Source: Primorskyibacter flagellatus (GTDB taxonomy: Bacteria > Pseudomonadota > Alphaproteobacteria > Rhodobacterales > Rhodobacteraceae). Taken from it: a stretch of DNA of 64,000 nt. Of this stretch, positions 1-64,000 are shown piece by piece. Within the stretch, counting starts at the first letter, position 1. Each line of letters starts with the position of its first letter. The stretch covers positions 1-64,000 of the forward strand of contig NZ_FWYD01000015.1 of assembly GCF_900176485.1 (NCBI RefSeq), given 5' to 3'. The translations under genes were made by a program, and so were the position numbers. The notes under the pieces are model-generated. The model did no database searches and was not told the DNA's origin. It saw only the letters and a program-made list of their open reading frames with translations.

Positions 1-1739
1 GGTGCGTCATCCCGGCGGAAGTTGAATTCGCGCTGGTGTTCGCTGTGGAACCCGTCGATCAAGGCCTCAATATCGGTGACCTTGGACGGCGCAGATACTG
101 CCAAGGCACGCCATTGGCCCTGATACATCATCTCGACCGTGCGCTGCATGACAATGTCCTTGGGCGCTACGCCTTCGTGCTTCAAACGATCAGCGGCCAT
201 GGCCTCCAGCCGCTCGAAGGCGGCCTCCAAATCCTCCGGCTTGGTATCAGCCGCAGCAGCCATGAAGCTGTCTGAGAAGTCGTGCTGGATATCGACCAGC
301 AGGCAACCCAGAGCCGATGTCACACCCGGATTGGGCGGGATAATGACAGTCGGGATCGACAACTCCTTGGCAATTGCCGCACCATGCAACGCCCCGGCTC
401 CGCCAAACGCCACAAGCGCGAAGTCCCGTGGGTCATAACCTCGGCTAATCGACAGCAAACGCACCGCATTGGCCATATTTGCGTTTGCAACCGCAACCAC
501 GGCTTCGGCGGCTTCGTGCAGCTCCATTCCGAAAGGCTCGGCCACAGTCTCTCTGACCGACGCTTCGGCCAGGGCGGGATCAAGGGTAATCTTGCCCCCC
601 GCGAGCGATGTGCCAAGGCGGCCCAGCACAACATTGGCGTCCGTGTTTGTGGCCACTTCATTGCCGTTCTTGTAGCAGGCAGGCCCAGGGAAGGCGCCCG
701 CAGATTGCGGTCCGTTGCGCAGTGACCCGCCTTCGTCTTTCCACGCCAGAGATCCGCCGCCCGCACCAATGGTCAGCACTTCGATCGACGGGAACCGGAT
801 CGGATAGCCATATTCGATATACCAGTCTTTGGTGACACGCGACTTGCCTTCATACACCAAGGATACGTCCGTGCTGGTCCCGCCCATGTCAAAACCGATA
901 GAATTGTCAAACCCGCAAAGGTTGCCAATAAAGCGGCTGGCAATCGCGCCCGCGGCAATGCCCGACCCTGCCAGACGCGCGGCAAAGTCTTTAACGCTGG
1001 CCGGGGTCATCACGCCGCCGCCCGTGTGCAGCAACAGCAGATCGCGTTCGTAGCCGCCGTCAGCCAGCTTACCCTCAAGGCGCGCTACATAATCAACGAC
1101 CGAAGGCGACACGACCGCGTTTGCCATCGTTGTCGAGAAACGCTCGTGCTCAAAAATCTCCGGCAGGACCTGTGAAGAGATCGACACCGGCACATCCGGC
1201 ATCACACTCAGCAGAATGTCTCGCATCCGCTCTTCATTGGCCCCATTGGTGTAAGAGTTCATAAAGCAGACAGCAACAGAGGCGACTTTGCGCTTCTTCA
1301 AAACATGCGCGATGCGCAGCGCTTCTTTTTCGTCCAGCTTTTCCAGAACCGTGCCGTTCGCGTCGACGCATTCACGGACGGTCAGACGGTCCCGACGCGG
1401 GATGTAGGGCTTGGCCACATCTTTGTAGGTGTCCCACAGATCCTCCTTGTTGGCCCGGCGGATTTCGACCACGTCGCGGAACCCTTCGGTGCAGATCATC
1501 GCAGAGCGCGCCAAATTACGTGTGATCAGCGCGTTTGTTGCCACGGTTGTCCCGTGCGAAAACATCGACACCTCGCTGAGGTCGATGCCGCCCTGATCAA
1601 TCCCGTTGAGAATGGCAACCATCGGGTCATCCGGTGTCGATGACGTCTTTTCGATGCGGATCGCACCCGTTGTTTCGTCCATAATGACGACGTCGGTAAA
1701 CGTCCCACCCACATCTACGGCAACTCTTGTGTTCTTCAT
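1..1739 (-). CDS. Hydantoinase/oxoprolinase family protein (HyuA-like), 3' end outside window
   Basis: The protein begins MKNTRVAVDVGGTFTDVV, the N-terminal ATP-binding signature of the HyuA/5-oxoprolinase A family. Later segments such as GFDMGGTSTDVS and ALVAFGGAGALH are further family hallmarks. These enzymes open cyclic imides such as hydantoins or 5-oxoproline with ATP, normally with a HyuB partner. About 579 codons are present and the C-terminus lies beyond the left edge; HyuB is not visible. The ATG at 1739 follows an AAGGATG ribosome site. The AraC-type regulator gene lies 87 bp upstream on the same strand and may control it. The substrate cannot be told from sequence. Confidence 0.88.
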   Translation of the reverse strand, partial: MKNTRVAVDVGGTFTDVVIMDETTGAIRIEKTSSTPDDPMVAILNGIDQGGIDLSEVSMFSHGTTVATNALITRNLARSAMICTEGFRDVVEIRRANKEDLWDTYKDVAKPYIPRRDRLTVRECVDANGTVLEKLDEKEALRIAHVLKKRKVASVAVCFMNSYTNGANEERMRDILLSVMPDVPVSISSQVLPEIFEHERFSTTMANAVVSPSVVDYVARLEGKLADGGYERDLLLLHTGGGVMTPASVKDFAARLAGSGIAAGAIASRFIGNLCGFDNSIGFDMGGTSTDVSLVYEGKSRVTKDWYIEYGYPIRFPSIEVLTIGAGGGSLAWKDEGGSLRNGPQSAGAFPGPACYKNGNEVATNTDANVVLGRLGTSLAGGKITLDPALAEASVRETVAEPFGMELHEAAEAVVAVANANMANAVRLLSISRGYDPRDFALVAFGGAGALHGAAIAKELSIPTVIIPPNPGVTSALGCLLVDIQHDFSDSFMAAAADTKPEDLEAAFERLEAMAADRLKHEGVAPKDIVMQRTVEMMYQGQWRALAVSAPSKVTDIEALIDGFHSEHQREFNFRRDDA

Positions 1740-1826
1740 GTCTACATCCTTCAAAAGACAACAGGGCATCAGGAAGGCGCCGGCGAAAGCCGACCCTACT
1801 TGGGGGTTTTCGGTTTTAGCTAAGGG

Positions 1827-2789
1827 TTACGGAGGGGCCGTCTTCTGGCCTTGCTGCGCGGCTTTGCGCGTTTCGGTCGGTGTGCAGCCGAACTGCGCAC
1901 GATAGGCTTTGTTAAACTGGGATTGATCCGAAAACCCCCACCGATGGGCTATCTCGGCAATTGTGATGGGCCCTACGACGCTCAGGTCCTCGCGCGCGCG
2001 CACCAGACGCTTTTCGCGGATGAACCCGGAAACCGACCTGCCCGACTCCGAGAACAGTTGTTGCAGATAGCGCTGCGACACATTGCAGGCCTCTGCCACA
2101 AGACTTGAGGAGAGATTCTCATTGAAGAGGTTGTTGCGGATAAACTGTTCTGCGCGGTGCAGATGTGCTGCGCGGATTGTCGAGGTTTCGCTGTCCAGCA
2201 CACGGTCATCTTTGCGGATTGAGAGGCACAGCAGATCAAGGATGTGCTTGCCAGCGGCCGCGCGCGCCTGCTCATCAAGCAAATCGACGTGCAGCGCCGT
2301 TGTCTTGACGGTATCCAGAAAATAACTGGCCACGCCGGCTGTGCCATCAAAACTCAGCGCGCCCAAACGGTCTGTTGGGCCGATGCGGGCCCGCACGCTT
2401 TCGGAAGACACCTTCAGCACCAACAGCTCGTTCGTCTGTTCATGCCAGAACTCGTAGGGCAAATCGCCCCGTTCTACCAGAAACTCGCCCGGTGAACATT
2501 TCGCCTGGCGGGCATTCTGGTCAAAGCCGACCGTCCCCAATCTTGGAATGGTAATCAGCAGACTGCTTTCAACTTCGTCCAGAAAGTGCCGCTTGTGCCT
2601 TTTGTAGAGAATGCCATCGCAACGCATCTGCGACAGACCGACGATACCGAGGTTCCAAGTATTGAGATCACCTGAAAAGGACTGGTCATCCGCCATCGTG
2701 GTCTCTAGGGGAAAGAACGTATCTGAGACAGCCGCCTGCCACTGGGTGGCAGTCATGAGCTTGTTTGCAGTTTTGTCCTTCTGATTCAT
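1827..2789 (-). CDS. AraC-family transcriptional regulator
   Basis: 320 aa. The first two thirds fit the cupin-like AraC-binding domain. The C-terminal ~100 residues hold two helix-turn-helix units, including SSLVAEACNVSQRYLQQLF and TIAEIAHRWGFSDQSQFNKAY, the usual AraC/XylS DNA-binding pattern. The ATG at 2789 is preceded by GGGGA at good spacing. It lies upstream of, and in line with, the hydantoinase gene and diverges from the aminotransferase, so it probably regulates one or both. The effector is unknown. Confidence 0.88.
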   Translation of the reverse strand: MNQKDKTANKLMTATQWQAAVSDTFFPLETTMADDQSFSGDLNTWNLGIVGLSQMRCDGILYKRHKRHFLDEVESSLLITIPRLGTVGFDQNARQAKCSPGEFLVERGDLPYEFWHEQTNELLVLKVSSESVRARIGPTDRLGALSFDGTAGVASYFLDTVKTTALHVDLLDEQARAAAGKHILDLLCLSIRKDDRVLDSETSTIRAAHLHRAEQFIRNNLFNENLSSSLVAEACNVSQRYLQQLFSESGRSVSGFIREKRLVRAREDLSVVGPITIAEIAHRWGFSDQSQFNKAYRAQFGCTPTETRKAAQQGQKTAPP

Positions 2790-3340
2790 CTAACGTCCCC
2801 AAAACACAAATGGCGAAAACACAACTGTCTCATGTGTTAAAATGATCGTAGCACCGTTCCGGCCAACCACTTTGGCAAAAAACGCACAAACTCTTGTGTC
2901 ACGTGTCAATTCGCGCACTTGCGATTCTTTCATCGGGCCCAGAAAGGCCCTGGAAAATCCTAAATATCTAACTAAAACATATTTTTACCAACCATTTGCA
3001 GCGCGAGAACACCGCCAAATCGGGTCTTGGTTTTGTGAAACGGAAAGCTGCGAAGGCAACAACCTGAGCGGGATTGGGCCGCATTTTCCCCAAGATTCAC
3101 GGCCGCTGCGCTTCAAAAAAACGAAGCATCCAAACAGAATCACAGGATGGAAGTGTCCTCAAACCACGACCGAAATCCCGGCGGGCGTTTCTGCTTCAAA
3201 TGGGCGGCCTCGCTGGCCCGCAGACAGGATGCTCGGAACAAAACTGCTTGCTAAAAGCAAGAAAGCGGCGATAGCACTGAGGGCAAATCGCGGCCCCCTG
3301 CCGCGTGAAAAACGCCAACTTACAAGAAGTGATGCCTGCC
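2790..3340. promoter_or_regulatory. Divergent intergenic region, AraC regulator / aminotransferase
   Basis: About 550 bp with no convincing gene. It contains an AT-rich stretch near 2955-2995 (AAATATCTAACTAAAACAT and following), unlike the GC-rich flanks, and must hold the promoters of both divergent genes. No exact operator could be assigned by eye. Confidence 0.45.
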
Positions 3341-4714
3341 ATGGATGTGCGACCAAATTCAGACGAAGCCCGTGATATCGCTTATCATTTTCACAGCTAT
3401 ACCAATGCCGAAGCGCATGAAAAAATTGGTCCGCTGATCATTGAATCAGGCGAGGGAATCCACGTCACCGACTCAAACGGCAACCGCTATATCGAGGGCA
3501 TGTCCGGCCTTTGGAGCGTGGCAGTCGGGTTCAACGAACAACGCCTTGTGGATGTCGCCAGCCGGCAAATGCAAAAGCTGCCTTACTACCACAACTTCTC
3601 GCACCGCTCGCATGGTCCGGCGATTGATCTTGCTGAAAAGCTGATCGAAATAGCCCCCGTGCCAATGAGCAAGGTTTTCTATACCAACTCGGGCTCCGAG
3701 GCGAACGATACGATCGTCAAGATGGTCTGGTATCGCTCGAACGCGCTCGGCAAGCCCGAGAAAAAGAAGATCATCTCGCGCCTGCGCGGCTATCACGGCG
3801 TGACAGTCGCAGCCGCGTCGATGACGGGTCTGCCCTATAACCACAAGTCCTTCGATCTGCCGATGGAGGGCATCTTGCACACCACTTGCCCGCACTACTG
3901 GCGCGAAGGTCAGGACGGCGAAAGCGAAGAAGCTTTTGCGTCACGCTGTGCCCAAGATCTTGATGACATGATCCAATCAGAGGGCCCCGAAACTGTAGCC
4001 GCATTCATCGCCGAGCCTGTCATGGGCGCGGGCGGTGTTGTTGTTCCTCCGGCGACCTACTGGGAGAAAATCCAAGCGGTTCTGGCGAAATACGATATCC
4101 TTCTTATCGCAGATGAAGTGATTTGCGGTTTTGGCCGCACGGGCAACATGTTTGGCTCTACAACCTTTGACATAAAGCCCGACATTCTCACCATGTCCAA
4201 GCAGATCACCTCCAGCTATTTCCCCTTTTCGGCTTTCATGATCAACGATCGGGTCTATCAGCCAATCGCCGACGAAAGCGGGCGCATCGGTGTTCTGGGG
4301 CATGGCTATACGGGCGGTGGCCACCCCGTCGGCGCAGCCGTAGCGCTGGAAAACATCAAGATTATCGAAGAGCGCGATCTTGTGGCCAATGCCGCCGAAC
4401 GCGGTGCAGAATTGCAAGCTGGATTGACCGACCTGACGTCCCACCCTCTCGTTGGAGAGGCACGTGGCATTGGCCTCATAGGCGCACTTGAATTGATCGC
4501 CCCAGAGGGTAAATCAGGCGATTTTGCCCCTGGAAAACTCGGCGCCCAAATGAACGCAATCATGCTGCGCAACGGCCTCATCTCACGTAATATGACAGAC
4601 GCGATGGCATTTTGTCCGCCATTGATAGTGGGCGCGAATGACGTGCGAGAAATCATCCAGATCACAAAAAAGAGTCTGGAGGAACTGGCCGCAGACATAA
4701 ACGGGGCCGCCTAG
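3341..4714 (+). CDS. Class III (omega) aminotransferase, PLP-dependent
   Basis: About 457 aa. N-terminal PNSDEARDIAYHFHSYTNA, the PLP-site YTNSGSEANDTIVK, LLIADEVICGFGRTG and the Schiff-base lysine in TMSKQITSSYFPFSA are standard for class III aminotransferases of the omega-amino acid/diamine:pyruvate type. It moves an amino group from an amine or omega-amino acid to an oxo acid in the cytoplasm. Starts at 3305 (GTG), 3332 (ATG) and 3341 (ATG) are possible. I chose 3341 because AAGAAG (3324-3329) is at workable distance and homologues begin near this point. Its neighbours suggest catabolism of a nitrogen compound, but the substrate is not determined. Confidence 0.88.
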   Translation: MDVRPNSDEARDIAYHFHSYTNAEAHEKIGPLIIESGEGIHVTDSNGNRYIEGMSGLWSVAVGFNEQRLVDVASRQMQKLPYYHNFSHRSHGPAIDLAEKLIEIAPVPMSKVFYTNSGSEANDTIVKMVWYRSNALGKPEKKKIISRLRGYHGVTVAAASMTGLPYNHKSFDLPMEGILHTTCPHYWREGQDGESEEAFASRCAQDLDDMIQSEGPETVAAFIAEPVMGAGGVVVPPATYWEKIQAVLAKYDILLIADEVICGFGRTGNMFGSTTFDIKPDILTMSKQITSSYFPFSAFMINDRVYQPIADESGRIGVLGHGYTGGGHPVGAAVALENIKIIEERDLVANAAERGAELQAGLTDLTSHPLVGEARGIGLIGALELIAPEGKSGDFAPGKLGAQMNAIMLRNGLISRNMTDAMAFCPPLIVGANDVREIIQITKKSLEELAADINGAA

Positions 4715-4971
4715 TCAGGGGAACGACAAGCCAGAACTCTTACCCTTTCCCATCCGGGAAAAACTTGGGTCGGCCTGTCTACACATTTTCCGGGTGGCGC
4801 CTGTCACGCGAGCTGATCTTTACAAATCTCGTTCAACCAAGAGCTTCTTCGGGTGAACCTTTGCTGAGCGGCTTTCAGACCGGCGAGACTCCGTTCTTGT
4901 TGACGGCCTCTTCGTTGCTTTGGTGCGTTGCGGCGGCGCGGGCCGAGCTGTGACGCGCAGGACGCGGACGA
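4715..4971. other. Intergenic, nothing recognised
   Basis: About 260 bp between the aminotransferase stop and the toxin remnant. A short inverted repeat (TTTCCC/GGGAAA near 4746-4761) could be a weak terminator. No gene is supported. Confidence 0.4.
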
Positions 4972-5293
4972 CATGCGCGACGCGCTTCTGCATGAGGCGG
5001 CAGAGGCGCGCCGCTTGCCCTCTGATCCTGACTGGGACGTCATCGAAAACTCCGGCCTCACCTGGGGCGGGCCGATCAGGGAGCAGGGTGGACCGTGGTA
5101 GGATCACCTGGAACGATTGGGCGGTTTGGGAGAGCGCACGCCCGACAACTTCAAGACGTTCGATTTCTTCGACGAAGATCGAGGCCTTGCCACAAGCGCA
5201 AAGACGCTCGAAACCCGCGCGCCGGGATATGCGGACCGGCCCAGCCGTATCTTTGGTGCATTGAAGCGCTATATTGATCAGATCGACAAGTTT
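4972..5293 (+). pseudogene. Remnant of a restriction-endonuclease-fold (CdiA-CT-like) toxin with in-frame stop
   Basis: Reading from the ATG at 4972, one frame gives WDVIENSGLTWGGPIREQGGPW, then a TAG at 5098-5100. It continues in the same frame as DHLERLGGLGERTPDNFKTF, DFFDEDRGLATSAKTLETR and SRIFGALKRYIDQIDKF. The FKTFDF, ATSxKTLxT and LKxYID motifs in this order match the endonuclease toxin domain found at the C-termini of CdiA and other polymorphic toxins, from my knowledge of that family. Homology stops at about 5293, where an ArdA remnant begins on the other strand. There is no intact delivery module or start region, so I read it as a dead fragment. Confidence 0.5.
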
Positions 5294-5296
5294 GGA

Positions 5297-5453
5297 GGGG
5301 GTGTCGTAGGAGAAACAGTAATACTGCAAGCTCTCTGGGATTTCACCGTAAAGCCCTTCATCTACAAACTTCTCGGCCAGCTCCCGCAATGTCTCGACAT
5401 GGTAGATGTCAATGTCATGCTGACCGAGCATTTCCTCGAAAGTGTATCCGCAT
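5297..5453 (-). pseudogene. C-terminal fragment of antirestriction protein ArdA
   Basis: Minus-strand frame reads CGYTFEEMLGQHDIDIYHVE then TLRELAEKFVDEGLYGEIPE and SLQYY. This matches the C-terminal part of alphaproteobacterial ArdA proteins, whose consensus there is close to DIDIYxxxxLRELAEQFVDEGLFGxIPxxLQYYIDYDAIARDL. Homology starts exactly at the left terminus of the IS66 element and ends where the toxin remnant starts, so both ends are lost. ArdA mimics B-DNA to block type I restriction enzymes; this fragment cannot be functional. Confidence 0.55.
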
Positions 5454-5478
5454 TGTAAGCATCCAGGGAAGCCCCTCT
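5454..5478 (+). repeat. Left terminal inverted repeat of the IS66 element
   Basis: Begins TGTAAGCATCC and ends CCCCTCT. It pairs with the repeat at 8436-8460 with two mismatches over 25 bp. Confidence 0.85.
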
Positions 5479-5517
5479 GCACTGTGATCATAGCAGCTCG
5501 TTGATTGTCATTCGGCG

Positions 5518-5847
5518 CTAATGATTGGCCGTGGTTCCGACCAGTTTCAGCCCAACAATCCCAGCAACAATCAAGAGAAGACAGGCGACACGAGCCAAGT
5601 CTTTTTGCTCTCCCAAGATGGTCATTCCAATAATAGCAACGCCCACAGCCCCAATACCTGCCCAAACGGCATATGCAGTACCTACGGGAATGTCTTTCAT
5701 TGCTTCAGCCAAGAGCCAGAAGCTTGCGATCATTGCGAGCACGGTCAGGACAGATGGCTGAAGTTTCGTGAAGCCTTGAGTGTATTTCAGACCAATTACC
5801 CACCCACATTCAAGAAGACCCGCAAAGAACAAGTAAACCCAAGCCAT
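5518..5847 (-). CDS. gdx: SMR-family guanidinium exporter (Gdx/SugE type), IS66 passenger
   Basis: 109 aa with four hydrophobic helices. The conserved transport glutamate lies in [19 protein letters not shown], and [17 protein letters not shown] is the signature segment of the SugE/Gdx branch of small multidrug resistance proteins. That branch exports guanidinium or small quaternary amines by proton exchange as an antiparallel dimer. The ATG at 5847 follows GGAGGT. It lies 32 bp downstream of tnpC, in the same direction and inside the terminal repeats of the IS66 element, so it moves with the element. No guanidine riboswitch is visible; expression probably depends on transposase read-through. 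Confidence 0.9.
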
Positions 5848-5879
5848 TTTACCTCCATAGGCGTCAATGAAAAGTTTGA

Positions 5880-7583
5880 TCAGGCGGCGTGTTGATCCCC
5901 GACCTCAGCATTCTGCGCGTTGATCATGCCCTGAGATGCCCAAGGTAGCAACAGGGGGATGCGATTGACGGGATGATCCTGGATGCGTTCGAGCACCCAA
6001 GCGAGCCAGGCTTCGGGATTGACGTTGTTCATCTTTGCGGTCTCGATGAGAGTATAGGCGATTGCTGCGGATTTGCCGCCTGCCTCTGACCCCATGAAGA
6101 GGTAGTTCTTTCTTCCAACGGCCACAGGACGCACTGCCCGCTCGGCTGTGTTATTGTCGATTTCCAAGAAGCCGTTGTCGAGATAAGGCCGTGCCTTTGG
6201 CAGGCGCGCGAGGGCATATCGGATGGCCTTAGCCAGTGGCGTCTTGCCGGAGATTTTACCCAACTGCTCCTTGAGCCAGATCTCCAGATCATCAAAGATG
6301 GGCTTGGCGAGTTCCTGACGCAGGGCCACGCGCTCATGGGGTGGTAGGAACCGTGCCTGTGTTTCAACGTCATAGAGCTTTCGAATGCGCAAGACCGCTT
6401 CGCCCGCCACAGGCAGCTTCAGGCTTTCATACAGGGCATAAAACTCCCGTCGCACATGGGCCATACAGGCCATCTCCTTGATGCGCCCCGTGCGGTAGGC
6501 ATCGTTATAGCCTGCATAGGCGTCCGCATGGGCGTAGCCCGTGTAGGATTTGAGATGTTCGCTCGGGTGTTCCGCACCTCGGTTGGTGGAGAACTGATAC
6601 CACACGGCGGGTGGCGCGGCCCCGGACCAGGCGCTCTCATCTCGGGCATAGACCCATAGCCGTGCGGTTTTGCTCTTGTTTTTGCCACGCCCTTTGCCCT
6701 TCTGGAGCAGCTTGACCGTGGTATCATCCATGAAGATGGCTTGTGCCTCAAACACATGGTCACGGATGGCATCTGCCACGCGTTCAAGCAGCTTGGTGCA
6801 TTTGCCCACCCAGAGGGCCATGAGCGATCCGCTCAGGTCGATGCCTTCGTTCTCAAACATCTGGCTTTGGCGATAGAGCGGCAGGTGATAGCCGTATTTG
6901 CAGCACAGGATATGCGCCATCAGCGCGGGACCCACAAAGCTCTTGGGGATGGGGCGGCTTGGCATCTCCGCCTGAACCACCTTGTCACAGCAGCTACAGG
7001 CCAAACGCGGGCGGTTGATCTGATTGACGATGTAATGGCCTGGAACATATTCCAACTCTTCCAGAACATCTGTTCCCAGCTCCCTGAAGCGGCCACCACA
7101 GTCTTCACAGGTCTCACCGGGGGTGATGGTCTTCTTGACCCGCTTAAGCCCCTTTGGGAAAGGCTTGCGTTTGCGCGGGGTGCGCGGCGGCTTTGGGACG
7201 TCTGCCTCGGAAGACGTCTGGCCCTCACCATCACCTTCAGTCTCTGCGGCTTGCTCGATCTCCAACTCTTCGAGGATCAGTTCCAGCGCCAGTTGCGCGC
7301 TGCTTTCCGACTTTGACCCAAAGCGGTGCTTTTTGTGACCATGCAATTGCAAGCGCAGATCAGCAATGAGGGTATCTCGGCTCTGGATGGCCCGCGCATG
7401 GGCGGTGCGCTCGGCAGCAAGGGCGGCTTCCATCTCATCCTTGAGGCGTTTTTGGGCGGAGGCATGGCTCAACGATTGGCCCAACAACTCCGCATCCTTA
7501 CGGGCCAGTTCCGCCGCTTGTGCGGCTACAAAGGCCTGCACGTCAGGTGGCAGATCAGCCAGATTTGGAGGGGTCTTACGCAT
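5880..7583 (-). CDS. tnpC: IS66 transposase TnpC
   Basis: About 567 aa. It has the family order: an N-terminal coiled-coil/leucine-rich part, a zinc-binding CEDCGGRF...CSCCDK region, then a DDE catalytic core with [24 protein letters not shown] and [20 protein letters not shown], and the C-terminal IS66 helix. ATGs at 7598 and 7583 are possible; I prefer 7583 ([15 protein letters not shown]) by family length. No disruption is visible, so the element may be active. Confidence 0.93.
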
Positions 7584-7652
7584 GCCATTCCATAGCAAAA
7601 TCGGACATCAGGGGGAATCCCAAAACAGCAAGAAAGCCCATAAAACATTGCC

Positions 7653-8000
7653 TCAGCCCACCATCGCGGGCCGCCATGTCTTCTGCGGCATGCGCCAGTC
7701 TATGCCTTCCATCAGCATGGCCAACTGCGCGCGGCTCAGGTTGATTTTACCCTCGCTGGCCGTGGGCCAGACAAACCGACCCCGCTCCAAGCGCTTGGTG
7801 AACAAGCATGCACCCTGACCGTCCCACCAGATCATCTTGATCTGATCACCTCGCCGTCCCCGGAACAAAAACAGATGGCCGGAATAGGGATCGCCCGCCA
7901 GAACCTGCGCGGTCTGTGCCGCCAGACCGTTGAACCCACGCCGCATGTCCGTCACACCCGCCGCCAGCCAGATCTTCGCATCCGCCAGAACAGGGATCAT
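7653..8000 (-). CDS. tnpB: IS66 accessory protein TnpB (Orf2)
   Basis: 115 aa beginning [20 protein letters not shown], with [20 protein letters not shown], the hallmarks of the IS66 Orf2/TnpB family. It overlaps the end of tnpA by four bases, implying translational coupling. It is required with TnpA and TnpC for transposition of IS66 elements. Confidence 0.95.
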
Positions 8001-8362
8001 GCCGCCAGCCCCCGCGCCAGTTCCAGCACAAAGCCAGCATCAACCCCGTCGCTAACGCTCAGCTTGCGCCCATTCTCCAGCGTGATCTCTATCCGGGAGC
8101 TGGCTGTAGGCCGCGCTTCCGGCAGCATCGGTACTGCATCGTGATCGCCGCCTGAAATCTCAACAGGCATGAACCCGGCATCATCAGACCCATCGGGTTG
8201 AAACCTGTCATCGCTGCGCCACGAATAAATCCGGCTTGTCGGCACGCCATGACGGCGAGAAACCATCGGCACACTGACACCATCGGCTTGGCTCTCTGCC
8301 ACCAACCGCCGCTTGAACTCATCCGAGTATTTGGAACCCCGCCCAACCCGCCGTTTACTCAT
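7997..8362 (-). CDS. tnpA: IS66 accessory protein TnpA (Orf1), HTH
   Basis: 121 aa. The N-terminal part ([20 protein letters not shown], then [14 protein letters not shown]) is a transposase-type helix-turn-helix, and the C-terminal part is the variable Orf1 region. It is the first gene of the tnpA-tnpB-tnpC-gdx order. Confidence 0.93.
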
Positions 8363-8435
8363 CTCAAAACCCTCATATTGCGCCAGTCAAATCGCCAGCC
8401 TCGCGCAATAATCGCACCTCAAATCAGCCCAAAAT

Positions 8436-8460
8436 AGAGGGGGTTCCCTTGATGCTTACA
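8436..8460 (-). repeat. Right terminal inverted repeat of the IS66 element
   Basis: Its reverse complement starts TGTAAGCATCAAGGGAA and ends CCCCTCT. It matches the left end at 23 of 25 positions. Confidence 0.85.
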
Positions 8461-8461
8461 C

Positions 8462-8695
8462 GCAAACGACTTTTTTAGGGATATGCTGTACAAATATGAA
8501 CTGGGTGACAAGGTAACCAATGAAGACGCCGAAATACTAACGCATCTCATGCATATGCATCCCGAAGCCGCCGAAAAGATCGGCCCGGGAATTGAAAGCT
8601 TCAGTGTAAGAACGGCGGATTACGGAACGCGCTGCTTCTGGGTCAACCGCGTCGATGGAACGACAGAAAAATTCTCCTTTCGAGCGTGTTACTGA
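8462..8695 (+). pseudogene. DCL/DUF3223-family protein, 5' end removed by IS66
   Basis: In-frame sequence from the IS66 boundary reads NDFFRDMLYKYELGDKVTNE, then DAEILTHLM, HPEAAEKIGPGIESF, YGTRCFWVNRVDGTTEKFSF. This fits the C-terminal two thirds of the DUF3223/DCL family (DKVTDEDAEFL..HPEAxEKIGxGI..TRCFxIxRxDGT..FSFxxC). The usual N-terminal ~35 residues are missing. The ATG at 8483 could still start a 70-residue product, but it would lack the family's first strand-helix region. Confidence 0.6.
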
Positions 8696-8926
8696 TCATC
8701 AACACAGAGCTGCCATCGGCTATCGCTCATTAATTGGCTCGTATTCGAGTTTATGCTCTTCCTGGTGTGCGGTGACCTGCCACTGGGCTCTGATCCAGCC
8801 ATGACTGGTGCCCGGTTGGTCTTAAGCTGCCTACGGATTCTGGACCGCCGAAAGGTGGAGGATCCGGTTGCCGAAAACAAACGCGAAATACATGCTATGC
8901 GAAATCTTCTTCTCTAAAATTCAATC
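8696..8926. other. Short intergenic region, nothing recognised
   Basis: About 230 bp. A plus-strand frame ending at the TAA at 8915-8917 could encode about 40 residues ending in a charged stretch, but it has no recognisable family or ribosome site. Confidence 0.3.
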
Positions 8927-9202
8927 TTAGTTCTGCGCCACGGCTGCCCTATACCCTCGCTGCTTTTTGCTAGCATGGAGCTTCATGAGCGCCGTGACAG
9001 CCTTGCCCTCGTCATCATGAAATTCGATCATCATCTGCCCTCGAAACCCGATACGGCCCCATTCCCGCACGAGGCATGCGCCGCCAAACAGGTCTGGTTG
9101 AACACTCATTCTATAGAAGCGCCGCATGTTGATAGACAGGTCGACCCGCTTGAGATCGACTGTCGTCGGGAACACTTCCATTTGCTGCATCGTATCCAAC
9201 AT
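8927..9202 (-). CDS. WGR domain-containing protein
   Basis: About 91 aa dominated by a WGR domain: NMRRFYRMSVQPDLFGGACL, VREWGRIGFRGQMM, then a charged C-terminal helix. WGR domains occur in PARPs and in many small plasmid proteins and are thought to bind nucleic acid. I chose the ATG at 9202 because AAGGG lies about 10 bases upstream; the upstream ATG at 9229 has no such site. It is divergent from the DUF2235 gene. Confidence 0.8.
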   Translation of the reverse strand: MLDTMQQMEVFPTTVDLKRVDLSINMRRFYRMSVQPDLFGGACLVREWGRIGFRGQMMIEFHDDEGKAVTALMKLHASKKQRGYRAAVAQN

Positions 9203-9376
9203 ATTGGGCAATCCCTTCTCATGTGTCACAATATCAGGTAGACATATGTGTTTCCACTATGTTCTAATTTTTCCCGACTCGGGCGAAACATTTCCGCTGC
9301 ACTCTCTCCTAGCTTGGCAGAACTGCTGCAGGTTTAGGATTTTGACTGTACTTCGTGTTCTTGAATAGGGCGACAA

Positions 9377-10798
9377 ATGGTAAAGAACATCTGCATATTC
9401 TCGGACGGAACCGGCCAGATGGGTGGCGCCAGGCCAGACCAACGGCTGTCGAATGTTTACAAGATGTATCGAGCCATGCGTCCCGGCCCAGATTCACCAA
9501 TTAGCCCTAAGGACCAAGTGGCTTTTTACGACCCGGGCTTGGGAACAGGAGAACGCGGTGGGTTTTTCGGTCGGATCAAGCCCATCCTGGAAAGCGCCGT
9601 CGGAACTGGCATCGACCACAACATAATCGATTGCTACGAGCAGATCATCGCCCATTACGAGCCCGGCGACCGTGTGTTGCTGTTTGGGTTCTCGCGCGGG
9701 GCCTACACAGTAAGAGCACTTGCAAACGTTATGAACCTCTGCGGTGTCCCGACGCAGATGCCAGATGGTTCGCCGGTCCCGCGTTACGGCCCCGGATTGC
9801 GCAAGATCGCCAAGGACGCTGTAAAATTCGTGTATAATCACGGTGCTGGAAAACCGCGCGGACAAGATCCTTACTTCAAGAACCGTGAAGAACTCGGCAA
9901 GCGATTTCGCAAGAAGTATTCGAGCTTTCCGCTCGTAGGCGAAGAAAATCAGGGAAACGTTCAGCCAACATTCATCGGGGTCTTCGACACGGTGGCATCA
10001 CTGCGAACGGCAGTTGTCCGCACCTTGGTCTGGGGCGTCACGTTCGGGGTCGGGGCGGCTTTGGCCGCAGGCGTTGCACTCGGATGGTCTTGGCTTTTGG
10101 TTGTTCCGCTTGGCGTACTTCTAGTCGCGCTTCTTTGGCAGCTAGGTTCCCTGTTGCTCGACAACTTCAAGTATTTCTCGGACGATCCCGAGCGCAAACT
10201 GAAGCTCTGGCGCCCAACCGATTGGCCGCAGATTCTCAAGACGGGTCATTTCGCGGCTTGGAACAAGCGCAACTACGACAAGTGGCTGGATCCCGATGTC
10301 CAACACGCCCGTCACGCCATGGCGATCGACGAAGACCGTGCTGACTTTCCAAGGGTTGGATGGGCATCGAAGGCGGCCGCGATTGAGACCAAAGATCGAG
10401 AGCCGAAGTGGTTGAAGCAGGTCTGGTTCCCGGGCTGTCATAGCGACATCGGTGGAAGCTATCCTGAGGCAGAGTCCCGCCTGAGCGATATCGCCCTCGA
10501 TTGGATGGTCGACGAATTGAAAGACTGCGTGCCGTCGATCCAGATCAACGAGAACGTCTTGAACCGCGCCCCTGACCCTCTGGGTTTGCAGCACCGCGAA
10601 GACGCGATGGTAGCATTTGGCCCCCTCCGCATCCGCTGGAAGAAGGGAATTCGCGCAGTTGGCGACGACTTCCCGCTCCATCCTTCAGTCGAAGAGCGCA
10701 TGCGAGCCAAGGCCGTCGCCCAGTGTGGCGAGGTCAAACCCTACCGACCTGCCCAATTGAAAGAGCGACGCGACTTGAAATTCTACTACGACGAATAG
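9377..10798 (+). CDS. DUF2235 alpha/beta-hydrolase (Tle1-like phospholipase family)
   Basis: 473 aa. It opens with NICIFSDGTGQ, has the nucleophile elbow GFSRGAY (GxSxG, Ser about 106) and later WFPGCHSDIGGSY, all marks of DUF2235, which includes type VI secretion Tle1 lipases. Residues ~210-250 form one or two hydrophobic helices (VTFGVGAALAAGVALGW, LLVVPLGVLLVALLW), so it is probably membrane-attached. No VgrG, PAAR or immunity gene is adjacent, so a secretion role is not supported. The ATG at 9377 has AGGGCG upstream. It converges with virD4 18 bp away. Confidence 0.8.
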   Translation: MVKNICIFSDGTGQMGGARPDQRLSNVYKMYRAMRPGPDSPISPKDQVAFYDPGLGTGERGGFFGRIKPILESAVGTGIDHNIIDCYEQIIAHYEPGDRVLLFGFSRGAYTVRALANVMNLCGVPTQMPDGSPVPRYGPGLRKIAKDAVKFVYNHGAGKPRGQDPYFKNREELGKRFRKKYSSFPLVGEENQGNVQPTFIGVFDTVASLRTAVVRTLVWGVTFGVGAALAAGVALGWSWLLVVPLGVLLVALLWQLGSLLLDNFKYFSDDPERKLKLWRPTDWPQILKTGHFAAWNKRNYDKWLDPDVQHARHAMAIDEDRADFPRVGWASKAAAIETKDREPKWLKQVWFPGCHSDIGGSYPEAESRLSDIALDWMVDELKDCVPSIQINENVLNRAPDPLGLQHREDAMVAFGPLRIRWKKGIRAVGDDFPLHPSVEERMRAKAVAQCGEVKPYRPAQLKERRDLKFYYDE

Positions 10799-10816
10799 GG
10801 GACTAGTCGACGGCGC

Positions 10817-12724
10817 TCACCCTCCCAACAATTCCTCGATGAAGTCCTCCTGCCGGTCGAGCGCCGCCTTCCAATCCTTCGGCACGGCGGCTTCCCTTTC
10901 GAGCGTCTCGGGCTCGGGCTGCCCGCGTCCGGCCTCAATCGGCATCACGCTCATCGCGCGCGCTTCGCGCCGCTGCGATCGATCCCGGACAGGCGCACGT
11001 TCGGCTAGTTTCGCCTGGTCGTCTGCGCCGACCTCAAAGTCACCGCCCCAGGGCCCCACGCCCTGCACACTCGGCGGATAGGGGAACGGCTTGCCGTCCT
11101 GGCGGGCCAGCATGTCCTTGAAGAACGGATCGTCGTAATACTTGATCCGGCTAGCCTTGATAGGGTGCTGGGGCGAAGCGAGGATTATGACCTCGTCGGG
11201 ATCCATGAGGCGCGCTTCCGTCTCGGAAAGTAGCGGCCGCTCTTCCAGACGCGCCGAGGTCGAGGTCGCGCCAAGGAAGCCCTTGTTGCGACCGTACATC
11301 CGGGTCACCGCCTCGCGGGTGGTGCTGCCGACCGCGGCGGAGACCTCTTTCACCGTGCGCTGGTCCCGCGGGGTGATGTAGAGCTTCAGCCCTGCCCCGT
11401 TCTCGAGACTTTCACGGCCCTCGGGCCCGTAAATCCGATCAAGCGAAGCCAGCGACTGCGCGATCATCGCGACGCGGCCGCCATAGCTTGCCAGCGAATG
11501 GATCGCCCGCTCGAGATAGGGCATCGCCCCCATCTGCTGGAATTCGTCGATCATCATCATGACCGGCCAGGGCTCGTCCGGGCCGGGCTCGTTCAGCCGG
11601 ATCGAGGCGATGAGATCGGCGAACATCAGGCGCAAGAGCGGCGCCAGCGTCGCGATGTGATCCTCGGACACCGCGATGTAAAGCGACTGAGGGGTCTTCC
11701 GGAAGGTCGAGAAATCGAAGTCGCTCGCCTCGGTGGCCGAGCGCACCGCCGGGTTGTCCCATTGCTTGAGACCGGCCGTCATCAGCGCCTGAATGTTCGA
11801 GGTCAGCAGCCGCGACGAGGCTGAGGCCGCATTGGTCCAGAGCTCGCGCAGGATGTCTTCCTCGGCCTCGTCGGCATAGGTCTTGTACTGGGCGTTCTTG
11901 TATTCGCCCCCGGCGACGATCTTGTTCACCTCGCCGAGGTTCGGCGTGCCGCGTTGGATCGCCAGCAGACAGGCCGCAACGAAGATCGACTTGCCGGCCT
12001 CGGAAAAGGTGTCGAGCGTCTTGTTGTCCTTGTCGAGGAAGAGGTCTGCCAGGATCGAGACCTCGGTGAAGCGCTGCGCGAATGTCGGGGCCTTGGCAAT
12101 CCGCGCAAGCGGGTTGTACCGATGCGTGGCATTGGCCCAATCAAACGGGCTGAACCGATAGACCTCGTCGCCGTTGAGCGCCCGGAGCCGCGCGGTCTTC
12201 TCGAAGTTCTCGCCCTTCACGTCCAGCACCACAACCGAGCCCGCAAAGCTCAGAAGATTCGGGATCACGAAGCCAACCCCCTTACCGGCCCGGGTCGGCG
12301 CGACCATCATCACATGCGGGATGGTGGTCGAGGAGATGAACTCAGCTTTGGACGTCGGGGCTCCGAGCTTGCCACAGACAAAGCCCTTGCCAGGCGCTTG
12401 AAGCATGTCGTTCTTCTTCAGCTCCGCCTTGGTCTGCCAGTGGGCCGAGCCATAGTCGTCCCGCTCCTTCTTCCAGGTCCAGGCAAGCGCCAGGGCGCCG
12501 AGGCCAATCGCCCCGAAGCCTACGGCGCCAAACCCCACCTTGAACGCTTCGGGATGCGCCGCTCGGGTGCCCGCGCTGGCTTTCCAGAGCGCCAGCATGT
12601 CAAAACTACCAAACCCGGTTTTCAGGGCCAGGGTCAGGTAGAAGGCGGCGACGATGGTGCCGATGACGGCGCCGCAGATCACCCCGAAGAGGAGCGCGGC
12701 CCAAAGGGGGAGTGTCTTGGTCAT
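10817..12724 (-). CDS. virD4: Type IV secretion coupling protein VirD4/TraG
   Basis: About 635 aa. N-terminal transmembrane helices (LWAALLFGVICGAVIGTIVA and a second at ~55-80) are followed by a VirD4 ATPase with Walker A PTRAGKGVGFVIPNLL and Walker B PVMMMIDEFQQMG. It brings the relaxase-DNA complex to a conjugation channel. The ATG at 12724 has GGGGGAG at good spacing and lies 16 bp after the relaxase stop. No VirB genes are in the window, so the plasmid is either mobilisable only or has the channel elsewhere. Confidence 0.93.
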   Translation of the reverse strand: MTKTLPLWAALLFGVICGAVIGTIVAAFYLTLALKTGFGSFDMLALWKASAGTRAAHPEAFKVGFGAVGFGAIGLGALALAWTWKKERDDYGSAHWQTKAELKKNDMLQAPGKGFVCGKLGAPTSKAEFISSTTIPHVMMVAPTRAGKGVGFVIPNLLSFAGSVVVLDVKGENFEKTARLRALNGDEVYRFSPFDWANATHRYNPLARIAKAPTFAQRFTEVSILADLFLDKDNKTLDTFSEAGKSIFVAACLLAIQRGTPNLGEVNKIVAGGEYKNAQYKTYADEAEEDILRELWTNAASASSRLLTSNIQALMTAGLKQWDNPAVRSATEASDFDFSTFRKTPQSLYIAVSEDHIATLAPLLRLMFADLIASIRLNEPGPDEPWPVMMMIDEFQQMGAMPYLERAIHSLASYGGRVAMIAQSLASLDRIYGPEGRESLENGAGLKLYITPRDQRTVKEVSAAVGSTTREAVTRMYGRNKGFLGATSTSARLEERPLLSETEARLMDPDEVIILASPQHPIKASRIKYYDDPFFKDMLARQDGKPFPYPPSVQGVGPWGGDFEVGADDQAKLAERAPVRDRSQRREARAMSVMPIEAGRGQPEPETLEREAAVPKDWKAALDRQEDFIEELLGG

Positions 12725-12740
12725 GGTTGTCATCTCCCCC

Positions 12741-14681
12741 TTAGAATTCCATCTCGTCATCGAGACCACGATCTAGTGTTTTGTTTCGGGCAAGTTCACG
12801 CCCCATTTCCTGCGCCTCTTGCTGGCCGCGCATCCGCGCCACCTCCGTCGCCTTGTCCTGCTGCAACCCGGCGGCGCGGTCGGTGAAGACTTGGTCGCCG
12901 GTCTCCTCAAACGTCATCTCGAGGAATTCCTGCGTGACGGTGATCTGGTCGAGCTTGCTCGGAAGGGCCGCGTCCAGCACCTCGTAGTTGCCGCGGCGAA
13001 GTGCAGCCAAACCCTCCTCACCCAACTCCTTGAAGAGCTCGGATTGCAGGGTCCGCTCAACCACCTCTTCCTGTTCCTCGGTGAGCTTGCCGTCCCGAAG
13101 CATGTCGGCCAGGTCCTGCAGGTAGGGATTGGGCGTCCGGTCGTCTTCGTCGATGAGGGGCAGTGTCGCCTCCTCTTCGTCCGCGAGGGTTCGGCCGATC
13201 TCGACGCCCAGTTCCTTCGCCCGCTCCATCAGTGCGTCCATCACGCCGTCGACCTTTTCGAGCGCGGCATCGAGCTGGTCGTCACTCGCGGTCTCCACGC
13301 TGAGACCGTCCTTGGCCAGCACCGCGTTCATGTCGCGCTCGACCCAGTCTTGCGCCATGCCGTAGTTGCGCGTGCCGCCGGCAGTGATCCGGGCTACCAG
13401 CTCCTCGCTGTCCATGCCCACCTCCTCGGCGCGCTCGAGCACGTAGCGCAGCCCCTCGTCATTGCCGGATTGCAGCGCCGCAATCAGCACTTCGCTGCCC
13501 GCCCCCGGCGGATAGGGTTCTTCGAGCTGCTTTCCAAACCGTGCGCGCAGCTCCGGGTCAGGCACCATCTGCGAGAGGTCCGCGATGATCGGCGCGGCCT
13601 TGGCCTCGAAGGCGGCGCGCTCGGCCGGGTCCAATTCCTCGGCCTTGAGCCTCAGCGCCTCGATCGTGCGCTCGGAATAGTCGATCGCATCACCGACGGT
13701 CTTGATGTCCTTCATGTCTATCTCTCCTTCGGTGAAGTTCCAGGGCGTGCCGGAGCCGAGACCGTCTGCCATGCCGCGCACGGCGCGCGCCATGTGACGC
13801 TGGTCCATCCGGTCCAGCAGGTCGGCGAGGTACTTGTAGTCCTTGGCGAAGCCCACCACCTGCGCCTGCGCCATGGCGGATTCCTGGGCCGTCATGACGA
13901 TCTCGCGCGGAAGGCGGGCCTCTTCCTTGGCGCGGTAGATCTCCTCAATCCCGGCGGGCTTCTCGAAAATGCCGCGCTCGAGCCGGGTGGTGGCGTCGAG
14001 CGTCACGCCGTAGCCTTCAGCGATCTCGGCCTGCTTCTCGCGCATCAGCTGCGGCGACATCACGCCCTCGGCCCAGCAAGAGAACCAGGTGCCGTTTTCG
14101 ACGCCGCGATTGTTCAGGATGATATGGGCATGCTTGTGCGCCCGGTCGTCATGGACCGCGAGGACATAGTCCCACTGATCGCCATATTCCCCGCTCTCGA
14201 AGAAATGCTCCGTCCAGTCCATGGCGATGTCGCACACCTGATCGACCGTCACGTCGGTCGGGAACGAGAGCAGCATGTGCGAGGTGAACCCGAGCTTGGT
14301 CGAGCCGCGCCAGGTCCCGGCCCAATCCTCGATGATGTCTTCTTTCTGCTCCTCAGAAAGCACCGCCGCATCGGTCAGCGCGTTGGTCATCGTCGAATAG
14401 GTGTATACCGCCTTGTCGTTGATGTAGGAAATCTGCGCCCCGAGGCTACACCTCGTCTTGCAGCCTCCTGCCCGGATCCGTTTGAACACCGCAGCCCGGC
14501 TCTGCCCTGAAGCCACTTTCAGCGCGTTGCGCGCCGACATGGATCCGACGCGCGAGAAACTTCGCCCCTGCCGACGCCCCGCCAGCCGCGCGTCGATCCG
14601 CGCCGCGGCCTGACCCCGGATACGCTCATCCTCCCAGAGCCGGCCCATGACCGAGGCATAGAGGGCGAGCGGATCAGCCAT
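12741..14681 (-). CDS. virD2: VirD2-type relaxase (MOBP-like)
   Basis: 646 aa. The relaxase metal-binding motif is VHDDRAHKHAHIILNNRG (HxDxxxHxHxH type, residues ~155-172), and an upstream tyrosine-rich region SYINDKAVYTYST fits the catalytic side. The C-terminal half is acidic and helical, as in other large VirD2 proteins. It would nick oriT, stay bound to the 5' end and be passed to VirD4. It overlaps the accessory gene's stop by 8 bases and precedes virD4, so the three form one operon. Confidence 0.9.
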   Translation of the reverse strand: MADPLALYASVMGRLWEDERIRGQAAARIDARLAGRRQGRSFSRVGSMSARNALKVASGQSRAAVFKRIRAGGCKTRCSLGAQISYINDKAVYTYSTMTNALTDAAVLSEEQKEDIIEDWAGTWRGSTKLGFTSHMLLSFPTDVTVDQVCDIAMDWTEHFFESGEYGDQWDYVLAVHDDRAHKHAHIILNNRGVENGTWFSCWAEGVMSPQLMREKQAEIAEGYGVTLDATTRLERGIFEKPAGIEEIYRAKEEARLPREIVMTAQESAMAQAQVVGFAKDYKYLADLLDRMDQRHMARAVRGMADGLGSGTPWNFTEGEIDMKDIKTVGDAIDYSERTIEALRLKAEELDPAERAAFEAKAAPIIADLSQMVPDPELRARFGKQLEEPYPPGAGSEVLIAALQSGNDEGLRYVLERAEEVGMDSEELVARITAGGTRNYGMAQDWVERDMNAVLAKDGLSVETASDDQLDAALEKVDGVMDALMERAKELGVEIGRTLADEEEATLPLIDEDDRTPNPYLQDLADMLRDGKLTEEQEEVVERTLQSELFKELGEEGLAALRRGNYEVLDAALPSKLDQITVTQEFLEMTFEETGDQVFTDRAAGLQQDKATEVARMRGQQEAQEMGRELARNKTLDRGLDDEMEF

Positions 14682-15294
14682 TCCTGACGAGCCTCAAACC
14701 TGTCACGGTCTCGCGCGGGGTGCCCTCCAGAACCGCGCCATCCGCCCCCTGCCCTTCTTCCCTTTGCGGCCACTCCTGATGACGCAGCGCTTGCGCCGCA
14801 TCCTTCATCCGGCCCATCTCACGGCTCATCGACTGCGCAAGATCGAGCAGTTCGATCAGCACTGCGCGATCCGCCGCCGAGACCTCCAGCCGACCGCGAT
14901 GGACCGCCTTGGCGAGCACCATGCCAGCGTCGCTCACATCCTTCGCCTGTCGCCATGCGGCGCAAAATTCGGCGACCAGATCACGGGGCACATCGAGGAA
15001 ACCGCACCGTCCGCGCAGCACCGCATTGAGCGCCTGTGACCGGTTGGAAAAACCCCGTTCGCGCCACTCGGCATCGAACGCTGCAAGCTCAGACTGACTA
15101 GCCCGGAAAGCCACTGTCTCGCTCGGATCGCGCGCTGCGATCCCCTCGCCCGCCTCCTCTTTCGCGAGCCGGTTCACGTGGCGCGGAGAGATACCGAACG
15201 CCGCCGCCAGCTCCTTCGCGCTCTCGCCCGCCGTGAAGCGCCGCGCCACTTCGATGCGCTCTTCAAGCTTCAGGTTTTTCGCTGGCCTCGGCAC
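14674..15294 (-). CDS. Relaxosome accessory DNA-binding protein (HTH plus MobC-like)
   Basis: About 206 aa from a GTG at 15294 with GGGAGA nine bases upstream. Residues upstream of this point in the longer frame look non-coding and overlap an inverted repeat. The N-terminus has a homeodomain-type HTH (EERIEVARRFTAGESAKELA, FGISPRHVNRLAKEE). The middle has a ribbon-helix-helix/MobC-like segment (VAFRASQSELAAFDAEWRER then GFSNRSQALNAVLRG). Position next to relaxase and oriT suggests it binds oriT and helps the relaxase; this role is inferred. Confidence 0.75.
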   Translation of the reverse strand: MPRPAKNLKLEERIEVARRFTAGESAKELAAAFGISPRHVNRLAKEEAGEGIAARDPSETVAFRASQSELAAFDAEWRERGFSNRSQALNAVLRGRCGFLDVPRDLVAEFCAAWRQAKDVSDAGMVLAKAVHRGRLEVSAADRAVLIELLDLAQSMSREMGRMKDAAQALRHQEWPQREEGQGADGAVLEGTPRETVTGLRLVRNG

Positions 15295-15339
15295 TAGGGC
15301 GTTCTCCCGCTGCCAGAAAAAGATTGCATGCGCAGACGC

Positions 15340-15530
15340 GCGCGAGGCAGCGATTGCTCGCAATCGCTTTCGCGTGCGGCGGAGCATTCAGCTTTGCGGG
15401 AAACGCCCATGACAGACCCCTCGGACAAAATGTGCAAACATTGGCCATATCCTGCCAACGTCTTCCTTCTCTCCTTTGCTTATACTTCAATACATCACAT
15501 TGCGCAATATAACGTTTTGCATGCTGTGTC
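15340..15530. other. oriT: Candidate oriT with VirD2/RP4-like nic region
   Basis: The plus strand at 15447-15457 reads ATATCCTGCCA. This contains the MOBP nic core YATCCTG^Y, and its reverse complement TGGCAGGATAT matches the core of Agrobacterium T-DNA borders. The predicted nick is between 15454 and 15455. The site is in the intergenic region just upstream of the accessory-relaxase-virD4 operon, with a perfect inverted repeat at 15349-15368 and a palindrome ATTGCGCAAT near 15500. The family match is known; function here is inferred. Confidence 0.6.
15349..15368. repeat. Perfect inverted repeat in oriT region
   Basis: AGCGATTG (15349-15356), loop CTCG, CAATCGCT (15361-15368). It lies 55 bp upstream of the accessory gene start and about 80 bp from the candidate nic site. 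It could be a binding site for the accessory protein or an oriT hairpin. Confidence 0.6.
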
Positions 15531-15782
15531 TTTTTGCTGGCAATAGGGTGCAGTCAAGACTGCTCCGCAGCGCGACATGGAACGCCGCCGTCCTCATCGA
15601 TGCGCGGCAATCTGGTCGAATTAATCTGCCTAAACTTGCGCTGGAGCAGCACGCGATGTCAGGCAAACCGAGCGCCCGAGCCGGTAACGGATCGGGCGCG
15701 AAGAACACGAAAACGGCCCGCGCGAGATAGCGCGGGTCCCACCATTCGAGGGCGTCACGAAGCTTCTGAGAGACGGTGTCAA

Positions 15783-15810
15783 ACCCCTGCGGATCAGTAG
15801 ACCCGCAGGG
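15783..15810 (-). terminator. Hairpin downstream of the 58-aa gene, possible terminator
   Basis: CCCCTGCGG (15783-15791) pairs with CCGCAGGGG (15802-15810). It lies just past the stop of the minus-strand gene at 15820-15996; only a short T-run follows on that strand. A second inverted repeat, CTGGGTC/GACCCAG (15814-15830), overlaps the stop codon. Confidence 0.45.
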
Positions 15811-15819
15811 GTGTCTGGG

Positions 15820-15996
15820 TCAGTGACCCAGTCCCTGAGAGCGCAGGTCGTCGTAGCGGCTGCGGGCGATCAGCGCCTCGGTCTCGAGGCTGTCGAGTGT
15901 CTCGGGATGGGCGTCTTCATCAAACGCGGCGAGGTAGGCATCAAAGGCCATGTCGGCTTGCAGTTCGGCGAGGTCGATGGATTGTTCGAGTGTCAT
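15820..15996 (-). CDS. Small acidic hypothetical protein, 58 aa
   Basis: Starts at an ATG with GGAAAGGATC upstream and reads MTLEQSIDLAELQADMAFDA, then YLAAFDEDAHPETLDSLETE, ending RYDDLRSQGLGH. It is helical, acidic and without a family I recognise. The good ribosome site and position between oriT and the DUF736 gene support it as a real plasmid gene. Function unknown. Confidence 0.55.
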   Translation of the reverse strand: MTLEQSIDLAELQADMAFDAYLAAFDEDAHPETLDSLETEALIARSRYDDLRSQGLGH

Positions 15997-16100
15997 GGTG
16001 TGATCCTTTCCGTTGATCGTCGTTGGACGGATCGTGGAAAAGACCGGGGGCATGAGAGCGGGCTGCACCCGGCACGGGGCGGAATGAAATGGAGCACGCC

Positions 16101-16167
16101 GGGGGCAGGTTTGTTGTGAGCGGTGCACCGCAGCGCTCAAGGCGCAGCCGTCCAGAAACCTGCCCCC
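16101..16167. repeat. Long inverted repeat upstream of the 58-aa gene
   Basis: GGGGGCAGGTTT (16101-16112) is perfectly complementary to AAACCTGCCCCC (16156-16167). The enclosed 43 bases contain a second weaker inverted repeat around GAGCG/CGCTC. It lies about 105-170 bp upstream of the 58-aa gene start. Confidence 0.6.
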
Positions 16168-16630
16168 AGCGTTGCCGGCCGCTCGACCCCGGGCTAGCGA
16201 TCTGAGAGGCCAACAGGTCGACGGAAAGGCGCGCGACGGTGGCCCTGACGTGAGACGTCGCCCCCCGGACGCATGACGTTGATCTGCGGTTTACACCCTC
16301 GCGGCAAAGGGTGAGTTCGGCACCCTGGCAGCCTCGCCAACACGACCCAAGCGCGGGTTGCTCGACTGAGAGAAGGGGTGCGCTTACCTCGCACAGTGGG
16401 CTCCCATTTTTCCCCTGCTGACTTTCGGCTCACCCTCGGGTTCGCGCGATCCACTCTGTCCCTCAACAGAACGATCAAAGCTGCTTCTGCGATCGATCCA
16501 GTCAGACTATCCGCCTCGGTGTCAGCGTCCGAAATATGCCGCATCCTTCTGACACGGGTTTCGGACCCGAACCGCTGCCATTCCTCATAACGAGAAATAG
16601 CCAGACCGCCGGAGCGGTCTGGCCCTTGGC
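16168..16630. other. Non-coding region between the 58-aa gene leader and DUF736
   Basis: About 460 bp. A long frame antisense and parallel to DUF736 crosses this stretch but has no family features. I see no gene here. Confidence 0.4.
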
Positions 16631-16969
16631 TTAGGCGGCGTCTTTCGGGCCCCAGGGGATGACGGCCTGCAGGGACAGATCGTCCTGGTTCGCGGCCTTG
16701 CCGAGGTTGGCGTTGAAGCCGTGGTCGCGGATGGTCAGCGTGTAGTAGTCGGCACCGGTCTCCTTGTTCTGCTTCTTCCAGATGCCGCCGCACTCGACCA
16801 GCTTGCCGCGCGGGGAGCGGCCGAGGACGCGGTGCGTGGGGGCCATCGGGTTCGTGCTCGCGACGGGCTCGACCGTGATGTCGAGGTCGAAGGTCAGGGT
16901 CGAGATGGAGCCTGTGCCCTTGGCGGTCTCGATGTCGGCGCTGGTGAATTTGATGCAGTTCGTGGTCAT
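16631..16969 (-). CDS. DUF736 family protein
   Basis: About 112 aa. GSISTLTFDLDITVEPV, HRVLGRSPRGKLVECGGIWK and DYYTLTIRDHGFNANLGKAA are typical of DUF736, a small beta-rich protein found on alphaproteobacterial plasmids and ICEs near transfer genes. Its biochemical role is not known. The ATG at 16969 follows AAGGAGAAGAG. Its upstream region holds a structured motif shared with the DUF2493 gene. Confidence 0.85.
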   Translation of the reverse strand: MTTNCIKFTSADIETAKGTGSISTLTFDLDITVEPVASTNPMAPTHRVLGRSPRGKLVECGGIWKKQNKETGADYYTLTIRDHGFNANLGKAANQDDLSLQAVIPWGPKDAA

Positions 16970-17065
16970 TGCTCTTCTCCTTGTTTGCGTTGCAATGATG
17001 GTCACCTTGCAGCTGGCCAAGGCCCGGGCACACCGAAGGCGAAGCGTAGCGGAGAGGGGCAGGTG

Positions 17066-17119
17066 CCGGTCTTTTTGCTCCGCGAGGAATGACCCGCAGG
17101 GTCAGGGGAAAAAGATCGG
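17066..17119. other. Structured element, copy 1 (upstream of DUF736)
   Basis: On the plus strand CCGGTCTTTTT (17066-17076) pairs with AAAAAGATCGG (17109-17119). Inside are TCC-GCGA-GGA (17079-17088), a GNRA-capped mini-hairpin, and GACCC-GCA-GGGTC (17091-17103), followed by AGGGG. The same architecture with different stem sequences occurs at 39331-39394. It is 97-150 bases upstream of DUF736 (minus strand) and about 330 bases upstream of the SIR2 gene (plus strand). Confidence 0.45.
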
Positions 17120-17449
17120 CGGCAACCTTTGTGGACGGGACGACAGCTGCGACCAGCATGTCATGCAACTCAGACAAAGGGAGAAGTGCGTTGGCCGCTA
17201 AGGAAGGATGGTGAACAGCCGTCAAAGATGCCAGAGGGCGCATGTTGATGCATGGATCATAGCTGGAGCAGGCATTTTCGGATCCATGTCACTTGCCAGA
17301 TTCCCGACGCACCCACCTTGCGACGACAGCGAAAACTTGCTGTGACAAAGAAGTGCTACCGGGGGTATCGTAAGAGCGAAATTTTGGACCAAATCGTTTT
17401 CGGGCACAGACAAACTAAGCCGAAGTACAAGAAGTGAGGCAAAATAGCT
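17120..17449. other. Intergenic region between DUF736 leader and SIR2-HerA
   Basis: About 330 bp without a supported gene. It must contain the SIR2-HerA promoter. AT content rises towards 17340-17450, unlike the GC-rich mobilisation genes, which marks the start of the defence island. Confidence 0.4.
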
Positions 17450-18475
17450 TTGGAACTAGAAGAACTCGCAAAGCAGTGCCAAAACTGTGCACAGCATAGC
17501 CCAGTGATAGTCTTGGGCAGCGGGGCCTCGATACCGCATGGCATTCGTGGCATGGGGGATTTGGCCGTTTGGCTCCGCGATAATGTACAGGCCGACGATG
17601 GACCGGAAGTCGATGCCTGGACACTTGTTAGAACAGCCTTGGCCGCTGGAGATCATTTAGAAGCAGCACTAGAAAACAAGCCTCTACCCGACTCCTTGGT
17701 TGTCAAGATTGTCCGAAGTACCTGGGACTTCATCGCTCAGGGCGATTATAGCCTGCTCAAATCAGCTATAAAGACCGAGACCATTTTTCCGCTCCGCACC
17801 CTATTCACAGGTTTATTCCGAAGTACAAACCGCAATATCCATGTCGTAACAACAAACTACGACCGCGTTGCAGAGTATGCAGCCGATTCAGGCGGCTACA
17901 TCCACAACACGGGTTTCCTTCCGGGCTATCTGCGACGGGCCGATGGGGCGGAGAATCTGATTTTCAAACAAGGGGCCAATTTGGCGCGGACGGTCACAGT
18001 CTGGAAAGTCCACGGGTCTCTTGATTGGTTTTCAGACCCGCATGGGGGTGTGATGTCGCTACCGATGACGAGCGAGTTGCCCGATGGTTTGGTTCCGTTG
18101 ATCGTCACGCCAGGTGTAAGCAAATATCAGCGGACGCACGACGAGCCCTTTCGGAGCGCGATACAGGGCGCCGATCGTGTGTTGAGTGCCGCGACCGCAT
18201 TCATTTGCATAGGATACGGGTTCCGCGACGGCCATATCCATCCGAAGCTGATGACGCGTTGTCGTGTGCATGACGTTCCCATCCTTGTCGCAGCGCGCAC
18301 CTTAACGCCCGAAGCCAAGGATTTTCTCAAGAACAACGCCGGGCGTCACTACCTCGCGCTCGAGAACCACGATGAGGGGACGATGGTTTACAACCGTGAC
18401 AGCCCAGACGGTATTGTTGTTACCGGGGGCAAATATTGGGAGTTGCCTGCATTGAACGAATTGATTGGGTTTTAG
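17450..18475 (+). CDS. SIR2-family NADase of a SIR2-HerA defence system
   Basis: 341 aa from a TTG start. It has SIR2 Rossmann features: VIVLGSGASIPHG near the N-terminus, VVTTNYDRVAEYA with the catalytic-region asparagine, KVHGSLDW with the expected catalytic histidine, and IGYGFRDGHIHP towards the end. In SIR2-HerA systems this subunit degrades NAD+ on phage infection and assembles with the HerA hexamer. The HerA gene starts 9 bases after its stop. Pairing with HerA makes the assignment firm; the activating trigger is not visible. Confidence 0.88.
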   Translation: MELEELAKQCQNCAQHSPVIVLGSGASIPHGIRGMGDLAVWLRDNVQADDGPEVDAWTLVRTALAAGDHLEAALENKPLPDSLVVKIVRSTWDFIAQGDYSLLKSAIKTETIFPLRTLFTGLFRSTNRNIHVVTTNYDRVAEYAADSGGYIHNTGFLPGYLRRADGAENLIFKQGANLARTVTVWKVHGSLDWFSDPHGGVMSLPMTSELPDGLVPLIVTPGVSKYQRTHDEPFRSAIQGADRVLSAATAFICIGYGFRDGHIHPKLMTRCRVHDVPILVAARTLTPEAKDFLKNNAGRHYLALENHDEGTMVYNRDSPDGIVVTGGKYWELPALNELIGF

Positions 18476-18484
18476 GAGGAAGAG

Positions 18485-20230
18485 TTGGGCATACTTGATT
18501 TCAACGATGATGAAAGTCTCGGCAAAATTATTGCCGTCGATACTGCCACTGTGACGGTGCGAGTCGATGAACTTGAACGCCTCAAACGGATTCAGGTCAA
18601 TCGGTTGACCGCGATCAGAAGCTCGAAAGCCGGGCAGCACTTAATCGGGATAGTTTCGCGCATCACACGCAAAGCAGGTGACGAAACTGCAATAGACGGG
18701 TCTGAGGAGGATCCGGAAGCCGCGCTCCCCGAAAACAACCTCGTTCGGGTCGCTCTGATTGGAACACTCGTAGACAAGGAGGGGCTGAAAGAGAACGTCT
18801 TTAAGCGCACCCTAGAGACTGTGCCCGAAATCGATGCGGATTGCTTTTCCTTGGAAGGTCAGCGCCTGACAGACTTCATGCAGGTCATTTCGCAGGTTTC
18901 CGGCGACGGCCCGCAGCTTGATCTTGGTCGCTATGCTTTGGACGAGGACGCGCGGGCCTTCTTGAACGGCAACCGTCTGTTCCAACGTCATGCCATCGTG
19001 GTCGGTAGCACTGGCAGCGGCAAATCGTACACAACTGCGCGGCTCCTAGACCAGATTGCCGGTCTTCCACAAGCCAACGTAATCTTGTTCGATATCCATG
19101 GTGAGTACCAGACCCTCGATAGCGACGAGTTTCGGCATCTACGCATCGCTGGGCCGGGGGACATTGGACACGATCGCCGACTGGCCGACGGTGTTCTACA
19201 TCTACCGTTCTGGCTTCTCGGCTATGAGGCATTGGTCGCTTTGTTTGTAGATCGGTCCGATCAGAACGCTCCGAACCAAGCCATGCTCATGACGCGCTGT
19301 ATCACCGATGCGAAGCGCGCAATGCTTGATCCGGGAAAACACGCCGACATTCTTGCAAATTTCACTATCGATAGCCCCGTGCCTTTCGATATCGACAGTG
19401 TCCACAAGCAACTATCTGACTTGAACGAACAAATGGTTCCGGGCGCTAACAACAAGGATAAGCAAGGACCATACTTCGACAAGCTCAGCCGCTTAATCGC
19501 GCGATTTGAAGCCAAACGAAATGATCGCAGGCTTGGGTTCATATTTCAGCCGCCAGCAGCCTGTATGGATATGGCCTGGCTGTCGGAGGTAACGCATTTC
19601 CTGATAGGCGGGCGCGGATCGCAAGCTGATGGCAAGGGTGGGATCAAGATCATCAATTTCTCGGAAGTGCCGTCCGACATCCTGCCGCTCATGGTCAGCT
19701 TGATTGCTCGGCTGATATTCACAGTCAGCCAGTGGACGCCACCAGACAACCGTCATCCCATCGCATTGTTCTGCGATGAGGCACATCTGTATATCCCGGA
19801 GCGTGCATCGTCAGAGTCAGCCGATGAGATCTCTGTCGGGATTTTCGAGAGGATCGCCAAAGAAGGCAGGAAATACGGTGTTGGACTAGTGGTTATCAGC
19901 CAAAGACCATCCGAAGTGAACCGCACCGTTCTGAGCCAGTGCAACAATGTCATTGCGATGCGGCTGACCAACGGCGACGATCAATCCGTGATCAAACGGT
20001 TGCTGCCTGACAGCCTCGGCGGGTTTGGTGATCTTCTACCGGTCCTCGACATCGGTGAGGCATTGGTGGTCGGCGATGCGAGCTTGCTTCCGACGCGAGT
20101 TGTGGTGTCCGAGCCGCGCTTCAAGCCCAATAGCGCGACAGTCAATTTCTGGGATCGTTGGAGTGACGCGGCACCAGTTGCGGGAACGGAAGATGCCGTC
20201 CTTTCTTGGCGGAGACAAAGCAATCACTAG
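18485..20230 (+). CDS. herA: HerA-like DUF87 ATPase of a SIR2-HerA defence system
   Basis: 581 aa from a TTG with a strong AGGAGGA site. An N-terminal HAS-barrel-like segment is followed by Walker A HAIVVGSTGSGKSYTTARLL, FDIHGEYQTL, a Walker B region PIALFCDEAHLYIP and the arginine region VVISQRPSEVNRTVLSQCNN. HerA forms a hexameric DNA-translocating ATPase; with SIR2 it makes an antiphage complex. It converges with the helicase gene 43 bp away. Confidence 0.9.
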   Translation: MGILDFNDDESLGKIIAVDTATVTVRVDELERLKRIQVNRLTAIRSSKAGQHLIGIVSRITRKAGDETAIDGSEEDPEAALPENNLVRVALIGTLVDKEGLKENVFKRTLETVPEIDADCFSLEGQRLTDFMQVISQVSGDGPQLDLGRYALDEDARAFLNGNRLFQRHAIVVGSTGSGKSYTTARLLDQIAGLPQANVILFDIHGEYQTLDSDEFRHLRIAGPGDIGHDRRLADGVLHLPFWLLGYEALVALFVDRSDQNAPNQAMLMTRCITDAKRAMLDPGKHADILANFTIDSPVPFDIDSVHKQLSDLNEQMVPGANNKDKQGPYFDKLSRLIARFEAKRNDRRLGFIFQPPAACMDMAWLSEVTHFLIGGRGSQADGKGGIKIINFSEVPSDILPLMVSLIARLIFTVSQWTPPDNRHPIALFCDEAHLYIPERASSESADEISVGIFERIAKEGRKYGVGLVVISQRPSEVNRTVLSQCNNVIAMRLTNGDDQSVIKRLLPDSLGGFGDLLPVLDIGEALVVGDASLLPTRVVVSEPRFKPNSATVNFWDRWSDAAPVAGTEDAVLSWRRQSNH

Positions 20231-20273
20231 CCCTAGGAGCGATGAAAACAGTCAACGAGTATTGCCGCACATA

Positions 20274-22445
20274 TTATGCTGGGACGATTCTACCGACCAT
20301 CGCGGTAAGAGTATCGGGCGCAAGCTTGGAAGAAATTGCATCCAACTCCAAGAGGGGCTGCGACAGGTAAGGATGAAACTTCTCCGACATTAAATTCCCA
20401 GCTCCAGCGAACAGATCGACAGGTTCGCCAGATCGAATGTGCGCTAGTACCGTTTGAAGATCGGGGGTTTCGTCCCCGGCCTCCACCATCAGAAACCCGT
20501 CATGCAGTTCGACCGAAAACCCCTCACTTCTCAGTGCTAGCGCGAGGGTTGATGTCTTCACAGTACCGACCCGCGTCGCAATGACTGATGTATGCTCGCC
20601 AATGGTGTGTAGGTTATTGGCCCTAAACCCCAGCTGTTCATAGTGAGCACGCGCTTCCTCGAGCATCATCAAAGAGACTGTATCCATGTAAGCTGGGCTG
20701 GAATCCCCCTCGAGCACGGCGAACATTCGGTCGATCACTTTGTCATGAATGTCCCCCGCATCGCCGCCGAAGACGGGCGGCACACCAGCCTTCGCGGGTT
20801 TGACGACGATGACCTTTTCACGATCATGGATTTCTTGAACAACCCAACGTCGCCCAGAGAATATTAATAGCATCCCAGGGGCAAGAACATTATCGATCGG
20901 CAGGGTTCCAAGGTCCCGCCCCTCTGCGACCAACCGGAATTCCTCAGGCGTCTGAAACACCGCATAGAAGCTGTAATGCTCAACCAGTTTTTCGCCCGCG
21001 GGTCCCAAAAGCAACAGCCCGCTGCCGACCTGTTCGATCAAGCCGGTTTCTGGGTGGCCGATTGCACGCAACACATCTGCGAAGACTTCGGTTGTGACCT
21101 TCCGAAAGGGGCCTTCGCGGCAGAGCACATTGTAGACCACGCTTGCAGACGCACCGCCGCGCTGCGCTATGACTGACAGTATCTGGTGGACGAGCGTCGA
21201 GAGATGAAGCGCCTGAGGTTTTGGAGGTTCGCACCAGCCTTCCAGCAGCAAGTCTATCATCGCGATGGACCTGATCAGGCCGAGGCGAAGACGATCCACG
21301 AAACTGCTCTCCGGCGTCAACTTGGCTTCGACAGCATACTGCCTGAGAATGGCCGGCTGTCCTTCACGCCGGCCTGATCGGCCAAGCCGTTGTCGCAACG
21401 CGGCGACGCTGAATGGCGCACCGATTTGAGCCACGCAGGTCACGTCACCGATGTCGATTCCAAGCTCGAGCGTCGATGTGCAAACGGCTGTCGTCGGTTT
21501 CGCAGGGTCCTTCAAGCGCCGCTCAACGAAGTCACGGTGTTCTCGGGAGAGGCTCGCGTGGTGGGGATAGAATTCCTGTGGCAGGTGCTCCCGTTCGCAA
21601 AGCTCCCGCAACCGATCTGCGTAAATCTCGACCCGTTGACGCGCTCCGGCGAAGACCAGGTTGTCGCTGCCTCGAAGGTGTTTGAAAAGATGTGCTGCGA
21701 TCGCGTCCGTTGCGGATGGGCTGTTTTCATCTTCATCGCCGGAAAGGTAACCGCGAAGCTGAAGCTTCAATTCAGCCTCGCCGCCATCTGCTTCGATCAG
21801 CTGGACAGCGTTTGCGGCGTCAGGGCGAAGATAGGCCTTAGCGAGGTCCATGTCGCCTAGCGTAGCTGACAGACCTATCCGACGGATTGGGCGCTTTATC
21901 GCGAGCTCGAGCCGTGTGAGCAGTGAACGAAGCTGGACACCGCGTTCGCTGTCCAGAACTGTGTGCAGCTCGTCGATCACGACCGCCCGTGTCGCCCCAA
22001 ACAGGCGGGCAATTTCCAAACCGCGACGAATGAAAAGCGCCTCAAGGGACTCTGGGGTTATCAGAAGGATCCCTTTTGGAGATATCAACGCGCGCGTCTT
22101 GATGGATTGCGAGACATCTCCGTGCCAGGGAACAACCGGAAGCTCTGCTTCCTGGCAGATGCCCTCCAGCCGCATGGCCTGGTCCGTGATCAGGGCTTTC
22201 AGCGGACCGATGTAGAGCAGGTCGAAGCCGGTGCCGCCCGACGGCTCGTCAAGCACCTGTGAAATCAACGGCAGGAACGCCGCCTCGGTCTTTCCGCCCG
22301 CCGTAGAAGCTGCAACGATTAAATCGGCATTGGATTCGCAGATCGTCCGGATGGATCGCGCCTGGATGTCGCGAAGTTCGCGCCAACCTTTCTGGCGTAT
22401 CCATTTCTGCACAGGCCTCGCCAGTTTGTCGAACGCACTGCTCAT
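20274..22445 (-). CDS. Lhr-like DEAD/DEAH helicase, SngC-type subunit of a Shango system
   Basis: 723 aa superfamily 2 helicase: Walker A AASTAGGKTEAAFLP, motif II VVIDELHTV (DELH), motif III RIGLSATLGD, and motif VI AALRQRLGRSGRREGQP, then a long Lhr-like C-terminal region. It is related to BrxHI of BREX type 2. Gene order TerB protein - ATPase - helicase is that of Shango antiphage systems. Start at 22445 is 5 bases after the ATPase stop, so the three are co-transcribed. Confidence 0.85.
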   Translation of the reverse strand: MSSAFDKLARPVQKWIRQKGWRELRDIQARSIRTICESNADLIVAASTAGGKTEAAFLPLISQVLDEPSGGTGFDLLYIGPLKALITDQAMRLEGICQEAELPVVPWHGDVSQSIKTRALISPKGILLITPESLEALFIRRGLEIARLFGATRAVVIDELHTVLDSERGVQLRSLLTRLELAIKRPIRRIGLSATLGDMDLAKAYLRPDAANAVQLIEADGGEAELKLQLRGYLSGDEDENSPSATDAIAAHLFKHLRGSDNLVFAGARQRVEIYADRLRELCEREHLPQEFYPHHASLSREHRDFVERRLKDPAKPTTAVCTSTLELGIDIGDVTCVAQIGAPFSVAALRQRLGRSGRREGQPAILRQYAVEAKLTPESSFVDRLRLGLIRSIAMIDLLLEGWCEPPKPQALHLSTLVHQILSVIAQRGGASASVVYNVLCREGPFRKVTTEVFADVLRAIGHPETGLIEQVGSGLLLLGPAGEKLVEHYSFYAVFQTPEEFRLVAEGRDLGTLPIDNVLAPGMLLIFSGRRWVVQEIHDREKVIVVKPAKAGVPPVFGGDAGDIHDKVIDRMFAVLEGDSSPAYMDTVSLMMLEEARAHYEQLGFRANNLHTIGEHTSVIATRVGTVKTSTLALALRSEGFSVELHDGFLMVEAGDETPDLQTVLAHIRSGEPVDLFAGAGNLMSEKFHPYLSQPLLELDAISSKLAPDTLTAMVGRIVPA

Positions 22446-22450
22446 CGGCG

Positions 22451-23758
22451 TCAGAGCTTGAAGCTGATCAGATCATCGTCACCGGGGTCTTGGGCACCAG
22501 TCGACTCGTCTACCTCGTTCATGTCTTCGCCGAGGTCTTCGGAGACCTCGATCTTTTCGATCAGATCGCTCCACTCGACACCGGGGTTTTGCTCAAGCAC
22601 GGAAAGCAGGTTCACGAATGCCGTCACCGTATTGCGCGGGGTGCGGAAGTAAGCTTCACCGATCCGGTCCGAACAATGCGCCATGAAGGCCTCGAGCGCG
22701 TCGTCCGGCAGAGCACCGGCATCGTCCTGCATGATCCGCCGCACATTGGCCAGAAGAACGAAGAGATCTTCAGGGGTCAGGCTGGCCAGCCGGACAACCG
22801 GTCCTGAAAGGTCGACCAATCCGTCCCGCGCGAAGGTGTTCTCGGCCAAACGCGATTGAAGGGCTTCGTAGCTATAGAGCCCTCGACGGGTGTTCATCAG
22901 AAACTCCGGGGTTCCACCCATAAGGAATCCGAGGTTCTCGGCGCTACCCTGCAGCACATCGTTCAGGATCCGGAGGATCTGTTCGTAGTTTGCATTGCGG
23001 GCCTGCGACGAAGTGAGCTTGTAGAGGTTCACCATCTCGTCGAGGCCGACCAGCAATCCTTTATACCCGGCCTCGCACACGAATGCCGACATCAGCTTCA
23101 GATGGTCATAGACACTGGCGTCGTCGATGATCGTTCGCACACCAAGTGCTTTGCGCGCGTCGGTGCGTGTCGCGAACTCGCCGCGCAGCCATCTCAGGGC
23201 TGCGGATTTCAACTCGTCGTCGCCGGTCTCATGGCCTTCCCAATATCGACGGATGACTTCGGCGAACTCAAACCCTCCGGTAAGTTCTTCAAAGTGGCCA
23301 AGGCGTTCACGAATGACGGTCCCCGTGGGCAAATCCCGTTCTTCAGCATCTCGGTGAGCCTGGCTGACAAATCGCTCCACCACGCTGGCCAATGCCCCGC
23401 CATCGGGCTTGGTCCGCGTCGAGAGGTTTCGGGCCATCTCGGCATACAGCCCGCGAGCTTGTCCGCCGGTCGCGTGAATGCGCCGATCTGGCGCTAAATC
23501 CGCGAACATCACGACCAGGCCTTTCTCCAGAGCCACGAGGCGGATCAGGTTCATGAAGAACGTCTTGCCCGATCCGTACTCCCCGATGATGAACCGGATC
23601 GCCGATCCGCCATCGGATATCCGGTCCATGTCCTTGACGAGCTCTTCAATCTCTCGGACGCGGCCAACCTGAATATGGCGCAAACCGAGTTTGGGCACGA
23701 CCCCGGCCCGAAGCGCCTGTACGATTGCATCGCGTTCACGTGGTTTCAACTTAGACAT
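22451..23758 (-). CDS. P-loop ATPase (DUF2791/BrxD-like), SngB-type subunit of a Shango system
   Basis: About 435 aa. Walker A is FIIGEYGSGKTFFMNLI, and LLVGLDEMVNLYKLTSSQAR fits Walker B with the DUF2791/BrxD sensor region. The acidic C-terminal tail may be an interaction segment. The ATG at 23758 overlaps the TerB gene's stop (ATGTCTAA), so translation is coupled. It matches the ATPase component of Shango; the molecular role is not established. Confidence 0.85.
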   Translation of the reverse strand: MSKLKPRERDAIVQALRAGVVPKLGLRHIQVGRVREIEELVKDMDRISDGGSAIRFIIGEYGSGKTFFMNLIRLVALEKGLVVMFADLAPDRRIHATGGQARGLYAEMARNLSTRTKPDGGALASVVERFVSQAHRDAEERDLPTGTVIRERLGHFEELTGGFEFAEVIRRYWEGHETGDDELKSAALRWLRGEFATRTDARKALGVRTIIDDASVYDHLKLMSAFVCEAGYKGLLVGLDEMVNLYKLTSSQARNANYEQILRILNDVLQGSAENLGFLMGGTPEFLMNTRRGLYSYEALQSRLAENTFARDGLVDLSGPVVRLASLTPEDLFVLLANVRRIMQDDAGALPDDALEAFMAHCSDRIGEAYFRTPRNTVTAFVNLLSVLEQNPGVEWSDLIEKIEVSEDLGEDMNEVDESTGAQDPGDDDLISFKL

Positions 23759-26279
23759 CCCTGCCCTCCGCACTCATCTTTTCTTTTACCGCCTCCGCAA
23801 TTTCCAGAGACACGTCATATCCATCATACTCGTCGAGCAGTGCTTCGTTGTAGGTCTCAAAAGCCCATTCATTCACGACTTCCAAAGCCCCGGATGCCAT
23901 CAACCCATGCGAGGCGCAGATCGTCTCGAACTCGGTTTCAGACCAATGCTCTCGAGTGACCAGTTCGAGGACAAGGGCGCCGTGTTTCGGGTCAAGCCCT
24001 ACCAGCTGGCTTTGGCTGGCAGGCGCGGAGGCACCACTTTCTTCCTCTTTGACATCGAAAATCTGACCGAGGACGGACGACACGCGCTCTGTGTCCGAAC
24101 GAATTGCTGCGATCCGTGAAGCGTCGAGTTTCGGTCCGCTGGCTTTTTCGAGCGCGGGTATCGCTTCGCCCGGGCGACCCGGTTGCGACGCGCGAACAGT
24201 GCGTGGACCATCCGCAACTTCGCCAGCATGCAGGTCGGTGTAGGCAAGCGCAGGATCAAGTCCCAAAGCCTTGTAGATTTTCTCGATGCTTGCGACTTCG
24301 TCGGAGTGAATAATGCCATCGGCATGTGCTGCACCGACCAGCGCTGCCCGCATAGCGGCTTGGCTGTCTTGGCCCACCTCCTTCAGTTTGCGCCGCAGAA
24401 GCGTCATGTCCGGTGGCACGGCCAGGAACCATTCAAGGTTTGCACGCAGCCTGCGGCGTTCCTGATCGCTGAGGGCCGTGGCAGAAACCTGATCTTCCAA
24501 CGCCCTGCGTTCAGGCTCCGCGATGCGACCATCAGCATGGGCGACTAACGACCCAAGTGCCAATTCGATCAAGGCGCTTCGATAGCTGTCGGAAACGTCC
24601 TCCAGTCTTTCGATGGGTTCGCCCAGACGAAACAGCACAACAGGCTCCTCCGTCTTGGGCGACCGGAGCGCAAACCGAGGGTCGGGCGCCAGACCGAAAC
24701 CGAGGCGCGCGAGCGCGTCGGCGGCTCCTGTCATTTGCCGTTTTCCGATCTTCTCGTTCGTTTCTCCCTCCAGTCGTCCGATCACCTCCTCAAGCGGCAC
24801 CAATCCCCCGCGATCGACGATATCGCTTGCCCAAGATTTCAAGCGGTCCATTTCCTCTGATGGGAAAGCATCCCAAAGTTCAGAGGGTAGCAAGGCATGC
24901 GCTTCCACACTTCCGCGGCCGTCAGGGTTTCGGCCCAGGAAGCGACTGAGCTTGTCGAGGTCGTTCATCACCTCGTCAGCCAGCTCTTGCGCAATCTCGA
25001 CCGGCTTGCGCAAGCCGGAGATGTCGGGCACGGGTTTGCCATCCACGGTCGGATTGACTGACCCCTGAAACTCGCTGGAGGCGGCGCGATAGGATGCCGT
25101 GAGTGATTTCCGGGGTTTTGTCACTTTGAGCCCATCAGGAAAACGCCGATCAAACCGCATACGGAAAAGAGCGACGAACTCGTCACGGCACCGCGTCGCG
25201 GGAGTTCTCAGATTTGTTTCCGGATGGCAGATGAACCAACTCAGCAACCAGTCAGCCGTCAGGTTCTCGCCTTTGTCGATCCGAGCTCCGATTGCGTATT
25301 TGAGTGAGAACGGAAGTTCCCAGCCCTGCTTCTCGAAAATCGGTTCGATAGCGTCGAGGTCGGTTTCGGCAAGCATCGCAATGTCGAGGAACTCACCCAA
25401 ATAGCGCCTGACGGAGTGGTTGTCAGGGTAAAGTGACTGCAGCCGCCGAACTTCCTGGACGATATCCTTGGCATCTTCGTTGGACTGATCGACGAAGAAG
25501 CGACGCTCCAGCCCGTAGAAGTACAGGAACATGTATCCGGGGTTGTAGGAGGCGTCGTTGCGCCCGCTGGCCAACCAGTCGAGGTAGGTCGCCCGGCACT
25601 GAGGTGAGATATCCGCGTATCCGGGCCAGTAAGGCATACCTTCACCAGCTTTGTCGGCTCCAGAGCGCGCGACAGACAGAGACGGATCGATATAGGCTCG
25701 GCACTTGTCACGATACCCGTAGGTGTTCAGCAAGGGAGCCGTGCCGACATAGACCATCCCGCCGATGTTGCGGCCGGCGACGCTAGCTGTTTCATAAGAC
25801 GGGACCCACCCGCTTTTCGATGATCGGACCGATGCGCTCGATGCCACTCGCGAGGGCTGATTTCGTTCAGCGGCCGCGGCAAGTGCCGGCGCCGCAGACT
25901 TTCCAGCCCGAACGATTTCAGCGTAGTCCTGCTTTGGTGGGGAGTAAGCCTGCACGGCAGCCGGCTGTTTGGACGCGTTGGCTTCGCGAGTTCGTTCGCG
26001 CTCACGCTCGATACGCTTGTCGTAGGCACTTGGGCGCGGCACCGGCTCAGGTCGGGGGGGTAGATTTTCGGAACTCCCCTCAGCTTGCGCCTTTGCAGCG
26101 ACTTTCCGCGATCTCCGTTTTTCTTGCCACCAGACCAGAATGACGGGAACACCAAATGCAAACAACATCTGGCCGCCAATCGGCCAACCCTGAAGCATTG
26201 TGGTCACCACGACCATACATAAGAAAAAATACAGGACGAGAAAGAATGTAATTCGGAAAAACTTGATTATTGAAGACAT
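23751..26279 (-). CDS. TerB_N/TerB/TerB_C protein, SngA-type subunit of a Shango system, membrane-anchored
   Basis: 842 aa. Residues 1-50 form two hydrophobic helices (FFRITFFLVLYFFLCMVVV; MLFAFGVPVILVWW), followed by a charged linker. TerB_N is at ~165-395 (GMPYWPGYADISPQCRATYL, YMFLYFYGLERRFFVD), TerB at ~575-680 (LVAHADGRIAEPERRAL; ALVGAAHADGIIHSDEV), and TerB_C at ~725-830 (LVLELVTREHWSETEFETIC). It is the first gene of the operon with the ATPase and helicase, the composition of Shango. The membrane helices suggest sensing or acting at the inner membrane, which is inferred. Confidence 0.88.
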   Translation of the reverse strand: MSSIIKFFRITFFLVLYFFLCMVVVTTMLQGWPIGGQMLFAFGVPVILVWWQEKRRSRKVAAKAQAEGSSENLPPRPEPVPRPSAYDKRIERERERTREANASKQPAAVQAYSPPKQDYAEIVRAGKSAAPALAAAAERNQPSRVASSASVRSSKSGWVPSYETASVAGRNIGGMVYVGTAPLLNTYGYRDKCRAYIDPSLSVARSGADKAGEGMPYWPGYADISPQCRATYLDWLASGRNDASYNPGYMFLYFYGLERRFFVDQSNEDAKDIVQEVRRLQSLYPDNHSVRRYLGEFLDIAMLAETDLDAIEPIFEKQGWELPFSLKYAIGARIDKGENLTADWLLSWFICHPETNLRTPATRCRDEFVALFRMRFDRRFPDGLKVTKPRKSLTASYRAASSEFQGSVNPTVDGKPVPDISGLRKPVEIAQELADEVMNDLDKLSRFLGRNPDGRGSVEAHALLPSELWDAFPSEEMDRLKSWASDIVDRGGLVPLEEVIGRLEGETNEKIGKRQMTGAADALARLGFGLAPDPRFALRSPKTEEPVVLFRLGEPIERLEDVSDSYRSALIELALGSLVAHADGRIAEPERRALEDQVSATALSDQERRRLRANLEWFLAVPPDMTLLRRKLKEVGQDSQAAMRAALVGAAHADGIIHSDEVASIEKIYKALGLDPALAYTDLHAGEVADGPRTVRASQPGRPGEAIPALEKASGPKLDASRIAAIRSDTERVSSVLGQIFDVKEEESGASAPASQSQLVGLDPKHGALVLELVTREHWSETEFETICASHGLMASGALEVVNEWAFETYNEALLDEYDGYDVSLEIAEAVKEKMSAEGRDV

Positions 26280-26674
26280 TATCGGAACCCTCTCCGAACC
26301 ACACTATTTTGCACAGCCATCTTTGCAACGACTAACGTCATGGTTGAAGCACTTCCCATGCTTTATGCTTGATTGGGCCGATGGCCACATACATCTGTTC
26401 GCACCGTTGCGGGCACACCCCTGCCCCAGTGACCGTAACCGGAACGGCCGAGATGAAGCGTTGCCACGACCATGCGACGGCTGGTCGGGCTGGCTCCGGA
26501 GGAGACGGCCGGGCCAGCGGCACGTCGCAGGGAGAGGCGGCGTTTCAGCTCGGGGAGGGCGGCTGCGCGCAGCCGACCGAGTAGGGCGCGGTCCTGGCCA
26601 AAGGGCGGGAGGGGCCAATGTTCCCCTTGAATGCTTCAACTTAAGAATCAAAAGTTACTTCAACGGCAGGGCCA
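26280..26674. other. Intergenic region upstream of the Shango operon
   Basis: About 395 bp. On the minus strand, 26338-26523 can encode about 60 residues ending PVTVTGAGVCPQRCEQMYV, then AIGPIKHKAWEVLQP. The tail looks protein-like, but I recognise no family and see no ribosome site. It may be a gene fragment. The region also has the divergent promoters for Shango and the next gene. Confidence 0.3.
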
Positions 26675-27277
26675 TTGAGACAGGCGGAACACACTTTGAT
26701 TGAGCTGAAAATCGAACTGGTTGGCATCAAACCACCCATCTGGCGCCGTATCGTCGTGCCGAATGACATCAGCTTGGACATCCTGCATTCCGTTCTCCAG
26801 GGCGCTATGCCTTGGCAAGACTATCATTTGCATGAGTTCGAGATTGGCGAAGACAGGTTCGAGGCCCGCGACGAAAGTGACGACAGCTGGGACCCTACCG
26901 ATGGGCGGAAGGACGAGAAGAGGTTTACTCTTGGAAAGCTGGTCAAGAAAGGCAGTCAGTTCACATACACTTATGATTTCGGCGATGGCTGGCGGCATCT
27001 CGTCACCGTTGAGAAGTTTAGCAAACCAACCGGAAGACCAGATCTGGACTTTCCCGCCTGTGTTGACGGAGAGCGAGCCTGCCCGCCAGAGGACTGTGGA
27101 GGACCCTACTCTTACGAAGAGTTTCTCGACGCGCTGACCGACAAACACCACCCGGAACATCGCGATACAAAGCAATGGGCGGGCGCGTTCGAACCGGAAG
27201 TGTTCAGCGTGCAGCAAGCCAATGCTGCCGTCGGTGCGATGTTTGTATGGGCAAAAGAACGCCACAATCGAAAGTGA
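26675..27277 (+). CDS. pRiA4b ORF-3-like protein (IS1096 TnpR-like)
   Basis: 200 aa from a TTG. LKIELVGIKPPIWRRIVVPN, HSVLQGAMPWQDYHLHEFEI, TYTYDFGDGWRHLVTVE and PPEDCGGPYSYEEFLDAL are the complete pattern of the plasmid pRiA4b ORF-3 family. The fold is small and beta-rich; function is unknown although members are common on plasmids and in defence islands. No transposase is nearby, so the TnpR name should not be taken as function. Confidence 0.85.
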   Translation: MRQAEHTLIELKIELVGIKPPIWRRIVVPNDISLDILHSVLQGAMPWQDYHLHEFEIGEDRFEARDESDDSWDPTDGRKDEKRFTLGKLVKKGSQFTYTYDFGDGWRHLVTVEKFSKPTGRPDLDFPACVDGERACPPEDCGGPYSYEEFLDALTDKHHPEHRDTKQWAGAFEPEVFSVQQANAAVGAMFVWAKERHNRK

Positions 27278-27514
27278 AACCTGACTCTGGTTTGGCGCAG
27301 CGGCTTCGACAGGGGCACATAGCTTCGACTGTTCGATCCGAATGGCCGGATGTCTTCTCAGCCCTCCGAGGGCATCCACGCCCTGCTTTGCTGGTGAGCT
27401 TCAGAGCTGACAACCACCAGTCTCTTTGAAAATTCCAGAATTTGTCGATCCTTGACGGACTATCTCACAGGTTATCACAGAAACAAGTGGCGGCATCTTT
27501 AAAAATACATCATT

Positions 27515-28354
27515 ATGTCGCCCATGAGTGGACAAGAACACGAAAAACTAAAGAGTCTTCTTGAGGCTGTCCCCACGGGGTTCCTCGTGGACTCCGCCTG
27601 GCTGGAGCACCACGGGATAGGTCGGCGTTCGTCCTACGGCTATGTGCAACGCGGCTGGCTAGAACGCCTAGGACGCGGAGTGTTCCGCCGTCCCGCACCA
27701 AGCAGCGCCACCACGAATACGCTCGACTGGAAGACCAGCCTGCTCTCGCTCCAGCACATCATGCACTACCCTGTCCATATCGGGGGGGCGACGGCATTGG
27801 GCCTGCAAGGCTATGCGCACTACCTCTCACTCGGCGACAAGAGCACAGTCTGGCTCTACGGCTCAAAAATCCCCAACTGGCTCGAAAAACTGCCGCTCAA
27901 CACCGAACTCCGCACACGCAGCGTATCGCTGTTCTCCGATCCAGAGTTGGGTGTCAATGACGCGCGAAATAATCTCAACGAGACAGCATCGTCCCTGCCA
28001 TGGGACTGGAAACTGGTGATGTCCTCGCCGGAACGCGCCATCCTCGAAGCGCTTGACGAGTTGCCGGATCAGGAGAGCTTTCACAACCTCGACATGGTGT
28101 TCGAAAGCCTGACGACGTTGCGCCCAAGAACCCTCTCGGCACTGCTCAGAAGTTGCAAGAAGATCAAGGTCAAACGCCTGTTCTTCGTGTTCGCCGACCG
28201 CCACGACCATGCCTGGCGCAAGCGTCTCGATCCGGAAGACTTCGACCTCGGCAGCGGGGATCGCGCATTGGTCAAAGGCGGCAAGATACATCCACGCTAC
28301 AGGATCATGGTGCCCGAAGAGTTTGTAAGAAAGGAACGTGGTGATGGCGCGTGA
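27515..28354 (+). CDS. AbiEi-family antitoxin of a type IV toxin-antitoxin system
   Basis: 279 aa. The N-terminal winged helix (GFLVDSAWLEHHGIGRRSSY then VQRGWLERLGRGVFRRP) and the region HYPVHIGGATALGLQGYAHY followed by SPERAILEALDELP are typical AbiEi features. AbiEi binds its own promoter and counters AbiEii without protein contact. Its stop overlaps the toxin start by 11 bases. ATGs at 27515 and 27524 are both possible. Confidence 0.88.
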   Translation: MSPMSGQEHEKLKSLLEAVPTGFLVDSAWLEHHGIGRRSSYGYVQRGWLERLGRGVFRRPAPSSATTNTLDWKTSLLSLQHIMHYPVHIGGATALGLQGYAHYLSLGDKSTVWLYGSKIPNWLEKLPLNTELRTRSVSLFSDPELGVNDARNNLNETASSLPWDWKLVMSSPERAILEALDELPDQESFHNLDMVFESLTTLRPRTLSALLRSCKKIKVKRLFFVFADRHDHAWRKRLDPEDFDLGSGDRALVKGGKIHPRYRIMVPEEFVRKERGDGA

Positions 28355-29261
28355 AGACTATGCCGCCCAAGTGGCCCTGCTCGTACGGGTACTTCCATAT
28401 GTGGCGAAGGAGGAGATATTTGCGCTCAAGGGCGGGACGGCCATCAACCTCTTCTATCGCGACCTTCCGCGCCTCTCGGTCGATATCGATCTGACCTATC
28501 TGCCTGTCAAGGACCGCGCCGACAGCCTCGTCGAGATCAACGACGCGATGGACCGGATTACCGCCGCCATCGAAGGCGGCATCGCCGGCGCCAAAGCGCA
28601 GCGAATTGCCGGCGGTGGCGGCGGCGCCACGCGTGCGCTCGCCCGCCTCGGCACAGCCGAAATCAAAATCGAAACCTCCCCCGTTACCCGGGGCGTCGTG
28701 CATGATCCGGAACAACGCGAAGTCTCCGAAGCCGTCGAGGAGGCGTTCGGATATGCGACGATGAACATCGTCTCCTTCGAGGATTTGTTCGGCGGCAAGC
28801 TACATGCGGCCCTAGATCGCCAGCACCCGCGAGACCTCTACGACGTTAAACTGCTCTACGAGAACGAAGGGTTTACCGACGAGTTGTTCCGCACGTTTCT
28901 GATCTACCTCGCGAGTTCACCACGCCCGCCGCACGAACTGCTGAATCCAAACCTGATCGATCTAGATCAGCCCTACGCGCGGGAATTCGAGGGCATGACG
29001 AAGGAAGCAGTCGACCTAACGGAATTGGTCTCAACGCGCGACCGCCTGATCGGTGATATCCAATCCCGCTTGGATGAGGGCGCGAAGAGGTTTCTGAGAA
29101 CCCTGCATGACGGCGATCCAGACTTCGACGCGATCGACCGCCCTCAAGCGGCCGAGCTTCCAGCGGTCCGATGGAAGCTCATCAACGTGAACAAGCTGAA
29201 AGCAGAAAACCCCAAGAAGCATGCCGCCCAAGGGGAAGAGTTGGAGAAGCTCCTCGGCTGA
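28344..29261 (+). CDS. AbiEii-family nucleotidyltransferase toxin
   Basis: About 305 aa. The nucleotidyltransferase motif FALKGGTAINLFYRDLPRLS then VDIDLTYLPV carries the GS/GT and DxD signature, and FGGKLHAALDRQHPRDLYDV is the downstream AbiEii signature. AbiEii-type toxins transfer nucleotides, for tRNA in studied homologues, and cause abortive infection. The ATG at 28344 has AAGGAA upstream; the two GTGs just before it are less likely. Confidence 0.9.
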   Translation: MAREDYAAQVALLVRVLPYVAKEEIFALKGGTAINLFYRDLPRLSVDIDLTYLPVKDRADSLVEINDAMDRITAAIEGGIAGAKAQRIAGGGGGATRALARLGTAEIKIETSPVTRGVVHDPEQREVSEAVEEAFGYATMNIVSFEDLFGGKLHAALDRQHPRDLYDVKLLYENEGFTDELFRTFLIYLASSPRPPHELLNPNLIDLDQPYAREFEGMTKEAVDLTELVSTRDRLIGDIQSRLDEGAKRFLRTLHDGDPDFDAIDRPQAAELPAVRWKLINVNKLKAENPKKHAAQGEELEKLLG

Positions 29262-29274
29262 AGATGGACCAGAG

Positions 29275-30114
29275 ATGACTGATTTCGAGAACGACCCCGA
29301 CTACGAAGAATGCCTTGTGACCTTTTTTGATGTCCTCGGTTTCAGGAACCTCCTGCACACGCGAAGCGGTGCAGAGATCAGGCACTTGCTTTCGATGTTT
29401 CGCAGGGTGTCCGAAGGGGATGCCACGCCGCCCACCCGCTCCGACGAGATGCGGATGATCAGCGAAGTCCATGCAGAGATCGTGTCTGACGCGATCGTAA
29501 GAACCAGAACCATTGAAACTCAGTACCAGGCTGGCCCTTTGGTCTGGGAACTCATCGATCTGCTGCACATCCAGATCGAATGCGTGGCGAACGGCATAAT
29601 GGTGCGCGGCGCGATGACCATCGGCCCTATGCATCTCGGCATCGACTTCAGTGGTCCGGTGTTTGGGCCTGCCCTCGTTCAGGCTTATTTCATGGAAGAA
29701 GGCGAGGTCATCTTCCCGCGCATTGCGATCCATGAAGATGTCATCGAACGCCACCGACAGGACCAAACGCTTTGGCGGGAAGGACATTCCTATGAGGATG
29801 AAGAGCGTCACCTGAACAACCTCCTGCGCCAGGACGAGTCAGGCCTCCACTACATCGACTATCTTCGCGCCAGTCTGAGCGAGCTCGACGGCGAATACGC
29901 CGGCTGGATCGAGTTTCTGGGTAGGCACAAAACGTTGGTGGAGAGCGGTCTCGCCGACAGTCCCAACGCGACGGTGCGGCGCAAATACAGCTGGCTCAAG
30001 AACTACCACAACGCAGTCATCGACGAGAACATAGCAAACCTGGAACCGGGCGCGATGACCGAGGATGGGGACCCTTGGGAAGCTCTGTTCAGAGGGCTCA
30101 GGATCGAAGCCTGA
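29275..30114 (+). CDS. Protein with class III nucleotidyl-cyclase-like fold, third gene of AbiE operon
   Basis: 279 aa. The pattern ECLVTFFDVLGFRNLL (Asp about 19), HAEIVSDAIVRT (Asp about 72), NGIMVRGAMTIGPMHL and FGPALVQAYFMEEGEVIFPR reproduces the core strands and the two metal-binding aspartates of class III cyclases. The family it resembles is uncharacterised. The gene starts 13 bases after the AbiEii stop. No TIR or membrane effector of a Pycsar system is next to it, so cyclase activity is only a proposal. It could equally be a regulatory pseudo-cyclase. Confidence 0.6.
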   Translation: MTDFENDPDYEECLVTFFDVLGFRNLLHTRSGAEIRHLLSMFRRVSEGDATPPTRSDEMRMISEVHAEIVSDAIVRTRTIETQYQAGPLVWELIDLLHIQIECVANGIMVRGAMTIGPMHLGIDFSGPVFGPALVQAYFMEEGEVIFPRIAIHEDVIERHRQDQTLWREGHSYEDEERHLNNLLRQDESGLHYIDYLRASLSELDGEYAGWIEFLGRHKTLVESGLADSPNATVRRKYSWLKNYHNAVIDENIANLEPGAMTEDGDPWEALFRGLRIEA

Positions 30115-30209
30115 GTTCTCTCAACAAGTCACAACTGAGAGCGTCACGAAATGTCCACGACATGCCTCACCGTTTGGCCAATACGGGGATCGCCAGCCCG
30201 CAACCATTC

Positions 30210-30806
30210 CTATGACCCGCCATCCAGACCTGCGTCCTCCAACTGCTCCCGCTCTGGCAGATCCGCGAGAGTCTCCAGATCAAATGCAACAAGGAACTGC
30301 TCGGTCGTCACAAATGTGTATGGCGCACCGCGGCGCGGCGATCGTGGCCCGGTCCCGATCAAGTCGCGCGCATGCAGCCGACCGATCAGGTCGCGGCTGA
30401 TCTCCTTGCCGAAGATGTCCTTGAGCCCGTCGCGCGTGATCGGCTGGTGATAGGCGATGGCGGCCAAGACCGCGACGTCGAATTCACTCAGGTCGAGTAG
30501 CTGATCCTCGACATCCGCGGCGACCCGGATCGCGGGAGCGTAGGCCGCCCGCGTCCGAAACATCCAGCCGCCAGAGACCTGGGCGATCTCGAAGGCCCGC
30601 CCTTCCAGATCGGCGACGAGATCCTCGACCAACAGATCCACCGAGACCCCCTGCCCCACGACGCGGGCGAGGTCTTGGCGCGGGACAGGCGAGGCGGAGG
30701 CAAACAGCACCGCCTCGATCCGGCGCATCCATTCCCGCCAGCGCAGCTCAGGCGGCAGGTCGGCCAACTCACGGTCCAGGTCCGGCTCTGAACGATCCTT
30801 CGCCAT
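30210..30806 (-). CDS. scpB: ScpB-like segregation/condensation protein
   Basis: 198 aa. The tandem winged-helix ScpB pattern is clear: RRIEAVLFASASPVPRQDLA, GWMFRTRAAYAPAIR, LSEFDVAVLAAIAYHQPITR, GAPYTFVTTEQFLVAFDLE. Chromosomal ScpB works with SMC and ScpA; no ScpA or SMC is in this window, so this plasmid copy either joins the host complex or has its own role. It starts 2 bases after the DUF1403 stop. Confidence 0.85.
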   Translation of the reverse strand: MAKDRSEPDLDRELADLPPELRWREWMRRIEAVLFASASPVPRQDLARVVGQGVSVDLLVEDLVADLEGRAFEIAQVSGGWMFRTRAAYAPAIRVAADVEDQLLDLSEFDVAVLAAIAYHQPITRDGLKDIFGKEISRDLIGRLHARDLIGTGPRSPRRGAPYTFVTTEQFLVAFDLETLADLPEREQLEDAGLDGGS

Positions 30807-30808
30807 CG

Positions 30809-31693
30809 CTACACCCCGTAGAGCCGAAACGTGTCTCGCCCTGTCAGCTCGCGCACCGCGCCGAGATCGACCAGTCGGTCGCAAAGCCGCCGCGCGGCGC
30901 GATCCGACAAGGGCAAGGCCAAAGGTGCCACGGCATCGCGGGTGAGGAACATCTCGACAGCGGCATCCGCTCCCTTGGCGCGAAGCTTTGGCGCAACGGC
31001 CTTTAGGTGTGCCGCCCGACGCGCGAGGTCGGCGGAGAGACGCACAGCCTCGACCGCCGATAAGATGAGTGCCCGATGACAGACGAGACGCAAATCGTCG
31101 CCCTGCTTGCGCAGGTCGGCACGTTTCAGACCCGCGGCCAACAACGGCACGAGATGATCCCAACCGAATGTTTGGGCGAGAGCCGCATCCGCGAGGACCA
31201 GCGAAGCTACGTCAGCGCGTGGCGCCTCCGTCAGCACCGCCTCCAGCACCATCGCGGCCCGAGTCACCGGCGCCCCCTTCCCTGCATTGAGCCACATCGC
31301 GATCTTGCCCGACTCGAAGGCCGGCAAGGCTCGATCCAGAGCCTTGGTCGACACCGGCCGCTCCACCGCGCGCCGCCAGGCGAGGCAGGTCTCGCCAGCC
31401 GGTCCCGGCAGATCGCCAGAACGCAACAAATGCACCGCGTCGCGCAGATCCCCTGCTCTCTCCAGGCGCCCCGAAAACGCGACACAGGCCTCCGCTGCGC
31501 GCAGCGCGAGCCGATCCCGCAACAAGGCTTGGGGCACCTCCTCGCGCTCCAGCACAACATGCAGGTGGCTCAGCGCTGCGCCCGACAAAAACGCAACATC
31601 TTCAAGGCTTTCAGCCCGCGCTGAGGTGACCCAGGCGGGCATCCGGGGTAATGTGTCGAGGTCGCTGGTGTGATCGAGCCGAGCATATGTCAT
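30809..31693 (-). CDS. DUF1403 family protein
   Basis: 294 aa, rich in alanine, leucine and arginine and predicted all-helical. Segments PRMPAWVTSARAESLEDVAF and FESGKIAMWLNAGKGAPVTR are as I know them from DUF1403 proteins of alphaproteobacterial plasmids. No catalytic motif is visible. It forms an operon with scpB and is divergent from the tyrosine recombinase, a grouping repeatedly seen on such plasmids. Confidence 0.8.
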   Translation of the reverse strand: MTYARLDHTSDLDTLPRMPAWVTSARAESLEDVAFLSGAALSHLHVVLEREEVPQALLRDRLALRAAEACVAFSGRLERAGDLRDAVHLLRSGDLPGPAGETCLAWRRAVERPVSTKALDRALPAFESGKIAMWLNAGKGAPVTRAAMVLEAVLTEAPRADVASLVLADAALAQTFGWDHLVPLLAAGLKRADLRKQGDDLRLVCHRALILSAVEAVRLSADLARRAAHLKAVAPKLRAKGADAAVEMFLTRDAVAPLALPLSDRAARRLCDRLVDLGAVRELTGRDTFRLYGV

Positions 31694-31769
31694 GCTTGGA
31701 GCCTACGTCATCGCGGCGCTTTTCACCAGAAAATAGCGTTAGAACCGCCGCAGCCTGCAAGATCGCGCT

Positions 31770-31798
31770 ATGTCCAATAAGTTTGCCTTATCGGACAT
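31770..31798. repeat. dif/core-like recombination site beside the integrase
   Basis: ATGTCCAATAAG (31770-31781), spacer TTTGC, CTTATCGGACAT (31787-31798). The arms are inverted with one mismatch in 12. The 12-5-12 layout with ATAA..TTAT next to the spacer resembles XerCD dif and other tyrosine-recombinase core sites. It is about 50 bp upstream of the recombinase start. Confidence 0.6.
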
Positions 31799-31849
31799 CA
31801 AGAGATATGCTAGGACGCAGTTTAATTTCACCACCGGATTCACTGGAAA

Positions 31850-32947
31850 ATGCCCTCAGAGGACGAGAAGTCGACATCATCAAACTCTGGTGCGTTTTGT
31901 ATCGCTCAGAACGGCGACAGCGATCAAGAAAAAAGCGACGACATCTCCCTACCCGCCCACGTCGCGGGATCCGGCAGCCTTGATCGCCTGGTCGACGCCG
32001 CCCGAGATTATGCGCGCGCCGCAGCTTCTGACAATACGCTGAAAGCCTATGCCAAGGATTGGGCGCATTTCGCGCGGTGGTGTCGGATGAAGGGCGCGGA
32101 GCCTCTGCCCCCGTCGCCTGAAATGATCGGGCTTTATCTCGCAGACCTGGCGTCCGGAGCGGGCCCCTCCCCTGCCCTATCGGTCAGTACCATCGAACGT
32201 CGCCTCTCCGGCCTTGCCTGGAACTATGCGCAACGCGGCTTTGTCCTCGATCGTAAGAACCGCCACATCGCAACAGTGCTGGCCGGGATCAAACGCAAAC
32301 ACGCCCGTCCGCCGGTGCAGAAGGAAGCGATCCTGGCCGAGGACATCCTCGCGATGGTCGCCACCCTGCCCTACGACCTGCGCGGGCTCAGGGACCGCGC
32401 CATCCTGCTCCTCGGGTACGCCGGCGGGCTCCGCCGCTCCGAGATCGTCAGCCTGGATGTCGGAAAGGACGACACGCCCGATTCAGGCGGCTGGATCGAG
32501 ATCCTCGACGACGGCGCCGTGCTGACGCTCAACGCCAAGACCGGCTGGCGCGAGGTCGAGATCGGTCTGGGATCGTCTAACTCCAGCTGCCCTGTGCATG
32601 CGCTCGAGCAGTGGTTGCACTTCGCCAGGATCGACTTCGGGCCGGTCTTTGTCGGCACCACTCGGGGTGGAAAGAAGGCCCTGGAGACAAGGCTGAACGA
32701 CAAGCATGTCGCGCGGCTGATCAAGCGAACGGTCCTGGACGCCGGCATCCGATCCGAACTGCCCGAAAAGGAACGCCTGGCACTGTTCTCTGGCCATTCT
32801 CTGCGCGCAGGTCTCGCCAGTTCGGCCGAGGTGGACGAGCGGTATGTGCAGAAGCACCTTGGCCACGCTTCGGCACAGATGACCCGCCGCTACCAACGCC
32901 GCCGCGACCGCTTCCGCGTGAACCTGACGAAAGCCGCTGGATTGTAA
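31850..32947 (+). CDS. Tyrosine-type site-specific recombinase
   Basis: 365 aa. An N-terminal SAM-like core-binding domain (TLKAYAKDWAHFARWC) precedes the catalytic domain. Catalytic residues are Arg in YAGGLRRSEIVSLD, the HxxR box in FSGHSLRAGLASSAE, His in VQKHLGHASAQ and Tyr in MTRRYQRRRDRF. With the dif-like site upstream it may resolve plasmid dimers or move the scpB/DUF1403 segment. Its 3' end abuts the truncated ParB-family gene. Confidence 0.9.
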   Translation: MPSEDEKSTSSNSGAFCIAQNGDSDQEKSDDISLPAHVAGSGSLDRLVDAARDYARAAASDNTLKAYAKDWAHFARWCRMKGAEPLPPSPEMIGLYLADLASGAGPSPALSVSTIERRLSGLAWNYAQRGFVLDRKNRHIATVLAGIKRKHARPPVQKEAILAEDILAMVATLPYDLRGLRDRAILLLGYAGGLRRSEIVSLDVGKDDTPDSGGWIEILDDGAVLTLNAKTGWREVEIGLGSSNSSCPVHALEQWLHFARIDFGPVFVGTTRGGKKALETRLNDKHVARLIKRTVLDAGIRSELPEKERLALFSGHSLRAGLASSAEVDERYVQKHLGHASAQMTRRYQRRRDRFRVNLTKAAGL

Positions 32948-32974
32948 TCTTGCGAACTGTCATCCTGTCATTAA

Positions 32975-34403
32975 TCCTTGGCCGGTCTGAGCTGATGAAG
33001 TCAAGAAGATCTGCATCTTCAGCCTGCTCGGTGTCGGGAACGGGCTCAGGCAAGGGCTTCAACGCACCATCGTCCTCGTCGTCGCGTGCGTTCGCGCCAA
33101 GCGCTTGACCAGCAGAAGTGATTTCCGTACCGTGGCCGATACCATCCGCGTAACTCCCCGTTGAAAGCTCAGCGCCCTGCTGTCGGTTCACAGCTGAAGA
33201 CATCAGCGTATTCCCGAGGCTCATCCTCGGGCCGGACAAAGCCGCGATTAACGACAAGCTCGCCATGCGATAAAGCGTCACAAAAGCCCCTGCCCGCGCG
33301 ATCTCTTCATCGTCGAAGATCAACGGCCGAGTCTCGAGCTTCTCCATCGCAATTTCCAACTCGCCAAGTCGCGCGTCGACTTCCTCGGGGAATTCATCCT
33401 GGCCCTCGTATTCCTCTTCGAGCGCCCGGTATTCGGCAAGAAGCTTGGCATGGGCCGCGCCTTCGTCATCCGTCATCGGTGCCGGGTCTCCGCTCAGCCG
33501 CCGCAAACCGTGGCTGTAGCCATAGGGCAGGTCGAGCGAGACCTCGATCCATTTCCAACCTTCGGTCGCAATGGCTTCGGCTTCAGCCTGAAGCTTCTCG
33601 CTGACCAGACGATCGAACAGGGCGGGGTCTTCCAGCCAGCCGCCGTCATCGCCCTGGAAGAGGTCGTGCAACATGGTGCCGCCAGCAGACTCATAGGCAT
33701 CGATGCCGACAAAGACAGCACGACGATCGGATGCCCGCACCGAGGTTTCCGTCAGCATCCGCCGGATCTGATAGGGCTCCTTGTTCCAGGACGAGCGGAT
33801 CGCCTCCCAGACCTGAACCTGGCGCTCATGATCCGGGTTAACCGTCAAGGCCATCAGCTGCTCCAGCGTCATTTCATCCTCGGCATAAAGCTCGAGCAGG
33901 GCAGGGGCCACGACGGCGAGTTTCAAGCGCTGTTTGATCACCTGCGGCCTGACGAAGAAGGCGGTTGCGATCTCTTCGTCGCCCTGACCCTTCTCCTGCA
34001 GCGCCACGAAGGCGCGGAACTGATCGAGTGGATGCAGGACAGCGCGCTTCATGTTCTCGGCGAGCGAGTCGTCTTCGGCGAGGATCGTGGACTTCGCATC
34101 CCGCACGAAGCAGGGAATGGGCGTCGTCTTGGCCAGGCGCTTCTGCTTCACCAAGAGTGACAGGGCCTGGAAGCGCCTACCGCCAGCGGGTATTTTGAAC
34201 TTGCCTGTCTCGGACCCATCATCCGCCAGAACGGGCCGGACGCACAGGCTTTGCAGCAACCCGCGGCGGGCGATGTCTTCGGCCAGTTCCTCGACCGAGA
34301 TGCCGGCCTTGATGCGCCGGACGTTGGACTGGCTCAGCACGAGCTTGTCGAAGGGAATGTCCCGGAACGGGGACTGGGTGACTTTCTGGGCAGGTTTCGC
34401 CAT
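32975..34403 (-). pseudogene. ParB/Srx-domain plasmid protein, frameshifted and 3'-truncated
   Basis: The first ~370 residues are a good ParB-like protein (LVLSQSNVRRIKAGISVEEL, AGGRRFQALSLLVKQK, DSLAENMKRAVLHPLDQFRA) with the long plasmid-type C-terminal extension. After AGAFVTL (near 33275) the conserved continuation LSHGELVVNRGFVRPEDEPRE lies in another frame. The original frame resumes near 33170. The C-terminal domain present in the homologue at 48302-50473 is missing, and the frame runs into antisense of the recombinase. The start ATG at 34403 follows a good leader. Confidence 0.7.
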
Positions 34404-34514
34404 CAGATCTCCTCCACGACGGGCGCCGGAAGCCACTCTTCCGATCTCACTTCCCGTCACCCTCAAACCAACAACCCTTTCCCTCTCATATTCTGACGCT
34501 CGCGAGGCAGGACT

Positions 34515-34528
34515 TTAACAGCTGTTAA
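34515..34528. repeat. parS: parS-like palindrome 1 downstream of repC
   Basis: TTAACAGCTGTTAA, a perfect 14-bp palindrome. A second copy lies 44 bp away at 34572-34587. RepABC plasmids carry such palindromes as RepB binding sites. Confidence 0.65.
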
Positions 34529-34571
34529 GTCGACAGTCCCGAGGTGGCGGAAAAGTACGCAGTCTCTCAAC

Positions 34572-34587
34572 CTTAACAGCTGTTAAG
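34572..34587. repeat. parS: parS-like palindrome 2, overlapping the repC stop
   Basis: CTTAACAGCTGTTAAG, a perfect 16-bp palindrome that includes the TAA stop of repC (34583-34585). It matches copy 1 over 14 bases. Likely centromere site for RepB. Confidence 0.65.
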
Positions 34588-35806
34588 CTGCAGATCGTCG
34601 CCCAATCAATGCCATGACCATCGGCCCACAGGAGAACTCGCCGGCCGCAGCTTTGGCAGTCAGAGCTCGCAAGTATCCACCAGGCGATCTTATGTCGGCG
34701 AAGCGTTCCAGCATCGCAGCAACGACGATCGACGCTTGCTCCGGACCCATGAACCGCTGTGCTTCTTCCCATGCAGACGCACTGATCCCCATGGCTGGCC
34801 GCACATGGCCCGCCGCATCGAAAAGCTGATGCCAATGCCGGATCTCACCTTGGTAGAAGGTCTTCAGCGAGGGACATGCCGCTATCACTAGGTGAAGCGG
34901 GATCTTTGGCAGATGTCTTGTGTCCTGTTCATCAACGTCAGCCACCGGCTCATTCGTATCCACATCTGGCACACCCGCCGCCGCCCCGCTTTTTTCTAAA
35001 GCCGGCTCAAAATCTATAGATTCTTTATTTGAATTATGATGGTGACGCTCAGATTGGGCATCATTGGTGTTCATTTCTTCTGTTTCAGGGCCATCAATGA
35101 TGTTGCGTGCCTGGTCAAGGAGAGCTTCAAGATCGGCTCGATAGGCCGCGAGGTCCTCAATTGAAAGCTTGCGGCGAAGCGCGCGGGCTGTGAGGGCAGC
35201 CTTGTCGCGAAGCTGATCCCAGAAGCCTAGGCCTGGCTGCATCTCGTCTCCGAACTCGGCGAGGGCCGCGAGATCGCGTCGCATGAGGCTTACGACCTCT
35301 CTCAGGCGCCTGACGCGCTCCTCAGCCTCACGTACGGCCTCTGCGGCCCGTGCTATCTCCTCGGACTGGCAGTAGAGCGGGGAAAGATCGAAGCCAAAGG
35401 CGACGCGGTCTTCGCCGTGCTTGCGGACGTAGCGCTTCCCATTGGGGCTATCGCGCCGCTGGAGCAAGCCAGCCTCGACGAGACGCGCGAGGTGACGACG
35501 CATCGTTGAGCACGGCATGCCATTCAGGCGCTCGCAGATCGCCTTGTTCGAGGGGAAGACGACCATCTCGGCGTTCCCGCCAAGCGCATCGTCCGGAAAG
35601 AAGCTGAGGAGCCCCTGCAAAACAGTCAGATCACGTTCCGAGACCCCAAAGGCCGCTTGCGCCTTGGAGAGCTCGCGCAGGAGTTCCCACTTGTTAACGG
35701 GTCTGGCCGGAACAGATGCCTCGGGTCGCTCGATGACGCGCAAATGAGCGTGCGAAATCGGCCGCATAAACGGCGAAATTGGTGTGTACTCCATGAAAAT
35801 GTTCAC
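34583..35806 (-). CDS. repC: RepC replication initiator of repABC
   Basis: 407 aa. The N-terminal winged-helix region contains SHAHLRVIERP, VNKWELLRELSKAQAAFGVS, LTVLQGLLSFFPDD, VFPSNKAICERLNGMPCSTM and RHLARLVEAGLLQRRDSPNG, all RepC hallmarks. The C-terminal ~80 residues (IHLV-like start, SAWEEAQRFMGPEQASIVVA, RSPGGYLRALTAKAAAGEFS) form the second RepC domain. RepC is the initiator; the origin normally lies inside this gene. Expression is limited by the antisense RNA between repB and repC. Start 35806 or the in-frame ATG at 35794. Confidence 0.95.
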   Translation of the reverse strand: MNIFMEYTPISPFMRPISHAHLRVIERPEASVPARPVNKWELLRELSKAQAAFGVSERDLTVLQGLLSFFPDDALGGNAEMVVFPSNKAICERLNGMPCSTMRRHLARLVEAGLLQRRDSPNGKRYVRKHGEDRVAFGFDLSPLYCQSEEIARAAEAVREAEERVRRLREVVSLMRRDLAALAEFGDEMQPGLGFWDQLRDKAALTARALRRKLSIEDLAAYRADLEALLDQARNIIDGPETEEMNTNDAQSERHHHNSNKESIDFEPALEKSGAAAGVPDVDTNEPVADVDEQDTRHLPKIPLHLVIAACPSLKTFYQGEIRHWHQLFDAAGHVRPAMGISASAWEEAQRFMGPEQASIVVAAMLERFADIRSPGGYLRALTAKAAAGEFSCGPMVMALIGRRSAA

Positions 35807-35844
35807 GAAGACAAAAATTCTAGGGCCCGCGAATCGCTTTGCGC

Positions 35845-35873
35845 TTGCGGGGTAGGGGCCAGAACGCTACATT
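35845..35873 (+). promoter_or_regulatory. Promoter of the repABC antisense RNA
   Basis: -35 TTGCGG (35845-35850), a 17-bp spacer, -10 TACATT (35868-35873), on the strand opposite to repBC. Initiation is expected near 35880. Confidence 0.6.
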
Positions 35874-35879
35874 CAGAAG

Positions 35880-35970
35880 TGCGAAAACTGAGATTTTGTA
35901 GCGGGCTGATCCCGGTGCGAAACCTTACAAAGGTCTCGTGAAGCTAGCTTCTCGGGGCCTTTTTCTTTTT
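35880..35970 (+). ncRNA. ctRNA, antisense RNA controlling repC
   Basis: About 90 nt between repB and repC on the opposite strand, from the promoter at 35845-35873 to a strong intrinsic terminator. Position and design match the counter-transcribed RNAs that set copy number and incompatibility of repABC replicons by blocking repC translation. The exact 5' end is an estimate. Confidence 0.65.
35931..35970 (+). terminator. Intrinsic terminator of the ctRNA
   Basis: AGGTCTCGTGAAGC (35931-35944) pairs with GCTTCTCGGGGCCT (35947-35960) at 13 of 14 positions, counting G-U. It is followed by TTTTCTTTTT (35961-35970). Confidence 0.8.
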
Positions 35971-36007
35971 GCCTGTATCGTGCCTCCTTCTTGTTGGTTG
36001 CTCTTCC

Positions 36008-36937
36008 TCAGTCTTCTGAACGCTTCCAGCGCTCATGAAGCTCGGTAATCAGCTTTGGGGCATTGCCCTCCAACCAGCTGATAAAATCAGGTTCATCCGT
36101 AGTCAGATCGAGTTTAAGCTGCTTGCCTTGGCGGCTGGTCTTGACCGTCGCAGCTCCGACACCGGGGATCGCCAAAGCAGGCACGCCTTTTCTAGACGGG
36201 CTTGCTTTCTTCTCTGCGCTCTTCGCGGCTGCCAGAACTGCGAGAAACGCACGCTCAGAAACCTCATCGACCGAGCCGGAACTTTCGGACTTGGCTGCAT
36301 GAGCTACGGCTTGCAGTTGGTCTCGATCACCGTCGTAGGCACCCAAAGCCTTTTTGAGCTCTTCCCATCTCGGGCGACCAATCCCGGGAGCCGCACCAAT
36401 TGCCTGGATGAGTTCCTCGCCGACCGTCCGAACGACACTCAAGAGTTGTGAAACCCCGGCTTCGTGGAGGTTAAGGACTTCGGCGACACCTCGATTGGTG
36501 CGCTCAGCCCCTTCCAAATGATCACCGTCCAGAAGTGCCGTCGCAACGAGCGCACGCTCAATAAAGCTCAGATCACGACGCTCTTGGTTCTCGAGAAGCT
36601 GATCTCGAAGCGCTTGATCACCCTCAACCTCTGTGACGATGGCTCGAACTTTGATACCGAGTTCGCGACATGCTTCCAAGCGTCTGCGGCCATAGATCAG
36701 GTTGTAGCGATCGCCTTCCAGTGGGCGCACCAAGACGGGCACACGCTGACCGTTCTTGGAAATAGAGTTCTTCAGGCCCTCAACTTCAATCTGAAGCCTG
36801 TCATCCAACCGTCCTTCGGTAAGGATCTGCGCCGGATCGATCTCAAATACACCGCCACGCAGTCGGCGCCCTTCAAGAGCGTCAGGAGCGTTGCGAAGGG
36901 TCTGCAGCGGCAGGCCAAGTTTAGGCTTTCTTGCCAT
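36008..36937 (-). CDS. repB: RepB partition protein of repABC (ParB family)
   Basis: About 309 aa from the ATG at 36937, which overlaps the repA end by 17 bases. ParB motifs are SKNGQRVPVLVRPLEGDRYN then LIYGRRRLEACRELG, and LLENQERRDLSFIERALVA; the HTH is in NRGVAEVLNLHEAGVSQLLS. It binds parS (candidates at 34515-34528 and 34572-34587) and acts with RepA to segregate the plasmid. Confidence 0.93.
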   Translation of the reverse strand: MARKPKLGLPLQTLRNAPDALEGRRLRGGVFEIDPAQILTEGRLDDRLQIEVEGLKNSISKNGQRVPVLVRPLEGDRYNLIYGRRRLEACRELGIKVRAIVTEVEGDQALRDQLLENQERRDLSFIERALVATALLDGDHLEGAERTNRGVAEVLNLHEAGVSQLLSVVRTVGEELIQAIGAAPGIGRPRWEELKKALGAYDGDRDQLQAVAHAAKSESSGSVDEVSERAFLAVLAAAKSAEKKASPSRKGVPALAIPGVGAATVKTSRQGKQLKLDLTTDEPDFISWLEGNAPKLITELHERWKRSED

Positions 36938-38114
36938 TCCGACCCCATGTGTTCTGGATGATTTCAGCGATCTCATCGTTCACTGCGTTCATGGATTCGA
37001 TCGCACGATCAAACGTCTGACGCGTGAAGTCCTTTTTGTCAGCTTCGTAGAGCGTTTGCTTGGTCAAGCCGGCATCAGATATTGCGGTCGATTCAACCAT
37101 GTGATTGGTCAGGACCGACCTCCCAAACAGCCCGCGAATGAAGGCGATGACTTCGGTTTGTGGCGCGTCGCCGACTTTGTATCGCGTTGGCAAGAAGCGC
37201 AGCCAATCGAAGCGCAGATTTGCGCCTGCATCCCTGATCACTCCCAGGAGATCCGCAGTCATTCGCAGGAATTGAGACATCGACATGAGGTCAAGCATCT
37301 GCGGGTGAACCGTCACGAGGACACCCGAGGACGCAGAAAGTGCTGACATCGTCAAGAAACCAAGCTGCGGCGGGCAGTCGATCACAACAACGTCGTAGTT
37401 TGCTTCAACACTATCGAGTGCGTCATGAACTCTCGCGAAGAACGCCTTCGCTCCGCCTCGCTGGATAGCAGCAGGCGTCTCGTGCTCGAACTCCATGAGT
37501 TCAAGGTTGCCCGGGATAAGATCAAGGCCGCGGATGTAAGTCTTGCGGATCACTTCGGCGATCGGAACCGGATCGTCGTAGCGAACGGCATCATAGAGGG
37601 TTCCGCCCTCCATAAGGTCGAGTTCTGGCTGGATTCCATGAAGAGCCGAAAGAGATGCTTGGGGGTCGAGATCGATCGCAAGAACCCTGTACCCCTTTAG
37701 CGCCAAGCGCTGAGCGAGGTGAGCAGACGTCGTCGTTTTGCCGGAGCCGCCCTTGAAGTTCACCACTGATATGACTTGAAGCTCGTCACCGTCGCGACGC
37801 CCAGGCACGTAAGTTCCAGACTTTTTTGCATTTCCTTCAAGCGTCTGCCGGATTTCCCAGATATCGTCGAGCGTATAGCGGCGATGACTTCCCGCCGTCG
37901 TCTCGACGTCAACGATCTTTCCTTCTCGATGAAGCTTCCGAAGATAGGTATGGTCGACGCCAAGGAGCTCAGCAGCTTCGCCGCTGGTCAAAGTGCGCAT
38001 CACCTTCTTTGCATCTGGTGGGAAGTGCGCAGCGCGCTGAGCATGCAGGTTCGACGCGAGAAGTTCCGCGTAGTGCCCGATGGCGATATCAAGATCCTGT
38101 TCTGCTTCGCTCAT
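36921..38114 (-). CDS. repA: RepA partition ATPase of repABC (ParA family)
   Basis: 397 aa. An N-terminal MerR-like HTH (LTSGEAAELLGVDHTYLRKL) precedes a deviant Walker A SVVNFKGGSGKTTTSAHLAQ and Walker B VVVIDCPPQLGFLTM. It drives plasmid segregation and represses the repABC promoter. It is the first gene of the operon; the promoter lies in 38115-38300. Confidence 0.95.
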   Translation of the reverse strand: MSEAEQDLDIAIGHYAELLASNLHAQRAAHFPPDAKKVMRTLTSGEAAELLGVDHTYLRKLHREGKIVDVETTAGSHRRYTLDDIWEIRQTLEGNAKKSGTYVPGRRDGDELQVISVVNFKGGSGKTTTSAHLAQRLALKGYRVLAIDLDPQASLSALHGIQPELDLMEGGTLYDAVRYDDPVPIAEVIRKTYIRGLDLIPGNLELMEFEHETPAAIQRGGAKAFFARVHDALDSVEANYDVVVIDCPPQLGFLTMSALSASSGVLVTVHPQMLDLMSMSQFLRMTADLLGVIRDAGANLRFDWLRFLPTRYKVGDAPQTEVIAFIRGLFGRSVLTNHMVESTAISDAGLTKQTLYEADKKDFTRQTFDRAIESMNAVNDEIAEIIQNTWGRNGKKA

Positions 38115-38300
38115 GTCTGCCCCGATCCGTGGGCGCGTTTTTTATGTGACCGCGCGTTATTTTTCGAGACTATTGCCCGACCAGCCAGATTCGTGCAAGC
38201 ACTTTCTAGATATTGCGTCGTGCACCAAGTCCACCACAAGGGTAGCGTTCCATTACTCCGAGGCTGTGGTCGTGCGGGATCTCCTGCGCGGTGCGTGAAC
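38115..38300 (-). promoter_or_regulatory. repABC promoter region
   Basis: About 190 bp between the DUF2493 gene and repA. It must carry the autoregulated repABC promoter. I could not fix -35/-10 elements with confidence. Confidence 0.4.
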
Positions 38301-38316
38301 CGGGGCCTAAGCCCCG
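38301..38316 (-). terminator. Hairpin at the end of the DUF2493 gene
   Basis: CGGGGC (38301-38306), loop CTAA, GCCCCG (38311-38316), spanning the stop codon of the minus-strand gene. There is no T-run, so termination is uncertain. Confidence 0.35.
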
Positions 38317-39218
38317 ATCCTCTTGATGCGGATGCCGAGTTTGCGGGCCTTGTCGACGATATTCTCGGTGATGCCCGAACCGGGCGTGGCGATCAGACCC
38401 TGGGGCATGGTCTCGAGCATCTTGTCGTTGCGCTTGAAGGGGGCAGCCTTGCCATGGCTCTTCCAGTCGGGTTTGAACGCCACCTGCGTGACACCACGGG
38501 TATCTGCCCAGCGGGCAGCGATCATCTCGGCACCTTTTGGTGTGCCGCCGTGTAAAAGAATCATGTCTGGGTATTTCGCATGGGTGGCATCGAGGACGGA
38601 CCAGATCAGGTCGTAGGCGTGATAGTCCCCGCCCGAGAAGGCGATCCGCGTGCCTTCGGGGCAGTGAACCTCGGTCTCCTTGCGCCGCTTGGCCGAGAGA
38701 TAGGCCCGGCTGTCCACCACGGCGGAGGTGAGACCGCGATGCGAGACCTTGGATCCGGTGCGGGGCAGCCAGGGTGAACCGGTGGCGGCCGAGAAGTGGT
38801 CCACGGCCAGATCGCGCATCTGCTCGAAAGCGTCGCGATGGTCCCAGAGCTTCAGCCCGATCATCTGGAGGCGCTCGAGTTCGACCGAGGCGACCTCGGA
38901 GCCGTCCTGGATGGCCAGACTTTCCCGGACCTCGAATTCGTTGTCATCGAGGAGCTTCTGGATATGGGTGAGCCGGCGATGGAAGATCGAGGTCAGGGAC
39001 CAGAGCATCTCTTCGAGATTGTCTTCCAACTGGCTTCCGGTGAGGAGGCCGATGGTGGTGTCAAAGAGCGTCGCCATGGCGAGTTCGACCTCGTCGGGCT
39101 GGGGCAGGGGGCGATGATCGGTCTCGCCGGGCCCGGGCGTTGCGACGTGAAGTGCGAGGTGGTCGAGGATGGCGGAGGTCACGCCGGTTTCCTCTTGGAT
39201 GTCTGTCTGATGGGGCAT
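38307..39218 (-). CDS. DUF2493 domain-containing protein
   Basis: About 303 aa. The C-terminal ~110 residues are the DUF2493 Rossmann-like domain: TRIAFSGGDYHAYDLIWSVL, MILLHGGTPKGAEMIAARWA, GVTQVAFKPDWKSHGKAAPF, LIATPGSGITENIVDKARKL. This family is related to SLOG-type nucleotide-binding domains. The ATG at 39218 has AGAGGA upstream. Its leader carries the structured element shared with DUF736. Function unknown. Confidence 0.82.
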   Translation of the reverse strand: MPHQTDIQEETGVTSAILDHLALHVATPGPGETDHRPLPQPDEVELAMATLFDTTIGLLTGSQLEDNLEEMLWSLTSIFHRRLTHIQKLLDDNEFEVRESLAIQDGSEVASVELERLQMIGLKLWDHRDAFEQMRDLAVDHFSAATGSPWLPRTGSKVSHRGLTSAVVDSRAYLSAKRRKETEVHCPEGTRIAFSGGDYHAYDLIWSVLDATHAKYPDMILLHGGTPKGAEMIAARWADTRGVTQVAFKPDWKSHGKAAPFKRNDKMLETMPQGLIATPGSGITENIVDKARKLGIRIKRIGA

Positions 39219-39330
39219 TGTCTGGTTCCTCTGTTTGATCTGACCCGATTTGGATGGGGCGATAACAGGACCGGCGGCGACCGGGCCGCATCCGTCAGGA
39301 TCGGAGCGCAGCGGAGAATGTGACCCGGAC

Positions 39331-39394
39331 CGGAAAATTGTTCCCGCGAGGAATGGCCCGCCACGGTCATGTGGTGGGGCAGGGGAATTTTCCG
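39331..39394. other. Structured element, copy 2 (upstream of DUF2493)
   Basis: CGGAAAATT (39331-39339) pairs perfectly with AATTTTCCG (39386-39394). Inside are TTCC-CGCGA-GGAA and a longer hairpin GCCCGCCAC..GTGGTGGGGC, then AGGGG. The core CCGCGAGGAATG and CAGGGGAA are shared with copy 1 while both stems differ in sequence. It is 113-176 bases upstream of the DUF2493 start. Confidence 0.45.
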
Positions 39395-39530
39395 GGTAGC
39401 GGGCGCATTGCTGCCCGGGCGAGGAGCACTCTGCTCCGACCCGCCGGTCCATCGCTCCCCTTGTCCAAACGGGATCAGATAGAACCGGCGAAACCTTTGC
39501 CCGGTCAGGCATCCCCGGGGAGGTTGGCGG

Positions 39531-40577
39531 TCACCCGTCCTCGATCTCCAGACCTTGTGCTTTCATGGCCTTTAGCAGAGAACGGCGCAGCGCATCTTTG
39601 CCAAATGCCCGCAGATCGTCGTTGAAATCGCCCATGTTTGGTACGAGATCACCACAGGTAATTCCAAGCGATTCCAGTTGGTTAAGCAATCTTATTGATG
39701 CGTCGCGTCCAGCTTCGTCATTGTCCCGCGCGATCCAGATACGCTTGATCCTCGGCGGCGGGATGAAGAGGCCGAGATGGGTGGCAGTGAGACAGGAGGC
39801 GAGATCGAACTCGGGGAGAGCCGTGCCGACCGAGAGGGTGTTCTCGAGACCTTCACCGACGATGAGATCGCTGCGCGCCTTGCCGGACCAGAAGCGGATG
39901 GCATGGCCGTGCAGCTGTCCGAGGATCCGCTTCGGGCTCTCGATCTCGGCCAAACCGCCGGTGGACGGGTCGAGAAAAACCCTTGCGCATCCGGTGATCT
40001 GGCCGCGATTGTCGGTGATCTTTGCCAGTAGGGCAGGGGCCCGTTCCAGCAGATCGGGGTCGTCCTCGCCCTGCCGCAGGAAGACACGCGCGTGATAGCG
40101 CAGGGCCGGGCCGAGCCGTGTGATCCCGCGCCCCTGCAGATAGGTGGCGGCCAAGGTGCCAAACACCGGCTTGCCAGCAGCGAAAAGTTTGCGCGCCCGC
40201 GCGATGCGTTTGCTGGAGGCTGCATCCGGGCGCTCAGCCCTTTGGGTGTCTCGAGGTACGGCAGGGCAGGGGGCTTCGCCGAGGAAGGATCGAGCCTCCC
40301 TCAGGGTCTCCTTGAGCGTGACAGACCCAAGCCGTTCATGCAGCAGGTCGATCAGGTCGCCATATTCACCCGTCGCGAAATCTTGCCAGGACCCGGCTTT
40401 ACGACCAACCTGCGCCTGCAGACGGATGGCGAGGCTCTGGCCCTTTGCACCGGACGTGTCGCCGACCTGCCAATAATTACCCAGCTTGCGCCCCTCGGGG
40501 AAATACTGGCGGCAGAAACTCTCGGCATGGTCTGCCAGATCGGCCGAGAGGTCCGCGATACTGTGGCGCGCGCTCAT
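39531..40577 (-). CDS. Toprim/DUF7146-type primase-like protein
   Basis: About 348 aa. The N-terminal part (LADHAESFCRQYFPEGRKLG, SWQDFATGEYGDLIDLLHE) resembles plasmid primase-like proteins. The toprim core has SDLIVGEGLENTLSVGTAL (the glutamate) and KRIWIARDNDEAGRDAS (the DxD). It may prime DNA or process incoming single strands. Its ATG overlaps the stop of the methylase-helicase gene by four bases, so the two are coupled. Confidence 0.82.
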   Translation of the reverse strand: MSARHSIADLSADLADHAESFCRQYFPEGRKLGNYWQVGDTSGAKGQSLAIRLQAQVGRKAGSWQDFATGEYGDLIDLLHERLGSVTLKETLREARSFLGEAPCPAVPRDTQRAERPDAASSKRIARARKLFAAGKPVFGTLAATYLQGRGITRLGPALRYHARVFLRQGEDDPDLLERAPALLAKITDNRGQITGCARVFLDPSTGGLAEIESPKRILGQLHGHAIRFWSGKARSDLIVGEGLENTLSVGTALPEFDLASCLTATHLGLFIPPPRIKRIWIARDNDEAGRDASIRLLNQLESLGITCGDLVPNMGDFNDDLRAFGKDALRRSLLKAMKAQGLEIEDG

Positions 40578-43500
40578 GCGGCGGCCTCCGATGTGCCGGC
40601 GCCAACTGGATGCTCGGCAAGGACCCGTGTCAGCACCTCGATGCCGTCGACCGGAATGAACACCCGCGTCTTCCACTGGATCACTTCCGTGAAACAGCCC
40701 ATTGCCTTCAGTCCGGGCAGGGCCGCGCCTGAAGCACCTATCAGCTCAAGCCTCGGCTGCCCCATGACCAGCGACCGGCGCAGCTGATAGCCGCCGAGGA
40801 GGTTCAGCGTCGTCCTGGCTTCCATCACGGCGGCGAGCACTTCCCGCGGCGTCATCTCGATCTGGCAATCGAGACCAAGGCGTGCAAAGACATTGAGAAG
40901 CTGCTCCTGGCTGACCAGTCGACCGATGGCGCGCTCCCCATCCTCGGTCTGAAGGCGGTAGATGCGCATGTTGTCAGCGGGAAGCCGATCCCAGATCGGC
41001 AGGAGAAGCCCGCAGATGAGCGTAATCTTTGAGGTGGTGAACTCCGGCACTGCCTCGACCTCGGCCTGCCAGAGCTGTTCGAATATCGCATCATCGATCT
41101 CTTCCCAGTGCGACTTCGAGAACTCGGTCAGCGCGAGGATTTCTGTGGCCATCGGACGCAGAAGCTTCACCCGCAGGATCGGCACGCCGTCCTCGTCCAT
41201 GAAGGCCGGCGCATTCACCATCAGCGCCGCGCGTTTGGAGGAGGTGTTCCAGCACAGCGTCGCGCCGTCCGTATTTGCGCAGATCGATTTGATCCGGGGC
41301 AGGGTGAGCGGATCGTTGCGATCGGTACGCTCCACGGTCAGCGCAGTTGCCGTTGCGCCCGTAGCCCCGTGCTCGAAGATGACCTTGCGGTCGACGATTT
41401 CGAATTTCTCGGCCTTGAGCGTTTCGAGGCCGACATCGAGCGTGCCTGCCTGGCGCGCATCTTCGATGATGGCCGAGAGGAACCCGCCGAAGGCCTCGAA
41501 GATCGCGTCCTGCATGTCGATGCGGAGCGCGAGGCAACGATTCAGGAACTGCTGGATCGGCGGCAGGGTCTCTTTCATCGTGCCATCCGCTTCATCGAGC
41601 GTCAGCCCAGTCATCTCCTGGAATTTCGCATAGGAGCAGGCCTCGATCTTACCCGCACGCAGCTTGTAGAAGAACTGGCGCAGCGCAGCGCGTGCGTAGG
41701 GGCTCTCAAGGTTGTCCTCGGCACGGAACATGTTCTGACCGCCGGTCTCGCGCTGTCCCTTGGTGATGGCACCCAGCGTGTCGAGGCGGCGGGCGATGGT
41801 GGAGAGAAAGCGCTTCTCGCCCTTCACGTCTGTGGCGACGGGGCGAAAGAGTGGCGGCTGCGCCTGGTTCGTGCGGTTGGTCCTCCCGAGACCCTGAATC
41901 GCATTGTCGGCCTTCCACCCGGGCTCCAGGAGGTAATGCACCCGAAGGCGCTGGTTCTTGGCCCCGAGATCGGCGTGGTAGCTGCGCCCGGTGCCACCCG
42001 CATCGGAGAAGATCAGGATGCGTTTTGCATCGTCCATGAAGGCCTGGGTTTCGCCGAGGTTGGAGGAGGCGGGGCGGTTCTCGACCTTGAGCCGCCCCTC
42101 ACGCGTCTTGACGATGCGCCGCTTGCGCCCCGTGACCTCAGCCACTGCATCGCCTCCGAAATGCCAGAGGATCTGGTCGAGCGCGCCCTGCACCGGGGCG
42201 AGGGCCCCAAGATGCTCGACAAGATCATCCCGCCGCCGCTCCGCCTCGCGGCAGATGATCGGGTTGCCATCGCAATCGAGGGCGGGGCGCGAGCGCAGAT
42301 CGCCATTCTCGTCGGTGTAAGGCTCAAAAAGCTGCGTCGGGAAGCTGTGCATCAGGTAGTCCATGATGTTCTCCCTCGGCGTGAAATCGACCTGCAGATC
42401 GTCCCAGTCCGAGGAAGGGATCTCTTCAAGGCGGCGTTCCATCACCGCTTCGCTGGTCGAGACCACCTGAATCACGGCCGAGTGCCCTGCTGCAAGGTCC
42501 GCCTCGATGGCGCGGATCAGCGAGGGACATTTCATGGCGGTGATGAGATGGTTGAAGAAGCGCTGCTTGTTGCTCTCGAAGGCCGAACGCGCGGCGGATT
42601 TCGCTTGGGCGTTCAGCGTGCCGGTCTCAGAAGAAATACCCGAGGCCTGAAGCGCTGCCTCAAGGTTGTTGTGGATGATCTGGTAGGCATCGGCGTAGCT
42701 GTCGTATATGGCGACTTGAGCGGGGCTCAGCTCATGGACCAGCATCTCGTATTCGACCCCGGCATAGGAGAGGGACCGCGCCAGATAGAGCCCAAGCGCC
42801 TTCAGGTCGCGCGAGATCATCTCCATGGCCGCAATGCCCCCGGCCTCCATCGCGGCGACGAACTCGGCCCGCGTCACGAAGGGGAAATCGCCGGTGCCCC
42901 AGAGACCGAGGCGCGAAGCATAGGCAAGATTGCCGACGACTGTGGCACCGGTCGCCGAGACATAGAGAACCCGTGCATCGGGCGCGGCGTTCTGCAGCGC
43001 GAGGCCAGCGAGGCCCTGCTGGGACGCCTTCTTGTCGCCGCGGTCGGACTTTTCTCCGGCAGCATTCGCCATGGCATGGCTTTCATCAAAAGCAATGACC
43101 CCGTCGAACCCATCGCTGAGCCAGGACGTGACCTGATCGAGGCGGGAGGCTTTGCCCTCACGTTCAGCCGAGCGCAGCGTGGCGTAGGTGACGAAGAGGA
43201 TGCCCTCGGGCAGGCGGATGTCGCTGCCCTGGCGGAACTTCGAGAGCGGCACGATATCGCTTTCGCGTCCCCCGAGCGCTATCCAGTCGCGACGCGCATC
43301 TTCGATGAGCTTGTCGCTCTTCGAGACCCAGACCGCCCGTCGGCGCCCTTTGAGCCAATTATCGAGGATGATACCGGCAACCTGTCGCCCTTTACCGCAT
43401 CCCGTGCCATCACCCAGAAACCAGCCCTTGCGCAGGCGAAACGCGCCTTCGTCGCCCTCGGCCGCCGCCATCAACTGGCCTTCGATCTCGCCGCGCTTGA

Positions 43501-44971
43501 ACCAGCCCTTGAGATGCGTCTCATGCGCGTTGCCCGCATAGATGACACTTTCCAGCTGCGGCGCAGAAAGAAGGCCGTCCTGAACGAGGTTCTTCGGCAG
43601 GATGGGACGATAGGTCGGCACGGGCGGCGGCACCGAGGCCATGGCGGTGGATTGCACCAGCGCGGTCGGATGTTCCGCCGCGCCATCGATCCTGATCGCC
43701 TGAAGGTCATAGGCCTCGTAGACCGTGTCCTGCAGCGTGCCGTCGGGTTGGCTCCAAGCCTTCGGCAGGTAGTCGATCGGGGCCGTCGTGATATCGTCAA
43801 ACGGGTGCCTTGCGCGTTCTTCGGCGAGGGCACGGGTTTCCTTGCGCGCGGCATTGCGCAGGGCCTGCAGGTTGGTGCGGGTCGAAGCGGTCGGAGCCGA
43901 CAGGGCCGTACTGGTGGGGCAGGGCGAGGGGCTGTGGCGCTGCGGGCAGTGGGTGAGCACTGCGTTGAGAAGGTCGGCGGTGGTCGCGCAGATCGGATGG
44001 TAGACGGCCTCGCTTTCGACCGATGCGATCTCATCAGCGCCAGTCGCACGCTTGTCGATCACCGTCAGCCGTGTGTCGATCGTGGTGCCATGCCGCGCAA
44101 AGACCTTGCCGTCGATAGCGGCGGAAAATACCACATCGGCGCTTTGTGCGATCCGCTGAAACGTCGACTGAAAGGATTTCGTCGAGGGGCGGAAGCTCTC
44201 GCCGGTGATGACGACAAGCCGCCCACCCGGCGCGAGACGCGCTAGGGCGGACAGGACATGTTGGCTGGTGGCCTGCCGGAACCGGCCGTCGACATGGTTG
44301 GCCGCAGAAAACGGTGGGTTCATCACGATGACCGAGGGCGTGATCGACCGATCCAGCCGGTCATCGATCGAGGCGGCATCGTGATCCGAGACGACTGCAC
44401 CGGGGAACAGATGTCCCAGCAGGGCGCGGCGGGTCTCGGCAAGCTCATTCAGCGCCAGGCGAGCGCCTGCAATCTTTGCGAAAATCGCCAGCAGGCCGGT
44501 ACCGGCCGAAGGCTCGAGCACCAGGTCGTCGTCCCGAAAGCCCGCCGCCTGCGCAACGATGGCCGCGAGGGGCAGAGGGGTCGAGAATTGTTGCAGGCGG
44601 ACACTGTCTTCAGAGCGCCGCGTGTGGGAGGGGGCCAGACCGGCGAGACGCTCGATCATGGTGAGAAATGCCCGCGGCGCGGATACCTGGCGCTGCATCA
44701 GCGCACCGTAGCGCGAAAGCATCAGGATCTGGGCGACCTCTGCGGCTTCGTAAGCATCCTTCCAGATCCAGGAGCCGCTGGTGTCGCTGGCACCGAAGGC
44801 TTGCTCCATCGCAGTGCGAAGGGCGGCGGCGTCGATGGACCTGCCCGCCTCGAACAGGGGGACGAGGGCTTTCGCAACCTGCATCAGGTGTTGGGCGAAG
44901 CCCGGAGCCTCTGGCAGGGCAGGGGCGTCGGGCTCGGTTGCAAGTTGGACGGAATGGGGGTGAGCGTTCAT
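40574..44971 (-). CDS. Strawberry-notch-like fusion of adenine methyltransferase and SF2 helicase
   Basis: About 1465 aa. The N-terminal third is an N6-adenine-type methyltransferase: LVLEPSAGTGLLAIFAKIAG (SAM motif) and SVIVMNPPFSAAN (NPPF). The middle is a helicase with Walker A WFLGDGTGCGKGRQVAGIIL and DEAD-like IAFDESHAMAN, and GLGRTNRTNQAQPPLFRP in the C-terminal helicase lobe. It belongs to the strawberry-notch family, related to phage P1 DarB, which protects incoming DNA from restriction. Anti-restriction activity during transfer is inferred. Start at 44971 (MNAHPHSVQ). Confidence 0.88.
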   Translation of the reverse strand: MNAHPHSVQLATEPDAPALPEAPGFAQHLMQVAKALVPLFEAGRSIDAAALRTAMEQAFGASDTSGSWIWKDAYEAAEVAQILMLSRYGALMQRQVSAPRAFLTMIERLAGLAPSHTRRSEDSVRLQQFSTPLPLAAIVAQAAGFRDDDLVLEPSAGTGLLAIFAKIAGARLALNELAETRRALLGHLFPGAVVSDHDAASIDDRLDRSITPSVIVMNPPFSAANHVDGRFRQATSQHVLSALARLAPGGRLVVITGESFRPSTKSFQSTFQRIAQSADVVFSAAIDGKVFARHGTTIDTRLTVIDKRATGADEIASVESEAVYHPICATTADLLNAVLTHCPQRHSPSPCPTSTALSAPTASTRTNLQALRNAARKETRALAEERARHPFDDITTAPIDYLPKAWSQPDGTLQDTVYEAYDLQAIRIDGAAEHPTALVQSTAMASVPPPVPTYRPILPKNLVQDGLLSAPQLESVIYAGNAHETHLKGWFKRGEIEGQLMAAAEGDEGAFRLRKGWFLGDGTGCGKGRQVAGIILDNWLKGRRRAVWVSKSDKLIEDARRDWIALGGRESDIVPLSKFRQGSDIRLPEGILFVTYATLRSAEREGKASRLDQVTSWLSDGFDGVIAFDESHAMANAAGEKSDRGDKKASQQGLAGLALQNAAPDARVLYVSATGATVVGNLAYASRLGLWGTGDFPFVTRAEFVAAMEAGGIAAMEMISRDLKALGLYLARSLSYAGVEYEMLVHELSPAQVAIYDSYADAYQIIHNNLEAALQASGISSETGTLNAQAKSAARSAFESNKQRFFNHLITAMKCPSLIRAIEADLAAGHSAVIQVVSTSEAVMERRLEEIPSSDWDDLQVDFTPRENIMDYLMHSFPTQLFEPYTDENGDLRSRPALDCDGNPIICREAERRRDDLVEHLGALAPVQGALDQILWHFGGDAVAEVTGRKRRIVKTREGRLKVENRPASSNLGETQAFMDDAKRILIFSDAGGTGRSYHADLGAKNQRLRVHYLLEPGWKADNAIQGLGRTNRTNQAQPPLFRPVATDVKGEKRFLSTIARRLDTLGAITKGQRETGGQNMFRAEDNLESPYARAALRQFFYKLRAGKIEACSYAKFQEMTGLTLDEADGTMKETLPPIQQFLNRCLALRIDMQDAIFEAFGGFLSAIIEDARQAGTLDVGLETLKAEKFEIVDRKVIFEHGATGATATALTVERTDRNDPLTLPRIKSICANTDGATLCWNTSSKRAALMVNAPAFMDEDGVPILRVKLLRPMATEILALTEFSKSHWEEIDDAIFEQLWQAEVEAVPEFTTSKITLICGLLLPIWDRLPADNMRIYRLQTEDGERAIGRLVSQEQLLNVFARLGLDCQIEMTPREVLAAVMEARTTLNLLGGYQLRRSLVMGQPRLELIGASGAALPGLKAMGCFTEVIQWKTRVFIPVDGIEVLTRVLAEHPVGAGTSEAAA

Positions 44972-45097
44972 CGGCAATCTCCGGGGTTTAGGGTTGGCCC
45001 CAAGCCCCGCGCGCACTCTCTCACCCGGGAGGGGTCACCCCTCCTGCCCTGCCTCTCGCTCTTTCATGGCAAAGCCCCGGTGCGAATTCGCCCGTTA
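44972..45097 (-). promoter_or_regulatory. Leader of the methylase-helicase gene with hairpin
   Basis: About 125 bp. GGAGGGG-TCA-CCCCTCC near 45029-45045 is a perfect short inverted repeat. It may be the ParE terminator or a leader structure. Confidence 0.35.
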
Positions 45098-45397
45098 TCA
45101 GGACGACCGCAGATGCCTCGGCACGTCCATGGACTGATGCAAGACTCGGATCACGAAGATCCTGTCCGGGTCCACCTCGTAGAACACGAGGTGCCGGCCC
45201 GTGATCAGTTTACGCGCACCCTGCAAGAGATCGGAACAGTCAGACCCCATTTGCGGGTTGGCGATGAGACCCTTCAGGGCGCGATCGATATCATCGAGAT
45301 AGCGGTCCGCCTGCGCCTCGCCCCACTGTCGGTCTGTCTCGACCCAGATATCGACGAGGTCGGATTTTGCCGCCTGAGAGTGATGAATGTCACGCAT
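45098..45397 (-). CDS. parE: ParE/RelE-family toxin
   Basis: About 99 aa. HHSQAAKSDLVDIWVETDRQ, ALKGLIANPQMGSDCSDL, RKLITGRHLVFYEV and IFVIRVLHQSMDV are the ParE pattern; ParE toxins poison DNA gyrase. The start at 45397 overlaps the antitoxin gene by 8 bases. This is probably a plasmid-stabilising pair. Confidence 0.9.
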   Translation of the reverse strand: MRDIHHSQAAKSDLVDIWVETDRQWGEAQADRYLDDIDRALKGLIANPQMGSDCSDLLQGARKLITGRHLVFYEVDPDRIFVIRVLHQSMDVPRHLRSS

Positions 45398-45641
45398 CAG
45401 AAGCGCCAGAGCGGCTCCGCGCGTCGCGCTTGATCTCATCCATGTCAAGCGGACCGGCGTCACCGGATTGTTTGCCCTCCATCAGCGCAACGCGAAGCCG
45501 CGCCCGCTGACCTTCCTGCTCCTCCATCAGGCGCAGAGAGGCGCGGATCAACTCGCTGGTTGACCCGTAACGCCCCTCTTTAAGCATCAGGGCGATGAAT
45601 TCGTCCCAATGGGGGCCAAGTGTGACGCTTGTGCTTGCCAT
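45390..45641 (-). CDS. parD: ParD/CopG-family antitoxin
   Basis: About 83 aa. The N-terminal ribbon-helix-helix (STSVTLGPHWDEFIALMLKE then GRYGSTSELIRASLRLMEEQ) is typical of ParD, which binds DNA and neutralises ParE with its C-terminal tail. Start chosen at 45641 (MASTSVTLG); an upstream in-frame ATG has no clear ribosome site. Confidence 0.9.
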   Translation of the reverse strand: MASTSVTLGPHWDEFIALMLKEGRYGSTSELIRASLRLMEEQEGQRARLRVALMEGKQSGDAGPLDMDEIKRDARSRSGASDA

Positions 45642-45691
45642 GCTCACCTCCGTAATACGCATGAATAAGATATATGAGTATTGCGGGCGTT

Positions 45692-46336
45692 TCAACTCGG
45701 GGGTGGGCTTGCGCCCTGTTCCGCAGCGGCGGGTCTTTGTACCTCTCGCAAAATCAGAGGATCTACAACCGCCCGCGCCTCGGACAGGCAGTCCAGATCA
45801 TAGTGCTCGAAGAACCCCCAACAGGCGTCGATCTCTTCACCGTCACGCTCGACGACATAGCCATAAACCCGTCCGCCGAGGTAGGCATCGAAGGTGACGA
45901 TCTCAGCGCGCAGAATGTCCTTGGCCTTTTCGCGCATCGCCTTGGTGACGCGCTTCGCGCCGAACTCCTTTCGAACCGTTTCGAGCGTTACGTATACAAA
46001 GCCAACTTGGCCGGAATCCCACGGACAATGGAACTCGATGGTGTTCATCGCGAGGCCGGAATGGTCGTAGAGGTACACGGGCAAGATGATTGCCTTGCGC
46101 TCGGCGCGCTCGCGGAGGCGATCCAGTGAAAGATCGCTCTGATCCGAGACGCCCGCAAGATCGCGCAGGAACGCCTCGGGGCAGTCGAACCGGTGGCTGT
46201 CCCCCAGCCGGTATCGGCGGTGCCAACAGATCAGCGCTCCGAGGTTGGACCACTCCCTTGGGTTCTCAGAATCGGGGTCGTGATAGATCTTGATGACGTG
46301 GCCTTGGTAGGCCTCCTCGTAGACAGGGTCTTGCAT
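45692..46336 (-). CDS. Conserved plasmid hypothetical protein, 214 aa
   Basis: Starts MQDPVYEEAYQGHVIKIYHD with GAAAGGATATCGAC upstream. Recognisable stretches are PREWSNLGALICWHRRY, ILPVYLYDHSGLAMNT and EFGAKRVTKAMREKAKDILR. I know similar proteins from ICEs and plasmids but can give no function. It is soluble with no membrane segments, in a run of small genes read in one direction. Confidence 0.7.
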   Translation of the reverse strand: MQDPVYEEAYQGHVIKIYHDPDSENPREWSNLGALICWHRRYRLGDSHRFDCPEAFLRDLAGVSDQSDLSLDRLRERAERKAIILPVYLYDHSGLAMNTIEFHCPWDSGQVGFVYVTLETVRKEFGAKRVTKAMREKAKDILRAEIVTFDAYLGGRVYGYVVERDGEEIDACWGFFEHYDLDCLSEARAVVDPLILREVQRPAAAEQGASPPPS

Positions 46337-46371
46337 GTCGATATCCTTTCTTGAAACGCAATCGACCCGCC

Positions 46372-46405
46372 AAGCCGGTTGTGGCGCAGGCGGGTCGAAG
46401 TGGAT
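46372..46405 (-). repeat. Inverted repeat between the 214-aa gene and the DUF6915 gene
   Basis: CGACCCGCC near 46372 pairs with GGCGGGTCG near 46397. It lies in the leader of the 214-aa gene and downstream of the DUF6915-like gene; it may be a terminator or leader hairpin. Confidence 0.4.
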
Positions 46406-46441
46406 GGGATCCGGTGGTTGGTGAGTTTTCTGGCCGGCGGA

Positions 46442-46918
46442 TCAGGCAGCGGCGCGGTTTTGGCGATGCTGGATGTGCTCGACAGAGACCTTCAGCAGCC
46501 AGTCCTCAAAACCGAGAATGGTCTGGTGATTGGAGACCGCCTCGATCCAGACCGCACGCGGATCGCCAACAATCTGCGTAGGATCGTTGTCGATCCGGCC
46601 ATTGGCCATCCACGGTTCCGGCTGAATGCGGACAAGCCAGTCCGCCAGCGACGGGATCCGTCCCTGGCAGTCCTCGCGCACATGCTGCTCACCGATCCAG
46701 CGGATCGGGACGACCCGGCCCGCGCTGTTGGTCAGGCTGCGGCCGAAGTGACGTTCGGCATCATAGATCCCGACTGTATGATGTTTTTGGGCTCTGTGAA
46801 CAAAGAGACCTAGGTGCTCTTTGGATGAGTCAAACCAGTCATGCACGAACTGATAGTCATCTGGAACACCGCCGAATTTTCGGGCGGAGCTTTCGGCGTG
46901 GTGGAGGGGATGTGCCAT
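46442..46918 (-). CDS. DUF6915-like protein
   Basis: About 158 aa. It starts MAHPLHHAESSARKFGGVPD and contains DYQFVHDWFDSSKEHLGLF, FGRSLTNSAGRVVPIRWIGE and QHVREDCQGRIPSLADWL. This histidine-rich arrangement fits the family I know as DUF6915; the assignment is by memory of the consensus. Metal binding is possible given the HH and HxxH groups. Function unknown. Confidence 0.65.
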   Translation of the reverse strand: MAHPLHHAESSARKFGGVPDDYQFVHDWFDSSKEHLGLFVHRAQKHHTVGIYDAERHFGRSLTNSAGRVVPIRWIGEQHVREDCQGRIPSLADWLVRIQPEPWMANGRIDNDPTQIVGDPRAVWIEAVSNHQTILGFEDWLLKVSVEHIQHRQNRAAA

Positions 46919-46919
46919 G

Positions 46920-47303
46920 TCAGAGCCCCTCGTGTTCGGTGGTGTTGGTTTCGATATAGCGGTTCGAGTGGCTAACATCGATCTTGTCCGTCTCGAGCGC
47001 CCAGGTCAGCTCGCCATAACCGCCCTCGTTGTTCTCGAATCCGGGGCTCAGCGCATAGGCGAAATCCCAACCAAAATCTTCAACCCGGCGTCGCAACTCT
47101 TCTGTCAGCGTGATCGTGTCGGGTGTCACGACGACATCCTCGACATTGCCGGAATCGCCGTAGCCTTCATATTGCACCTCGATGCTGGTCACGCCGAAGG
47201 CACGCAGCTCGGAGAGAAGGGCAGCGCGAGTCTCGCCCCGCTCTTCGGATGCGCGTCTCTGGGATTCGAGCATCTGTGCGTAGAAATCAGTCGCTTGTGT
47301 CAT
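46920..47303 (-). CDS. DUF6878-like protein
   Basis: 127 aa. IEVQYEGYGDSGNVEDVVV and FENNEGGYGELTWALETDKI are typical of a family I know as DUF6878, common among small alphaproteobacterial plasmid genes. AAGGAC lies upstream of the ATG. One base separates its stop from the next gene's ATG. Function unknown. Confidence 0.65.
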   Translation of the reverse strand: MTQATDFYAQMLESQRRASEERGETRAALLSELRAFGVTSIEVQYEGYGDSGNVEDVVVTPDTITLTEELRRRVEDFGWDFAYALSPGFENNEGGYGELTWALETDKIDVSHSNRYIETNTTEHEGL

Positions 47304-47381
47304 GTCTTTTTGTCCTTTGGAATTGGGAGAGGGGAGGGCGACCGTTACGCGAGGCCGCCCCGGAGTTTCCTTTGGGGGGCT

Positions 47382-47678
47382 TCAGGCCGCAGCGTCGCCG
47401 CGGTTTTCAGCCGTCCGGTCAACCAGGTTGAAATACAGATTCTCGGTCGCGCGCTTGAACCCCGGCGGTTTGCGCGGGGCGAGGCAACGCACCGAAGCAC
47501 TGCAACTCTCACCATGCTCCATTGCGAACTGCGTCACCTTGTCGATCAAATCGTCCATGCCCGCGGCCTGGACGCGCTTTTCGGGGTAGGTCGCCATCAT
47601 ATGGAACTGGGTAACAACGAAGGCGCCGTCACGATGCGCGGGATAGAGGGTGATCTGGTAATCGAGTGTCTTGGCCAT
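47382..47678 (-). CDS. Small conserved hypothetical protein, 98 aa
   Basis: MAKTLDYQITLYPAHRDGAF start with CAGGAGA upstream. Segment MATYPEKRVQAAGMDDLIDK and a basic C-terminal half (RCLAPRKPPGFKRATENLYF) are visible. No family recognised. Confidence 0.6.
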   Translation of the reverse strand: MAKTLDYQITLYPAHRDGAFVVTQFHMMATYPEKRVQAAGMDDLIDKVTQFAMEHGESCSASVRCLAPRKPPGFKRATENLYFNLVDRTAENRGDAAA

Positions 47679-47744
47679 CTCTGGTCTCCTGCAGCAGGCC
47701 GGACGCGATCATCGCGCCCCTTGAAACCCGCCAGCCCGAAAGGA

Positions 47745-47765
47745 CCGCCCTTTATGCAAGGACGG
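47745..47765 (-). terminator. Hairpin after the DUF3768 gene
   Basis: CCGCCCTT (47745-47752) and AAGGACGG (47758-47765). The single mismatch on the plus strand becomes a G-U pair on the minus-strand RNA, which suits a terminator of minus-strand genes. It resembles the hairpin at 48241-48263 in sequence and flanks. Confidence 0.5.
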
Positions 47766-47794
47766 CCCGGGGCGGCGATTGGGGGTGGAGGGCG

Positions 47795-48175
47795 TCAGTA
47801 TTCCGACGGGAGAAGCAAGGTCAGCACGCGACGCGTCTGTTTCGGGTCGGAAGGCTCAGGCGAGCCGTACTGATAATCGACGTCGTACAAGTCGATCTTG
47901 AACCAAACCTTCGTGCCATTGAATTCGATGACCCCCATCTCGTGCAATCCCTGCGGGTCACTGTCGGCATTGAAGGCGTCGAACGCGGCAACGCGGCGTG
48001 TGAGTTCCAGTTGTGCGTCGGGTCCAAGCGCGGCGACGCCACATGTCATCACAAACTGTCCCTGCGGGGCATCGGCAACGGAAGGATTGCCGAGGATGGA
48101 ATTGCGAAACGCGTCATTCTGCGCGGCGATGCGTGCGGCTTCCTGAACAGGATCGAGGTCGAGTCTGGTGGTCAT
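47795..48175 (-). CDS. DUF3768 domain-containing protein
   Basis: About 126 aa. AAQNDAFRNSILGNPSVA, FVMTCGVAALGPDAQLELTR, RVAAFDAFNADSDPQGLHEM, FKIDLYDVDYQYGSPEPSDP and RVLTLLLPSEY reproduce the DUF3768 family. The start at 48175 has GGAGACATCC upstream. Function unknown; common on plasmids near ParB-type genes as here. Confidence 0.82.
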   Translation of the reverse strand: MTTRLDLDPVQEAARIAAQNDAFRNSILGNPSVADAPQGQFVMTCGVAALGPDAQLELTRRVAAFDAFNADSDPQGLHEMGVIEFNGTKVWFKIDLYDVDYQYGSPEPSDPKQTRRVLTLLLPSEY

Positions 48176-48240
48176 AGGATGTCTCCGGGACGGGCCAGCC
48201 GATCCGATATCGGCTGTCGGCAACCCGTCAGCCGGAAAGA

Positions 48241-48263
48241 GCCGCCCTCGATGTGAGGGCGGC
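48241..48263 (-). terminator. Hairpin after the ParB-family gene
   Basis: GCCGCCCTC (48241-48249), loop GATGT, GAGGGCGGC (48255-48263), a perfect 9-bp stem just past the stop of the gene at 48302. There is no T-run. Confidence 0.5.
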
Positions 48264-48301
48264 CCAAAGCTCATGTCGTGATCAGGTCGGTGTTCGCTTC
48301 G

Positions 48302-50473
48302 TCAGGCCGCATCTCCGCTAAGGAAGGCGGGCAAGGACGATGGTTCATTGCTCTCCGCCTCGGCCAGAGCGTCTGCGGCAGGCACGTCGCCTTCCTCCGC
48401 CTCGGGCGCATCGCCAATCATTTTGGCGTCGGCCTCCGCCGCACCGGCAAACACCATCCCGTCTGGCAGCCAGCGCGTTGTCTTTGCTGCCGTCGCCGCG
48501 TCGAAACCTTCCGTCTCGCCGGCCGTTTCCGCGAAAGCGCGCTCCATCGCGGCTGCGAGATCGCCCTTGCGTTCGCGATTGCGATCCTCGGCGTAATCAT
48601 CGCCGATGAGCTTGCGCGCCGTGGCCACCGCATGCCCCTTGTTGACGCGACCCCAGTAGTTCTGGGCACTCGGGCGCCAGCAGGCCGCCACATCGACGTC
48701 GAGCCGCGCACCAATCTCCTCAATGATGTGGGAGGGGCGATTGTCAGAGGAGAGCTGCGGCTTGACCGCGAGACCCGTCGCCCAGGCGAAAAGCGCCTGC
48801 TTGTCCGCAATGGGCAGGGCCGACATCGCCCGGAAGTCATCGGGTTTCTCCAGCTTCATCCAGTCGGTGGCGAGGTCCTGCTCCAACGCCTCAAGCATCT
48901 TCTGAGCGACGGTGTCCGCATGCAGCACCTCGCGGTTTTGCGCCTGGAAGGGCCGGATGGAGATATCGAGCGCCTCGTTGTTGTAGGACCGCCCCAAAGC
49001 CTGCTCGCAGAGCGCGTAGAGCATCGCATCGAAAGCCACCTCGAAATCCGCCGCCAGATGCGCCCGCAGGATGTGCTGACGCGTGGCGCGCAGATCGTCG
49101 GCCAGGCTCGCCGAAATCCCGTCCGCCTTGCGCAACGTCGCGGCCGGGTCGGAGCTCGGCACCGGCGTGGAGGAGGTCGGCGGCGTCACCTGTGGGCGGG
49201 CAGGGGAGGGAGCGCCATCCGGATCTGCGGTGGTATCGTCCGGTTCGGGCGCAACAGGAATGTCCTCGGGCCGCACCAGGCCTTTCTCGACGCGCAACAC
49301 CCCGTCATGGCCGATGGTCAGGACTACACCGGCGATAGCGCGATCTGCCTCGGCATAGGGTTGCCGTTCGCGCTGCATGGCTTCAATTTCGCGCAAACGC
49401 GGCTCGATGGCGTAGTATTCTTCGGTCTCCGCGTCGGTCCAGTCCTCCCCGTCGTTCTGCGCCGCCAATTCTTCCTCACGCGCGATGAGACGTTCCTCCT
49501 CGGCCAGCATGTCCGCATCCGGTTCGATGTCCTGCGGATAGACCCGCCCGAAACTGCGAAACGCGCCATAATCCACCGAAAGATGCACTTCGACCCATTT
49601 CCATATCCCTTCGAAGGGTTTGGCCGCAGCCTGCAGTTTCTCAATGGCGAGACGCTCCAAGAGGTCGGGGTTTTCCATATGAGCGGTTGCCCGGTCGTCG
49701 AAGAGATCCCGCAGCAGAACCCCGCCCGCCGCCTCATACGCCTCGATGCCGACAAATCGACCAATTGCCGAGTTCGCCGAATGTGCGGCCCCGGTCAGCT
49801 GACGTTTGATGCTCTGCGGATGGATGTGATAGCCGCCCTTCACGGCGTTCCAGACCGCGAGCTGGCGGTCATGGTCGTCGGTCAGCGTGAAAGCCATCAC
49901 GCATTCGAGGGTCAGATCACCGGCACGAAACTGCTCGATGATTTCGGGTGCGACACGGGCGAGTTTGAGGCGACGGCGCACCAGGTCGACGGAGACGCCG
50001 AATTTGAGCGCAATCTCGTCTTCGCTGCGACCCTCGCCGATCATCTTGTCGAAGGCCTCGAACTGGTCTGCCGGATGCATCGCCGCGCGCTGGAGGTTTT
50101 CTGTGGCCGAGGTAAGGATGGCGTTGCGCTCGTCCTCGACAAGGCAGGGCACTGGATGATCAGCGGGGATCACACCGTCCTCGGCGAGTTGTTTCAGCGC
50201 CTTGAGGCGACGACCGCCTGCGTCGACGGCAAAACGTGTCTCGGAAAGTGCGTGAACCACCAGGTTCTGCTTGATTCCCGTCTCGCGGATGCTCGCAAGA
50301 ATCTCGGCATCGTCGCTGGCGCTTGCGGCCACCTTGCGGACGTTGAGTGGGCTCGGCTCCAGCTTGTCGAGCGGGATCATCCGGATGTCGGCACCGCCGT
50401 CAGGCGCGGCCGATCCAACGGCTTCGGTCTTTTTTGAGGTGGTGGGATTCGGGCGGGTCGTGGTCTTGGCCAT
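48302..50473 (-). CDS. Long ParB/Srx-domain plasmid protein
   Basis: About 723 aa. The N-terminal ParB/Srx nuclease-like fold has IPLDKLEPSPLNVRKVAASA, ETRFAVDAGGRRLKALKQLA and SATENLQRAAMHPADQFEAF; the HTH is KFGVSVDLVRRRLKLARVAP. A long acidic middle and a helical C-terminal domain follow. It is too long for a simple partition ParB and not next to a ParA. Such proteins are common on alphaproteobacterial plasmids and may act in DNA processing or regulation. The gene at 32975-34403 is a decayed relative. Start at 50473 (MAKTTTRPN). Confidence 0.82.
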   Translation of the reverse strand: MAKTTTRPNPTTSKKTEAVGSAAPDGGADIRMIPLDKLEPSPLNVRKVAASASDDAEILASIRETGIKQNLVVHALSETRFAVDAGGRRLKALKQLAEDGVIPADHPVPCLVEDERNAILTSATENLQRAAMHPADQFEAFDKMIGEGRSEDEIALKFGVSVDLVRRRLKLARVAPEIIEQFRAGDLTLECVMAFTLTDDHDRQLAVWNAVKGGYHIHPQSIKRQLTGAAHSANSAIGRFVGIEAYEAAGGVLLRDLFDDRATAHMENPDLLERLAIEKLQAAAKPFEGIWKWVEVHLSVDYGAFRSFGRVYPQDIEPDADMLAEEERLIAREEELAAQNDGEDWTDAETEEYYAIEPRLREIEAMQRERQPYAEADRAIAGVVLTIGHDGVLRVEKGLVRPEDIPVAPEPDDTTADPDGAPSPARPQVTPPTSSTPVPSSDPAATLRKADGISASLADDLRATRQHILRAHLAADFEVAFDAMLYALCEQALGRSYNNEALDISIRPFQAQNREVLHADTVAQKMLEALEQDLATDWMKLEKPDDFRAMSALPIADKQALFAWATGLAVKPQLSSDNRPSHIIEEIGARLDVDVAACWRPSAQNYWGRVNKGHAVATARKLIGDDYAEDRNRERKGDLAAAMERAFAETAGETEGFDAATAAKTTRWLPDGMVFAGAAEADAKMIGDAPEAEEGDVPAADALAEAESNEPSSLPAFLSGDAA

Positions 50474-50638
50474 GGTCAGGGTCCTTGTCTCGCCGGACCC
50501 GGATGAGCCTCTCTCTATCCTTTCAAGCCCGGCACCCGGGCTTCCCTTTCTCTGGCTTTCACTGTGCGTTGACGTGTGAAGTGGTCCCATCTTTTCGGAC
50601 AGGTTTGCAGCGTTTCTAAGGTGTATCGGGTTTAGGTT

Positions 50639-51640
50639 TCATGCTGCGTGTCGCTCTTCCAAGCCTGCCCAATATGCGTCGTCCGGCGTCTGCCGATCAA
50701 GCGCGGAATGGGGTCGGCTGGTGTTATAGAATGCCATCCAGCCCTTGATGACACGACGGGCCCGGAAGCCTTCATTGATTTCTTCGAGATAGATGGCCTC
50801 CTGCTTCAGGGATCGCCAGAGGCGTTCGATGAAGATGTTGTCGAGGTAACGCCCGCGCCCGTCCATCGAGATGCGCACGCCCGCCTCGGTCAGCGTCGTG
50901 ATCCAGGCCGATCCGGTGAACTGCGATCCCTGATCTGTGTTCATGATCTCAGGCGGGCCGTACCTGGCGATGGCCTCGCTCAGTGCTTCGACGCAGAAGT
51001 CGGCGTGCATCGTGTTCGACAACCGCCAGCTCAGCACCTTGCGCGTCGCCCAGTCCATGATTGCCACCAGATAGAGGAAGCCATTTCTGACTGGCACAAA
51101 GGTGATATCGGCGCACCAGACCTGGTTCGGTCGGTCAATCACCATCTTCCTCAGCAGATACGGGAAGACCGGGTGCTGAGGATGCGGCTGGCTGGTTCGT
51201 GGGCGCTTGTAGACCGCTTCAAGACCCATCTTCGCCATCAATCGCCTGACGCGATGGCGGCCAACAACAATGCCTTCCCGGCGCAGATAGGCCGCGATCT
51301 GGCGCGACCCGAAGAATGGGTATTTGGTGAACACCCGGTCGATCTCTTTCATCATCGACAGCGTGTCGGCGTCGATCCCGGCGGGCGTGTAGTAGAACGC
51401 CGACCGGCTCAGGCTCACCAGCTTGCACTGCTGGCTGATGCTCAGCTTGGGGTGATCCCGGTTGATCATCGCGCGTTTCTTTCCAGGGCTCATCGCTTCA
51501 GCCCTTCCGACAAAAAATCGTTCTCGACCGCCAGCCTCCCGATCTTGGCGTGAAGTTCCTTTACTTCCGCCTCGGTCGGGCCGCTCTGCTTGCCACCCGA
51601 GAACACATCGGCCATGCCCTCGATGGCCTGCCGCTTCCAT
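50639..51640 (-). CDS. IS3 transposase OrfB (DDE integrase core)
   Basis: The HTH_21 segment EIDRVFTKYPFFGSRQIAAY and the rve core are complete, with catalytic residues in VWCADITFVPVRNGF (D), IMNTDQGSQFTGSAW (D) and DNIFIERLWRSLKQE (E). It is probably made as an OrfAB fusion by -1 frameshifting at an A6/T6 run (51512-51517). An internal start (MSPGKKRAM) could yield OrfB alone. Confidence 0.93.
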   Translation of the reverse strand: MEAAGHRGHGRCVLGWQAERPDRGGSKGTSRQDREAGGRERFFVGRAEAMSPGKKRAMINRDHPKLSISQQCKLVSLSRSAFYYTPAGIDADTLSMMKEIDRVFTKYPFFGSRQIAAYLRREGIVVGRHRVRRLMAKMGLEAVYKRPRTSQPHPQHPVFPYLLRKMVIDRPNQVWCADITFVPVRNGFLYLVAIMDWATRKVLSWRLSNTMHADFCVEALSEAIARYGPPEIMNTDQGSQFTGSAWITTLTEAGVRISMDGRGRYLDNIFIERLWRSLKQEAIYLEEINEGFRARRVIKGWMAFYNTSRPHSALDRQTPDDAYWAGLEERHAA

Positions 51641-51765
51641 GTGCTGACCTGATTTGGGTGCAACTGATGCTTCGCCGCGATCTCCTGCACGGTCTTGTCG
51701 CCACGCAGCGCTTCCAACGCCACCTTGGCCTTAAACTGATCTGTAAAGTTCCGGCGCTTTGCCAT
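51490..51765 (-). CDS. IS3 OrfA (HTH)
   Basis: 91 aa: MAKRRNFTDQFKAKVALEAL, TVQEIAAKHQLHPNQVSTWK and a leucine-zipper-like C-terminus, typical OrfA. It ends in the slippery TTTTTTG region that leads into OrfB. Confidence 0.93.
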   Translation of the reverse strand: MAKRRNFTDQFKAKVALEALRGDKTVQEIAAKHQLHPNQVSTWKRQAIEGMADVFSGGKQSGPTEAEVKELHAKIGRLAVENDFLSEGLKR

Positions 51766-51831
51766 GTTCGTATCCCTTCAAAGGTTCGGGAAACACCTTA
51801 GCTGACTGTCCGGTTTCCTGGGACCACTTCA

Positions 51832-51969
51832 GACCTCATCCGCTGACCTTCGTCTCTGGCCGCGGCTTTTCAAAATGCCATTCTTGAAGGCCAGATAGAA
51901 ATTTGCACTCGGTCACACGCAAACGGGGCGAAAAACCTCTTTGATTACAGGCGGCAACCTCAAAGGTTG
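51832..51969. other. Short spacer between IS3 and the thioesterase gene
   Basis: About 140 bp; no gene. AT content is higher than in the plasmid backbone, as in the catabolic cluster that follows. Confidence 0.35.
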
Positions 51970-52428
51970 CTAGCTCACTGTTTGATTTTCCGAACCCACT
52001 TCCGCGAGCAAAATCTGCCGAATTGAGCTTTCAATTTTGACTTTTCCAAATGTTGAAGCATCTCGGAAAACTGACTTCGTTTCGCATTCGAAGCAAATCA
52101 AGTCATGCTGACGGCCGACAACTTTTAGACCAACTGAACTTTCCCCGACATGGACCACATAGACCTCGCATGCTAGGTTCGCGCCTGCTTTCACCGGCGC
52201 ATGGAATTGTAGGTCCATAGAGACAAAAGGCATGGCCGTGTTTCTTTCCGTGAGTAGAAAAAGCCAGCCCCGGCCTGAAAGCAAATCGTCCCAGAAAGTC
52301 TCGATCGCTTCCAGCGCGAAATTCGTGATCCGGCCAGTAAAGGCGATTCCCAGCTGGTCACAGTCGCCAAAGAAAATCCTGCGTTCGAAGGCAAATCGTG
52401 GTTTAAATTCTGTTTCTGGTACATTCAT
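51970..52428 (-). CDS. Hotdog-fold acyl-CoA thioesterase (4HBT-like)
   Basis: 152 aa. ERRIFFGDCDQLGIAFTGRI and TNFALEAIETFW carry the Asp and helix pattern of 4-hydroxybenzoyl-CoA thioesterase-like proteins, and MPFVSMDLQFHAPVKAG is the central strand region. It would hydrolyse an acyl- or aryl-CoA, perhaps to release a blocked intermediate of the pathway. It is last in the minus-strand catabolic gene series. Confidence 0.78.
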   Translation of the reverse strand: MNVPETEFKPRFAFERRIFFGDCDQLGIAFTGRITNFALEAIETFWDDLLSGRGWLFLLTERNTAMPFVSMDLQFHAPVKAGANLACEVYVVHVGESSVGLKVVGRQHDLICFECETKSVFRDASTFGKVKIESSIRQILLAEVGSENQTVS

Positions 52429-52501
52429 TGCAGCGTTACGGGCTCAACATTTCTTTGTCTCTGGTGCGTGACAGCGATAGGAAGGAATAGTTTTCCGGTA
52501 A

Positions 52502-53383
52502 TTATGCCATGCGCCGGAATTCGGCGGGGGTCGCGCCTGTCATTTTTCGAAAAGTTCGACTAAAATGACTCTGATCTGCAAAACCGCAGTCAAGCGCGAC
52601 CACTTTCAGGGGGGCATTACCCTTTCTCAGCATCTCCTGGGCCTTCGATATTCGCTTGCGCAAAACATATGCATACGGTGCCAACCCAAACTCCGCCTTG
52701 AACTGACGCGAAAAGTGAAACTGGCTGAAACCGATAGATGCGGCCATGTCTTCCAGACTGAGGTTTTCACCTAAGCAGCTTTCAACGAGATCGATGATTC
52801 TCTGCCTTTGAGCAGGGCTGAAGTTCGAGTTTGCGTCGCTGGTCAAAGAGACCTTGGCGTACTGACGCAGAAGGTGAACGGCGATCTGGATGCGCAGGGC
52901 GTCGATGATCAATCTCTGGCCGATTCCACCGTTCTTTAGCTCATTCTCTAGCAATTGGATGCAGTTCAGGATACAGGGGTCCTTCGCAGACAGACAATCA
53001 TTGATCTCAATGGACTTCGGGTCACGATCAAAGACCGAAAGGGCCGTGTTTTCGAGTTCACTGTGACTGAGATAGACGTGTCTAACCGTGATAGGCTCGG
53101 ACCAACTCCAAGTGGATTCCTCTGCACGCGTGAGCAAGGAAATCCTACCTTTCTCTACGCGCGCGCTTTGCCATGGGCCGCCACTCGTGCGGCGCATAGT
53201 GGTTGGCGCGCCATCATATGCAACAATCATATAGTCGCGCATGGGGGGAATTGCCGCGTCTTGTCGCTCATAACGATAGCCCTTCAGGGTAATGCCGTTC
53301 CAGTTGCACCCGGAACTGTCCAACGTAGTCGTGCCGGGAATCCATTCGGGTATCCGGTCCGGTGATATGAGCAGTCTTTCCAT
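52502..53383 (-). CDS. AraC-family transcriptional regulator of the catabolic cluster
   Basis: About 293 aa. The C-terminal HTH pair (LSLEDMAASIGFSQFHFSRQ, FKAEFGLAPYAYVLRKRISK, LKVVALDCGFADQSHFSRTF) is complete. The N-terminal part resembles other AraC regulators but its ligand is unknown. The ATG at 53383 follows AGGGAGG. It lies 50 bp after the CoA-transferase gene in the same direction. Confidence 0.88.
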   Translation of the reverse strand: MERLLISPDRIPEWIPGTTTLDSSGCNWNGITLKGYRYERQDAAIPPMRDYMIVAYDGAPTTMRRTSGGPWQSARVEKGRISLLTRAEESTWSWSEPITVRHVYLSHSELENTALSVFDRDPKSIEINDCLSAKDPCILNCIQLLENELKNGGIGQRLIIDALRIQIAVHLLRQYAKVSLTSDANSNFSPAQRQRIIDLVESCLGENLSLEDMAASIGFSQFHFSRQFKAEFGLAPYAYVLRKRISKAQEMLRKGNAPLKVVALDCGFADQSHFSRTFRKMTGATPAEFRRMA

Positions 53384-53435
53384 CTTGGCCTCCCTGAACT
53401 TTTTCACGATCGTCCGCTTGAGCTGAAATTTCGGC

Positions 53436-54638
53436 TTAGGTCGTCTCGCGCATCCGCGGTTCTTCTCGAACGATATTCGCTTGAGTCAATCTATCGATTT
53501 CAGCTTCTGTCAGTCCAGCCTCGCTAAGCAACTCCCTACTATGCTGCCCGAAGCGAGGCGGTGCCGCGCGAACCGCTCCGGGGGTACGCGACAAGCGTGC
53601 TGGCACGCCGGTGCCGCGGTAGGTGCCAACTGATACCACCATGCCGCGATGTCGGGTGTGTGGATGCTCCAACGCTTCATTCACATTCCGAACGACTCCG
53701 GCGGGAATCCCAGCTTTCAAAAGCACCGGCTCAAGTTTGAAGGCGTCATGTTGCACCAGGCACTCTGACAAGACCTCTGTCATCTCTGACCGATGCGCAA
53801 GACGCGCGGCATTGTCGGCAAATCGTGGATCGCAGGGCACCTCAGGTAGGCCAAGCACGTCACAGAGTTTTGCGAACTGACCATTGTTACCGATAGCCAG
53901 ATAGAGTTTGCCATTACTTGTTTCGAACATGTCGTATGGTACGATATTTGGATGCCCATTGCCGGTCGCCATTGGTATCTGTCCGGACATGAGGGAATTA
54001 GCCGCTTGGGGATGCATCATGCTGATCGCGCAATCATATAGCGGCACTTCGATGGCTTGGCCCAATCCGGACCGGCCCCGTTCCAAAAGTGCGGCGAGAA
54101 TAGCGTTACAGGCGATCAGACCGGTGCCGATGTCCACGATGGGCGTACCCATGCGTGTCGGGCCTTCGGAGGGATTGCCGTTGATGCTCATGAGGCCCGT
54201 CATAGCTTGTACCACGGCGTCATAGCCGGGAAAACCGCCAAGTGGGCCATCGGAACCAAATCCAGTCACATGGCAGAGTACCAGTCTAGGAAAACGTGCC
54301 CTGAGAACATCAGCATAACCAAGCCCCCATTTTTCAAGAGTACCAGACTTAAAATTGTGAACTAAAACATCCGCATCCTGAAGAAACCGCAAAATCAGGT
54401 CGCGCCCTTCCGGTTGCTGCAGATCGATAGCGATGGACCGCTTGTTGCGGTTGGCGCCAGAGAAATAAGCGCTGAGTTCATCATTGAAAGGCGGGCCCCA
54501 ACTGCGGGTCTCGTCGCCCAGAGGCGGCTCCACCTTGATGACCTCAGCGCCATGATCCGCAAGCATTTGGGTGCAGTAAGGCCCGCCCAGCACGCGGCTG
54601 AGGTCGACCACCTTGATCCCGTCCAATGAGCCAGCCAT
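53436..54638 (-). CDS. CaiB/BaiF-family (type III) CoA-transferase
   Basis: 400 aa. LDGIKVVDLSRVLGGPYCTQ, MLADHGAEVIKVEPPLGDET and FPGYDAVVQAMTGLMSING (catalytic Asp) are family signatures. It moves CoA from a donor such as succinyl-CoA to a carboxylic acid, activating the substrate for beta-oxidation. The ATG at 54638 overlaps the alcohol dehydrogenase stop (TGATG), so the genes are coupled. Confidence 0.92.
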   Translation of the reverse strand: MAGSLDGIKVVDLSRVLGGPYCTQMLADHGAEVIKVEPPLGDETRSWGPPFNDELSAYFSGANRNKRSIAIDLQQPEGRDLILRFLQDADVLVHNFKSGTLEKWGLGYADVLRARFPRLVLCHVTGFGSDGPLGGFPGYDAVVQAMTGLMSINGNPSEGPTRMGTPIVDIGTGLIACNAILAALLERGRSGLGQAIEVPLYDCAISMMHPQAANSLMSGQIPMATGNGHPNIVPYDMFETSNGKLYLAIGNNGQFAKLCDVLGLPEVPCDPRFADNAARLAHRSEMTEVLSECLVQHDAFKLEPVLLKAGIPAGVVRNVNEALEHPHTRHRGMVVSVGTYRGTGVPARLSRTPGAVRAAPPRFGQHSRELLSEAGLTEAEIDRLTQANIVREEPRMRETT

Positions 54639-55792
54639 CAAAGCGCCTCCTGATAGAGGCGCGACACATCTTCGGCTGTCATGTCGCGCGGGTTGGTCTC
54701 CAGCAATCGCGTGATACCGGTCACGACCTCATTAGCCATTCCGGGAATGGCTGCCTCGGTCACTCCGACACCAGAAAGTCGAGACTCAAGTCCGCTTTCG
54801 ACTAGCATCCGTTCCATCTCGTCGATCAGGCCATGGGCCGCAGCCGCATCAGAGTTGAAAGGCCGCGAGGGCAGTAGTAACCGCGATAGACGAGCATATT
54901 CAGCTTCTGCAACGGGCATGTTGAACCTCATCACTGGTCCTGCGACCAGAGCGTTTGCGTGCCCGTGAGGAACCTTGAAACCTGTTCCAAGTGGGTATGA
55001 CAAGGCATGAATCGCCCCCACGCTGGCATTAATGAAGGCCATCCCAGCCAGTGTCGCCCCCAACAGCATGGCCTCTCGCGCTGACAGGTCCGAAGGCGTT
55101 TCCATGACGATTGGTAAGTTCTGACCGAGAAGCACCAGCGCTTTGTCCGCCATTCCATCGGAAATGGGATTCTTTCTGGTGCGACTGGTTACTGCCTCAA
55201 TGGCGTGAACCATTGCGTCTAACGCCGTGGCCGCTGTGATGTGACGAGGCATTCCCAATGTTAGCTTTGCATCTAGCAAGGCAACGTCAGGCAGAAGCTG
55301 CGGTGCATATACCGCTTTTTTTTCGTGGCTTTCCGAAGTCAGCACGGACACCCATGTTACCTCTGATCCGGTCCCTGCCGTGGTTGGCACCTGGATCAGT
55401 GGCAAGCGTTTATCGGTGACCTGATTAATCCCGATCATGTCCGTAATCGGTTGATCGTTGGCTACCGCCGCTGCGATGACCTTGGCAGTGTCCAGTGAAC
55501 TGCCGCCGCCAAGTCCGATGATTCCGTCAGCACCAAAGGCCCGCGCGACCTCTACCGCGGCCTCGACGACAGCGATCGGGGGGTCCGCTTCGACTTTATG
55601 AAAAATCTCAACCTCGATGCCAGCAGCCCTAAGTGAGGCGGCTGCCTCGTCCGCAAAACCACAGGCCAATATGCCCGGGTCCGTCACGACCAGCGCACGG
55701 GTGCAAGACAAATCTTGCATCAGGCTGCCGATCCGGCCAAGCCCACCGCTCTCGCAGACGATCCTCGGGGTGGAAAGGAAATTGAAGTCCAT
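54638..55792 (-). CDS. Iron-containing alcohol dehydrogenase
   Basis: 384 aa. GADGIIGLGGGSSLDTAKVI is the NAD-binding loop, ATALDAMVHAIEAVTS and GAIHALSYPLGTGFKVPHGH supply the metal ligands. It oxidises a primary alcohol or hydroxy acid to the aldehyde. Coupled with the aldehyde dehydrogenase across the divergent promoter, it fits oxidation of an omega-hydroxy acid. Confidence 0.92.
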   Translation of the reverse strand: MDFNFLSTPRIVCESGGLGRIGSLMQDLSCTRALVVTDPGILACGFADEAAASLRAAGIEVEIFHKVEADPPIAVVEAAVEVARAFGADGIIGLGGGSSLDTAKVIAAAVANDQPITDMIGINQVTDKRLPLIQVPTTAGTGSEVTWVSVLTSESHEKKAVYAPQLLPDVALLDAKLTLGMPRHITAATALDAMVHAIEAVTSRTRKNPISDGMADKALVLLGQNLPIVMETPSDLSAREAMLLGATLAGMAFINASVGAIHALSYPLGTGFKVPHGHANALVAGPVMRFNMPVAEAEYARLSRLLLPSRPFNSDAAAAHGLIDEMERMLVESGLESRLSGVGVTEAAIPGMANEVVTGITRLLETNPRDMTAEDVSRLYQEAL

Positions 55793-55810
55793 AGTTTGTC
55801 TTCGCTCCTG

Positions 55811-56971
55811 TTAAGCTGCTGCAGTGCGGATCATATTCCGCGCGATCAGTATTTGCTGAATCTGGGTTGTCCCCTCGTAGATGCGGAAGAGACGCACATC
55901 GCGATAGAAGCGCTCGACCGCATATTCGGCCATGTATCCTGCACCGCCGTGGATTTGCACTGCGCGATCGGCCACTCGACCTACCATCTCACTGGCAAAC
56001 ATCTTGCAGCAGGCAGCATCAGTCGACACGTTCTGACCAGCGTCCTTGCGGCGTGCTGTTTCTTCGATCATGCAACGCGCTGCGAAGGCCTCGGCGCGAC
56101 TGTCAGCCAGCATGGCTTGGATCAGTTGCTTTTCAGCGATGGGTTCACCGAATTGTTTGCGTTCCATCGCATAGGATAGGCTGTCACGGATCAGCCGTTC
56201 GGCGGCGCCCACACAGACGGCAGAAATATGCAGTCGGCCCCGGTCAAGGACTTTCATTGCTGTCTTAAAGCCCTTGTTCAGACGGTCCGGCCCGCCGATA
56301 ATGTTCGCGGCAGGCACGCGGACATTGTCAAGGATGACGTCGCATGTGTGCGAGCCCTTCTGCCCCATCTTCCTGTCAGGCTGGCCAAGCGTTATGCCTG
56401 GCGTCCCTGCCTCGACGAGAAAGGCGCTTACGCCGGCAGAACCTTCCGCCTCTGGATTGGTCCGGGCAAAAACCGTGAATAGATCGGCACGCGGTGCATT
56501 GGTAATGTAGCGTTTCGTGCCGTTCAGAAGGAAATCGTTACCGTCACGCCGCGCCGTAGTGCGCAGACTGCCAGCATCCGACCCAGCATCTGGCTCGGTT
56601 AGGGCGAAGGATGCGATCATATCTCCGGACGCGAGAGCTGGTAGATACTGCGCCTTCTGCTCGTCGGTTCCATCGATGATGATTCCCTGAGAGCCGATCC
56701 CGTTGTTGGTGCCAACTAGCGACCGGAACGCAGGCGAAGCCTGGCCAAGAACGAAAGCGGCTTGCACTTCCTCTATCATCGACAAGCCGAGCCCGCCGAA
56801 ATCTTCCGGGATCGACATGCCGAAAAGGCCCATCATGCGGATTTCATCGACCAGCATCGGCGGAATCACATCCTCGTCGGCGACGCGATCCTCGTAAGGG
56901 ATTAGTCGCTCTTTCACGAAGCGGTCGAGCGCGTCGAGAAACTGGGAAAGGGTATCTTTATCAAGGGCCAT
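55811..56971 (-). CDS. Acyl-CoA dehydrogenase
   Basis: 386 aa. FALTEPDAGSDAGSLRTTAR, QKGSHTCDVILDNVRVP and FRIYEGTTQIQQILIARNMI (catalytic glutamate region) define the FAD enzyme. It introduces the alpha-beta double bond and passes electrons to ETF, whose genes are on the opposite arm of the cluster. It is 18 bp upstream of the Fe-alcohol dehydrogenase gene. Confidence 0.93.
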   Translation of the reverse strand: MALDKDTLSQFLDALDRFVKERLIPYEDRVADEDVIPPMLVDEIRMMGLFGMSIPEDFGGLGLSMIEEVQAAFVLGQASPAFRSLVGTNNGIGSQGIIIDGTDEQKAQYLPALASGDMIASFALTEPDAGSDAGSLRTTARRDGNDFLLNGTKRYITNAPRADLFTVFARTNPEAEGSAGVSAFLVEAGTPGITLGQPDRKMGQKGSHTCDVILDNVRVPAANIIGGPDRLNKGFKTAMKVLDRGRLHISAVCVGAAERLIRDSLSYAMERKQFGEPIAEKQLIQAMLADSRAEAFAARCMIEETARRKDAGQNVSTDAACCKMFASEMVGRVADRAVQIHGGAGYMAEYAVERFYRDVRLFRIYEGTTQIQQILIARNMIRTAAA

Positions 56972-56986
56972 GATGCTCTCTATTGT

Positions 56987-57781
56987 TCAGGGTGCGACCG
57001 CCGCAACGCGGCGGACAAGATCGACAAGGCGGTGCGCGACGTCGCTTTCGATCCAGTCGCGCGTAAGGGTTTGCGAAGGGCCACCGCAGTTGAAGGCAAT
57101 AATGGGTGAGCCGTCCTTCGGCACGAAGGGCACCGCTACAGCGTTCACATCACGTTTCCACTCCGTGAAGGACGTGCAGTAACCGTGCTGTTGGTAGTCT
57201 GCGATAGCTGCTTCGATTCCGGGCTGCACATTCGGCCAGTTGTCGCCTTCATGTTCCTCCACAAGGGCCAGAATTCTGGCCCGCTCATCCGGGTCGTGCG
57301 CCGCTATGCAGGCGCGACCAACCGCGGTCGTGGCCAGTTTAATATGGGCACCAACCTCGATCGCCAGCGTGACGGCATTAGTGCCCTTGCACCGCTCCAG
57401 ATAGACCATCGATAGCCGGTCACGACTGGCCATGGCCACCGGCATGCCTGTGTAATCAGCCAGCTCCTGCATAAAGGGCTTCGCCAGTTGCCGCAGCGGA
57501 ATCCCTGCAAGGCAGGAGAAACCCAACGAAAGCACTGGAGGGGCCAGTCGATAACGTGCTGTATCCGGGTCGTAGCTGAGGTATTCCAGCTTGTTCAGTG
57601 TATAGGCCAGCCGGGAGACCGTCGATCTGCTCAGGCCAGTGCGCTCGGCCAACTCACCGTTCCCCAGAGCCTCCCCTTCCCGCCGAAAGGCCCGCAACAG
57701 CTCCAAGCCGCGCGCCAACGCCGTGACAAAATCGCGATCCTGTTTCTCGGCATCCTTGGTGCGGTCTTTCCTTGGTCTCAC
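56987..57781 (-). CDS. IclR-family transcriptional regulator
   Basis: 264 aa from a GTG with GAGGAGG upstream. The N-terminal winged helix (ALGNGELAERTGLSRSTVSR, LAYTLNKLEYLSYDPDTARY) and the effector domain (ATTAVGRACIAAHDPDERAR; CTSFTEWKRDVNAVAVPF) are typical. IclR proteins such as PcaR and PobR control aromatic and ketoadipate catabolism. It heads the minus-strand operon and faces the divergent promoter region. Confidence 0.9.
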   Translation of the reverse strand: MRPRKDRTKDAEKQDRDFVTALARGLELLRAFRREGEALGNGELAERTGLSRSTVSRLAYTLNKLEYLSYDPDTARYRLAPPVLSLGFSCLAGIPLRQLAKPFMQELADYTGMPVAMASRDRLSMVYLERCKGTNAVTLAIEVGAHIKLATTAVGRACIAAHDPDERARILALVEEHEGDNWPNVQPGIEAAIADYQQHGYCTSFTEWKRDVNAVAVPFVPKDGSPIIAFNCGGPSQTLTRDWIESDVAHRLVDLVRRVAAVAP

Positions 57782-57952
57782 GATATCCCTCCTCGGAAAG
57801 AATTATGCGTCTTGAAACACACCTAAACGATCGATAACGTCCGAGTCAATACTGCGGTAAACTTTCCCGCTATGCGGAAAATTAAGGTCGTCCACCTAGT
57901 CCCATTCGTGCCGGATCCTGCGGATGACACAACTAAGCGAGGGCATAATGCC
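57782..57952. promoter_or_regulatory. Divergent promoter region with candidate IclR operator
   Basis: About 170 bp between iclR and the aldehyde dehydrogenase. TTTCCCGCTATGCGGAAA (57863-57880) is an imperfect palindrome of the TTCCGC..GCGGAA type often bound by IclR proteins. It would overlap the coding region if the upstream ATG at 57872 were the start, which favours the later start. Confidence 0.5.
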
Positions 57953-59407
57953 ATGAAAGAAATGAATTATCCGACCATCCAGCACCTCATCGGACGAGAC
58001 TGGATCGCTTCTCCCACGCCAGAGGATCGTGCAGTCATAAACCCTGCAAACGGGCAAACTATCGGACAGATTCCGCAGGCTAGCGCCGCAGATCTAGACC
58101 ATGCGGTTCACTCGGCCGAATCAGCTTTTCGCCGATGGAAAAACAGCTCTCCCATGGAACGAAGTGCGATTTTGCGGCGGTTTGCCGACCTGCTGCGCCA
58201 AAATGACAGACTGATCGCTGGCTGGATCACTCTCGATGAAGGCAAGCCGCTGGCTGAGGCTTTGGCTGAGGTCCGCGCCTCGGCTGACCACGTTGACTGG
58301 CACGCCGAGGAATGTCGGCGCATTTATGGGCGCATCATTCCATCACGCAGCCCGCGGGTACAGCAGCTTGTCGTGCGCGAACCGATAGGCGTCTGCCTTG
58401 CCATCACGCCTTGGAATTTTCCGCTGAGCCAAGCGGTACGCAAGGTCGCGGCGGCGCTTGCGTCAGGTTGCACGATGATCTTAAAAGCCCCGGCAGAGGC
58501 TCCGGCGGGTTGCATGGCAATTGCTCGCTATCTGCTGGATGCAGGATTGCCCGAAGGCTGTCTGAACCTTGTCTGGGGTAATGCGGCCTTCATTTCGGAA
58601 ACTCTAATTGCGCGCCCCGAGGTGCGCAAAATCACCTTCACCGGTTCGGTCGAGGTGGGCAAGCATCTGGCAGAATTGGCTGGCCGCCATATGAAGCGGG
58701 CGACGATGGAGCTCGGCGGTCACGCGCCCGTATTGGTGTTCGACGACACCGATGCCACGGCCGCGGCGCGCGCCTTGGCGGTCAACAAGCTGCGCAATGC
58801 AGGCCAGGTGTGCATCGCCCCAACCCGGTTTTACGTACAACAAGGCATCTACGATCGATTTCTGTCCGAACTAGTTTCAGCATTTGAGAGCGTAAAGGTG
58901 GGCGCTGGTTTAGCCGAAGGCACGCAGATGGGACCATTGTGTCATCGCGGACGCGTGAATGCGATGGAAAAGCTCGTCGAGGATGCCCGCGAAAACGGCG
59001 CACGGGTGTTGACGGGAGGCAAAAGGCTTGGAAATCATGGTAACTTCTATGCCCCGACAATCGTCGATACGCCCAACGACGACATTGACTTGATGCGCGA
59101 AGAACCCTTCGGCCCGATTGCTGTCGTCTCGTCTTTTCGTGACATAGAGGACGGACTGTCGCGGGCCAACGGGCTACCCTTCGGGCTGGCGTCCTATGTC
59201 TTTACCAATTCGTTAGAGCGTGCAGATAAAGCAGCTGCGGGTTTGCAGGCAGGTATGGTAAGCATCAACCAGTTCGGCCTCGCTCTGCCCGAGACTCCGT
59301 TTGGAGGCGTGAGAGACAGCGGCTATGGGACTGAAGGCGGGACGGAAACCTTCGAAGGCTATCTCATTACCAAATTTATCTCGCGCAATCGCGCGCCAGT
59401 GCTGTGA
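57953..59407 (+). CDS. NAD(P)-dependent aldehyde dehydrogenase (succinate-semialdehyde type)
   Basis: 484 aa from the ATG at 57953, with GAGGGC upstream. ITPWNFPLSQAVRKVAAALA, TMELGGHAPVLVFDD and NAGQVCIAPTRFYVQ (catalytic Cys) are ALDH signatures, and similarity is to succinate-semialdehyde dehydrogenases. It would oxidise a semialdehyde to a dicarboxylate, following the Fe-alcohol dehydrogenase. The next gene begins 8 bases after its stop. Confidence 0.9.
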   Translation: MKEMNYPTIQHLIGRDWIASPTPEDRAVINPANGQTIGQIPQASAADLDHAVHSAESAFRRWKNSSPMERSAILRRFADLLRQNDRLIAGWITLDEGKPLAEALAEVRASADHVDWHAEECRRIYGRIIPSRSPRVQQLVVREPIGVCLAITPWNFPLSQAVRKVAAALASGCTMILKAPAEAPAGCMAIARYLLDAGLPEGCLNLVWGNAAFISETLIARPEVRKITFTGSVEVGKHLAELAGRHMKRATMELGGHAPVLVFDDTDATAAARALAVNKLRNAGQVCIAPTRFYVQQGIYDRFLSELVSAFESVKVGAGLAEGTQMGPLCHRGRVNAMEKLVEDARENGARVLTGGKRLGNHGNFYAPTIVDTPNDDIDLMREEPFGPIAVVSSFRDIEDGLSRANGLPFGLASYVFTNSLERADKAAAGLQAGMVSINQFGLALPETPFGGVRDSGYGTEGGTETFEGYLITKFISRNRAPVL

Positions 59408-59415
59408 GGATGCCC

Positions 59416-61497
59416 ATGCCTGTTGAATTAAGCTTCTCAAATGACGCAGCAATTCTGACCATAGACAATTCGCCGCTTAACCTAATCAACGCGGAGGTTC
59501 GGGCTGGAATACAACACTGTATCTTCAAAGTCCTCGAAACTGGGGCTACCAGGCTGATTATCACCGGCACAGGAACGACCTTCGTCGCGGGCGCGGATGC
59601 GAAGGAATTCGGTAAGTTGCCTGTTGATCCACAACTAAATGATGTGCTGATGCAACTTGCACACCTCCCGATTCCTACTATCGCAGCAATCAACGGGGCT
59701 GCGCTTGGTGGGGGACTAGAGATTGCTCTGGCTTGCTGCTATCGCATCGCCTCAACTTCTGCCAAACTGGGCTTGCCAGAGGTAAACTTGGGGATCGTGC
59801 CTGGCGCAGGGGGAACCCAAAGACTGCCGCGACTTATCGGTATTGAAGCTGCGCTTGACATGATTGTCACCGGGAAGGCTGTTTCCGCCGAGCAGGCACT
59901 GAAAATGGGACTGATCCAGCTGCTAGCCGATGACCCGCTTGGCGCGGCCATAGCTCTCGATGACGATGTACTTGAGGCGGCACAGGCACCCGACAATCTT
60001 CCTTCACCAAAGCCAAACCACGTCGCAGCGGAAGTCGCCCGAGCGCATGTAGCGCGGCGTATGCCTGGCCAGAATGCCCCGCAGGTTGCGGTGAACCTAG
60101 TCGCGACCAGTGCGACGACGCCGCTGCACGACGCACTAGCCAGCGAGCGCTCTGCGTTTTTGGACCTTCGTACCTCGGATCAGGCGCGGGCCCTTAGGCA
60201 CGTTTTCTTCACCGAGCGTACCGCAACCAACAAGGGGCGCGCCTACCCCCGACCTTCCCGAGATGCTGAAACCGCCATCGTGGTCGGTGGTGGCAATATG
60301 GGCGCAGCTATTGCGTACACGCTGGCGACCGCAGGGATCTCGGTGACTGTCGTCGAACGTAGTGCCTCGTCCGCCGAGTGGGCCAGTAAAAACCTGCAAA
60401 AGCTGATTGATCAGGGTATCAGTCGCGGTATTCTGTCCGTCGATGCGGCAAAGACGGTTGAAGACCGGCTGGTTACGGTCTCAGGCTATGACGCTCTGCC
60501 ACCAACCGATCTAGCAATCGAGGCGGCCTTCGAGGATTTTGCGGTTAAGACCGCGATCCTGACCGAACTCGAAGGCGCACTGCCACCCGAGACCATCATT
60601 GCCACAAACACATCCTATCTCGATGTAAATCGGCTCTCTGATGGGTTGAAACACCCGGCACGCTTTGTAGGGATGCATTTCTTCAGTCCTGCGCATATTA
60701 TGAAACTTCTGGAAGTCGTCAGGAGCGACCGAACGTCAGACGGAACATTAGGTGCAGCACTTGTGCTGGCGCACAGGCTTGGTAAAATCCCGGTACTGTC
60801 TGGTGTTTGCGATGGCTTCATCGGAAACCGAATTTTGTCGAGCTACCGTCGCGCCGCTAATCGCCTTCTGGTGGAGGGGGCTAATGTCGACGAGATCGAC
60901 GCGGCTATGCGCGGATTCGGTATGGCGATGGGTCCATATGCTGCACAGGACATGTCGGGGCTGGACATCGCCTACGCGAATATCCGTCGCAAGGCAGTTG
61001 CCGAAGGGAACTGCTGTGGTCACGTGCCCTTGGTCGAGCGGCTGGTCGAAAAGCACAAACGCCTAGGACGCAAATCGGGCGCCGGATGGTACGACTATGG
61101 GCCAGACGGCAAACCCTCACATTCGGAGCTGGTCGCTAGCGAAATACTCCGTGTCTCAGAAGAAATGAACTTCACTCGCCGCGAGTTCTCAGCTGACGAA
61201 ATCGTAGAAAGGCTCTTGCTCACAATGGTGGCGGAAGCCTGCGATATCCTTGACGAAGGCGTAGCAGAAAAACCGCAAGACATCGACCTAGTAATGATTC
61301 ACGGCTACGGATTTCCCCGCTGGCGGGGAGGCCTGATGCACCACGCCAAAAATATCGGCAAGGATCGGTTGACCGCGCTCTTCAGCGCGCATGTCAAAGA
61401 GGATCCTTGCGGCTGGAGGGTGCCTCGTTATTTAGAAAGAGTTTTCGCGACCGGGGAGGAACATGTCAGCATGTTTCCCACGATCACCGGCAGATAA
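59416..61497 (+). CDS. Enoyl-CoA hydratase/3-hydroxyacyl-CoA dehydrogenase fusion (FadB/FadJ-like)
   Basis: About 693 aa. The hydratase half has FVAGADAKEF and ALGGGLEIALACCYRIA with LPEVNLGIVPGAGGTQRLPR. The dehydrogenase half has AIVVGGGNMGAAIAYTLATA (NAD-binding) and GMHFFSPAHIMKLLEVV (catalytic His), plus the C-terminal helical domains. It hydrates enoyl-CoA and oxidises the product to 3-oxoacyl-CoA. ATG at 59416 with GAGG upstream; a GTG at 59404 is also possible. Confidence 0.92.
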   Translation: MPVELSFSNDAAILTIDNSPLNLINAEVRAGIQHCIFKVLETGATRLIITGTGTTFVAGADAKEFGKLPVDPQLNDVLMQLAHLPIPTIAAINGAALGGGLEIALACCYRIASTSAKLGLPEVNLGIVPGAGGTQRLPRLIGIEAALDMIVTGKAVSAEQALKMGLIQLLADDPLGAAIALDDDVLEAAQAPDNLPSPKPNHVAAEVARAHVARRMPGQNAPQVAVNLVATSATTPLHDALASERSAFLDLRTSDQARALRHVFFTERTATNKGRAYPRPSRDAETAIVVGGGNMGAAIAYTLATAGISVTVVERSASSAEWASKNLQKLIDQGISRGILSVDAAKTVEDRLVTVSGYDALPPTDLAIEAAFEDFAVKTAILTELEGALPPETIIATNTSYLDVNRLSDGLKHPARFVGMHFFSPAHIMKLLEVVRSDRTSDGTLGAALVLAHRLGKIPVLSGVCDGFIGNRILSSYRRAANRLLVEGANVDEIDAAMRGFGMAMGPYAAQDMSGLDIAYANIRRKAVAEGNCCGHVPLVERLVEKHKRLGRKSGAGWYDYGPDGKPSHSELVASEILRVSEEMNFTRREFSADEIVERLLLTMVAEACDILDEGVAEKPQDIDLVMIHGYGFPRWRGGLMHHAKNIGKDRLTALFSAHVKEDPCGWRVPRYLERVFATGEEHVSMFPTITGR

Positions 61498-61515
61498 GTT
61501 GTCTTTCTGTGGTAG

Positions 61516-61659
<144 letters not shown>

Positions 61660-61735
61660 CAGGGACCCATCCCGAGTAACGGCTCGGAATCCGGGCCGTT
61701 ACCACCATTGCAAATTTTGAAAACGATAAAAGCCA

Positions 61736-62494
61736 ATGAAAATAATTGCTCCTATAAAACGCCTAATTGACCACAACGTGAAGGTTCGCGTTAAGGCGGA
61801 CGGGAGCGGAGTTGATCTCGCGAATGTGAAGATGTCGATGAACCCGTTCGACGAGATTGCGGTCGAAGAGGCGATCCGGCTGAAGGAAGCGGGCAAGGCG
61901 GACGAGGTTGTCGTCGTCTCGATCGGCGTGAAGCAGGCGCAGGAAACGCTGCGCACGGCGCTGGCGATGGGCGCGGACCGGGCGATCCTGGTTGTGGCCG
62001 CCGATGACGTGCACCAGGACATCGAGCCGCTGGCGGTGGCCAAGATCCTGAAGGCCGTGATCGACGCCGAGGCGCCGGGCCTGGTGATCGCGGGCAAGCA
62101 GGCGATCGACAATGACATGAACGCCACCGGCCAGATGCTGGCGGCGCTGCTGGGCTGGGGCCAGGCGACCTATGCCTCCGAGGTCGGGATCGAAGGCGAT
62201 CATGCCGTCGTGACCCGCGAAGTGGATGGCGGGTTGCAGACGATCAAGGTCAAGCTGCCGGCGATCGTCACCGCCGATTTGCGCCTGAACGAGCCGCGCT
62301 ATGCCTCGCTGCCCAACATCATGAAGGCCAAGAAGAAGCCGCTGGATGAGAAGACCGCCGCCGATTACGGCGTCGATGTCACCCCGCGCCTGGAGATTGT
62401 GAAAACCGCCGAGCCCGCCGCACGGTCGGCAGGCGAGATGGTCGGCTCGGTCGACGAGCTGGTGTCGAAACTGAAAGAAAAGGGGATCGTGTAA
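61736..62494 (+). CDS. etfB: Electron transfer flavoprotein beta subunit
   Basis: 252 aa: [60 protein letters not shown] and [20 protein letters not shown] are EtfB. It accepts electrons from acyl-CoA dehydrogenase. The first ~70 bases are AT-richer than the remainder, which has strong GC3 codon preference, suggesting a recombined gene. Stop and etfA start overlap (TAATG). Confidence 0.95.
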
Positions 62495-63420
62495 TGGCTG
62501 TTCTTCTCCTTGCAGAAATCGCCGGTGGCGCGCTGGCGCTGGACGCCACCGCCAAGGCGGTGACCGCTGCCAAATCGCTGGGCGATGTGACCGTTCTGGT
62601 TGCGGGCCCTGCTGCTGCGGGTCAGGCCGCGTCGCAGATCGACGGCGTGGCGAAGGTTGTGGTCGCGGATGACGCGGCCTACGCCAACGGCCTGGCCGAG
62701 CCGGTCGCCGATCTGGTGGTCAGCCTGGCAGGCAATTATGAACATATCGTTGCTCCCTCCACGGCAAGCGCGAAAAACATCCTGCCGCGCGTTGCGGCGC
62801 TGCTGGATGTGATGGTTCTGTCGGACGTGACGGCCATCCTGGACGGGTCCACGTTCGAGCGCCCGATCTACGCGGGCAACGCGATGCAGACGGTAAAGTC
62901 CAACGATTCCAAGAAGTTACTGACCGTCCGCACCACCGCCTTCGACGCGGCTGGCCAGGGTGGCTCGGCCGCCGTCGAGGCCATCGCAGCAGCCGGCAAC
63001 GCGGGCCTGAGCGCCTGGGTCGAGGACAAGGTCGCGGCGTCGGATCGTCCGGAACTGACCTCGGCCAAGGTCGTGGTCTCGGGCGGGCGCGGCGTCGGTT
63101 CCGAGGAAAATTTCGCGATTATTGAAGCACTTGCGGACAAACTGGGTGCTGCCGTCGGCGCCTCGCGCGCGGCTGTGGACTCTGGGTTCGCACCGAACGA
63201 CTGGCAGGTCGGCCAGACCGGCAAGGTCGTGGCGCCCGAGCTGTATATCGCGGTCGGGATTTCCGGGGCAATTCAACACCTTGCGGGGATGAAGGACAGT
63301 AAGGTCATCGTCGCCATCAACAAGGACGAAGAGGCCCCCATCTTCCAAATCGCCGATTACGGCCTCGTCGCAGACCTCTTCGACGCAGTCCCGGACCTGA
63401 CAAAGGCACTCAAAGAATGA
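62494..63420 (+). CDS. etfA: Electron transfer flavoprotein alpha subunit
   Basis: 308 aa. The FAD-binding C-terminal domain is clear: [60 protein letters not shown] and [20 protein letters not shown]. With EtfB it passes electrons to ETF-ubiquinone oxidoreductase. Like etfB it is much more GC-rich than the genes on either side. Confidence 0.95.
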
Positions 63421-64000
63421 CAAACGTCTATATCTGCGATTACATCCGCACACCAATCGGTCGCTATGGCGGCGCGCTTTCTTCTGTGCGAGCCGACGAT
63501 CTTGGCGCAATCCCACTCAGGGCCTTGGCCAGCCGAAACCCGGGGCTAGATCTAGCGACCATTGACGAAGTGATTTTTGGCTGCGCCAACCAAGCGGGAG
63601 AGGACAACCGTAATGTTGCTCGCATGTCGCTTCTACTAGCTGGATTTCCGGATTGTGTACCGGGGACAACAATGAATCGGTTGTGCGGGTCGGGCATGGA
63701 TGCGATAATCACGGCCGCCCGCGCTATCAAATCAGGAGAGGCCGATCTCATTGTCGCAGGTGGTGTGGAAAGCATGTCGCGTGCTCCGTTTGTGATGCCA
63801 AAAGCTACAACAGTATTCTCGCGCGAGAATAGTGTGGAAGACACCACCATCGGCTGGCGCTTCGTCAATAGACTGATGAAGAGCCAATACGGCGTCGACA
63901 GTATGCCTGAAACGGCCGAAAACGTGGCTGAAGTCTTCGGCATCAACCGCGCCGACCAAGATGCTTTCGCCCTACATTCCCAGCAAAAGGCGAGCGTTGC
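63417..64000 (+). CDS. Thiolase (3-oxoadipyl-CoA/acetyl-CoA acyltransferase type), cut by window end
   Basis: The N-terminal 194 residues are present. ICDYIRTPIGRYGGALSSVR, MNRLCGSGMDAIITAARAIK (active-site Cys) and VAGGVESMSRAPFVMPKATT match 3-oxoadipyl-CoA thiolases (PcaF/PaaJ) closely. These cleave 3-oxoadipyl-CoA to succinyl-CoA and acetyl-CoA. The ATG overlaps the etfA stop (ATGA), so it belongs to the plus-strand operon. The C-terminus lies beyond the right edge. Confidence 0.88.
   Translation, partial: MTNVYICDYIRTPIGRYGGALSSVRADDLGAIPLRALASRNPGLDLATIDEVIFGCANQAGEDNRNVARMSLLLAGFPDCVPGTTMNRLCGSGMDAIITAARAIKSGEADLIVAGGVESMSRAPFVMPKATTVFSRENSVEDTTIGWRFVNRLMKSQYGVDSMPETAENVAEVFGINRADQDAFALHSQQKASV

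Follow-up and report, generated by a model that had tools for sequence, protein, structure and literature searches.

In the IS1380 family, the insertion sequence ISEcp1 combines a constant IS end with a variable and poorly matching far end, produces a target duplication, and mobilises its neighbours. Among IS66 elements, those with a passenger gene downstream of the transposase are called tIS66, with ISPa75-fosZ as an example in the accessible part of the relevant paper (PMC12888890). In Paracoccus, the accessible text of a second study describes transposable modules (TMo), each made of a single IS1380-family copy and adjacent DNA of various lengths, as well as two captured IS66 elements with 8-bp duplications (PMC3281130). 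We analysed a stretch of 64,000 nucleotides from Primorskyibacter flagellatus (contig NZ_FWYD01000015.1, positions 1 to 64,000; hereafter the window), in which an IS66 element holds a gene for a predicted SMR exporter, gdx, within its repeats, and is a further example of tIS66. Sequence comparison makes it very likely that this element moves by one-ended transposition, in which the gdx-side repeat is bypassed. In the proposed mechanism, the IS66 transposase would take the tnpA-side end (8459) every time, a surrogate and poorly matching end farther out on the gdx side would be joined instead of the repeat at 5455, and gdx would be inserted together with 8–10 kb of neighbouring DNA, producing an 8-bp target duplication.

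All three transposition genes are on the reverse strand. The product of tnpA (7997..8362) matched HTH_Tnp_1 and the IS66_ISRel24_TnpA model (74.6 bits, cut-off 74), tnpB (7653..8000) was IS66 Orf2-like in Pfam and NCBIfam, and tnpC (5880..7598; annotated in Sulfitobacter D7 with a start 15 bases later than the window open reading frame) encodes a DDE transposase with the DDE_Tnp_IS66, zf-IS66, LZ_Tnp_IS66 and IS66_C domains. TnpA, TnpB and the DDE TnpC all carry IS66 domains by Pfam and NCBIfam, which places the element in the IS66 family, and the domains of TnpC are not of the IS1380 type, which argues against membership of the ISEcp1/IS1380 family. The original prediction placed gdx between tnpC and a terminal repeat, on the strand of tnpABC and enclosed by IS66 repeats, and the order of open reading frames and the domain matches agree with this arrangement. 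The true left end, which might have fallen between gdx and tnpC, maps outside that interval. The predicted 25-nt inverted repeat (5454-5478 and 8436-8460) was reproduced with 23/25 complementary positions (92%), and its length needed correction. In the other five copies of the element the base after ...CTTAC is C, and in the window it is A, which indicates that the outermost T/A pair consists of target bases. The true ends are therefore at 5455 and 8459, and the terminal repeats, on the gdx side at 5455..5478 (forward strand) and on the tnpA side at 8436..8459 (reverse strand), are 24 bp long, identical at 22/24 positions, and begin with GTAAG as required for the IS66 family.

The gdx (sugE) gene (5518..5847, reverse strand) encodes 109 amino acids, is preceded closely by what looks on inspection like a GGAGG-type ribosome site, and is separated from tnpC by 32 bp on the same strand. 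Its product scored 133.9 bits against the NCBIfam SugE model NF008512 (cut-off 126) and also matched Pfam PF00893. The closest solved relative by sequence is the guanidinium exporter Gdx-Clo (PDB 6wk5 and others), to which the window protein aligns without gaps over residues 1-103, retaining E13, W16, S42, Y59 and W62. Residue W16 is conserved in Gdx proteins and is Gly or Ala in Qac proteins, according to the accessible part of PMC7695847. Both the SugE model and W16 assign the window protein to the Gdx subtype of the SMR family, and it would be expected to export guanidinium. Apart from the window's own protein, the nearest SMR protein in 394 family genomes had 62% identity among the matches listed, and the GC content of gdx was 0.494, compared with 0.58-0.62 for tnpABC. 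Expression of gdx from the transposase operon is plausible given the shared strand and the spacing. A promoter and terminator scan gave 3 and 1 sites, respectively, no better than the shuffle means of 1.8 and 2.8, and an Rfam search that included the guanidine riboswitches returned no family at E <= 1 in window positions 1-10000.

A search of 72,556 plasmid records found three, all from Sulfitobacter, that covered at least 80% of the query, with 100% identity over window positions 5300-8459. A Gdx protein search of the genome collection yielded 238 relatives, of which the best 80 were examined; it added two copies with identical Gdx, in S. delicatus and Paracoccus sp. R12_2, and among those 80 relatives gdx was paired with this IS66 only in these two genomes. 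The window and the five other copies had 0 differences over the 3,005 bp from 5455 to 8459. When the 3.0-kb DNA was searched against the 394 family genomes, with two candidates per genome scored, 49 genomes gave matches, and among the matches listed the gdx part was matched in the host only; the genus-level search comprised 2 genomes. Insertions of the 3.0-kb unit alone may therefore exist in genomes beyond those sampled. Sites with at most 3 mismatches to the IS66 end occurred in 5 of the 394 genomes, the host included, and the four other genomes with a single-end match contained no second repeat at up to 8 mismatches within their short flanks of 1.6-3.0 kb. The nearest other elements found were two Octadecabacter plasmid copies, which were about 76-80% identical and without gdx. 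The possibility raised beforehand that all other copies would lack gdx is thus not borne out as worded; gdx-less relatives do exist in Octadecabacter, and these are different elements.

Comparison of the flanks indicated what had moved. The DNA to the left of 5455 was common to all six copies (99.8-100% over the 2.45 kb compared), whereas the DNA to the right of 8459 was of three kinds, one in the window, one shared by D7, both S. faviae plasmids and Paracoccus, and one in S. delicatus. Several independent insertions always including gdx had been named beforehand as support, and three such events were found among the six copies. The 3.0-kb mobile unit that had also been proposed did not stand, as the repeat at 5455 was used in 0/3 events, and each event had a different non-repeat end 8-10 kb outward. 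An ordinary two-ended tIS66, in which the 3.0-kb segment from 5455 to 8459 moves and the flank differences arise from later recombination, might be expected from the presence of both repeats, 22/24 alike, and from the target duplications of known tIS66 elements with the passenger at this place, as given in the accessible part of PMC12888890. However, three jumps of a 3.0-kb unit would have left three left flanks too, so this unit is not the one that jumped. The left DNA was the same in 6/6 copies, none of which had a duplication at 5455, and by eye the 8-bp duplications anticipated at the 5454/8460 repeats were absent from the window and D7; it is the remote tips that carry them. Later homologous recombination is disfavoured because it would not create 8-bp duplications at remote junctions. 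We therefore regard two-ended movement as unlikely for these three events, although earlier use of the 5455 end is possible.

In the window, the host contig (C18, 84,092 bp) is circular by a 95-bp end overlap, and the transposed unit of 11,036 bp occupies window positions 1..8459 and continues across the circular join (C18:81421-83997). C18:76413-81421 tracks a plasmid of Ruegeria sp. THAF33 up to position 8008 of the THAF33 record, which resumes at its position 8000 with window position 8460, and the hydantoinase operon runs from C18:81418 onward. The target duplication, ACGCAAAC, lies at 8460..8467 (forward strand) on the right and at C18:81413-81420 on the left. It can be read as nine bases, since the ninth also agrees, and is taken as eight because the ninth base differs in the other two events. 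Joined with one copy of ACGCAAAC, the flanks form 161 bp identical to Ruegeria THAF33, where the DCL (DUF3223) gene split by the insertion (3' part at 8460..8695, forward strand) is whole. Farther along, window positions 9377-10798 encode a DUF2235/Tle1-like phospholipase-type protein beside conjugation-transfer and relaxase genes, in a backbone common to a plasmid typed as mobilizable.

The second event is represented by Sulfitobacter D7, whose unit of 12,711 bp has its left tip at record position 21705 and its right tip at 8995, with CATAAAGG on both sides and abiEii as the target. Once joined, the flanks read through in a single frame and align without gaps to the abiEii gene of the window itself, with 293/329 bases identical. 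The left and right junctions of two S. faviae plasmids and of Paracoccus R12_2 are the same as those of D7, and the four copies are therefore counted as one event. In Paracoccus sp. R12_2 the insertion lies on a contig of 103,640 bp, at the same site as in the 105-kb D7 plasmid. This copy could reflect a contaminated assembly or a recent intergeneric transfer of the same plasmid, and for this reason it adds no event. In the third event, S. delicatus, CCTCGTTT is present on both sides of the unit, the joined flanks match Roseovarius THAF9 at 120/120 positions with a single copy of the 8-mer at the site, and the left tip is 99 bp inside that of the window (positions 809 and 710 of the same reference record). 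The S. delicatus cargo also contains a transposase gene (positions 8804-9934 of its record), IS256-like by eye.

In every event, therefore, the 8-bp target duplication is perfect and the target has an uninterrupted counterpart elsewhere, which is identical for the window and S. delicatus sites and 89% identical for D7. At equal base frequencies, all 8 bp at a given position would agree by chance once in 65,536 per event. All three events have the tnpA-side end at 8459 in common, and the other ends lie in or just past a hydantoinase/ABC-transporter operon, of which S. indolifex has a complete version. IS-adjacent deletion or inversion starting at the 8459 end after a single insertion would likewise keep the left side constant and let the right flanks vary; this was our first reading, and it was dropped when the remote duplications were found. 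Such rearrangements do not produce a duplication at a distant left tip, and the uninterrupted target of each event, identical for two and 89% for the third, also opposes them, so that we consider this explanation highly improbable. The metabolic genes in the cargo would also fit a composite transposon, a common type of element, whose second, far-side IS66 copy has since been lost. However, the host genome contains no third repeat copy at up to 3 mismatches, the only sites being the ends at 5455 and 8459, and three exact losses at three junctions would be needed. The outer tips differ between events, by 99 bp and about 1.7 kb, and directly abut the duplication, which indicates that there is no IS at these tips; a lost second copy thus has very little to recommend it.

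One-ended transposition of the gdx-carrying IS66 is the reading supported by these observations, because its marks are one end that stays the same, remote ends that vary and a duplication of fixed length. One constant end, three differing other ends, three 8-bp duplications and three uninterrupted sites were seen, and the constant end, variable other end and duplication that define a one-ended unit were present in 3/3 events, whereas movement between both repeats in the manner of tIS66 was found in 0/3. These are three independent events from a single lineage of identical elements. The only transposase genes in the part common to all copies are those of IS66, and TnpA, TnpB and TnpC probably performed the three insertions. 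The duplications have the 8-bp length of the IS66 family in all three events, but they lie between 8459 and a remote tip; the length fits IS66 because it is that of the Paracoccus IS66 elements in the accessible text of PMC3281130 and of the copy in O. arcticus.

Comparison with the O. arcticus element offers one possible reason why the gdx-side repeat is bypassed. The tnpA-side end (8459) is identical at 24/24 positions to both ends of the O. arcticus IS66, a 78-80% relative, whereas the gdx-side end has two substitutions relative to them. The O. arcticus element (positions 3821-7904 of its record) has no gdx, and its two perfect ends are flanked by CCTTCACC, an 8-bp duplication; these ends align without gaps over 122 bp, as though one had arisen by inverted duplication of its partner. 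No duplication flanks the repeats of the O. antarcticus relative, whose tnpC is annotated in fragments. Given the perfect ends of a relative, the two substitutions suggest that the gdx-side end of the window element is weak, and acquisition of gdx may have weakened it, forcing the use of remote ends.

If remote ends are used, their choice appears to follow a weak preference at most. The three outer tips matched the 8459 end at 6, 9 and 7 of 24 bases, scores that are ordinary for random positions: across 8 kb of the S. indolifex plasmid, 61%, 13% and 42% of positions, respectively, score at least as high against the 24-bp end. When the comparison is limited to the first 9 bases, the tips match at 4, 5 and 5, and 16%, 5% and 5% of positions do at least as well; these values are slightly better than chance, so some weak end recognition is possible. 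Two of the three tips start with GT, as the repeat does, compared with 5% of positions, and the D7 tip starts with GA. The tips of the window and S. delicatus fall within an ABC-ATPase gene, of which S. indolifex, S. pontiacus, THAF37 and LC.270 have complete annotated copies. In D7, the operon DNA breaks off within a permease gene that S. indolifex carries intact, and another sequence fills the remaining 86 bp before the tip (positions 4621-4706 of the D7 extract). These 86 bp are 75.6% identical to a Phaeobacter plasmid gene right up to the junction, and are probably a former neighbour left from an earlier hop.

Two more junctions resemble earlier insertions made in this way: one near 5318, where LC.270 diverges, with the tip GTAATAC, and the one between the permease fragment and the 86 bp of the D7 unit, with the tip GTAGACC. 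Next to the first, a 136-bp segment (5319..5454) replaces other sequence of LC.270, the plasmid whose left DNA runs closest to the 5319 junction, which is certain to about 1 base. The segment is fused into a hypothetical gene (5117..5458, forward strand), which departs from the LC.270 sequence in its 3' part, starting at about 5319, and is a probable trace of an earlier hop. Its peptide, perhaps reminiscent of ArdA, matched no Pfam or NCBIfam family and occurred within the plasmid collection only in three copies of the unit.

The cargo (window 1-4714 and C18:81421-83997) comprises genes for hydantoinase A and B, an AraC regulator and a class-III aminotransferase. In the window these are part of the hydantoinase A/oxoprolinase gene (1..1739, reverse strand; coordinates transferred from D7), the AraC-type regulator gene (1827..2789, reverse strand; from a Pfam search and the D7 annotation) and the aminotransferase gene (3341..4714, forward strand; start transferred from D7). 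The top NCBIfam models for the two hydantoinase genes were caprolactamase alpha and beta, with scores far below the cut-offs (507 and 298, compared with 1000), and on this basis the cargo could perhaps serve a lactam or cyclic-amide pathway. All of the cargo belongs to one operon, and selection may therefore have filtered the events that survive.

It is conceivable, though somewhat doubtful, that the gain of gdx left this IS66 without a working gdx-side end, making it an obligate one-ended mobiliser that takes gdx and arbitrary adjoining DNA with it at every hop, and that IS66 elements elsewhere behave likewise and have gone unnoticed. If so, the GTAATAC and GTAGACC junctions would be older hops nested in later ones. 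Many plasmids of these bacteria carry IS66 elements, which are commonly treated as self-contained units. If one-ended movement is true, annotation of insertion sequences by paired repeats understates what IS66 elements carry, and no second IS copy would be needed for catabolic or efflux genes to spread. Three insertions with uninterrupted sites are on record, so that the case can be checked.

We found no description of one-ended transposition by IS66 in the open literature searched. In the accessible parts of the papers retrieved, those on one-ended transposition that mention IS66 speak of IS91/IS801, and those on transposable modules tie the modules to the IS1380 family or do not tie them to IS66. 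The main text of a Sulfitobacter plasmid paper (PMC13386836) names neither hydantoinase nor SugE. Within that literature, the new part is the one-ended movement of an IS66 element. Compared with ISEcp1, the window element has a transposase of another family, three proteins (TnpA, TnpB and TnpC) and an 8-bp duplication. The Paracoccus modules likewise join a single IS to adjoining DNA, and come from the same bacterial order as the window element; they differ in belonging to the IS1380 family, and the IS66 elements there are given as plain insertion sequences in the accessible text (PMC3281130). The arrangement of ISPa75-fosZ resembles that of the window element, with tnpA, tnpB and a DDE transposase followed by one resistance-type gene within repeats whose ends start GTAA, as far as the published description is accessible. 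Unlike the window unit, however, that IS and its gene have ten target duplications of their own, whereas the window element bypasses its second repeat and takes flanking DNA along.
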